NCBI GenBank assembly: GCA_013180605.1
Contig: QBUL01000182.1
Span: 1 to 41,111, forward strand
Length of the DNA: 41,111 nucleotides
Direction: 5' to 3'
From: Candidatus Methanophagaceae archaeon GoMg1
GTDB lineage: Archaea > Halobacteriota > Syntropharchaeia > Alkanophagales > Methanospirareceae
Shown piece after piece: positions 1 through 41,111 of the stretch; positions within the stretch are counted from its first letter, which is position 1, and every line of letters starts with the position of its first letter. The position numbers were made by a program, and so were the translations under genes. Below the pieces are notes generated by a model. That model was not told the origin of the DNA. It searched no databases and saw only the letters and a list, made by a program, of their open reading frames with translations.

Positions 1-78
1 TCTATATATTCGTTGCTCGCGAAATGAAATATCAGCTTTTCTCTAATCATTCCCTACCCTCTTTTATTCTTTTCACAC

Positions 79-999
79 TCAAGTTTTATACCATTCCACA
101 AACTTCTTAAGCCCCTCTTCTATTTTAACATTGGGCTTCCAATTTAAATCGTTACTTATTTTACTCGTATCTGCTAATGTATCCCTAACATCGCCCTTCT
201 GCTTCCCTATATAGTTTATCCTTGCCTTTTTTACAGTAGCTTCTTCTATCTTTTTAATCAATTCATTAACGCTTACCCTGCTTCCCCCGCCAACGTTAAA
301 AACTTCTCCTTTTATCTCATTAGCAGCTGCTAAAATATTCGCTTCTACAACGTCATCAACAAAAGTAAAATCTCTCGTCTGCGTTCCATCTCCGTAAACA
401 GTTATTTCTTCTTCGTTCAAAATCGCCTTTACGAACTTATGTATTGCCATATCTGGTCTTTGCCTTGGACCGTAAACCGTAAAATACCTTAGCGAAACGG
501 TTGGGACGTTGTAATTCTTCCAGTATAGATAACACAAGTTCTCGCCTGCTAATTTTGTTACGCCATACGGAGAGATCGGTTTTAGTAAAGAATCATCTCT
601 CATTGGCAGTTCTGCATCGCCATATACCGAAGATGAAGAAGCGTAAACGAATTTTTTGATTTTTCTGTCTTTGTAGAATTCCAATAATTTTTGCGTTAAT
701 TCTATATTACTCTTCGTGTATATCTCAAAGCTCTTGCCCCATGAAGCCCTTACACCTGCTTGTGCCGCTAAATGGAACACATAGTCCACTTCAGGGAAAT
801 TATCCATGTTCATAATGTCTTCTTCGATAAGTTTGAAATTGTTGTTTTTAAGAGCATTTTCTATATTTTTTTCTTTGATCTCTCGATGGTAGTAATCAGT
901 GAAGCAATCCATTCCTACCAATTCGTATCCCTGCTCTAACAGCTTATCCACCAAATGGCTTCCTATGAAGCCTGCACAACCTGTTACTAAGGTTTTCAT
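79..999 (-). CDS. NAD-dependent nucleotide-sugar epimerase (UDP-glucose/UDP-glucuronate 4-epimerase family)
   Basis: 306 aa ORF; GCAGFIGSHLVDKLL Rossmann motif, SPYGVTKLAGE (YxxxK), RYFTVYGPRQRPDMA. Confidence 0.93.
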   Translation of the reverse strand: MKTLVTGCAGFIGSHLVDKLLEQGYELVGMDCFTDYYHREIKEKNIENALKNNNFKLIEEDIMNMDNFPEVDYVFHLAAQAGVRASWGKSFEIYTKSNIELTQKLLEFYKDRKIKKFVYASSSSVYGDAELPMRDDSLLKPISPYGVTKLAGENLCYLYWKNYNVPTVSLRYFTVYGPRQRPDMAIHKFVKAILNEEEITVYGDGTQTRDFTFVDDVVEANILAAANEIKGEVFNVGGGSRVSVNELIKKIEEATVKKARINYIGKQKGDVRDTLADTSKISNDLNWKPNVKIEEGLKKFVEWYKT

Positions 1000-1021
1000 T
1001 CCTTATTTTTCCCTCCCCAAA

Positions 1022-1150
1022 TTATTTATATCCTCCCAAGATGTCATTAGCCCCTATTATAAAAGTCCTGTCCTTATCTTCTATATCCCTTATCAGTTTT
1101 ATTGCAAAGGTGCTTATCAGATCACAGTCTAAAACTACAATGCTATACAT
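1022..1150 (-). pseudogene. PIN-domain toxin remnant (about 42 aa)
   Basis: Reads MYSIVVLDCDLISTFAIKLIRDIEDKDRTFIIGANDILGGYK*; PIN-type N-terminal start DxDLISTFA, far too short; start overlaps the end of the UPF0175 gene. Confidence 0.6.
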
Positions 1151-1442
1151 CAAAAACCTCTTTTAAACGCTTATCGCTCTCTTCTTTTGTTCCACTCACC
1201 TTTATTTTTATTCCCCTGTGCGATAAAACCTCCTTGAATTCTTCAAGGTTCATGCATGCAATCTCTGAAGCTTTCCATAGGCTTACCTCGCCGTTTTTGT
1301 AGAGATGTATGGTAATTTCTCGCCTTAGTTCTGGCTTTTTCTCTAATAATGCTCTTACCGCATCTACTATAACCCCGCCTTCGGTCTCATAGTACCCCAT
1401 CCTAACAAGAGAATCAATCTCCCTTTCAATTGCAGATGACAT
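1143..1442 (-). CDS. UPF0175 family antitoxin
   Basis: 99 aa; LYKNGEVSLWKASEIACMNLEEFKEVLSHRGI matches the UPF0175 pattern. Confidence 0.75.
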   Translation of the reverse strand: MSSAIEREIDSLVRMGYYETEGGVIVDAVRALLEKKPELRREITIHLYKNGEVSLWKASEIACMNLEEFKEVLSHRGIKIKVSGTKEESDKRLKEVFDV

Positions 1443-1474
1443 TTTTTATCTTTTCACCTCGGTGTTTAGTTTAT

Positions 1475-2398
1475 TTATATCACTTCAGTTATATTTAGCT
1501 TTGCCACCATTAATATTTCCCGCAGATACATTCCTATTTCTTCTCTCAGATCTACCCTTTCCAAAGCGAAATCTACAATCGCTTTAATATACCCGAGCTT
1601 ATCTCCTGCATCGTATCTCTTACCTCTGAATTTATATGCGTAAACATCTTTTTTATCTTTCGCTATTAGCAGTCTAATAGCATCCGTAAGCTGTATCTCA
1701 TTCCCTTTTCCCGGTGGTGTTTTCTTAATGCAATCAAATATCTCTGGCGTGAGAATATACCTTCCAACAGTTCCTATGTTTGACGGTGCTTCCTCCAAAG
1801 AAGGCTTTTCTATTATGTCTTCAATACGATAAACGGATTTATCTAAATCTATTTCCTTACCCTTTATTTTTATTATTCCATAGTCGCTTATTTTCTCCTC
1901 CGGAACCGTTTCAACGGCGATTATTGGGTTATCCCTATCATACTGCTCAAACAAATTCATCAATTGTTTTATGCAACAAGGAGTATCGCTATCGCATTTT
2001 ATTATGTCATCTCCTAACAGAACGGCAAACGGCTCGTCACCAATGTGTTTCTCGGCTTTTAAAACCGCATCGCCAAGCCCTTTTGGCTCTTTCTGTCTTA
2101 TATAATGAATATCAACCAAAGAAGAAATATCTTTTACTTCTCGTAGCAGTTCGTATTTTTTGTTCTGAACTAAATGACTTTCAAGTTCTGGTGAAGTATC
2201 AAAATAATCCTCTATTGCCCTTTTACCCCGCCCTGTTATGATTATAATATCATCAATTCCTGATGCAATTGCCTCTTCAACGGCAAATTGAATGAGGGGT
2301 TTATCTATAATCGGCAACATCTCTTTTGGCATTGATTTTGTAACGGGCAAAAACCTCGTTCCCAATCCTGCTGCTGGTATTACCGCTTTCGTTATCAT
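1475..2398 (-). CDS. galU: UTP--glucose-1-phosphate uridylyltransferase
   Basis: 307 aa; KAVIPAAGLGTRFLPVTKSMPKEMLPIIDKPLIQ. Confidence 0.96.
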   Translation of the reverse strand: MITKAVIPAAGLGTRFLPVTKSMPKEMLPIIDKPLIQFAVEEAIASGIDDIIIITGRGKRAIEDYFDTSPELESHLVQNKKYELLREVKDISSLVDIHYIRQKEPKGLGDAVLKAEKHIGDEPFAVLLGDDIIKCDSDTPCCIKQLMNLFEQYDRDNPIIAVETVPEEKISDYGIIKIKGKEIDLDKSVYRIEDIIEKPSLEEAPSNIGTVGRYILTPEIFDCIKKTPPGKGNEIQLTDAIRLLIAKDKKDVYAYKFRGKRYDAGDKLGYIKAIVDFALERVDLREEIGMYLREILMVAKLNITEVI

Positions 2399-2410
2399 TT
2401 CATTTTATTC

Positions 2411-3283
2411 TCATTCCCGCACTCCGTGTTTCGCCTTTATCGCTTCGTTTATTTCATCCACCGCTTTCAGTAGTTTTGGCTTACGGTATTTTTCAGCAAA
2501 AGAAACAAACGCCTTCAAGTCCTTTGGCAGACATTTGCCTCCAAATGCTTTTCCGTGCACCGTTCCATACCGCCCTATTCGTGGGTCAAGACCAACGATA
2601 TCCGCAACAACATGAGAATCAATGCCCAAGTCCTTACAAATAAGGAATACCTCGTTCCAGTAGGAAATCTTTGTCGCAAGCATGCAGTTCGATGCGTATT
2701 TTATCGTTTCCGCAGTCTTCAAATCGGTCCTGAAAATAGGTTTGTTCAGCGGCTTGTAAACCCCTTCCAAAACATCACCCGATTTTTTATCGTATTCGCC
2801 AATCACAATTCGGTCTTCAGTAAAGAAATCTTTCTTCGTGCCCGCGTCTTTGCTCCATGTTCCTGATATTTCGGTTAAGAATTCGGGATTCATGCATATC
2901 CCTATTTCATTCCCCGCTTTCTTCCCGGAGTATCGCTCTAATACAGGGATTACCACGTTTTCGGTAGTCCCCGGAACTACGGTACTTTTTACTACTACGA
3001 GGTGATAAGTTCTTTTAGTTGCCAATACGTTTCCTATACTCTTCGTCGCTTCTTTTATGTAGCTCAAGTCAATTCCTTCAGAAGTTGTCGGTGTCGGTGT
3101 TGGAACGCAGATAAAAGACACACCCGAGTTTTTAATTGCGTGGTTTATATCTTTCGTGAAGTTCGGCAGGTTCTTATCCACCACATCGTAAAAAATCACT
3201 TCATTACCCAGTTCTGCAAGACCTTTCCCGAGTGCCGTGCCTACCCAGCCAGACCCTATTACACTTATCCTTTTATCTGCCAT
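2411..3283 (-). CDS. UDP-glucose/GDP-mannose dehydrogenase family protein
   Basis: 290 aa; N-terminal GSGWVGTALGKGLAELGN, KSTVVPGTTE, GKAFGGKCLPKDLKAF. Confidence 0.9.
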   Translation of the reverse strand: MADKRISVIGSGWVGTALGKGLAELGNEVIFYDVVDKNLPNFTKDINHAIKNSGVSFICVPTPTPTTSEGIDLSYIKEATKSIGNVLATKRTYHLVVVKSTVVPGTTENVVIPVLERYSGKKAGNEIGICMNPEFLTEISGTWSKDAGTKKDFFTEDRIVIGEYDKKSGDVLEGVYKPLNKPIFRTDLKTAETIKYASNCMLATKISYWNEVFLICKDLGIDSHVVADIVGLDPRIGRYGTVHGKAFGGKCLPKDLKAFVSFAEKYRKPKLLKAVDEINEAIKAKHGVRE

Positions 3284-3325
3284 TTTTTACATTTTGATAA
3301 TAATATTACAGGAGCCAATATAAAG

Positions 3326-3451
3326 TTAAGCCGTGAGCAGCCTTGAGCCGTAGCCAAATGCTCTTCCTATTAAGGTGCCTAACAGGACAAAGCCCGCTCC
3401 TTTGGCTATTTTTCGCTGTGAAACATCCCGATACAATCCCTCGTTTGACAT
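3326..3451 (-). pseudogene. N-terminal fragment of an oligosaccharide flippase (Wzx-like)
   Basis: MSNEGLYRDVSQRKIAKGAGFVLLGTLIGRAFGYGSRLLTA*; resembles the first TM segment of polysaccharide flippases, then stops. Confidence 0.5.
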
Positions 3452-3566
3452 TGATTCTGCTCCTGCTCACCTCGCGTATTCTTTATTTACCTCTTTTCAA
3501 TAAATAAAAAGCAGATGGACATGGTGATAAAAGAGTAAAATCATTTGCGATTCGGTAGAAGAGCTT

Positions 3567-4388
3567 TTGAACAGGGTGGATGTTGCAAGCGTTTGTGTTC
3601 CAACCCTGCATCACCTTGAGGTAGCCAAAAGAGCGATTGAGAAGGACGTTCACTGTTTAATAGAAAAGCCGATTACTTTAACCGTAGCAGAAGGGGAGGA
3701 ATTGCTAACTTTATTGAACTCCAGAAGTTTAATTGTTGGCGTTGGACATATAGAGCGTTTTAATCCAATTGTACGTGAGATTGAACGTATAATAAGGAAA
3801 CCGTTATACGTTGATATAAGCAGGCACAATCCTGGATCCGCAAGAATAACGGATAGCTCCATCGTAGAAGATTTGATGATACACGACATTGATATTGTAT
3901 TCAACGTTTTATATAAGCCCTTACAGGGCTTGCGGGTAAACCCTGTTTTCGGGGCGGTAGAGACGGAGTCCCACAGCGTCGGTTACGAGATACACAGTGC
4001 AGGAAACAACGACCTGTGCACTGCATTGATTGAATTCGGGCGTTCTATTGTGTCATTGTCCGCAAGCAGGAAAGCATCGAAGAAGATAAGGAAGATATAT
4101 ATAGAAGAGGAAGAATTCACGATTGAAGGCGATTTCATGAATCAGGAGATATATGTGTACAGGAAACCCGAAAGATACGGGATTGAAAACGAGCGATATA
4201 CGCAGGAGAATATCATTGAAAAAGTCCTGGTGAATAAAGTAGAACCATTAAAGGAGGAATTAAAGAGTTTTATAAAATGTGTGGAGCAAGGGGCGGAGTT
4301 TAAAATCACACCTATGCAGGCATTGAATAATTTAAAGATATGTGAGGAAATAAGGTTTTGTATGTTATTGCGGGAGGAAACTGAGTGA
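3567..4388 (+). pseudogene. Gfo/Idh/MocA family oxidoreductase, 5'-truncated (no Rossmann N-terminus) with an internal repeat insertion
   Basis: VDVASVCVPTLHHLEVAKRAIEKDVHCLIEKPI and VGHIERFNP are Gfo/Idh signatures; upstream in-frame stop at 3528-3530 leaves no GxGxxG; TTG start. Confidence 0.75.
3911..3956 (+). repeat. Palindromic dispersed repeat (family E) inside the Gfo/Idh ORF
   Basis: AAGCCCTTACAGGGCTTGCGGG; related copies near 8538 (inverted) and 20286. Confidence 0.6.
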
Positions 4389-4594
4389 GATTATCAGAAA
4401 GGATTTCGATGAAAAAATAGTGTATAAATGTGAATGCGGTAAAGAAGTAGAAACCACAAGATTACACGAGATTAACACAGAAGAGAGAAAATGAAAGACA
4501 CAAATGAAAAATGGCTTTATAAGGACTTAACCCCAGAAAAGTTTGGATGTAAGAAGGGGAATCTTGTGAAAATCTGTGTAATCGGGGGGTTATA

Positions 4595-5776
4595 ATGAAA
4601 ATAGCAGTAATCGGACTGGGCAAGGCGGGATTGCCCATTGCAAGTGTCATAGTGAACAGAGGCTTTGAGGTTGTTGGTGTGGCCATAGACGAAAGAAAAT
4701 GTGAGGATATTAATGGGGGTAAAAATCCAATTCCCGAGGAGATAGGTCTGGACGAGCTAATTAAGATGCATGGAGGAAAAGGTTTAATTGCAACCGCTAA
4801 TTATGAGAATGCAAAGGAATGTGAGATATTCATTATAATTGTGCCGCTGTTTACGGATGAAAACAACAACCCCGATTACAGTATCATAGAGAGTGCATTC
4901 AGGAATGTCGGCAGAATATTAAAGAAGGGCGATTTGGTGGTTTTAGAGACGAGTGTACCTCCTGGGACTACGGAGGAACGTGCGAGGAAATGGCTGGAAG
5001 AAGAAAGCGGACTAAAACTGGGTGAATTCTATTTGGCGTATTCGCCAGAAAGGATAATGACAGGTTTTAGTATTTCACGTCTGGAGAAATTTCCTAAAGT
5101 CGTAGGAGGTGTAGATAAAGAAAGCGGGCAGAAAGCTTTTGTGACGTACCAGACGTTCATTCCGAACCTGCATTTGGTCTCTTCTGCACGCGTTGCGGAA
5201 TTCACAAAAATCGCAGAGGGGTGTTATCGAGACGTGAACATCGGTTTGGCGAACGAGCTGTTCAAAATTGCCGGTGAGCTGGACGTGAATTTTTACGAGG
5301 CGAGAACGTATGCGAACCACGAATACTGCCACATTCATTTGCCTTCTACGGGTGTTGGAGGGCACTGTATTCCAGTGTATCCGTGGTTTTTAGTCAATGA
5401 TATGGAGAAGAGGGATAAATTCGATTATGCAAAGTTGCTCAGAACAGCAAGGGAAATAAACGATGAGATGATTGAGTATTGGGCAGAGAAGATAGTTTTA
5501 GAATTAGAATGTATGAAGATAAACAGACCGTTGAACGAACTGAAAATATGTGTAAAAGGGATTTCGTTTAGAGAAGGCGTGAAGGAGTTGTATCACAGCA
5601 GGAATTTGGCTCTGGCTAAATTGCTTTCAGAGAAAGGATTAAACGTTTATGTTTACGATGAGTTGTTTTCAAAGGAAGAAGTGGGAGAAATGGGGTTGAA
5701 ATATTTAGAGCCGGAAGATGCGGATTTGGTCTTTGATAGCTTTAGGTTAACTTTAGAGAAGTATGATAACCGTTAA
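4595..5776 (+). CDS. Nucleotide-sugar dehydrogenase (UDP-ManNAc/UDP-GlcNAc dehydrogenase-like)
   Basis: 393 aa; MKIAVIGLGKAGLPIASV, ETSVPPGTTEE, STGVGGHCIPVYPWFL. Confidence 0.92.
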   Translation: MKIAVIGLGKAGLPIASVIVNRGFEVVGVAIDERKCEDINGGKNPIPEEIGLDELIKMHGGKGLIATANYENAKECEIFIIIVPLFTDENNNPDYSIIESAFRNVGRILKKGDLVVLETSVPPGTTEERARKWLEEESGLKLGEFYLAYSPERIMTGFSISRLEKFPKVVGGVDKESGQKAFVTYQTFIPNLHLVSSARVAEFTKIAEGCYRDVNIGLANELFKIAGELDVNFYEARTYANHEYCHIHLPSTGVGGHCIPVYPWFLVNDMEKRDKFDYAKLLRTAREINDEMIEYWAEKIVLELECMKINRPLNELKICVKGISFREGVKELYHSRNLALAKLLSEKGLNVYVYDELFSKEEVGEMGLKYLEPEDADLVFDSFRLTLEKYDNR

Positions 5777-5814
5777 TCGCGCTTTAAAAAGCGATAGATT
5801 AATGAGTTTCGCAG

Positions 5815-6115
5815 AAAAATTGTTTTTTGTTGTATATAAAGTATAACTTCTACCTATTTAAGACGCAGATTTACACAGATTTGATTTTTTCTGCGTTAAT
5901 CAGCGTTAATCTGTGTCTATAAAGATGCAGACTTATTTCGTATCCATCACACGGCGTTTTACAGTCACAGACCTACCAAAGTTGATTAGAAGACCGACTT
6001 CAATACCAGTCGCTTTAAGATAGTTGACGAGCGGAACTTCATGAATTTAAGTTTGACATTGTTAATTTTTATCATCTGTGTTAATCGGTGTTAATCTGTG
6101 TCAACAATTTATTTT
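5815..6115. repeat. Family A dispersed repeat flanking a GxxExxxY remnant
   Basis: Left edge TTGTATATAAAGTATAACTTCTACCTATTTAAGACGCAGATTTACACAG; right edge TTAATCTGTGTCAACAATTTATTTTCTTG. Confidence 0.7.
5933..6046 (-). pseudogene. GxxExxxY protein C-terminal remnant
   Basis: [37 protein letters not shown]. Confidence 0.65.
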
Positions 6116-6137
6116 CTTGTTTTTTTTGGAAGGAAAT

Positions 6138-6162
6138 AAAAAAAAGCCGCATTCCGCGGCTT
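6138..6162 (-). terminator. Intrinsic-terminator-like hairpin with T-run
   Basis: Minus strand AGCCGC-GGAAT-GCGGCT followed by a run of T. Confidence 0.6.
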
Positions 6163-6286
6163 AATCGTGCAAACGTATATACGTCCACCACCCAAAGGCA
6201 AATCCCTGTTTGTATGTACGTCAATTGCCATCGGATCTCTTTTATTGTGTAATCACCGACGTTTACTTGACTGCTCTCACATCTAT

Positions 6287-6859
6287 CTATGGTAACAGCG
6301 TTTTCGTTCCATTTAGAAGATCACGCGCGTCCACTTTTACGTTCCTTCGCAGACACCTCGGCGCTTTACCTTTCAGTACTGAACCATCCGACTCGTCAAT
6401 TAACCGCGTTCCATTTTTTAGAATATCAGACATGTTTACTTTTATCGGAGTCGGCGCTTCACCAATTACAATGTCACGATTCATCTCTTTTATTTCATTT
6501 GTAAAGTTCTCTGAGATATTCATCCTTATTCCATCCGCGGAGTTCCAAGAGATGCTTCTTACATCCCTTATTCCAGTGCCCATGACTATTGCCGACCAAT
6601 TAGACGTTCTAACAGGTACGGGTGCTCTATAATATTTGAGCCGCGAACTACTCTCTCGCTCCCCTATTCCATTACCTATGGCAATTGACTGATTGGATGC
6701 GGTAACAGACTTATCGGTTATAGAATTGTATCCCTCAGACCAATGAGAAGAGTACTGCACTGAATTTACATCCCACAACGCGAATGCCATAACTGGCGGT
6801 ACTAACAAAACAGCGGTCAACATTATCGCCACAATTGCTATTGCAAGTTGCTTTTTCAT
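6287..6859 (-). CDS. Secreted protein of unknown function with signal peptide
   Basis: 190 aa; MKKQLAIAIVAIMLTAVLLVPPVMAFA signal peptide; several N-x-S/T sequons; C-terminus possibly frameshifted. Confidence 0.6.
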   Translation of the reverse strand: MKKQLAIAIVAIMLTAVLLVPPVMAFALWDVNSVQYSSHWSEGYNSITDKSVTASNQSIAIGNGIGERESSSRLKYYRAPVPVRTSNWSAIVMGTGIRDVRSISWNSADGIRMNISENFTNEIKEMNRDIVIGEAPTPIKVNMSDILKNGTRLIDESDGSVLKGKAPRCLRRNVKVDARDLLNGTKTLLP

Positions 6860-7101
6860 TTTTCATATCACCTCCTGTTTGTTTGGGTATTTATATGGCG
6901 CCCCTCCTCGGCGCTCTGATGCACTTACCACGTTACCCGAAAGCACATCTACCATTCTTAACATCTCCATTCCTTTCCGCCTTCTTTTTGCTACCCCTCT
7001 TTATATCGCGATGGGTAGTGATAACTCACCGCATATGTTATTTATAAAAGCATTTAATTTAAATGCGAGAATTATATCGTATTAATATAGTTACCTGAGA
7101 A

Positions 7102-8145
7102 ATGAAATCGCACAATCGCAGTTCGGAGCTTGGCAGCATTGGGGGAGCCTATGCAGCTATTTTTGAAGATGCGTATAAAAGGAACTTAGAGGGACGCGGG
7201 CCGGATACGCTTTATAAGCCAATAATTGACCTGTTGGGAAGAGGAGGGAAAAGATTAAGACCTTCCTTATGTCTCATGGCTTGCGAGTTAGTGGGCGGGG
7301 AGATAAAAAAGGCGCTGCCAACTGCGATATGTATAGAATTCTTCCATAATTTCTCTTTAGCCCATGATGACATAGAGGATGATAGCAAGCTGAGACGTGG
7401 AGAGCCAGCTTTGCACGTAAAATATGGAGTTCCTATTGCGGTGAACGCCGGAGATGGGCTATATGCATTGAGTTACGAAGCGTTGAAATCGAACAGGAGA
7501 TTGCTGGGTGTAGAAAGAGCGTGGGAGATATTTGAAGAGATTGCAGAGCTTTGTGTTGTGCTTTCAGAGGGGCAAGCGATGGACCTCGAGTTTAAGGATA
7601 GAAAGGAAATGGGTGAATTAGAAGTAATAGAGACGCTGAGGAAGAAGACCGCGAAACTGTTCGGGGTTTCCGCTAAGTGCGGCGCTATTGCGGGTGGGGC
7701 ATCGCACGAGACCGCGGAGGATTTAAGCAGTGCCTGGGAGGACATCGGAATTGCGTTTCAGATACGAGATGACATTCTCAACGTGTTAGGGGAAGAGGAG
7801 AAGTATGGGAAGAGGATAGGAGAGGATATTGCAGAAGGAAAACCCACTTTGCTCCTTGTTAATTGTTTGGAGCACTGTGAAGCACGTGAAAAGGAAAATA
7901 TTTACGAATGTTTTCACAATTACGATAAAACAAAAATAGAAGAAGTCGTAGATTTGTTCAGGAAGTATGGTTCAATAGATTACTCGGAGGAAATAGCGAT
8001 GCGATACCTGCGTAGTGGAACAGATAAAATAAGGAAGATAGATATAAGAGGAGGAGGAAAAGGAGAAATAGAAGGTAAAAGTAGAGAAGAGATAAAGGAG
8101 AAGATGGTGGCTCTGGCGGAATATTTCGTGGAGAGAGAAAGGTAA
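7102..8145 (+). CDS. idsA: Geranylgeranyl/polyprenyl diphosphate synthase
   Basis: 347 aa; GGKRLRPSLCLMACE, DDIEDDSKLRRGEPALH, FQIRDDILNV. Confidence 0.95.
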   Translation: MKSHNRSSELGSIGGAYAAIFEDAYKRNLEGRGPDTLYKPIIDLLGRGGKRLRPSLCLMACELVGGEIKKALPTAICIEFFHNFSLAHDDIEDDSKLRRGEPALHVKYGVPIAVNAGDGLYALSYEALKSNRRLLGVERAWEIFEEIAELCVVLSEGQAMDLEFKDRKEMGELEVIETLRKKTAKLFGVSAKCGAIAGGASHETAEDLSSAWEDIGIAFQIRDDILNVLGEEEKYGKRIGEDIAEGKPTLLLVNCLEHCEAREKENIYECFHNYDKTKIEEVVDLFRKYGSIDYSEEIAMRYLRSGTDKIRKIDIRGGGKGEIEGKSREEIKEKMVALAEYFVERER

Positions 8146-8164
8146 CAAGAAAGAATAATTTTTG

Positions 8165-8325
8165 ATAATCGGACGCAGATGAACGCAGATAATCAGGATT
8201 TTAAATATAATTTTGGCACTAAACCGGAAGTTAAACGTAAGGCATTTGATAATTTGTGGAAATAGTTTTCTGCGTAAATCTGCGTCCTAAATAGGTAGGT
8301 GTTATACTTTATATACAAAGAGAAA
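8165..8325. repeat. Family A dispersed repeat with a GxxExxxY C-terminal remnant
   Basis: Ends CTGCGTAAATCTGCGTCCTAAATAGGTAGGTGTTATACTTTATATACAA; 8197-8265 (+) reads DFKYNFGTKPEVKRKAFDNLWK*. Confidence 0.7.
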
Positions 8326-8338
8326 GATAATAAAATAG

Positions 8339-8494
8339 ATGGAGAGGAACAAGGATAAGAGATTTGGAAGAGGTGCAAATACCTGCAGGCGATGTGGCAG
8401 GAAACGGGGATTGGTACGTAAATACGGGATTTATCTGTGCAGGCAGTGCTTTAGAGAGATAGCGCGGGAAATAGGATTTAAGAAATATAACTAA
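8339..8494 (+). CDS. rps14: 30S ribosomal protein S14, zinc-binding type
   Basis: [51 protein letters not shown] (51 aa, two CxxC); not in the supplied ORF track. Confidence 0.93.
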
Positions 8495-8509
8495 CAAACT
8501 TTCTTCAAG

Positions 8510-8660
8510 AAAATAAATTGTTGACACAGATTAACGCTTGTGGGCTCTGCCCACATCACCGCAAGCCCTGAAAGGGCTCAATCAACACAGATGAAAAGAA
8601 AGAGAATATCCGTGTATGTCTTAAATAGAAGGAAGTTATAATGTATATATATACAATAAA
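8510..8660. repeat. Family A repeat with nested family E palindrome between S14 and S8
   Basis: AGAAAATAAATTGTTGACACAGATTAACGC ... TGTGGGCTCTGCCCACATCACCGCAAGCCCTGAAAGGGCTCAA ... CTTAAATAGAAGGAAGTTATAATGTATATATATACAA. Confidence 0.6.
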
Positions 8661-8686
8661 AAGGATTAAGAAGGAGAGAGAAAAGA

Positions 8687-9079
8687 ATGTCGCTAAATGA
8701 CCCGCTTGCGGATGCCCTTTCGCATATAAAGAACACAGAAAGAGTTGGGAAGATGGAATGTGAGATAAAGCCCGCTTCAAAACTGATAGGGAATATGCTG
8801 GGAGTAATGCAAGAAGGCGGTTACATCGAGGAGTTCGAGTTCGTAGAAGATGGAAAAGCAGGCGTATTCAAGGTGAAACTGCGTGGTAAGATAAACAATT
8901 GCAATGCGATAAAACCGAGGTTTTACGTCCGTGCGAAGGAATACGAGAAATGGGAGAAGCGATTTTTACCTGCGAGAAAATTCGGTTTGTTGATCGTTAC
9001 GACTTCAAAAGGAGTGATGGCGCATGAAAAAGCGATTGAAGCGGGAGTAGGCGGGCAATTGCTGGCTTTTGTGTACTAA
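8687..9079 (+). CDS. rps8: 30S ribosomal protein S8
   Basis: 130 aa; [77 protein letters not shown]. Confidence 0.96.
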
Positions 9080-9263
9080 AATTTTCTCTTTCCACCCTTT
9101 TAGTTTTCACCGCTACAACAAGCAGACCGATTAAGCCAGTGAATTTCAATCCATTAGATTCCGCAAATCTCCTGGCATTTGCATCACCTTCATAATTTAT
9201 TATCTTTGCCAACGCGATAAAGGTAGAGGAATCAACGAGTATGCGCATTCTTAAGCCAGCCAT
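8997..9263 (-). pseudogene. PIN-domain toxin with internal deletion
   Basis: MRILVDSSTFIALAKI (PIN start) joined directly to NYEGDANARRFAESNGLKFTGLIGLLVVAVK (PIN C-terminal region). Confidence 0.6.
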
Positions 9264-9562
9264 CCTTCAGCTTCTCTTACATCCCTTTTGCATTCTTCTA
9301 TGCCCTGTCTAAAGAAAGGTATCCCTCGCTCTGCTATGTATCTTGCCATCTGTTGTATTGAAACCGCTGCGAACTCTGCTGCTCTGCACAACGAAAACTC
9401 CTCGTTAACATATTTCTCAAATGCGATTTTCATACGCAGGCTCTTCACTCCTTCCACCATAGCAATTCTTATAACCTCTGAACTGGACGAATGAAGCATC
9501 TCCAAAAGCTCTTTCATTATCTTTATTTCTTTTTCTCCTACTTCGACTTGCACACTTTCCAT
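9251..9562 (-). CDS. UPF0175 family antitoxin
   Basis: 103 aa; KYVNEEFSLCRAAEFAAVSIQQMARYIAERGIPF; overlaps the following PIN gene. Confidence 0.65.
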   Translation of the reverse strand: MESVQVEVGEKEIKIMKELLEMLHSSSSEVIRIAMVEGVKSLRMKIAFEKYVNEEFSLCRAAEFAAVSIQQMARYIAERGIPFFRQGIEECKRDVREAEGWLA

Positions 9563-9824
9563 GATGTTACATTATTGTAAAACATATTATTAATAATCTC
9601 TCGGGTTCTGCCTTCCGAGAATGTGCTAAGATTTATCACGCTGCCCTAATTATTCCCCCTTCACGAACACAAGCCCTTTATTTACCGCAGAGAACGCTGA
9701 GTTCGCAGAGGAAATATACAAATTTAGGATTTGAATAAACCCCCTTTGTCTTTTACATTCTCTGCGTTCTCTGTGAACTCTGCGGTTAATCTGACAATGT
9801 TCATCTCGGGAAACTCCGTGATTT

Positions 9825-9960
9825 TTTTTATCTTGTTGTATAATGTATAGCTACCTTCTATTTGAGACACGGATTTACACGGACTTATTTAAGTTTAACA
9901 TTGTTGATTTTTATCATCTGTCTGCGTTAATCTGTGTCTATAATCTATTTTTCTTCGTTC
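9825..9960. repeat. Family A dispersed repeat, internally deleted copy
   Basis: TTGTATAATGTATAGCTACCTTCTATTTGAGACACGGATTTACACGG ... AAGTTTAACATTGTTGATTTTTATCATCTGT ... TTAATCTGTGTCTATAA. Confidence 0.6.
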
Positions 9961-9972
9961 GCACCTAACAAC

Positions 9973-10535
9973 TCATATCTCATACCTTCCATAATTCATC
10001 GTAAGCATTCCAGAGATTCCAAACTCCACGAGCAACGCTAAATCTTCTTTTTCAAGCCTTTTTTCCTTGACAGGCGGAACGGGCTTTGTCCTTCTGCAAA
10101 TTATCCGTCCACCCGTCATTTTGGCACCCACATAGCCTTTACATCCCCTTTTCACGAATACAAGCCCTTTTCTCATCTCCACACCTAAGAATTCCGTTGC
10201 ATCTCCTAATATTACGACTTTACCGCCGTTAAGCAAAGCAGTTGCGTTCATCCCCGCGTTCCCTTCCACCAATACAAAACCGTTTCGCATCAATATGCCA
10301 ACGCTTATCCCAACATCTCCCTTCACATGCACCTTCGCCTCTTGCCTGCATCTCCTTTTATATGCACCTCTTCGCCTTTTTTCAACGCCTCAACCACATC
10401 TTCGTACGAACAGCTCGTGCCGACTTGAGAAGGAATCACATCGTCTGGATTGAGTTCGGCGCCTCTATGCTGCCATAAGAAGTTGTAAGTGAAGTCGCCG
10501 ATGCAGCCTTGAGGCGAACTCAGTTTTAGCTCCAT
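9973..10535 (-). pseudogene. GXGXG-domain protein (FwdC / glutamate synthase domain 3-like), frameshifted
   Basis: Two overlapping ORFs (70 aa and 119 aa) in different frames; GDxGxxxGxxMxxGxxxVxGNAG repeats; near-duplicate VHIKGDAG/VHVKGDVG at the junction. Confidence 0.65.
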
Positions 10536-10610
10536 ATTTTGTTTTGAATTTTGACTTCAGTGCTTAGAATTTATACCACAAGAGATTAAATAGTTACTAA
10601 CCGGTCGGGT

Positions 10611-10907
10611 ATGGAATGTGAGCTAATCAAGCAGGGAGTTGAGCAGGAAAGTTGCCAGGTGTTTGATTTTAAGGAGGGAAGATGGCGAAAAGCTTGTGAA
10701 TCCACGCTTAAGTATAAAGATGGAATTCCATACAGGTTGATAAATGCGATTTTCCTTTCAAGACCTGAGCATTATCTCTCTCTTTACCAGTCGGGATGCA
10801 ATCTCGCATGCAAAAAATGCCACTCATGGCATTTTACTCAAAATGCCGTGGGAGACTGGATGTCTCCCTATGATGTGGCAAAGGAAGTCGAGAAAAATTT
10901 CTCGTGA
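10611..10907 (+). pseudogene. Radical SAM protein N-terminal fragment
   Basis: 98 aa; CNLACKKCHSW (CX3CX2C); ends at TCG TGA where a dispersed repeat begins. Confidence 0.6.
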
Positions 10908-11031
10908 AAATCAGTGTAATCATGTGGTTATAAAAGGGGCTTTCGAAACGAAAAAAACATTCCCTTTTATATACCCCTAATATAATATTATAACCCATAA
11001 AATAAAGAAAAGTATGAGGTGAAAAAGGGAC

Positions 11032-11358
11032 ATGAAAACGAAATACGCGTTTGCATTTACGCTTTGTTTGCTCGTGCTTCTTGCAGGAGCGGGAGTTGCA
11101 TCAGCAGCGCAAGGAGAAACGACGGCAATAGTAAGTGGCGTTACAGATAGCGCATGGATAGCATTAGCGGCAGCAATTACAATGGTAGGCTCAGCGCTTG
11201 CTGCGGGCTGGGCAATATCGGCTACGGGAGTCGCGGCTGCGGGAGCTACGGCGGAGAAGCCAGAGACGTTTGGTCGTGTGCTGATATTCGTTGCGCTTGC
11301 AGAAGCGATTGCCATCTACGGGCTTTTGATCGCGTTTATGCTCTGGACGAAGATATAA
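11032..11358 (+). CDS. atpK: A-type ATP synthase subunit K (proteolipid), with signal peptide
   Basis: 108 aa; c-subunit hairpin with glycine/alanine-rich TM1 and LIFVALAEAIAIYGLLIAFML. Confidence 0.85.
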   Translation: MKTKYAFAFTLCLLVLLAGAGVASAAQGETTAIVSGVTDSAWIALAAAITMVGSALAAGWAISATGVAAAGATAEKPETFGRVLIFVALAEAIAIYGLLIAFMLWTKI

Positions 11359-11382
11359 TAGTGACATAGCGCTAAGTGCAAA

Positions 11383-11652
11383 ATGCAGAATAGGAATGGA
11401 GAATGGCTATTTGGAAAGATGAAAGGGCAGTTCAGAACCAATATTCTTTTTCAAGCCCTTCCATACACTATTCTTATTTCCGCACTCACCATCACCGGCT
11501 TATTCGGCGGTTTCGCACTCGGCAATCGGTGGGAAAGCAGCAATATAGCAGGCTTTGCCTTTTCTCTTTCTTTCTCTCTTCTCGGCTTCTTTCTCGGATT
11601 CCTTATTTCTTACCTCGTCGTGAAGAAGAAGTATCTGGTGGAAGGTTTGTGA
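11383..11652 (+). CDS. Small two-TM membrane protein (AtpI-like?)
   Basis: 89 aa; two hydrophobic segments; directly downstream of atpK. Confidence 0.5.
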   Translation: MQNRNGEWLFGKMKGQFRTNILFQALPYTILISALTITGLFGGFALGNRWESSNIAGFAFSLSFSLLGFFLGFLISYLVVKKKYLVEGL

Positions 11653-11839
11653 TGGAAAAGAGAAAATAATAAAAGGATACATTATAATTGAATGAAGTAA
11701 GAGAAACTTCAGGTGACAGCATCTGGGTGGTCCATTACGTAAATCTTTGGTACTTTTGAGATATAGATTGAACTCCCTCCCACACTTTATGAGATAGGTT
11801 TTAAATAGATTAGTATAAAATTATTAGTAAGGTGATAAA

Positions 11840-12112
11840 ATGAGCGAGTGCCCCGATTATAAAACTATGAATGCAACAGAAAATAATGATATAAAACCTA
11901 AAATAATAATCAGAGCTATCCCATTAGCAATTTTTATATCACTCATTACTATCTTAGGGATGTTGCGTGGCTATAGACTTGGAATAATAACAAACAGCGA
12001 TTTCATCCTTTTTGTATCAGTTACTTCTTCCGCATTTTTTTGTTTTATATATTCAATATTGTTCTTGTATTTTAACGAAACTTCTGAATATCCGTGGCGA
12101 ATTTGGAAATAG
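11840..12112 (+). CDS. Small two-TM membrane protein, divergent paralogue of the 11383 ORF
   Basis: 90 aa; IIIRAIPLAIFISLITILGMLRGYRLG versus ILFQALPYTILISALTITGLFGGFALG. Confidence 0.5.
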   Translation: MSECPDYKTMNATENNDIKPKIIIRAIPLAIFISLITILGMLRGYRLGIITNSDFILFVSVTSSAFFCFIYSILFLYFNETSEYPWRIWK

Positions 12113-12134
12113 ATATTTTAAAAATACAACAATC

Positions 12135-13625
12135 TCACAAAATCTTTTTCCTTTGTTCGCCTATTATTCTGTCAAGAGTTGCTATGAATTTCTCTTCAGA
12201 CCCCTCGGGGATAGACGCCCCTGCGGCAACGGGATGCCCGCCACCAAAACCACCTACTTCTTTCGATGCTTTCTCCATTGCTTTAGCGAGGTCTATTCCA
12301 TCTTCCTTGCCTTCTGCGATGAGTTTCTTACTACACCGTGCCGATATTTTTGTTTCCGCCCTTGCACCTTCTTCATCTCTTGTTTTCATGTTTAATGCGA
12401 TTACTGGCTTCGCAGGGTATAAATATTCTGCTACTATTCCATCTAAAATGCCTGTTACTCCTCGCTCCTGCACGTAAAAGTAGAAAATGGCAGGTAACTC
12501 TTTTATGATTCCTTCGCCACTTTCTATTCTATTTAATTCAGAAACAAGTTTGCTCTGGAACTGCATATATAGCGAAACGGCTGCTTCTATCATTTTGCCA
12601 TCACGCAGGCACAGACCTATTCCCACGCCCGCTTTTCCAAACCGACCGCAAGCATCCACCATTCTCATTAAATCTATCCCCTTTCTCACCACTTCGGCAT
12701 TCAGAATATACGTGTTTCCAACCAGCGCATCCCGGTTAATAGCCGCTCCCGCGTTAGACTCGAGGGACAGCGATAACAAAGCAGCAGTCAATCGCCTTTC
12801 CTCTTCTTCCTCTAAATCGCGGATATTTCTATCACCTTCAATATCCAGTTTTTTCAAAAACGCATCCACCCACTCAACCTTACCCGCAAGCGGGATATAC
12901 GGGTCGGTGGAGAAAAGAATCAAATCACGAATTTTTCCATCGCCGAGTTTCAACCCCTTTTCGACTGAAATAACACCCTCTTTTATTGCCTCATCCAGAA
13001 TCATTTTGTTTGTCCCTGTGTCTATCCGCAATTTATCTCCTAAGGTGCCTGCTACTGCGAGACCCGCGAGGTCTATGTTGCCCATGCCGTCACTCGACAA
13101 GCGTCTTGCCACGAGATACGAGAGCCCCGCGGCACAAATATCGCCTTCTATCTCTTTTTCTTCTTCCCCTTTCCCTTCCTTGCCCCTTACCCCCGTGTAG
13201 GCGCTCTCGGGAAGATACGGGTTTATGAGGGCAAAAGAGGCGGGAAGTGAAGAAACGAGCTCATTGATCGGGGTTGGGGAAGTCAAAGGTGGCGTATGGT
13301 GGTCTATGATTATAACATCCTTCTCGTTGAGATGCGCTGAAATCAAGTCCAACTGCGCAGTGCCCATATCGCAAATTATAATAAGCGGGTCATTTAACCC
13401 CTGAATAAAAGAATCCTCTAATTTGCTTACAATCGTCGTATGGAACTGTATTTCTCTTCGAAGCAAAGCATTGCAGATAATCCCTGCAGAGGTTATTCCA
13501 TCTGCATCGTAATGCGAGACAATCCTTGCGTAATCATGTCTCTTTATCAGTTCCACTGCCTTTTCCATGCCCTTTTGCACGCTTATCATGCTACAATAAT
13601 TAATAGTATGGTCATATATCCTCAA
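12135..13625 (-). CDS. DHH/DHHA1 phosphoesterase, archaeal RecJ-like single-strand exonuclease
   Basis: 496 aa; VSHYDADGITSAGII, IICDMGTAQ, IIDHHTPP, GFGGGHPVAAGASIP. Confidence 0.92.
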   Translation of the reverse strand: MRIYDHTINYCSMISVQKGMEKAVELIKRHDYARIVSHYDADGITSAGIICNALLRREIQFHTTIVSKLEDSFIQGLNDPLIIICDMGTAQLDLISAHLNEKDVIIIDHHTPPLTSPTPINELVSSLPASFALINPYLPESAYTGVRGKEGKGEEEKEIEGDICAAGLSYLVARRLSSDGMGNIDLAGLAVAGTLGDKLRIDTGTNKMILDEAIKEGVISVEKGLKLGDGKIRDLILFSTDPYIPLAGKVEWVDAFLKKLDIEGDRNIRDLEEEEERRLTAALLSLSLESNAGAAINRDALVGNTYILNAEVVRKGIDLMRMVDACGRFGKAGVGIGLCLRDGKMIEAAVSLYMQFQSKLVSELNRIESGEGIIKELPAIFYFYVQERGVTGILDGIVAEYLYPAKPVIALNMKTRDEEGARAETKISARCSKKLIAEGKEDGIDLAKAMEKASKEVGGFGGGHPVAAGASIPEGSEEKFIATLDRIIGEQRKKIL

Positions 13626-13698
13626 ATCAAAAAGTTTTCTTTAATAAATTGCTTGTAATAAAAGAGTGAACAGAAAACGGACACTTGACATCTATCTT

Positions 13699-13773
13699 GG
13701 GCGTGTGGCCTAGTTAGGACATGGCGGCAGCCTCCTAAGCTGCAAATCACGGGTTCAAATCCCGTCACGCCCG
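13699..13773 (+). tRNA. tRNA-Arg (CCT)
   Basis: Acceptor GGGCGTG/CACGCCC; anticodon arm GCAGC-CTCCTAA-GCTGC; T loop GGGTTCAAATCCC. Confidence 0.93.
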
Positions 13774-13783
13774 TACATATGTC

Positions 13784-14029
13784 CTATTCCTCCTCTCTAT
13801 CCACTATTATGACATCTTTTATCGCTTTGACCGCTTGAAACGGTATAAGGATATACTCTCCCTCCTCTTTAAACCCGCTCGTATCAAGCTCAGCAGCAGG
13901 TTTAATCACAAGTTCACTTAACAAGCCGGTTGCTGCATCTACTACTACATTATGCAGTATTCCTATTTCACTACCCTCTAAGTCCATAACCATTTTATCA
14001 CTCAATTTTTGCGCGGATATTCTTTTCAT
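13784..14029 (-). CDS. PRC-barrel domain protein
   Basis: 81 aa; SAQKLSDKMVMDLEGSEIGILHNVVVDAATGLLSELVIKP. Confidence 0.85.
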   Translation of the reverse strand: MKRISAQKLSDKMVMDLEGSEIGILHNVVVDAATGLLSELVIKPAAELDTSGFKEEGEYILIPFQAVKAIKDVIIVDREEE

Positions 14030-14187
14030 TTTCGTTTTCCCTTCCCATCCCCATTGCTTTACACTTTCTTTTATGTGTCTTTACATATTAACTTTTTCTT
14101 TGTATTGCGGGATAGCAAATCCTAATGTCAAACACAAAAAAATATCATTTAACTTTATATACAATTAATAATATATCATGGAGGTCA

Positions 14188-14311
14188 GGGCCCGTAGCTT
14201 AGTATGGTTAGAGCGCCCGGCTCATAACAGAGAATACATGGCGTATCACCTTCTAAATACGTTTCTTTGTGGGACACCGGGCGGCCAAGGGTTCAAATCC
14301 CTTCGGGCCCA
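14188..14311 (+). tRNA. tRNA with CAT anticodon (Met, or Ile2), with intron at the canonical 37/38 position
   Basis: Acceptor GGGCCCG/CGGGCCC; CCCGG-CTCATA-[about 49 nt intron]-A-CCGGG; GGGTTCAAATCCC. Confidence 0.9.
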
Positions 14312-14325
14312 CTATAAACCTTCCT

Positions 14326-14610
14326 TTACTTCCCTATCTCCTCCTTTTCCCCTTCCTTCTCTTCTCCCGCTGCCCTTCTTCTCACATGCTTTATCAGCAC
14401 GATGTCTCCAATTGCCGTTACCCAGCGGTAGGGGATAATCACACCTTTCTTCTTGCCCACTTTGAAAGCATAGGGGTTTATGTTTCGCACCGCAAGCCCT
14501 GATATTTTCTTCTCTTTTATGTCTACACTCACATCCTCTATCTTACCGACATATACACCCCTATCCGTGTATATATCCTGCCCATATAAGGAAGACAATT
14601 CTATTTCCAT
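14326..14610 (-). CDS. PRC-barrel domain protein
   Basis: Internal ATG at 14608-14610: MEIELSSLYGQDIYTDRGVYVGKIEDVSVDIKEKKISGLAVRNINP. Confidence 0.85.
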   Translation of the reverse strand: MEIELSSLYGQDIYTDRGVYVGKIEDVSVDIKEKKISGLAVRNINPYAFKVGKKKGVIIPYRWVTAIGDIVLIKHVRRRAAGEEKEGEKEEIGK

Positions 14611-14698
14611 AATTATATTTATGGGTGGATGGAATATATATAAATAATTAATTAATGCATCAGAATTGGGTCGAAAAAAAAAGAGAAAACGAGAAACA

Positions 14699-15931
14699 AT
14701 GCGAACATCTATACAAGTGGGTAAGCTTATCGGCATACCAATAAGGCTGCATTTTAGTTTTTTATTTATCTTACCGATAATCGTACTGATATTTGCGCAT
14801 GGCTATACCTTAAGTATAGAGCCCAATTCACCTATATACCCTTTAATTGCATCATTATTTGCAAAAGACCCTACAAAACCTATCTCGCTCCCGATGGGCT
14901 TAGGCGATATCGAAATGACTGCTTTCCTCCGCTATTCTTTGTCTCTTATCGCGTCTTTTATTTTTTTCCTCTCTTTATTACTTCACGAATTGTCCCACTC
15001 CTACGTTGCAATGAAATTCGGGACGAAAATACACAGTATTACACTACACCTCTTCGGTGGCTTAGCAATGATGGAGGATATCCCGAAGAGCCCGGAGAAG
15101 GAGTGGAGAATAGCAATTGCGGGACCTTTGATGAGCTTTTTCCTCGGCGGTGTATTCCTTCTTACTTTTTGGGGCATAAGACCATTGAATTTGGTTATTT
15201 ACCCGGTTAAGATTTTAGTGTTTATCCTCGGGTTTTGGAACGTAGTATTAGGCACATTCAACTTATTACCTGCATTTCCAATGGATGGTGGACGAGTTTT
15301 AAGGGCTTTTCTTGCGAAAAGAATGCCATTTCTAAAAGCAACGAGAAGAGCGGTGTTGGTAGGAAAAATATTTGCCGTTGCACTGGCAATGTCCGGGATT
15401 GTTGCTGACCCTTTTATGTTTATTTTAACCGGTGAGAGGGTACCAAATCCCTTTATCATTGGAATTGGTATTCTCCTGTACATACTCGCAACAGAAGAAG
15501 AAGCCGCAACCATCACTTTTGCTTCCTTAGATGGAATAAAAGTGAGGAATGTCATGAGAACCGAGCGAACGAGTGTGCTGGAGGATATGCCCGTCATAGA
15601 GCTGGCGAGCAAGATGCTTGACGACAAAACAGCCGAATATGCGGTGCTGAATGAAAGAGGGGAATTAAAAGGGTCTGTAACGTTTGATGATATAAAAAAG
15701 TTGTCTGCCGAGCAACGTTACATCTTAAAAGTTTCTGATATAATGCTCTCACTTGATCGCGTTAGCGACGTTATATTAGAGGAAGAAGAGGCAATAGAAG
15801 CGCTAAAGAGGATGATGCAGCACAGGAGAAACGTTCTGGCGGTGATAGACGCGATGAACGGGAACTTCATAGGAATCATAACGAGAAGAGACTTAGCGAT
15901 TTATATGGAGATGTCGAAAGCGCGAGTGTGA
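14699..15931 (+). CDS. Site-2 protease family (M50) metalloprotease with CBS domains
   Basis: HELSH, NLLPAFPMDGGRVLRA, C-terminal CBS pair; start taken at MRTSIQVGKLIGIPIRLHFSF. Confidence 0.93.
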   Translation: MRTSIQVGKLIGIPIRLHFSFLFILPIIVLIFAHGYTLSIEPNSPIYPLIASLFAKDPTKPISLPMGLGDIEMTAFLRYSLSLIASFIFFLSLLLHELSHSYVAMKFGTKIHSITLHLFGGLAMMEDIPKSPEKEWRIAIAGPLMSFFLGGVFLLTFWGIRPLNLVIYPVKILVFILGFWNVVLGTFNLLPAFPMDGGRVLRAFLAKRMPFLKATRRAVLVGKIFAVALAMSGIVADPFMFILTGERVPNPFIIGIGILLYILATEEEAATITFASLDGIKVRNVMRTERTSVLEDMPVIELASKMLDDKTAEYAVLNERGELKGSVTFDDIKKLSAEQRYILKVSDIMLSLDRVSDVILEEEEAIEALKRMMQHRRNVLAVIDAMNGNFIGIITRRDLAIYMEMSKARV

Positions 15932-16030
15932 AAACAATGCAAAATGCAGAGTGCAAATTGAAAAATGCAAAATGAACCACAAGATTTCACAAACTTTCAC
16001 ACCTTAGAGCATTTTTGACTTTTGCACTTT

Positions 16031-16498
16031 TCATTTTTCGTTTTTCACTGTCGCCGTCAGGCGAGAGGCTCCTTTTATCGTCCCTGAGATGCCGATTACT
16101 CGTATGCCCAGTCGTACTCCACTCGCCGAGTGAATACAGGCTAATGCTGCTCTTACCTCCTCAACTTTATTATGGGCACATCTCAAAATGCCCACACCCC
16201 TGCACCTGTCTGTGCCTCCATTAGCGTCTTCATTTTTACCATATTCTATCAGCCACATCTTACTTTCACTTGCGCCCGTATCGCCATAGAGCGAGTAAAC
16301 GGAGTCCCTTATCTCTCTCAACAACTCTCGTTTATCTATCTCTCGCTCGCTTATCAACTCAAACGCGAGATACCTTCTCCTTTCTCGAAGTGTGGGCGGC
16401 AGCAACAAAGCAAAACGTAAAAGGCAAAATTTATTTTGGCTTTTGCACTTTGCCCTTTTCATTTTCATATTATCTCCACTTCTCTCTTCTTTTTCCAT
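16031..16498 (-). CDS. rnp2: RNase P protein component Pop5 (Rnp2), with repeat-derived termini
   Basis: LPPTLRERRRYLAFELISE Pop5 signature; adjacent to p30; N- and C-terminal codons lie in AAAATGAAAAGTGCAAAAG-type repeat. Confidence 0.8.
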   Translation of the reverse strand: MEKEERSGDNMKMKRAKCKSQNKFCLLRFALLLPPTLRERRRYLAFELISEREIDKRELLREIRDSVYSLYGDTGASESKMWLIEYGKNEDANGGTDRCRGVGILRCAHNKVEEVRAALACIHSASGVRLGIRVIGISGTIKGASRLTATVKNEK

Positions 16499-17160
16499 TT
16501 CTTTTCCAATATACCCTCTGGAATATCACTTAAAGCGTGCACAGCTTCTTCTTTTTGCATTCCAAATAGAGAAGCAAGCGCAACCATCTCTCTTGGCGCT
16601 CTTAAATCATATATAGAGTGCGCATTGCTGGTTATTACCGGCATTGCTTTGTACTTCCTCACGAATTTCAAAATATCACGCATCTTCCCGAGTATCCGTG
16701 CTCTATCGCTTCTTCTGCTGTGAATTATCGCATTGAGGTTGAATTCTATTGCAACGTCATTCTCAGCGGCATATCTCACCAGTACGTGTGTTAATCCCTC
16801 TTTTCCATGCTCACCGTATGGCGGTGCCAATACATCAACCATAGGATTTTTCAATGCCGCTTCGTTTAGTTCCTTACTGCCTCCACGAACCACAATCAAG
16901 GGCACTTTCCCGTAGTAAAGCCTTATTCTTCTTTTCAATTCGGAAAGCGATTTTGCTCTTATCTCTATACCCCGGAAAGCGAAATTCGCGATTGATGGAG
17001 GTAATTGCCCCCCCTCTTTTCCCTTCACTACCTCGTCGTAGTTCGTTATTGCTATGCCCGCATATCCGTATCTTCTCGCAACCCGAATTAGCTCTTCCAC
17101 GGGCACTTCTGTTTCTGGATAGGCGTGCACATTTAGGTCAAAGAACTTGAACGTGGGCAT
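16465..17160 (-). CDS. rnp3: RNase P protein component p30 (Rnp3)
   Basis: 231 aa; FFDLNVHAYPE, VDVLAPPYGEHGKEGLTHVLVRYAAENDVAIEFNL. Confidence 0.9.
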   Translation of the reverse strand: MPTFKFFDLNVHAYPETEVPVEELIRVARRYGYAGIAITNYDEVVKGKEGGQLPPSIANFAFRGIEIRAKSLSELKRRIRLYYGKVPLIVVRGGSKELNEAALKNPMVDVLAPPYGEHGKEGLTHVLVRYAAENDVAIEFNLNAIIHSRRSDRARILGKMRDILKFVRKYKAMPVITSNAHSIYDLRAPREMVALASLFGMQKEEAVHALSDIPEGILEKKWKKKREVEII

Positions 17161-17195
17161 TAATAAAAAGAAGGTTTACCGTTTTAAATATCTTT

Positions 17196-17565
17196 TCACT
17201 ATGTCCTTAAATTTTACCGCAGAGCACACGGAGAACGCAGAGGCATAAATTATAGACACAGATTAACGCAGATTAACACAAAAAGGGGAGGCATAGCGGT
17301 GTAGGGGTTTAGCGGTTTAGCAAAAAAGGGGAAAGGAAGAGGGGAAGATGAATTCTTTTTACTAACTCGCTATACCGCTAATCCACTAAACCTCTAATTT
17401 AGTAAGTCCGCGTAAATCAGTGTAAATCTGTGTCTTAAATAGAGAGAGGTTATACGTTCTATACAAACAGAAACCCCGAGCAAGGATTAAAACCGTCTTA
17501 AAACTCTGCGTACTCTGCGCTCTCCGCGGTGATAAATCTCTATGTTTTTAGACGGTGTGACTCGA
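17196..17565. repeat. Nested repeat block (family B split by family A, which contains another palindrome)
   Basis: CCTTAAATTTTACCGCAGAGCACACGGAGAACGCAGAGG ... CTCTGCGTACTCTGCGCTCTCCGCGGTGATAAATCTCTATGTTTTTAGACGGTG, interrupted by TAGACACAGATTAACG ... GTGTCTTAAATAG. Confidence 0.7.
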
Positions 17566-17599
17566 CAATTCTAATTTAAGCTTAAATTAATTTTTATGT

Positions 17600-19048
17600 G
17601 TGATGATGGAGGAGAAAAGGGAAGAGGAGATAAAAAGAATATGCAGAGAGGTCATAGAGCGAATAAGACCGGATGAGGAAGAGAGGAAGAAAGTAAAAGC
17701 CGTAGCAGAGCACATAATCGCGAAACTAAACAAAAAAGCATTGGAGATGGATATAGAAGCTCATGCAATCTCCGTAGGGTCAACCGCAAGAAACACATGG
17801 ATAAGTGGCGAAGCGGACATAGACGTTTTCATCATGTTTCCTGAAGATGTGCCGGAAGAAGAGTTAAAGGAGAAGGGGCTTGCACTCGCAAAAAGCATTT
17901 CTGATAGGTATGAGGAAAGATATGCCTCGCATCCGTATATTCACGCTTACTTTCACGATGCCGAAGGAAGAACCGAGTACGAAGTGGATTTAGTGCCCTG
18001 TTTTTCGGTAAAAGCCGCACCTTTATTGAAATCCGCGGTTGACAGGACGCCTTTTCATAACGAATATATTGTAAAGCGAATATCGGGACTTGAAGAAGAA
18101 GTGCTGCTATTAAAGCAATTCTTAAAGTGCCGTGGGATTTATGGCTCTGAGCAAAGGCGAAAGGGCTTCTCCGGTTATCTTTGCGAATTGCTCAGCATTA
18201 GATATTCCTCTTTCGTCGAGCTATTGAGACACGCATCGAAGTGGAAATGTGGCGAAAGAATAGACATCGAAGGTCGTGGAAAATACAAAGGGGAAGGAAA
18301 GGACCCACTTATTGTGATAGACCCTGTGGACCCGAACAGGAATGTAGCGGCAGCGGTATCGTGGGATTCGTTTTGCAGGTTAATAGATGCATCGCGGGAT
18401 TTTTTAGCGTGTCCGGATGCGAGTTTCTTCGCTCTTGCGGAGGAAAAAGCGATGAGCAAGGCCGAGTTTGTGAAACTCGTAAAGGAACGAGGAACAGAGC
18501 TCGTAATGGTGCTGTTTGAAGCGCCTGACGTGGTAGAAGACGTATTATTCCCACAGTTAAGAAGAGCAGAAGCATCGGTCACAAGTATGATAGAACGGAA
18601 TGGGTTCATGGTACATCGAAGCGATGTGTCGGTTGAAGGGGACAAAGCGTTTTTGGTATTCGAGCTGCTTGTTTGGTGCCTGCCAGAAATGAAAAAGCAT
18701 GTAGGTCCTCCAGTTACATTGAAACATCATTCTGAACAGTTTAAAAGCAAATACAAACCCTTTTCTTTTGGAAAAAGAAAAGCATTTACGGAAAAGAAAA
18801 ACAACTCTGACGTTTTGTTGCAACAGCCAGTTCGTATTGAAAACGGCAGGTATGTGGTAGAGGTAAAGAGAGAATATACGGATGCCGTGGAATTGCTGAA
18901 GAGCGAGCTGAAGTCGTGCGGTTTGGGAAAACATGTTTCAGAATCAATAAATAAAGGGTATGTGGTTTTAAAGAACGAGGAGATAAGATTCTTTGAGGGC
19001 GTTGGCTTTTTCTTCAGGGACTATTTTGGCTTAGCTAACTCGTTTTAG
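17600..19048 (+). CDS. cca: CCA tRNA nucleotidyltransferase, archaeal class I
   Basis: 482 aa; ISVGSTARNTWISGEADIDVFIMFPED; VDLVPCF; GTG start. Confidence 0.94.
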   Translation: MMMEEKREEEIKRICREVIERIRPDEEERKKVKAVAEHIIAKLNKKALEMDIEAHAISVGSTARNTWISGEADIDVFIMFPEDVPEEELKEKGLALAKSISDRYEERYASHPYIHAYFHDAEGRTEYEVDLVPCFSVKAAPLLKSAVDRTPFHNEYIVKRISGLEEEVLLLKQFLKCRGIYGSEQRRKGFSGYLCELLSIRYSSFVELLRHASKWKCGERIDIEGRGKYKGEGKDPLIVIDPVDPNRNVAAAVSWDSFCRLIDASRDFLACPDASFFALAEEKAMSKAEFVKLVKERGTELVMVLFEAPDVVEDVLFPQLRRAEASVTSMIERNGFMVHRSDVSVEGDKAFLVFELLVWCLPEMKKHVGPPVTLKHHSEQFKSKYKPFSFGKRKAFTEKKNNSDVLLQQPVRIENGRYVVEVKREYTDAVELLKSELKSCGLGKHVSESINKGYVVLKNEEIRFFEGVGFFFRDYFGLANSF

Positions 19049-19055
19049 TGAGAAA

Positions 19056-20225
19056 ATGGACAAAAATTTTCGCGCGATGGTTGTAAAAGTCGCCCTTCTG
19101 GTTGGCGTGCTGGCGGCTGTCTCCTTATGTATTTGGTATTACAGTATTCCAACCGAGAGCGACATCCTAGTTCTGGATAAAAGTGTCTTGACCGTGATTT
19201 TAGATGACATCCCAGCTATCAAGAAAGAGGCTATATCTGTGGCACAGGAACGGATTGTTAATGAGACTGGCGTTCCGAAACGAAACTTTGACCGATATTT
19301 CACATTGATGGACAGCTCTCTCACACAATTCCAATGGCATCTCGTGTACAACGTGACGGGTAATCAGGACCTCACGGTTTTTTTAGTGAAACAGATGCTT
19401 CCGGAAGAGGGGTTCCGCATCGCGGACGAATATATCATGGGCATGGTGGGCAAGGATTATTTCGATGCACATGTTAAAAGGAAAGCATTTCAGGCGAACA
19501 CCGCCCATTACTCTTACACCTACGTCTACGAGGGCTCACACAACCCGGGCACATGTAATATTGGGCTGTCTATGTGGGTCAGACTTGGAAACGACAGAAA
19601 CGTGATCGGGCAGCACGTTGTCACCACGCCGCAGGAGGTTACCGTGAGCGAGGAGCAGGCGATAGATATTGGGAGGGTGAATGGGCTGAAAGACCCTCTG
19701 TCCGCTGCTCCCGTTCTGGTCGGCGGAAAAATCTGCTGGAGAGTCGTAGGGCAGCATACTCCAACCGAGCAGGATTACGATAATCAAACGGTTTACGGGT
19801 TTGACGTCCACTGCACTGCTGGAGAAGTGATAGGCGAGCACAGATATATTCAATCAACTCCCGCATCGCCTCCGCCCATACGGACCGGTCAGATTACGTC
19901 CCTCATTGAAAAACTGGGATTTGAAGACGTAGAAAATGGCGCTATGATACAGGTGAACGTCATGAACCGCGCGGATGAGACGTTTTCCGTTGTTAAAACA
20001 TTCGGAAGAACGGTTGTGAAAGAGGGAACAATCGAGAATGCTGACATTACTCTATGGATAGACCGCGACATCATCCTGAACGCACTCGAAAGCGAGGACG
20101 TAGTGAGCTATTTACAGAACAACGCAACCAGCAGAAACGTTATCGTAGAGCTTCATAAGAGCATGGTTCTACTACAGAAAAAAGGATACATGAGCCTGTA
20201 CGAAAGAGTGAAAAAGGGTGCGTGA
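19056..20225 (+). CDS. Membrane-anchored extracytoplasmic protein of unknown function
   Basis: 389 aa intact ORF; N-terminal TM VVKVALLVGVLAAVSLCIWYY; no family recognised. Confidence 0.7.
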   Translation: MDKNFRAMVVKVALLVGVLAAVSLCIWYYSIPTESDILVLDKSVLTVILDDIPAIKKEAISVAQERIVNETGVPKRNFDRYFTLMDSSLTQFQWHLVYNVTGNQDLTVFLVKQMLPEEGFRIADEYIMGMVGKDYFDAHVKRKAFQANTAHYSYTYVYEGSHNPGTCNIGLSMWVRLGNDRNVIGQHVVTTPQEVTVSEEQAIDIGRVNGLKDPLSAAPVLVGGKICWRVVGQHTPTEQDYDNQTVYGFDVHCTAGEVIGEHRYIQSTPASPPPIRTGQITSLIEKLGFEDVENGAMIQVNVMNRADETFSVVKTFGRTVVKEGTIENADITLWIDRDIILNALESEDVVSYLQNNATSRNVIVELHKSMVLLQKKGYMSLYERVKKGA

Positions 20226-20239
20226 CAGCAGCACCTTAA

Positions 20240-20458
20240 TTGCTCAACATCTTGTGGTATAAATACGAAACACTAAACTCTAAATAAGCCCCTACTGGGC
20301 TTGCGGGGTTACCGGGGCAGAGCCCAGGTCTAAACAAACTCCAATATCAAAATTCAAAACAGACCTTCTTTTTGGGATTTTGATATTGTTTAGGATTAAA
20401 CCCTTTCAGTTTTTTCGGGGAGTGTGGGCAAAGCCCACGATGCTTAGAATTTATCCAA
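20240..20458. repeat. Dispersed repeat block (families D and E)
   Basis: ATAAATACGAAACACTAAACTCTAAATAAGCCCCTACTGGGCTTGCGGGG ... TGCTTAGAATTTAT. Confidence 0.6.
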
Positions 20459-21571
20459 CTATTTGTGTCCTTGACTATACTTCACAACCTCCCCTCCATA
20501 TATCACCGCTGCAATGTCATTTCGTGTCGCTCTTCTCGCCACGCCTCTTATTGAGTTCTTCACACCCCTCATATTCGGTGTGTCGTTTCTAATCACCAGC
20601 AAATTCGCCGTTTTTCCTTCCTCTATCGAACCCACGAATTTGTCTTCTTTCAGCACCTTTGCGGAATCAAGCGTGCACATCTTCAGCACTTTCCGTTCAT
20701 CAAGCCGAAAAAGCTTAGAAATGAATTCCATTTCTGAGAACATGTCAGGTGAGTTGAGCATTACGTTATCCGTGCCCACACCCACCGTTAATCCCGCCTC
20801 GAGCATCTGTCGTAAAGGCGGCAGCCCCATCCCGGTCACCAGGTTAGAGCGAATGCAAACGACAGCCGCTATGTTCTTATCTTGCATCTTCTCGAAATCT
20901 TGCTGCGATGCTTTTGTAAGGTGTACGATGAAATCAGGTTCAAGCTCTATCGCACCCTCTACATCTTCAGCATTTCGTTCACCCGCGTGAAGTGCGAACA
21001 TTTTCCCATCTCGTTTTGCCGTCTCCGCCGCTAAACGTTTCACGTATTCCCACGGGTAGTCCGCTACACTACTTATACCTATCCCGTCCGCCAATTCAAA
21101 AATTCGTAATTCGTCCGCTTCCGGTCTGCCAAATATTTTCATATCCAATTTTTCTCGTCCTTGTGCCGAATCGAAAGCTTCTTTTAGTGCTTTAATACCC
21201 AAAACACCGCCTTCTCGGAAATCTGCAAACAGTCCGGTTCCCGTAGCAAAAATGTCCTCAATGCTGTCCTTCATCGCAGAAACAAGCTCGTTATGTGCTG
21301 TTTCAGCTAATATTTTGTGTTTATAGCCACCAGGACCCACTAACAGGTCCAGCGGCATAAAATCGGGCTCTTTTGCTGCGGAATCGCCGATGTGCGTATG
21401 TGCATTGACGAAAGAGGGGATTACAATACCCGTCACATCCGCTTCTATCTTGCCTTCTCCAATTTCTTTTATTTTCCCACTTTCGATTACTGCATACCCT
21501 GCCCTATCCTCAAAGTCATCGCCATATACAATTGTTCCTGAAACTATTAGCTGGCTCTTATGTTTCGGCAT
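20459..21571 (-). CDS. Amidohydrolase family protein
   Basis: 370 aa; GIVIPSFVNAHTHIGDSA, FALHAGERN, VGVGTDNVMLNSPDMFSE. Confidence 0.9.
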   Translation of the reverse strand: MPKHKSQLIVSGTIVYGDDFEDRAGYAVIESGKIKEIGEGKIEADVTGIVIPSFVNAHTHIGDSAAKEPDFMPLDLLVGPGGYKHKILAETAHNELVSAMKDSIEDIFATGTGLFADFREGGVLGIKALKEAFDSAQGREKLDMKIFGRPEADELRIFELADGIGISSVADYPWEYVKRLAAETAKRDGKMFALHAGERNAEDVEGAIELEPDFIVHLTKASQQDFEKMQDKNIAAVVCIRSNLVTGMGLPPLRQMLEAGLTVGVGTDNVMLNSPDMFSEMEFISKLFRLDERKVLKMCTLDSAKVLKEDKFVGSIEEGKTANLLVIRNDTPNMRGVKNSIRGVARRATRNDIAAVIYGGEVVKYSQGHK

Positions 21572-21579
21572 TCACTCAT

Positions 21580-22224
21580 TCATCCAATAAGAATAAGCTC
21601 CTTCGCTTTCCCGACGGCATCAACGGCGTCTTTACCATAGGCATCGGCACCGATTTTCTCTGCATAATCTTCGCTGACCGCACCACCACCAACCATTACC
21701 TTTACCTCCAGACCTTCTTCCCTGAAATACTGTATGACCTCTGCCATATACTCACGTGTCGTTGTGAGTAATGCGGACATTGCAACAATGTCGGCTTCCG
21801 TTTCCGCGACCGCTTCTGCATATTTACTCTTTTCAACCTCTGTTCCCAGGTCAATGACCTCAAAACCCTCTGCGGATAGCATTATACTGACTATCTCTTT
21901 GCCTATATCGTGCACATCCCCTTTGACCGTCCCAATAACGATCTTCCCTATCTTGTCCCGCTGCTCTTTTACGTCCTCTTTTAGCTCCTCTTGCAACAGC
22001 GGCTGCTTGAGTAGCTGCAGTAGCTTCTTTGCATTCCAGCCCGAAACCATCAGTTCGGCGTCGAAATATATCTCTTTGTATCCCCGCCCTATTTCCTTCA
22101 GGCCTTCGGTCATTTCTTCTGTGATTTCATACGCCTTCCTTCCTGCGTTCAGCCGCTCCTCACAGAATGCTTCTATTTTCTGCTTCTTTACATCAAGCAA
22201 CGAGTCAAGTATTGAATATTCCAT
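21580..22224 (-). CDS. Corrinoid (B12-binding) protein, methyltransferase-associated (MtaC/MtbC-like)
   Basis: IGTVKGDVHDIGKEIVSIMLSAEGFEVIDLGTEV (DxHxxG); start taken at MEYSILDSLLDVKK. Confidence 0.88.
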   Translation of the reverse strand: MEYSILDSLLDVKKQKIEAFCEERLNAGRKAYEITEEMTEGLKEIGRGYKEIYFDAELMVSGWNAKKLLQLLKQPLLQEELKEDVKEQRDKIGKIVIGTVKGDVHDIGKEIVSIMLSAEGFEVIDLGTEVEKSKYAEAVAETEADIVAMSALLTTTREYMAEVIQYFREEGLEVKVMVGGGAVSEDYAEKIGADAYGKDAVDAVGKAKELILIG

Positions 22225-22292
22225 GGGTAGAATAAAAATCCAAAAACCCAAAAGAAAGGTTTGTTTAGGATTTCAAGTTTAGTGCTTAGTAT

Positions 22293-22556
22293 TTATTCTC
22301 CTGAAGTTGCATATATTTCATAGGGCATTATCTTCTTGTTCGCCTTCTTCTTCCCTCTTAACTTACTCACGAGGTCGGCGGCTTTCTCCTTCTTCTCCCG
22401 TTTCTTCAACCGTTCCATCAGGTTCGTCATCTCTTTCTCCTTTCCCGCACCGCCGTATTCCTTCTGTTCCGCTTTTACATACCCGTCCTCCTCTTCTATT
22501 TCCTCTTCTTCACCTTCCTCTTCCATTCCTTCAAAAACCAATGCGTTTTCGTCCAC
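22293..22556 (-). CDS. Candidate Pup/UBact-like small protein modifier
   Basis: 87 aa, GTG start; acidic N-half, Lys-rich C-half, ends PYEIYATSGE*; immediately downstream of the dop/pafA/ARC-like cluster. Confidence 0.65.
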   Translation of the reverse strand: MDENALVFEGMEEEGEEEEIEEEDGYVKAEQKEYGGAGKEKEMTNLMERLKKREKKEKAADLVSKLRGKKKANKKIMPYEIYATSGE

Positions 22557-22637
22557 CTTAACTCAACCCCCTAACACTTTTTGCTTCGCAAAAACCTTTA
22601 CTAAAATATATTCTCTTTATAATAAAATTTTCCACTA

Positions 22638-24203
22638 CTAAAAGATCACCTTATCAGGATACAACTCCTTTGCGGCTGATAGAACATCCTCTATTTGCTT
22701 TCCCTCCTCCATTTTCGTCCCTATCTCTTCCTTATTCAACATAAACGGCTCATCCAGCATTATTTTCGCCTCATCCAGCACCATCGTTGACCAGCTTACA
22801 CTTCGCACATGCGAGCCATACCTTCTCAGCATTTCAACCTTGAAAAAGTCCCGTGTCTGTTCGGGTGCATTATGCAAAGCGTATTTCACCCTATCCGATA
22901 AAGCCCACCAATCAACTTCAGGCAATGCTCGCTTTGCGAATGCCTGCGACTCCTTCGGATTGTAAAGGCAACTGCCTTTCAGACTGTCTTCACCATCCTG
23001 AATGCCGTACAGCGCACTTTCGTCCACCAGTGCGTATTGGTTACAGACGCTTATTCCTTCAGCGGCGTTTTTTGGCTCATAATTCACAAGCAATGCCAGT
23101 TTCGTCACCCAGTCTATCCCATCCACGTATTTTTCGAGCTGCCGCGTTTCTAAGTCCTCTATCACTCCTTTTAAGCCTTTTCTTCCTATTTCCGTCCATT
23201 TTTGGTCTTCTTTTTCATCTCCCATCTCTTCATACATCGCCTCTATCCGTTCGTGATAAAATCGAAGAATGGAAACGGCATCCGTGGACTCGCCGTTCTT
23301 CAACTTTAGCTTCCACTCGCATTCCTGTGTATCTGCCGATATCTTTTTGAACGTTCTTACAGGATCTTCTATCTCTGGAGCATCGTCCAGAAACCCGGAT
23401 TCAAATGCACTGATTACCATCGCCTGTGCAATGTCACGCAAGAAAATCGCGTATTCAGAACGAAGCGCTTCGTAATGTATGTCGTGCAGTCGCCAGTATT
23501 GACGTGCAGCATGCGGCTGGTCTCGCGTGTTCAGAATACCTCTGCCCACCGTGGTCGAAAGAGAGGATGGATGAACAACAAACATCGCTCTTGGCGAAAT
23601 AACGAACTTCACTCCCTCTTTACCAATAGTGTCTCCCGAAACAACGTCTCCTGACCCGGTGAACAGTATTCTTGTAACCATCCAGGGTATTAGCGCCTTC
23701 TCTACGCGACTCCAATCCCTGCACGCTGCCCTTTTTGTTATTATATTCCCGTGTGTAGCGTAAGTATTGGTCTTTACTCTTTTCGCACCTGCACTGCCCG
23801 CACCCGAGCGACTGAAGAAATTCGCAACGTTATTTTTATGGACAACCACTTTTTTCTTTAACGCCAGACTCGCCTCTTTTGATCCCATAAAAGCATATAT
23901 CTCAGATGCTTTGTCGTATGCCACGGCATCAAACGGGTTGTTGTAAGAAGGCGTTGATATTTCAAGATGCCCCATATCGTTATAAATCCGGCATCCGTTT
24001 TCACCAAACGAAGAAGCTATTTTCGATTCATGCGCCTCTTGCGATACCTCTGTAGCGGTGTCCCAGTTCACATCGCGTGAAAATTTTCTTCGTTTTAATC
24101 CCTGAATCGCAGCGTTAACGAGCAAAGACGGATTTAAACTTACTTTTATACTCAACGGATATTCCTGCTCTATCCCTCTTATCTTATTTTCCGTCCCTGC
24201 CAC
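22638..24203 (-). CDS. dop: Dop-like Pup deamidase/depupylase family protein
   Basis: 521 aa; GIEQEYPL, VNWDTATEVSQEAHESK, ENGCRIYNDMGHLEISTP, KNNV, GILNTRDQPHA, TRDFFKVEMLRRYGSHVRSVSWSTMVLDEA matches the Dop C-terminus TRAYFRGECLRRFG..ASWDSVIFD. Confidence 0.88.
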   Translation of the reverse strand: MAGTENKIRGIEQEYPLSIKVSLNPSLLVNAAIQGLKRRKFSRDVNWDTATEVSQEAHESKIASSFGENGCRIYNDMGHLEISTPSYNNPFDAVAYDKASEIYAFMGSKEASLALKKKVVVHKNNVANFFSRSGAGSAGAKRVKTNTYATHGNIITKRAACRDWSRVEKALIPWMVTRILFTGSGDVVSGDTIGKEGVKFVISPRAMFVVHPSSLSTTVGRGILNTRDQPHAARQYWRLHDIHYEALRSEYAIFLRDIAQAMVISAFESGFLDDAPEIEDPVRTFKKISADTQECEWKLKLKNGESTDAVSILRFYHERIEAMYEEMGDEKEDQKWTEIGRKGLKGVIEDLETRQLEKYVDGIDWVTKLALLVNYEPKNAAEGISVCNQYALVDESALYGIQDGEDSLKGSCLYNPKESQAFAKRALPEVDWWALSDRVKYALHNAPEQTRDFFKVEMLRRYGSHVRSVSWSTMVLDEAKIMLDEPFMLNKEEIGTKMEEGKQIEDVLSAAKELYPDKVIF

Positions 24204-24454
24204 TTCCCTCTCTCCTTTATTATAACTTATAAATAAAGAATTTATTAAAGAAAACGAAAAATTAAATGGGCAATTGGAAATGAAAAGGGAAGATTTTTTT
24301 GACGAATGGAAAGGGGATTGGAAGGGAAGGAAGGAAGAGTTTCATACCAATCAAGCCGAACTGTTCAGGCATGTTAGGGATAGAAAAAATCTGGAAATAA
24401 GAGTAGCCTGCAGCTACAAGAAAAAGACAGGGGAATGTGCTCAATAAAGAGTGG

Positions 24455-24600
24455 AAAATCCTAAATCCTAAGCACCAAATCCTAAACAATACCAAAATCC
24501 CAAATGAATGTTTTGTTTTGAATTTTGAGTTTAGACATTGGAGTTTGTTTAGAATTTAGAGGTTAGTGCTTAGAATTTAACCCACAAAATATTGAGCAAA
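24455..24600. repeat. Family D dispersed repeat
   Basis: AATCCTAAGCACCAAATCCTAAACAATACC ... TTTTGTTTTGAATTTTGAGTTTAG ... GTGCTTAGAATTTAA; related sequence at 10540-10585, 20240-20458 and 22255-22295. Confidence 0.6.
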
Positions 24601-24604
24601 TACA

Positions 24605-24730
24605 CTAAATGCTTCTCAGAATGGAAAAATATTCTTCCCTTGTCATCCCAACTGTTTTCATGTTGCCTCGTATGACCGTTACAGGGATTTCATCATATTT
24701 TGGGATGACTACGGCTCTTTTCGCATTTTC
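24605..24730 (-). pseudogene. HicA-like toxin C-terminal remnant
   Basis: Reads ENAKRAVVIPKYDEIPVTVIRGNMKTVGMTREEYFSILRSI*, HicA/YcfA-type C-terminus; upstream part overlaps hicB in another frame. Confidence 0.6.
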
Positions 24731-24948
24731 AACACCTCATCCTCTACGGCATAACCTGCTTCTGCCAAAAAATCGTTCAACGTCCCAAGCTCGGCTGTTT
24801 CTTCCAGTTGTATCTCTATAACCTCTCTCAAATTCTTCTTTGCTTCTTCAGATGTATGACCACAACTTGCAACGTCCAACTCGGGGCAATATGCCGTGAA
24901 CATCCCTCCTTCCTTCCATATTTCAACAGTAGCGATTATCTTTTTCAT
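24709..24948 (-). CDS. HicB-like protein
   Basis: 79 aa; ATVEIWKEGGMFTAYCPELDVASCGHTSEEAKKNLREVIEIQLE; starts about 6 nt after the pafA-like stop. Confidence 0.85.
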   Translation of the reverse strand: MKKIIATVEIWKEGGMFTAYCPELDVASCGHTSEEAKKNLREVIEIQLEETAELGTLNDFLAEAGYAVEDEVLKMRKEP

Positions 24949-24954
24949 TGCTAG

Positions 24955-26712
24955 CTAAACCTCTTCTTCCTCGCCCCTGCTCTCCTCCTCTGCCCTGTTT
25001 ATCTCTTCTAACCGTTTCTTTATCGTGTCCTCATTCCAGCCATCCAGTTCATCAAATCTATACGTCTTATTATTAGAATACAACAAATAATCTAAATACG
25101 GATTCCTGACTATTCTGTTCCTTATCTCGCGGCTTATCTCCTCCTCCCAGCCTCTTACGTCTTCTTCCTCTGCCAGAAGCCGCACAAGAACCTGCCTCGT
25201 TGCCTCACCTCGCCTCCGTTCACGCAAAAACACCACCACCGCGCTTGGCATCCTCGCAAGTTCCGGATACCGTTCAAACATCCGCGAATACTCTTCTCCC
25301 GTTGGTCTACCCATGTCTATCTTTATCTTTGGCTCCCTGTTTATCGTTATCTTATTCCAGCTCAGTGCGGCATTCCCGAATTCCGATGCAAGTCTTACCC
25401 TCAGCTCCGCCCTTGAATCCTTCGGTGGAAATAACAACGCTTCTCCTATCTCCTCTTCTGTTAATATTCGTTCAACGCCTATTTTATCCGCTATGCGCTC
25501 GTATAGGTCATAATCGCAGAGATTGGTAAAATCAAACGAAGCCGCTATCTCTTTCTCCATCTGCTCATCCATCATGTAGATGCTCCGATAATCGAATTTC
25601 CCTTTTGATGTGTATTTATAATCAAAATCATCTATCTCGTTCTTTATCACCCATAATTTCAGCACCCATTCCAAACGCCGTACCACATAAGGGTCTTCAA
25701 GCAATCCCTGCCTGAACTTATCACAAAGCCTCTTGAACGTATCCAACACGTATTTGTCCCAATAGGACGTCTCTCGTTCTTCAAACAGCTCCTCGATCAC
25801 CGCGAGATAATTCGTCTCTAAGTAATCAATCGCTAGCTCAGTCCTTCCGTTCGTCAGTTTTACCCGCCAATCGCCTTCGGTATTTGCTGAAATGTCTTTA
25901 AATGTTTGAAGTGGATTCCAGATGTCTTCCACATGCGAGAGTTTTCCTGTTTCTATTGCATCCAGAACGTACGATGTGAGCGCATTATTAAGCAGCCGTG
26001 TAACTTCCGAGCGAACACCTTCTCCCGATGTGACATGCACACGGTATTTATCTTTTGTGCCCAACGGCTCATCGCGTGTAGACAATATTGGCCATTGAGA
26101 CGGCGACTCGGTAAGAACCCGCTTTGAAACCATCGCTTTCGGTGAAATCACGTATTTTAACCCCTCTTTCTCCGCTACAAAACCGCCAGCACCAAAAAAT
26201 ATCTTACGAAGTACTAAAAAAGGTATAAACAGATTCTCTTTACCCACAAAGTTCCGCCGCACCACCGCATAGGATTCGTGCGTGCCCCTGCTGTATCTCT
26301 TGTCTATCTCTACGTTTGCTTTCCAGCACTGGATGTATGAAGGGGCATTTGCCCTTTTTATCAATTTCTCCCGGTATTTTTTATTTGCTTGCTCTACACC
26401 TATCTGCATATACAGCTCCGCGGCTTTATCGTATTTCAGCGCCTCGAAGGCATTTCGGCACTCGGGTGTGGCTATCTCCAGGTGACCTCCCGTGCAGATA
26501 TAAATCCGCGAGCCGTTTCTCAAAAACCCGTCGTTTCTCCGCCGCAGCTTCGAGCATATCGCATCCGTTCCGTCAAAAAAGGTATACGTCTCAAGTGCAT
26601 GAATCACTTCGTCAACATGATAAAATCTCGCATACCTGTACAAACCAGGCGATTCTGAACTTATACCCACTCTAAATTCGTGCTCTACCCCTTGCCATTT
26701 GTTCAGATCCAT
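24955..26712 (-). CDS. pafA: PafA-like Pup ligase family protein
   Basis: 585 aa; GVEHEFRVG, RNGSRIYICTGGHLEIATPEC (compare [21 protein letters not shown]), ILSTRDEPLGTKDKYRVHV, NPLQTFKDISANTEGDWRVKLTNGR, EEIGEALLFPPKDSRAELRVRLASEF. Confidence 0.9.
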   Translation of the reverse strand: MDLNKWQGVEHEFRVGISSESPGLYRYARFYHVDEVIHALETYTFFDGTDAICSKLRRRNDGFLRNGSRIYICTGGHLEIATPECRNAFEALKYDKAAELYMQIGVEQANKKYREKLIKRANAPSYIQCWKANVEIDKRYSRGTHESYAVVRRNFVGKENLFIPFLVLRKIFFGAGGFVAEKEGLKYVISPKAMVSKRVLTESPSQWPILSTRDEPLGTKDKYRVHVTSGEGVRSEVTRLLNNALTSYVLDAIETGKLSHVEDIWNPLQTFKDISANTEGDWRVKLTNGRTELAIDYLETNYLAVIEELFEERETSYWDKYVLDTFKRLCDKFRQGLLEDPYVVRRLEWVLKLWVIKNEIDDFDYKYTSKGKFDYRSIYMMDEQMEKEIAASFDFTNLCDYDLYERIADKIGVERILTEEEIGEALLFPPKDSRAELRVRLASEFGNAALSWNKITINREPKIKIDMGRPTGEEYSRMFERYPELARMPSAVVVFLRERRRGEATRQVLVRLLAEEEDVRGWEEEISREIRNRIVRNPYLDYLLYSNNKTYRFDELDGWNEDTIKKRLEEINRAEEESRGEEEEV

Positions 26713-26802
26713 TTTTGTTGCATGTTGTGAGAAGGTATGTGGTGTGAGTTGTCAGGCGTTAGCATCTTTTAAGCCAAACACCTGAAGCCTCAAACCTAAA
26801 AC

Positions 26803-28440
26803 CTAAAAGTGCATCCCTGTTTCTTCCTCTGGCATCTCGCCAAACCCAGATGTCAATATCTCCTCTGCTCTTCGCTCCACAAACTTGTCAAAACCCTCTT
26901 TCAGATGCCGCATATTTACTCCTATCTCCTCTATGCGTTTATACCGCTTCTGCAAGTCCTTCGTCTTGTCCCCCGCATCTAATATCGCTGCGATTCCCTC
27001 CTTATCCCACATTCTTCGCATATCCTCGTTGCTGATAACTCCTTTTTTCAACATCAGCAATGTCCTCTCCTCCAATGCCTTATCCCTTGCATAATTGAAT
27101 ATCTGCGATATAAACCGCCCTGTTATCGTATCCGCCCTCTTTATCCTCCCTATTTGTGTCTCAACATACTTATCACTGTACATATAGCCGACAATCTCTT
27201 TCACCAGATGCAACCTCGCTTCTTCTTCTCCTCCCACTTCCTTTATCAAGTAGTGGTCAACAGGAATCTTTTTAGCATATAGGGCGGCAATAGAAGACAC
27301 CGCTTCCTTATCAGGCTTTGGAACCTCAATTATCTTGTCAAATCTCGCCCTGAATGCTGAATCTATAAGATACAACCTGTTTGTCGCTCCTATCACCGTA
27401 AGGTGTGGGTGCAGAGCATTGAATCCTTCTAAGAGGTCAAGTAGCTGCCCGGTAACTCTCTCCGGCGCTCCCGAAGAGCCCGTGTACATCCCTCTTTCCT
27501 GTGCTAACGCATCTATCTCATCAAAGAAAATCACACCATAGTCATTTTCCCCTTCCTCTAATTTCGCGTTCGCCGCCTCGAACACCATTCGCACATTGCG
27601 CTCTGATTCACCGAGCCACATACTGAAAAGTTCTCCTGCCCCTATCTTTACAAATTCACAGTTGGGTAATGCCGATGCCAACGCCTTTGCACACATCGTT
27701 TTCCCGCAGCCCGGCGGACCGTACATTAATATTCTTCGTGAGCATTCGCCATATTTTGTATAATCATCGGGGTTCACCATCGGAAGAACAATACTCTTTA
27801 TTAATTCCTGCTTTATCTCCTTTAAACCACCAATGGCATTAAAACTCACCCCAGGATTCTTTGTGACTTCATAGCGGGATATTGCCTTTGCCTTGTAACT
27901 CTTCTTTATGTCATACGTGCCGGGGAGAAGCCCCACCTTCATCCCCTCTTTTAGCATTTCCGTTTCATCTTTTCTCAGCCTTTTATATATTCTACCACGT
28001 CCTTTCCCGGTTGATATTTCTCCAACCCATCCCTCGTCGTCCTGCATCAACTCTTCTATCTCGCCCACTTCTAAATCCACCATTCTGTCGTATACCTTCG
28101 TGATGCCTATGGTAAATCCACTGGGGTTGTTCCTGTCCGGGATACGCCCTACAAATACAAATTTACCCGCCTTCAAATCCTTTATCTCCATCTCTGTTAG
28201 CGTTCCATAAGGTAAAGCCTTTAATGCACCATTCAGATTAACAATGGCGCCTTCTTCCGTCTTCTCCACTACAAATCCACAGTCCAGAGGCGGCGACCGT
28301 GATTTAGACACGAGTTTCTCCAAATCCAGTTTATACGCCTCTGTCTCCTCGTATTTCCTCATCAACCGCCGATAGTCGCTCTCTAACCGCTCATACTCGT
28401 ATCTTGGGATATAGTCCCCCTCTATTTCTTCCATCATCAA
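26803..28440 (-). CDS. ARC/Mpa-like proteasome-forming AAA+ ATPase
   Basis: 545 aa; N-terminal coiled coil, OB-like region, GPPGCGKTMCAKALA, VIFFDEIDALAQERG, ARC-type C-terminal block VGYMYSDKYVETQIGR..TITGRFISQIFNYARDKALEE. Confidence 0.9.
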   Translation of the reverse strand: MMMEEIEGDYIPRYEYERLESDYRRLMRKYEETEAYKLDLEKLVSKSRSPPLDCGFVVEKTEEGAIVNLNGALKALPYGTLTEMEIKDLKAGKFVFVGRIPDRNNPSGFTIGITKVYDRMVDLEVGEIEELMQDDEGWVGEISTGKGRGRIYKRLRKDETEMLKEGMKVGLLPGTYDIKKSYKAKAISRYEVTKNPGVSFNAIGGLKEIKQELIKSIVLPMVNPDDYTKYGECSRRILMYGPPGCGKTMCAKALASALPNCEFVKIGAGELFSMWLGESERNVRMVFEAANAKLEEGENDYGVIFFDEIDALAQERGMYTGSSGAPERVTGQLLDLLEGFNALHPHLTVIGATNRLYLIDSAFRARFDKIIEVPKPDKEAVSSIAALYAKKIPVDHYLIKEVGGEEEARLHLVKEIVGYMYSDKYVETQIGRIKRADTITGRFISQIFNYARDKALEERTLLMLKKGVISNEDMRRMWDKEGIAAILDAGDKTKDLQKRYKRIEEIGVNMRHLKEGFDKFVERRAEEILTSGFGEMPEEETGMHF

Positions 28441-28538
28441 CCACCCTTTCCTAATCTAAGAATAACAATGTATTAAATAAAAATGCAACACTTCCTCAGG
28501 ATATTTATATAAATATATTTACAATATATAGAATTACA
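28441..28538. promoter_or_regulatory. Divergent promoter region (ARC-like operon / PhoU-SRP54 operon)
   Basis: 98-bp AT-rich intergenic gap between divergent genes, TATTTATATAAATATATTT. Confidence 0.5.
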
Positions 28539-29606
28539 ATGGTGATGAACGAGGAGAAGAGAAAGGTACAGCTCACAGGCGGTTCTACACTTACCATATC
28601 GCTCCCCGTAAAATGGGCACGAGTAGCGGGGATAAAGCATGGAGACGAACTTTCGTTAATTCAACGTAGTGATAACTCCTTGCTGATAACACCAGAGAAG
28701 AACGAAGAAGAGCGAATAAAATCCGCAGCACTCGAACTCTCCGAGAACGAAAGCTTTGAGGATAACTTCAGATACCTCATCTCTTATTACCTCGTTGGAT
28801 ATGACATTGTAAAGCTTTTATCACCCAAGGGTTTCGAGGCGGAGGAACGGAAGCGGATAAAGGAGGAAGTAAGGAAGAGGCTGATAGGTATGGAGGTTGT
28901 TGGCGAGTCATCAAAGGAGATAATACTGCAGAGTTTCTTGAAATACGAGGATTTTACGCTACGCGATGCGATACGGAGCATGTCCGAGATAATAGTGTCA
29001 ATGCACGGAGATGCGATTTCAGCACTTGAAAAAGGTGACCTGAACCTAGCGGAGGATGTTACGGAGCGTGATAATGAGATAGACCGATTTTATTTGCTTA
29101 TTGTGAGACAGCTAAAGGCTGCGATGAGCGACCCCGAGCTTGCAAACAAGATAGGCGTGGGCAGACAGCGTGATAGCCTGGGATACCGGATAATAGTAAA
29201 GAGTATGGAGAGGATAGGCGACCACGTGGAGAATATAGCGAAGAATGTAATGTTAATGAATCAAACAAGCGCGGTGCTGGAGCCCGAAGCGGCATTGAGA
29301 GTCGCAACGTTGAAGCGTATAAAAGAAATCGGCTTTCGCACCGAAAACATATTCACCGAGACGCTGGCTTCCTTGTCGGATATGGATATGAAGGAGGCGA
29401 ATGAAATGATACGGAATGCAAATACGCTGGCTGACGAGTTGGAGGAACTAAATGAGCGAATATTAGCAGAAGAGCTGAGTATTACCGACAAAGTACATAT
29501 TCTTTCTATTCTGGAGAGTCTGGGAAGAATAGCGAAATATTGTGGAGATATAGCAGAGGTAACGATAAATATGGGGACGAGGATAGCGGGGGAGCTGGAA
29601 TTTTAA
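28539..29606 (+). CDS. PhoU family protein with N-terminal AbrB/SpoVT-like domain
   Basis: 355 aa; RKVQLTGGSTLTISLPVKWARVAGIKHGDEL; duplicated PhoU helices SMERIGDHVENIAKNV, SLGRIAKYCGDIAEVTIN. Confidence 0.9.
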   Translation: MVMNEEKRKVQLTGGSTLTISLPVKWARVAGIKHGDELSLIQRSDNSLLITPEKNEEERIKSAALELSENESFEDNFRYLISYYLVGYDIVKLLSPKGFEAEERKRIKEEVRKRLIGMEVVGESSKEIILQSFLKYEDFTLRDAIRSMSEIIVSMHGDAISALEKGDLNLAEDVTERDNEIDRFYLLIVRQLKAAMSDPELANKIGVGRQRDSLGYRIIVKSMERIGDHVENIAKNVMLMNQTSAVLEPEAALRVATLKRIKEIGFRTENIFTETLASLSDMDMKEANEMIRNANTLADELEELNERILAEELSITDKVHILSILESLGRIAKYCGDIAEVTINMGTRIAGELEF

Positions 29607-29609
29607 GAA

Positions 29610-30980
29610 ATGTTAGATAAGTTAAGCAGCTCGCTGAAGGAAACGATTCGGAAGATAGCGAAGGCGAAGCGGATAGACAAACAAACAGTGGACGAGCTTG
29701 TGCGGGACATACAGCGGGCGTTGATACAGGCGGATGTAAAGATTTCACTGGTAAAGGAGATTTCGGGTCGCATACGCGAGCGCAGTTTGAAGGAGAAGTT
29801 AGTGCTGAATCCGAGGGAACATGTGATAAAGGTAGTGTACGAGGAGTTGATAAACATCATAGGAAGGAGTGTGGAGGTTCCTTTAACGGCGCAGAGAATA
29901 ATGATGGTGGGTCTGCATGGCACGGGAAAAACGTCTTCATGTGCGAAACTTGCGAGATATTATCAAAAGAAGGGTTTAAAACCTGCGGTTATCTGCGCTG
30001 ACGTTTATAGGCCTGCCGCAGCGGAACAGTTGAGGCAGCTATGCGAAAAGATAGGCGTTCCTTTTTACGACGGTGCGAATCTACCTGAACGAGAAAAAGG
30101 GGTGATGGGCATCGTGAGTGCCGGCGTGAAAGAATTTGAGAAGTATGACGTCAAGATAATAGACACTGCAGGGAGGCATGCACTGGAAAAAGACATGATA
30201 AAGGAGATAGAGGATATAAAGAGGGCAATAAATCCAGAACAGCGGTTTCTTATTCTTGATGCGAGCATAGGGCAGCAGGCGTCGGTACAGGCACACGCAT
30301 TTGACGATGCGATTGGAATTACGGGCATAATCATAACCAAAATGGATGGAACGGCGAAGGGCGGTGGTGCGCTTTCTGCAGTCGCGGAAACGAATTCCGG
30401 AGTGGCTTTTATAGGCACAGGAGAAAAGACAGACGATTTTGAGCGATTTGAATCCGATGGGTTCATCTCACGGTTGCTCGGAATGGGCGACATAAAGGCA
30501 CTGATAGAGACTGCGGAGGAGAGTTTAAAGCCGGAGGATGTGGATGCTGACTTCATGAAGGGGAAATTCACGTTAAAGGATCTGTATAAGCAGTTAGAAG
30601 CGATGAAGAAGATGGGACCATTGAAGAAATTAATGGAGATGTTGCCTTTAGGCGGGCTTGGGCTTGATATAAATTTGGATGATACGATGTATCAGGTTAC
30701 TGAGGATAAACTGAAGAGATACAAAGTGATGATGGATTCGATGACTGAGGAGGAGCTGACCGAGCCGAAAATAATAGATGGGTCGAGGACGAAAAGAATA
30801 GCACGGGGTTCTGGAACGATAACTGCGGAGGTGAACGAACTGATAAAGTACCACCGAATGATGCAAAAGATGATGAAAAGTCTGACTTCTGGAAGAGGAG
30901 GCGGGAAAATACCGGGGATGAAAGGGATGAAAATGTCGATGCCGGTGGGTAAGATGATGAAGAAGATGAAGAGACCGTGA
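29610..30980 (+). CDS. srp54: Signal recognition particle protein SRP54
   Basis: 456 aa; GLHGTGKTSSCAKLA, DTAGRH, TKMDGTAKGGGALS, methionine-rich M domain. Confidence 0.97.
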   Translation: MLDKLSSSLKETIRKIAKAKRIDKQTVDELVRDIQRALIQADVKISLVKEISGRIRERSLKEKLVLNPREHVIKVVYEELINIIGRSVEVPLTAQRIMMVGLHGTGKTSSCAKLARYYQKKGLKPAVICADVYRPAAAEQLRQLCEKIGVPFYDGANLPEREKGVMGIVSAGVKEFEKYDVKIIDTAGRHALEKDMIKEIEDIKRAINPEQRFLILDASIGQQASVQAHAFDDAIGITGIIITKMDGTAKGGGALSAVAETNSGVAFIGTGEKTDDFERFESDGFISRLLGMGDIKALIETAEESLKPEDVDADFMKGKFTLKDLYKQLEAMKKMGPLKKLMEMLPLGGLGLDINLDDTMYQVTEDKLKRYKVMMDSMTEEELTEPKIIDGSRTKRIARGSGTITAEVNELIKYHRMMQKMMKSLTSGRGGGKIPGMKGMKMSMPVGKMMKKMKRP

Positions 30981-31129
30981 CAAGGAAAATAAATTATCTA
31001 TACTTTTATGATTTAACGAGACAATAAAACCAAAAAGTTTTTTATTTATATAGCCCTTACATAACTTTGTGGGGAACATAGAAGGGAGGGCGAGAAGTTG
31101 GTTGGAAAATCAGCGACGTGCGGGTAAAA

Positions 31130-32243
31130 CATGAAGACACGGGGGTCAAAGAATTATGTCTATCATTCAAAATACCTCGGAAGACTCGACAAAGAAAGGG
31201 GATTTATTCCAAAGGGGCAAAATAAGCATGAGCATAAGTATATCGCGGGTCTGCGAAATATTACCGAGTAAGGTAATTCGATGCTGCTACAGGTTAAACC
31301 TGATATAAATCAAGGACATTTTTGATTGTAAATCTCATTGTCTTTATCTCTTTCAAAAACTATATGTAGCGACTGTCAAGATATTACAGTACCAAGTCTT
31401 CTCCTTTTTGCGTTTTAGGGTGGATATGGCCCTTTGTATGGATTTTAACTTGGCAAACAGGCCATATCCTCTGCACCAACAGCTATGCTGTTCATAAAGG
31501 GCTGAGGGAGCTCCCAGATGTAGCAAAGAGAGGCATGATAAGTCCGGTAGCCGCATTGATGTTTTCTGGAACGAAGAGGAAGAAAACTTCAAGCGGATAA
31601 TTTCAAGAGAAATAGGGCTTATCATGCCGGGTAGTTAGTTAATTCAACGGCATGCGTGCAAGTAGTTAGCAGCTCATAAAGGTATATCGATCGCTCCAGT
31701 TTACCGCAAGCGACTGATATACTAAGACTAATTAGTTTATGTGGTTACATGGTGTTAAAATCTAAATAAAAACGCTGTATCACGCGATCAATGAACGTGA
31801 TATCGGCGGAAAAGTTCTCATCCTCGACAGGGTTTTCTTCTCTGAAGGAACCATAAAGTTCCTGGGGGGGGGGTAAGGAGACCTTCTACGTGCTTCCGAC
31901 AAAGAGGAATAGCCATTATTACGACACACGTATCCACTTCACGGAATACTTTTCATACCCCCCGTCGTCGGATTAAGTGCGGAAAATGTAAATGTGACAA
32001 TTTTTACCTGTATCTCTTCGAGGATCAGGACCTCCAACTAGAAGAACAGAAGACCCTGTACAGGGAAAAGGCTGAGCACAAGATAGAAAAGAAAAAATTC
32101 GATGAGGGAATGAAGAAGGCAGGGAAAATTCTTGTTCTCTCGGATATGGATGTCGAGAAGCAGGAGATATATCTGCTATACATGAAACGAGAAGTGATTG
32201 AGAAGATGTTTGACACGTACAAGACCAAAAAGGTGCGGAGTTA
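31130..32243 (+). pseudogene. Decayed DDE transposase (IS4/IS1634-like)
   Basis: Scattered frames: MKTRGSKNYVYHSKYLGRLDKE; KVLILDRVFFSEGTIKFL; ETFYVLPTKRNSHYYDTRIHFTEYFSY; KILVLSDMDVEKQEIYLLYMKREVIEKMFDTYKTKK; G10 run at about 31865. Confidence 0.75.
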
Positions 32244-32317
32244 AGGTTTCTATATAAGCTATTCTATTCTATACAATATTTGATAAAAGACAATAAATAC
32301 GTGAAGAGGTTTTTGAA

Positions 32318-33178
32318 ATGGGAAAAATAGGTGAGGCGGAATCGGGATTGGATTTGCAAAGAAGACCTGCATCTGTTATAGTAGCCGTAATGAAAAGACT
32401 GGACATTCACGAGGCAAAACGAGCAAAGGAAAGTGGTGCAGACATATTAGAGTTGAGAATTGACCTTTTAGAAGCCGAAGAAAAAAGCGTAGCGAAAGTA
32501 AAAGAATTTGTTGCGATGCTAAAAAATTTGCAGTCCTCCGTACAAATGCCGATAATCATAACGAACAGGAAAAAGGAGGAAGGTGGCGCATTTACCGGCA
32601 CAGAAGCCGAAAGAATAGGGATGCTGAGCGACATTCTCGAAACCGCTGCGGAGGAAGAGCTAGTAGACGCAGTGGACATCGAATTCTTTTCGTCCGCAGC
32701 AGGAAAACAGGAGATACTGAAAAAAGCGAAACGCCGTCACATACCTGTTATTTCCTCTTTCCATGATTTTAACGGCATGCCACGCCGCGAAGATATATTG
32801 AGAATCGTCACGAGTATGTATAAAGAAGGAGGCAGCATTGCAAAAATAGCGGTTACGCCGAAGACGGTGAGCGATGCGTTGATGCTGTTAGAACTCACGC
32901 AGAAACTATCAAGTGAAGGGAAATTGGTGGTGACCATCGGAATGGGTCGTGTAGGGCGCCATCTGCGAGTGATAGCACCGTTATATGGGTCGGCATTGGC
33001 TTATGGATTCATAGAAGGGAAGAACGAAAAAGATGAAGGAGTAGCTCCCGGTCAGTTCAGTGTGAAGGAGCTGAGGGGCATGATGAACAAATTCCAGTGG
33101 AATTTTGAGCAGACAACAAACAAGAAAACAGAAAATAAATTGTTGACGCAGATGCTAAGAATCAACAAACACGGTTAA
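32318..33178 (+). CDS. aroD: 3-dehydroquinate dehydratase, type I
   Basis: 286 aa; ADILELRIDLLE, PIIITNRKKEEGG, VISSFHDFNGMP, KIAVTPKTVSD. Confidence 0.94.
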   Translation: MGKIGEAESGLDLQRRPASVIVAVMKRLDIHEAKRAKESGADILELRIDLLEAEEKSVAKVKEFVAMLKNLQSSVQMPIIITNRKKEEGGAFTGTEAERIGMLSDILETAAEEELVDAVDIEFFSSAAGKQEILKKAKRRHIPVISSFHDFNGMPRREDILRIVTSMYKEGGSIAKIAVTPKTVSDALMLLELTQKLSSEGKLVVTIGMGRVGRHLRVIAPLYGSALAYGFIEGKNEKDEGVAPGQFSVKELRGMMNKFQWNFEQTTNKKTENKLLTQMLRINKHG

Positions 33179-33179
33179 A

Positions 33180-33260
33180 CTAAAATAAATAAATCCGCGT
33201 AAATCCGTGTAAATCTGTGTCTCAAATAGAAAGAAGCTATACTTTATATCCAACGAAAAA
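33180..33260. repeat. Family A repeat end
   Basis: CCGCGTAAATCCGTGTAAATCTGTGTCTCAAATAGAAAGAAGCTATACTTTATATCCAA. Confidence 0.6.
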
Positions 33261-33678
33261 CCCTATTTCTAAGTGAATTTATTGATTCTATGCTTTTCAT
33301 TCCCCTGAGTCCTAATATCTTACCTATTTCTTCTCTATACCTCTTCTCTACCTTCACACCCTCACGCTCAAGCAGTGCAACCAATTTTTTGTTGTATCTC
33401 TTTCCCGCTCGGTCGTAGTCAGTTAGTATGGCCACGCAGGTGTGTCTGCGCCTCAGACAATCAACGAACTCAACATGTGAAAACCCGGAGGACGAATACA
33501 TTGCTATTTCCTTTGTAATGCCCATCTCTTTCAACGCTTCTTTATCATGCATACCTTCAACCACAACGGCATCTACTGAATCGTCCATCTCTTGAACCAC
33601 GCTCGCCAGTTCCGTGTACGTTTCATGATCATCCCTTCGTATTGTTCTATCTGATTTGTTGTTCATGTCAATTTCCAC
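33244..33678 (-). CDS. Toprim domain protein (UPF0292-like)
   Basis: 144 aa; DAVVVEGMHDKEALKEMG, AILTDYDRAGKRYNKKL. Confidence 0.85.
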   Translation of the reverse strand: MEIDMNNKSDRTIRRDDHETYTELASVVQEMDDSVDAVVVEGMHDKEALKEMGITKEIAMYSSSGFSHVEFVDCLRRRHTCVAILTDYDRAGKRYNKKLVALLEREGVKVEKRYREEIGKILGLRGMKSIESINSLRNRVFRWI

Positions 33679-33773
33679 ATTCGTACTCCCCTAAAATATT
33701 TTTATCCGATTCGCAACAGGGAGGAGAGGAGTTGTTTATATTTATATAGGGCAAGGCAATAGAAATATTATTA

Positions 33774-34025
33774 GTGGTGGTGGAAGAAATGGGGGAAGTG
33801 AAAATTGAGATTCCCGCAGGATTATTTAAAATGGCTGCGGAAGAACTTGAAAAATCCGAAACGAAGGTGTTACTCAGGGAAGCGGTGGAGGAAAAGCTAA
33901 GAGTATTGTTATTATTCAAGGTGGTTGACAATATATTAAAGAAGAGTAAACTTACAGATGAACAAGCTAAAGAATTGGCAGAAGAATTAGAAGAGAGAGT
34001 CGCTAAAAGGCATGGGCTTATCTGA
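33774..34025 (+). CDS. Antitoxin of a PIN toxin-antitoxin pair
   Basis: 83 aa helical protein directly upstream of a PIN gene. Confidence 0.6.
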   Translation: MVVEEMGEVKIEIPAGLFKMAAEELEKSETKVLLREAVEEKLRVLLLFKVVDNILKKSKLTDEQAKELAEELEERVAKRHGLI

Positions 34026-34037
34026 TGAGGGTTAAGA

Positions 34038-34464
34038 ATGGAACTTGTTATTGATGCCGCTATTTTGTTCTCCTTCTTTAAACCCGAATCTTTTACAAGG
34101 GATTTTGTTAAGTTGTTATACAGTAATGGAGTGAGATTATTTGCCCCTGATTTTTTGTTAGATGAACTCCTATCACTCAAAGAAAGAATCAGCAAATTTT
34201 GTAGGATAGACGAAGAAAGACAATTTTACAACCTCTTTTATACTCCTATGCGAGGTATTAGGTGTTATACCGAAGTCAGAATATGAACGGTTTCTTTCAG
34301 AAGCAAAAAATCTATTACTAGCGCATCCGAAAGATGCTCCATATTTTGCGTTAGCTCTCAAACTTTCCATTCCCATCTGGTCTAACGAAAAGAGATTTAA
34401 GAAACAGTCTAAGGTCAAAGTATTTTCAACACATGAGTTAAAAGAATTATTTTTATTTGGTTGA
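34038..34464 (+). pseudogene. PIN-domain toxin, frameshifted
   Basis: MELVIDAAILFSFFKPESFTRDFVKLLYSNGVRLFAPDFLLDEL.. then, in another frame, SFILLCEVLGVIPKSEYERFLSEAKNLLLAHPKDAPYFALALKLSIPIWSNEKRFKKQSKVKVFSTHELKELFLFG*. Confidence 0.75.
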
Positions 34465-34647
34465 TTATATCCCCAAATTACACCATAAACCTTATGCTCC
34501 ATCGAAATCAATAACCAAGTTCCTTCCGTTCCGTCTTCTGTGTTAATCAGCGTTAATCACGGTCAACGATTTATTTTCTGTTTTCTTGTCCCCGCAGCTA
34601 AGGCGGGAAACAAAAAGTTTTACCAAAGAAGCACTATACGTTATATA

Positions 34648-34815
34648 GGCACTGTCAAATTTTCCAGCGAAATTGCGATATCCGTAAATTTCACCGCAGA
34701 GCATACAGAGAACGCAGAGCCATCAGGAAAGTCAGCAAGGATTGAAACAATCTTAAAACTCTGTGGTCTCGGCGCTCTCCGCGGTGATAAATCACTAAAT
34801 TTTTAGACTATGCCC
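34648..34815 (+). mobile_element. MITE, family B copy 1
   Basis: GGCACTGTC ... GACTATGCCC ends; flanked on both sides by (C)GTTATATA. Confidence 0.8.
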
Positions 34816-34833
34816 GTTATATATAGGTATAGA

Positions 34834-36219
34834 ATGAAAAGAGTAATGACCATTGGAGGTTCCGATTGCAGTGGCGGTGCGGGAATACAGGCAGACATAA
34901 AAACGTTTTCCGCTCTGGGTGTCTATGGTACTTCCGTAATCATTGCCGTTACCGCTCAAAACTCATCCGGCGTGCAGGCGAAACACGAAGTGCCCGTTGA
35001 ACTCGTGGAATCGCAAATACAATCCATTATGAGCGAAGCGAGCGGCAAAGGCATTACAGTGGATTATGCGAAAACCGGTATGCTGTATTCCAGCGCAATG
35101 ATAGAAACGGTTGCGAAACACCTCAAGAGACATAAAATCCCTTTTGTCGTGGACCCCGTGATGAAGGCAGGTTCAGGCGGTATTTTGCTGGCTGATAATG
35201 CGTTAAACACGCTTGTCAAACTTCTTCTGCCTATTTGCGAGGTCGTAACGCCGAATGTTCCCGAAGCCAGCTTTATTTCCGGGTTGGAGATATGGGATAA
35301 GGAAGATGTGAAGGATGCAGCCGTAAAGATACACGAACTGGGCGCTTCTGCAGTAATCATAAAGGGTGGGCATCTCACACATGAAACAGCAGCTGGTAAA
35401 GCAACGGATTTGATATACGATGGAGAGTTCGAGGAACTAAGCGGCGAATACATAAAACCGAAAAAGGGGAAAATAATACACGGAGCGGGATGTTCGTTTT
35501 CCGCAGCTCTTACTGCTGAACTCGCTAAAGGCGAAAATTTGCGACACGCAGCGGCATCTGCAAAAAAGTTCGTGCATGATGCGATAGCCGGGGGCGAAGA
35601 GCTGTCAAATATGATAGTGCTAAATCAGGCACGTGAGTTGCGTAAGAACGCAGACCGGTATTTCGTACTGGAAAACGTGAAGGAAGCGGTCAGGAAACTG
35701 AAGAGCATACCTGATTTTAAACGACTCATTCCTGAAGTTGGAACAAACATAGGCATGGCAATAGAGGGTGCAGAAAGCGAGCGTGACGTTGCCGCCGTGG
35801 CAGGCAGGATACTTCCAATTCACGCAAAAGAAGTAACGCACGCAGAAACAGTGGATTTTGGCGCGAGCAGTCACGTTGCCCGGATGATATTAGCGATGAT
35901 GGCGATGACCGGCGGCAAAAACATAAGAAGCGCCATTAACATAAAGTATTCCGTGCAAATAATAGACGCGTGCAAACGAGCAGGATTAGTGATTTCTTCT
36001 TTTGAACGTGAACACGAGCCGACAGGTGTGAAAACAATGGATTGGGGCGTAAGAGAAGCGATAAGAAACCTTTCCTCAGAAGGGCAGCGGCGGCGGCAAG
36101 TACCTGACGTGATTTACGACCTCGGGGCGGTGGGAAAAGAGCCAATGACGAGAATTTTTGGCGATACCGCACTGGAAGTAGCATCGAAAGTGAACAAAAT
36201 CATGGATGCTCTGGAGTAA
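34834..36219 (+). CDS. thiDN: Bifunctional hydroxymethylpyrimidine phosphate kinase / thiamine-phosphate synthase (ThiD-ThiN)
   Basis: [43 protein letters not shown]-terminal Thi[15 protein letters not shown]; start taken at MKRVMTIGG. Confidence 0.94.
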
Positions 36220-36232
36220 ACATAGTCATCTG

Positions 36233-36400
36233 GGCACTGTCTAAAAATATAGTGATTTATCCACCGCGGAGAGCGCAGAGTACGCAGAGTTTTAGGACTG
36301 TTTCAATCCTTGCTGACTTTCCTGATGGCTCTGCGTTCTCCGTGTGCTCTGCGGTAAAATTTAAGGATATAGCGATTTCACTAGAAAATTCGACAGTGCC
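36233..36400 (-). mobile_element. MITE, family B copy 2 (inverted relative to copy 1)
   Basis: GGCACTGTC ... GACAGTGCC; perfect 8-bp direct repeat GTCATCTG at 36225-36232 and 36401-36408. Confidence 0.88.
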
Positions 36401-36414
36401 GTCATCTGTGAAAA

Positions 36415-36978
36415 TTACTCTGTGCTAATCTGTGGTTCAAAATACAAATCAGTATTTAAAAACGGAATTAAAGCAACTGTTAAACCAGCTACATAATATC
36501 TTTTCCTATCCATAACGCCTTTAGTGAAATATCCAACAGCTCCCTGTTTTTCTTTCGTATTTCTTTCGCCAATCAAGCTATCCATCACATCGCCAAGTTC
36601 TATTGCCCCTTTTCCTTTTAAAAGCTCTTCTGAGATGTGCGATGGAAGCTCAAAGAAAGGGGAAGTCCCATAACCTATTCTCCCCTTATCATCCATAATA
36701 CAGATTACGCCAAAGGTGAACCACTTGTGAAATAATTTCTTTATCCCGCCTTCAATGCCCACAAAGAACTCCGCATTAAAATTCCGGGCCTCATTAATCC
36801 TTCTCAATTCAAGCGCTCTATTTTTTGCGCCTGCGAAGGTTTCATCATCAATTGGCTGATTGGAAACTTTACTGTTCACTCCGATGCCTACTACTTCCAC
36901 AGCATCGAAATATTTTGAAAACGCTTCCTCCGTCGCTTCCAATTTCACCGGGTTCCGGGAGCCGACTAAGATTTTCAT
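36415..36978 (-). CDS. Inosine/xanthosine triphosphatase (YjjX-like NTPase)
   Basis: 187 aa; MKILVGSRNPVKLEATEEAF, SNQPIDDETFAGAKNRA, VGIEGGI. Confidence 0.9.
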   Translation of the reverse strand: MKILVGSRNPVKLEATEEAFSKYFDAVEVVGIGVNSKVSNQPIDDETFAGAKNRALELRRINEARNFNAEFFVGIEGGIKKLFHKWFTFGVICIMDDKGRIGYGTSPFFELPSHISEELLKGKGAIELGDVMDSLIGERNTKEKQGAVGYFTKGVMDRKRYYVAGLTVALIPFLNTDLYFEPQISTE

Positions 36979-37014
36979 TTGACGTTCCTTAAATTAAAAA
37001 GAATGTTTGACAAG

Positions 37015-37085
37015 AAAATAAATTGTAGACACAGATTAACGCAGATTAACACAGATGATAAGAATCAATAATGTTAAATTTAAAT
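37015..37085. repeat. Family A repeat end overlapping the MFS ORF start
   Basis: AAGAAAATAAATTGTAGACACAGATTAACGCAGATTAACACAGATGATAAGAATCAATAATGTTAAA matches the 6047-6115 right edge (inverted). Confidence 0.65.
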
Positions 37086-37093
37086 TATTATCT

Positions 37094-38335
37094 ATGCAAT
37101 TTAATTCTAACCGAGCGCTTACAAAAATAGTTTTAATTGCAGCAATCTGTGTTTTTAGCACGCAATTTGGCGTTACGGTGATTGCACCGCTGCTTGGCGA
37201 ATGGGTGAAAGCCTCAGAAACTCCGTCTTTCGTTTCTGCATTGATCTTCTCCTCTTTTACTATCGTAAGCATACCGCTAAGTGTTTCAGGAGGTATTATA
37301 TCCGACAAATTGGGGCGGAAACCATTGATTGTAGCCGGGCTTTTGCTTTATGCTGTTGCCTCCGCTCTTTTTCCATTTTCCAACAACACCTACGACTGGA
37401 TATTTGTGAGAGCATTACAAGGAGCAGGCGCAGGATTGTTCTTCCCTGCAGTTACGGCTTTGCTCTCGGAAGTCACGAGTTACGAGGAGCGCGGGCATGC
37501 GCTTAGCGTGTATAACATGGGTCTGGGCGCAGGTTTAGCGGCAGGCCCAATTTCAGGTGGAGTCCTTTTCGACATTTATGGTATTCACATGCCGTTCTTC
37601 TTTTGCGTTGTCTTTGCACTGCTAAGTGTCGTATTGGTATTACTTTTTGTTCACGAGCCGAAGACAAGGTCAAAGAGAAAAAAGAAACGAAAACGATTAT
37701 CGTTAAGCGAAAGAGAACGAAAGGCATTGACACTGGCTTGTGTGGCGATTTTTTTTGGAATAGGAGTCGCAGCGATTATGGGTGCTTTATTCTCTCCTTT
37801 TGCTACCAACAATCTCGAACTTCCTGATTACGAACTTTCAACAGGAGTAGTAATCCATGCTACGGGTATCATCGGAGTAATCCTATCCGCAATGTTCGTG
37901 GTGTTCGTAATACTGCAAACAGGATTTGGCAGGCTGATGAAGCGCGTAGGGGAAATCATTCTTTCGATTGCCGGATTGTTCTTGTGCGCCTGCGGCTTGA
38001 TTGTGCTTTACTCCGCAACTTCCATCCCGGGACTTTTTATAATGAGCTTTTTTTTAGGTGCTGGTTTGGGTGCGATTTCACTGGGCACGTTAACGCTAGC
38101 GTCAAAAGCAGCGGGGGTGGGGGCAGGAGCAGAAGAGGGAGCAATAGAACAGGGACAGAAACAAGAACAAGAAGGGCGAGTAATGGGTATTTATTACGCA
38201 ATGTTTTACGCCGGTATTGGCGGTGTTCCCCTTGTTTGTGGTGCGCTCTCGGATATTTTCAGTGCACGGCTGATGTTCCTGGGATATGCGGTGCTTCTAC
38301 TCGTATTGATGGTTGTGGTGTGGAAGGTGAGATAG
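37094..38335 (+). CDS. MFS transporter
   Basis: TM-rich; SGGIISDKLGRKPLIVAGLLLYA; true start probably MQFNSNRALTK at 37094 because upstream codons are repeat. Confidence 0.92.
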   Translation: MQFNSNRALTKIVLIAAICVFSTQFGVTVIAPLLGEWVKASETPSFVSALIFSSFTIVSIPLSVSGGIISDKLGRKPLIVAGLLLYAVASALFPFSNNTYDWIFVRALQGAGAGLFFPAVTALLSEVTSYEERGHALSVYNMGLGAGLAAGPISGGVLFDIYGIHMPFFFCVVFALLSVVLVLLFVHEPKTRSKRKKKRKRLSLSERERKALTLACVAIFFGIGVAAIMGALFSPFATNNLELPDYELSTGVVIHATGIIGVILSAMFVVFVILQTGFGRLMKRVGEIILSIAGLFLCACGLIVLYSATSIPGLFIMSFFLGAGLGAISLGTLTLASKAAGVGAGAEEGAIEQGQKQEQEGRVMGIYYAMFYAGIGGVPLVCGALSDIFSARLMFLGYAVLLLVLMVVVWKVR

Positions 38336-38359
38336 GGTCGGATTGTAGTCATTCCAAAA

Positions 38360-38475
38360 ATTATTAACCACAAGATTACACAGATTTTCACGAGATTTCA
38401 GTGCTCCATTTCCGATTTTACCCCCAGTTAACCCGTATTTCTTGTGTTAATCATGTGGAATCTCGTGGTTCATTA
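38360..38475. repeat. Family C dispersed inverted repeat
   Basis: AACCACAAGATTACACAGATTTTCACGAGATTT ... TTGTGTTAATCATGTGGAATCTCGTGGTT. Confidence 0.65.
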
Positions 38476-38524
38476 TTTGCAATTTATTATCTGAATGACC
38501 ATAGTCGATAACACTCCGACAATG

Positions 38525-39895
38525 CTAAAAGAAGATTTCAACTTCTACCTCCTCCCCCTCCTCTACTATTTCTTTCCCTTTCTCCACGAATATGTATCCA
38601 TCGGCACTTGATAGCGTGGTGATTGCACCGGAACCGGTAAGAATGGGATAAACGAGCAAATTACCTTTTTCTGCGGGTTTCGTTTTCGCCAGATTTACTT
38701 TTACTTTTACCAGCACATATTCGTTCCGACCCTTCTCGGAAAAAATTCTAACCGCTGCCGTCGCTTTTACCTTCTTTCTCCTCTCCAAATTTTGTTTTTC
38801 TTCTCGACCTTTATAAAAATAATCGCCCGATATATGGCGTAGCAAAGGAGCAACGAAAAGGTTGAAAGTAACCAATGCGGAAGTGGGATTACCAGGCAAT
38901 CCAAATACGGGCTTCCCCTGGACCATCCCAAGTATGAAAGGTTTTCCCGGTTTTATGTCAACACCGTGAACGAGAATCTCGCCAAAACGTTCTATCGCCG
39001 TGGGCAGCAGGTCACCAGCACCCGCAGACGTTCCACCGGAGAATATTATAACGTCTGCTCCTTTTGCAAGCGATTCGTTGAGCTTTGCAGATAAATCTTC
39101 CAGATTATCTTTGGCAACTCCGAGGAATAAAGGAACGCAGCCAGAGCCAGAGCAGACTTCCCTGACGGAATCGCATACGGTTTGTGCATTAACGTCATAT
39201 ATTTTCCCTGGTTCGAGCGTGGTGGTGGCTTGAGTTCCGGGCGCTACTAATTCGTTGCCTGTGGATATAACGGCTACTGATGGCTTTTTACGTACTTCTA
39301 CTTCTCGTATCCCGCAAGCAGCCAATACACCGGTCTCTCTCGGCGTTAGTCGTGTTCCTTTTACTACTATCTTCTCCCCTCGCTTTATGTCCGAGCCTGC
39401 GAACATGATGTATTCAGCAGGAGCTACGGGTTTGTATATCTTTACCATTTTTATATTCCTGTTTTCTTCTTCCTCTTCTTCTTCTTCGTAGTCAGACGTG
39501 TTTTCAACTTTTACAACGGCATTCGCGCCTTTCGGAAGTGGTGCACCGGTAGAAATGCCCGTGCAATAACCCTTTTCTACGTATTGTGAAGGCGAAGGGA
39601 ACTCACCTGCCTGAACATAACCATTCACAATCAACAGCGAAGGATTATCCTCAGCAGCGTAAAACGTATCGGAAGCTATAACAGCATAGCCGTCCATAGT
39701 AGCACGGTCAAAAGGGGGGATATCAAGAGTGGAAAAAATATCGGTGGAAGCAATTCTACCGAGTGCTTCGCCGTCACCGAGTCTCACTTTCTCTGTATCA
39801 ACAGCGATTTTTTTCGCGTGTTTTACGCTGAGTTCGGCGATTAGTTCTTCTACTTCCTTTTTCTCGGTTATTTCTAAGAATTGCTTCCCCATCAA
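38525..39895 (-). CDS. moeA: Molybdopterin molybdenumtransferase
   Basis: 456 aa; PPFDRATMDGYAVIA, ISTGNELV, FSGGTSAGAGDLLP, FGLPGNPTSALVTF. Confidence 0.96.
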   Translation of the reverse strand: MMGKQFLEITEKKEVEELIAELSVKHAKKIAVDTEKVRLGDGEALGRIASTDIFSTLDIPPFDRATMDGYAVIASDTFYAAEDNPSLLIVNGYVQAGEFPSPSQYVEKGYCTGISTGAPLPKGANAVVKVENTSDYEEEEEEEENRNIKMVKIYKPVAPAEYIMFAGSDIKRGEKIVVKGTRLTPRETGVLAACGIREVEVRKKPSVAVISTGNELVAPGTQATTTLEPGKIYDVNAQTVCDSVREVCSGSGCVPLFLGVAKDNLEDLSAKLNESLAKGADVIIFSGGTSAGAGDLLPTAIERFGEILVHGVDIKPGKPFILGMVQGKPVFGLPGNPTSALVTFNLFVAPLLRHISGDYFYKGREEKQNLERRKKVKATAAVRIFSEKGRNEYVLVKVKVNLAKTKPAEKGNLLVYPILTGSGAITTLSSADGYIFVEKGKEIVEEGEEVEVEIFF

Positions 39896-39943
39896 ACTTT
39901 CTAAAAGAAAGTTTGATCAAAGAAAATAAAAAGTTATTTTTTA

Positions 39944-40735
39944 TTATTCAGTTTTTTTCGCTGTTTCTTTTTTAGATTCCGAGCTTGTCTCGAATCGGTG
40001 TCCAAAAGCTTCGAGCATTTCTATTGGGAACGGAATGACGACCGTAGTAGCTTTCTCCTCCGTTGCCTCTTTTATTGTTTGTAACGTTCGAATGAACATC
40101 CCGCCTTTTTCTTTTTGCAGGACGCCTGCCGCTTCTGCAACTTTCTTCGACGCCTGGAACTCACCATCCGCAGTAATAATTCGTGCTCTTCTGTTCCTTT
40201 CTGCCTCTGCCTGTGCTGCCATTGCACGCTGCATTTCTTTTGGAAGTCCAACGTCCTTTATCTCCACTGCAGATACCTTTATTCCCCATGGGTCTGTCGC
40301 GTCGTCAATTGTCTTCTGTAATTGTTTGTTTAGCTTGTCGCGTTCAGAGAGCAATTCGTCCAGTTCCGCCTGCCCTATCACGCTTCTCATCGTGGTCAGC
40401 GCGATTTGAGAGGTGGCATAGTCGTATCTCTCCACTTCAGTTACCGCCTTCTCAGGGTCAAGCACGCGGTAGTAAACGACCGCATTCACACTGGTTGTGA
40501 CGTTATCGCGCGTTATGACTTCTTGTGGCGGAATGTCAAAAACACAGACTCTTAAGTCTATCTTTACCATGCTTTCAAACAGTGGAATGACCAGAAACAG
40601 CCCCGGTCCCCTTGCGCCCACCAAACGTCCAAGCCGAAATATTACGCCCCTCTCGTATTCCTTCACTATCTTTATCGACGATGCCAGTATAATCACTGCT
40701 ACAAAAACTATCCCGATTAGCAAATCAAAAGCCAT
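39944..40735 (-). CDS. SPFH/stomatin family (slipin) membrane protein
   Basis: 263 aa; KIVKEYERGVIFRLGRLVGARGPGLF; WGIKVSAVEIKDVGLPKEMQRAMAAQAEAER. Confidence 0.95.
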   Translation of the reverse strand: MAFDLLIGIVFVAVIILASSIKIVKEYERGVIFRLGRLVGARGPGLFLVIPLFESMVKIDLRVCVFDIPPQEVITRDNVTTSVNAVVYYRVLDPEKAVTEVERYDYATSQIALTTMRSVIGQAELDELLSERDKLNKQLQKTIDDATDPWGIKVSAVEIKDVGLPKEMQRAMAAQAEAERNRRARIITADGEFQASKKVAEAAGVLQKEKGGMFIRTLQTIKEATEEKATTVVIPFPIEMLEAFGHRFETSSESKKETAKKTE

Positions 40736-40802
40736 TTTTTTTTATTTCACCTCCGTTATATTTCTATTCTATATGTACCTTAAGGTATATATACATTTGA
40801 TA

Positions 40803-40975
40803 GGCACAGTCGAATTTTATAGTAAAATCACTATATCCTTAAATTTTACCGCAGAGCACACAGAGAACGCAGAGCCATCAGAGAAGTCAGCAAGGATTGA
40901 AACAGTCAGTCATAAAACTCTGCGTACTCTGCGCTCTCCGCGATGGATAAATCACTATATTTTTAGACAGTGTCC
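40803..40975 (+). mobile_element. MITE, family B copy 3
   Basis: GGCACAGTCGAATTTT ... ATATTTTTAGACAGTGTCC; internal CCGCAGAGCACACAGAGAACGCAGAGCCATCAG..GTCAGCAAGGATTGAAAC shared with copies 1 and 2; no clear flanking duplication. Confidence 0.75.
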
Positions 40976-41111
40976 TCATCCGCAACCATTTTCGCTATGC
41001 TTATTTTGCTGAATTCCGATTCTATCGTATCGGTTGCGATTATTTCTTTGACGCCCGCGTGGAGCATTCGCGGAACCGCATTTTGCACAAAGACGCCGTG
41101 TACGCATGCGA
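40963..41111 (-). CDS. prs: Ribose-phosphate pyrophosphokinase, C-terminal part (runs off the window)
   Basis: Minus strand reads ACVHGVFVQNAVPRMLHAGVKEIIATDTIESEFSKISIAKMVADEDTV*. Confidence 0.85.
   Translation of the reverse strand, partial: ACVHGVFVQNAVPRMLHAGVKEIIATDTIESEFSKISIAKMVADEDTV

Follow-up and report, generated by a model that had tools for sequence, protein, structure and literature searches.

The small gene at positions 22293-22556 raises the question of whether an archaeon tags its proteins with a modifier of the Pup type. Pupylation is described as bacterial, and the known archaeal tags, the SAMPs, which are beta-grasp modifiers ending in GG and served by an E1-like enzyme, represent an unrelated chemistry. 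The gene lies in a window of 41,111 nucleotides, the whole stretch of DNA that was analysed, which forms part of a 2.34-Mb draft genome (86% complete) of Candidatus Methanophagaceae archaeon GoMg1. The initial annotation, made from the letters of the window, proposed a Pup/UBact-like modifier. The conserved G-[E/Q] terminus and the arc-pafA-dop-tag organisation of the locus support the proposal in its Pup-like form: with a probability of about 0.87, the gene encodes a Pup-like tag by which an archaeal pupylation system delivers proteins to the 20S proteasome, a reading in which we infer conjugation, the directions of the two enzymes and degradation. The gene and its most conserved part are placed as follows.

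22293..22556, minus strand: candidate Pup-like modifier of 87 aa with a GTG start, ending ...YATSGE; marked by order-wide conservation, a G-[E/Q] terminus and a pN/pS of 0.04 in the last 18 codons
22296..22349, minus strand: frozen C-terminal tail, the last 18 codons, ending ...NKKIMPYEIYATSGE; predicted docking and conjugation segment, with the terminal Glu as the predicted attachment point

The 87-aa reading frame was recovered letter for letter at 22293-22556, down to its C-terminus ...NKKIMPYEIYATSGE; its coordinates stand, and the strand, which had been left unstated, is minus. The charged composition with a basic second half was also borne out, the net charge being -14 over residues 1-38 and +8 over residues 39-87. 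Residues 42-66 were considered as a single amphipathic helix, and this candidate was set aside after a one-helix calculation gave no support for amphipathicity.

We built a profile of the tag from 16 copies and searched it in 50 genomes of the order, which comprises Methanophagales (ANME-1) and Ca. Alkanophagales, and in 29 genomes outside it. The tag was found in 46 of the 50, in one copy each and rarely two (E 1e-25 to 1e-43), with relatives spanning 15 genera of two families, and in none of the 29 outside genomes, which were drawn from other orders within its class or phylum. The enzyme family PF03136 occurs in 52 of the 53 sampled genomes of the order and in none of 344 from elsewhere in the phylum, so that the tag and the enzymes have one sharply bounded distribution in common. 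Viral contigs contained no relatives of the tag or of the PafA-like or Dop-like protein, and a search of plasmids returned matches from Actinobacteria only. Four genomes of the order gave no match to the tag profile: in G024 and G032 the contig stops right at dop, G002 is a fragmentary genome with the PafA-like gene present as fragments only, and G037 is missing the whole system, pafA and dop included. Variable C-termini, or genomes keeping pafA and dop while lacking the reading frame, had been named beforehand as the patterns that would speak against a modifier. Neither was encountered, the absences coinciding with contig ends, a fragmentary genome or missing pafA and dop.

The conservation is concentrated at the end of the protein. 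Among 47 distinct tag sequences, the N-terminal part is drifting and very acidic while the C-terminal half is nearly frozen, and the last 18 codons combine a mean pS of 0.73, with synonymous sites near saturation, and a mean pN of 0.027, a ratio of 0.037. This ratio implies that the tag is translated and that strong purifying selection acts on the protein, mainly at its C-terminus. A chance reading frame is ruled out by the conservation and the pN/pS; and since the selection signal tracks the minus-strand frame, the opposite-strand reading frames overlapping the tag are not the coding frame.

The penultimate residue is Gly in all 47 sequences, of which 46 close with Glu and one with Gln. At position -3, 45 sequences have Ser and two have Ala, giving 45 SG[EQ] and two AGE ends; the tail residues N, K, I, M, Y, E, I, Y, A, T and G are identical in every sequence, and an additional, 48th sequence has the SGE terminus too. 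The lengths lie mostly between 79 and 97 aa, the longest-ORF starts reaching 123. In size and terminus the tag agrees with the description of Pup as a protein of 50-90 aa with a C-terminal G[EQ], whose gene always adjoins a PafA gene (Iyer 2008, PMC2588565). The invariance of GE-COOH that had been proposed as a check on aligned orthologues therefore holds for the Gly throughout and for the Glu with a single exception, the tag of genome G012 (loci L059 and L066), which ends in ...PYEIYATSGQ. The earlier suggestion that a terminal Glu makes deamidation by Dop unnecessary is likewise sound for 46 of the 47 sequences, and in G012 the terminal Gln means that deamidation would be required. If the gamma-carboxylate is reactive and Gln can be deamidated, a terminus that is otherwise frozen should alternate between Glu and Gln; this alternation, typical of Pup, is hard to understand unless the terminal side chain is the reactive group.

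The call had relied in part on the position of the gene, and its neighbours were verified as Dop-like, PafA-like and ARC/Mpa-like. They are arranged in the window as follows.

22638..24203, minus strand: Dop-like enzyme of 521 aa (Pup_ligase, PF03136), with the ATP/Mg motif GIEQEY, the catalytic Asp76 and W47-D48
23976-23978, minus strand: codon of Dop-like Asp76, which corresponds to D94 of A. cellulolyticus Dop in an alignment with Dop
24709-24948, minus strand: small HicB/UPF0150-like antitoxin-type ORF between the PafA-like and Dop-like genes
24955..26712, minus strand: PafA-like enzyme of 585 aa (PF03136), with G(V/I/L)EHEF kept, PafA-type motif spacing and a C-terminal extension of about 100 aa
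26494-26496, minus strand: codon of the invariant PafA-like Cys73, at the position of the PafA catalytic Asp64 in the alignment
26803..28440, minus strand: ARC/Mpa-like proteasomal AAA ATPase of 545 aa, with a helix, two OB-like barrels and an AAA module
26806-26820, minus strand: ATPase C-terminus TGMH(F/Y/L), invariant in 22 sequences

The order ATPase, PafA-like, Dop-like and tag on a single strand recurs in nearly all loci that span it, and the ATPase gene belongs to the same operon in nearly every one. The tag is the last gene of the operon and follows close behind dop in most genomes, mostly 34-152 nt downstream, so that it adjoins a gene of the PafA/Dop family as pup does. In Nonomuraea the order reads ARC-Dop-Pup, and its dop-pup order is matched by the adjacency of dop and tag. 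Tags unlinked from dop have the same terminus (G048, G049, G036 and G021); in the two Alkanophagales genomes, G021 and G036 the gene lies in mid-contig, away from dop. Conservation of the tag is thus independent of its linkage, and the tag is not a passenger of the operon.

Several loci depart from the compact arrangement. In the window, an insertion consisting of the HicB-like ORF and about 0.5 kb separates the PafA-like from the Dop-like gene; the gap between these genes is 0.6-1.2 kb in some other genomes and almost nil in most. On a 13.6-kb contig of another genome, the dop-tag pair occurs twice, inverted, near both ends and with equal scores (G042:C191:257-2174 and 11477-13391), either by duplication or as an assembly artefact. 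In genome G014 (L068/L094) the Dop-like gene reads as two overlapping frames, the result of either a frameshift or a fault in the assembly.

Both enzymes belong to the Pup-ligase family over their full catalytic region, one with Dop-type and the other with PafA-type spacing. The Dop-like protein scores 223.6 bits and the PafA-like protein 198 bits against PF03136 (cut-off 25), and the archaeal profiles align with the solved structures of Dop (4b0r, 5lrt, 9cku) and PafA (4b0t, 4bjr) at E values of 1e-22 to 1e-44. The 27 PafA-like and 37 Dop-like sequences all carry the ATP/Mg motif GhExE. The Dop-like enzyme has Asp76 in 37 of 37 sequences, with the Dop-type spacing DxxHLE, and shows DxGHLE, S/A-T-P and the TT..R of the alpha loop. 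Its W47-D48 is invariant at the position of the Dop loop, which is shortened to about 22 residues from W to NG, against 40-65, with a conserved Trp, in Dop. The corresponding D94 of A. cellulolyticus Dop is the most likely activator of water (PMC8599861).

The PafA-like enzyme differs from its bacterial counterparts at the catalytic centre. Membership in the family was correctly assigned by the initial annotation, which overlooked a change of the catalytic Asp to Cys: the conserved Asp64 of PafA, its proposed catalytic base (PMC3511204), is replaced by Cys in 27 of 27 sequences. The crystallised PafA-Pup fusion 4bjr has Asn at this position. The positions typical of PafA are present, namely the insertion after the catalytic residue, Gly66, Ala72, Thr73 and Phe54 (Table 1, PMC7947786). 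The Glu of HxE is retained, with HES replacing HEN, and SPSQW takes the place of the alpha-loop TT..R. Conservation at 70% or above, with the ATP/Mg residues retained, indicates that the enzyme is not decaying. An AlphaFold model of the enzyme was discarded at a mean pLDDT of 42. A divergent third PafA-like paralogue of about 500 aa is scattered over a few genomes of the order (L108:5918-7423, L109:4095-5672, L110:2039-3523; fragments in L111, L112 and L113, with the gene in pieces in G017). It has HEN rather than HES and no second tag gene alongside, and it likewise carries Cys at the Asp64 position, from which it follows that the Cys is of long standing in the order and presumably serves a function.

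An invariant Cys in place of Asp64 means that either the chemistry of ligation by the PafA-like enzyme must differ or the roles of the enzymes have changed. With changed roles, the Dop-like protein would act as the ligase or in both directions, and the PafA-like Cys enzyme would be regulatory, a scaffold or catalytically altered. We consider such a division of labour unlikely; as a sub-case of a working tag system, its probability overlaps that of the main reading. It would fit with the confinement of the catalytic Asp to the Dop-like enzyme, and 20 substitutions suffice to make Dop a ligase (PMC7947786). The archaeal pair also branches apart from the bacterial pair, so the functions may have been assigned independently. 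In a tree with long branches, built from eight sequences of each archaeal enzyme and five from bacteria (all actinobacterial, three of them partial), the two archaeal enzymes are joined against the bacterial pair. A grouping of the PafA-like enzyme with bacterial PafA was rejected by the AU test (p 0.0007, and 0.024 on a stricter column set). The roles are therefore assigned here by motif and not by orthology, and an independent duplication is not claimed on the basis of five actinobacterial sequences and long branches. The motifs argue against the exchange of roles: DxGHLE, S/A-T-P, TT..R and WD are found in the Dop-like enzyme, and the PafA insertion, Gly, Ala-Thr and Phe in the PafA-like one, which keeps its ATP/Mg residues under the conservation given above.

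With the roles as in bacteria, the pathway of the archaeal tag can be outlined as follows. Through its conserved basic C-terminal half and the frozen NKKIMPYEIYATSG tail, the disordered tag would dock in the groove of either enzyme, PafA-like or Dop-like. The PafA-like ligase, with ATP and Mg on the GhExE motif, would phosphorylate the gamma-carboxylate of the terminal Glu, and a substrate lysine would attack the activated Glu to form an isopeptide bond. With an invariant Cys standing in for the catalytic Asp64, ligation would be assisted by a Cys thiolate acting as base or nucleophile, or by another residue. A form of ligation in which Cys73 is the nucleophile, passing the tag from the acyl-phosphate of its Glu through a thioester to the lysine, would give a ligase of the glutamine-synthetase type a covalent step like that of E1/E2 enzymes; we regard it as improbable. 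The Dop-like enzyme, with its catalytic Asp kept, would remove the tag, and would deamidate it in the sole Gln-terminal lineage. The ARC/Mpa-like ATPase would bind the tag by its N-terminal coiled coil, unfold the substrate and feed it to the 20S proteasome. If the tag is conjugated, trypsin would leave a long IMPYEIYATSGE remnant on the lysine.

The ATPase and the Pup-proteasome ATPase model TIGR03689 are collinear from one end to the other (18-458 on 12-457), at a score below the curated cut-off, and PAN models align with the ATPase mainly over the AAA module and its approach. A low-confidence structural model (mean pLDDT 59) predicts a helix at residues 13-46 followed by two OB-like barrels and the AAA module, which in the order of secondary structure is the coiled coil, tandem OB and AAA arrangement of ARC/Mpa; the 13 best Foldseek matches of this model are all Mpa. 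The archaeal protein ends in TGMH(F/Y/L), against GQYL in Mpa, so that the tail MH(F/Y/L) stands for the HbYX-type QYL and has His where HbYX has Tyr; it is possibly a variant of a gate-opening tail. The genome encodes two 20S subunits of the proteasome family (PF00227) and, separately, a bona fide PAN scoring above its cut-off, which leaves the second, ARC-like ATPase free for a special route.

The presence of PAN and the imperfect gate-opening motif of the ATPase would also suit a tag that is conjugated and serves mainly as a non-degradative mark in regulation or quality control, as suggested for pupylating bacteria without proteasomes. The ATPase gene shares the operon nearly everywhere and 20S subunits are present, and we hold a chiefly non-degradative role to be rather improbable.

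The initial annotation described the similarity to Pup as weak. Apart from the Pup-like terminus, no similarity was detected: the Pfam hits collected for 16 members, at E values up to 10, included no match to Pup, a weak test for a short disordered protein; the PDB gave no match to Pup; and the hhalign probability against Pup was 0.1%, which for such a protein is weak evidence either way. The tag has no Pfam match of any significance, HrpJ and other weak matches being below their cut-offs and rejected as low-complexity noise. The term Pup-like is therefore used in a functional sense and does not imply common descent with Pup. The absence of Pup homology, together with a frozen region of 18 residues that exceeds what a GG[EQ] signature needs, would be in keeping with a small disordered protein that serves the ATPase or proteasome as a cofactor, in assembly or as an adaptor, and has a C-terminal GE by coincidence. 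This appears very unlikely, given that the last residue is limited to Glu or Gln after an invariant Gly and that the tag is strictly co-distributed with two enzymes of the Pup-ligase family rather than with proteasomes generally.

A Pup-like tag of this kind shares with the Pup of Actinobacteria (PF05639) a length of about 50-90 aa, low complexity, presumable disorder and a Gly-Glu or Gly-Gln end, as well as a gene directly behind dop and, at the same locus, a PafA-family gene and a proteasomal ATPase. It differs in its archaeal host, in a YATSGE tail in place of YVQKGG[EQ], in a strongly basic second half where Pup is acidic overall, and in a locus that does not lie beside the 20S genes. UBact of Gram-negative bacteria has the tail (S/T)G(E/Q) and a gene beside PafA/Dop homologues and a proteasomal ATPase, and is the nearest match for the tail in words, by its general description rather than by its sequence. 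With the SAMPs the system would share archaeal tagging linked to proteasomes, here with a low-complexity tag and glutamine-synthetase-like ligases.

A search of an open-access library found no paper that connects ANME-1 or these archaea with pupylation. If the reading is correct, Pup-type, ubiquitin-like tagging chemistry would extend to a second domain of life and operate throughout an order of archaea that also have PAN, raising the question of the origin of pupylation and of the ARC ATPase. The PafA-like enzyme, if a ligase, would be a natural variant with Cys replacing the catalytic Asp. ANME-1 are major consumers of methane, and the tag thus bears on protein turnover in very slow-growing archaea.

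A Pup-bearing locus was also seen in an unverified 'Bacteriophage sp.' record from human faeces (MT835496.1; L126:4246-7311), where an ARC-Dop fusion ORF of 1021 aa is accompanied by a Pup ending in VQKGGQ and a PafA-like gene. The record is most likely a mislabelled actinobacterial contig.
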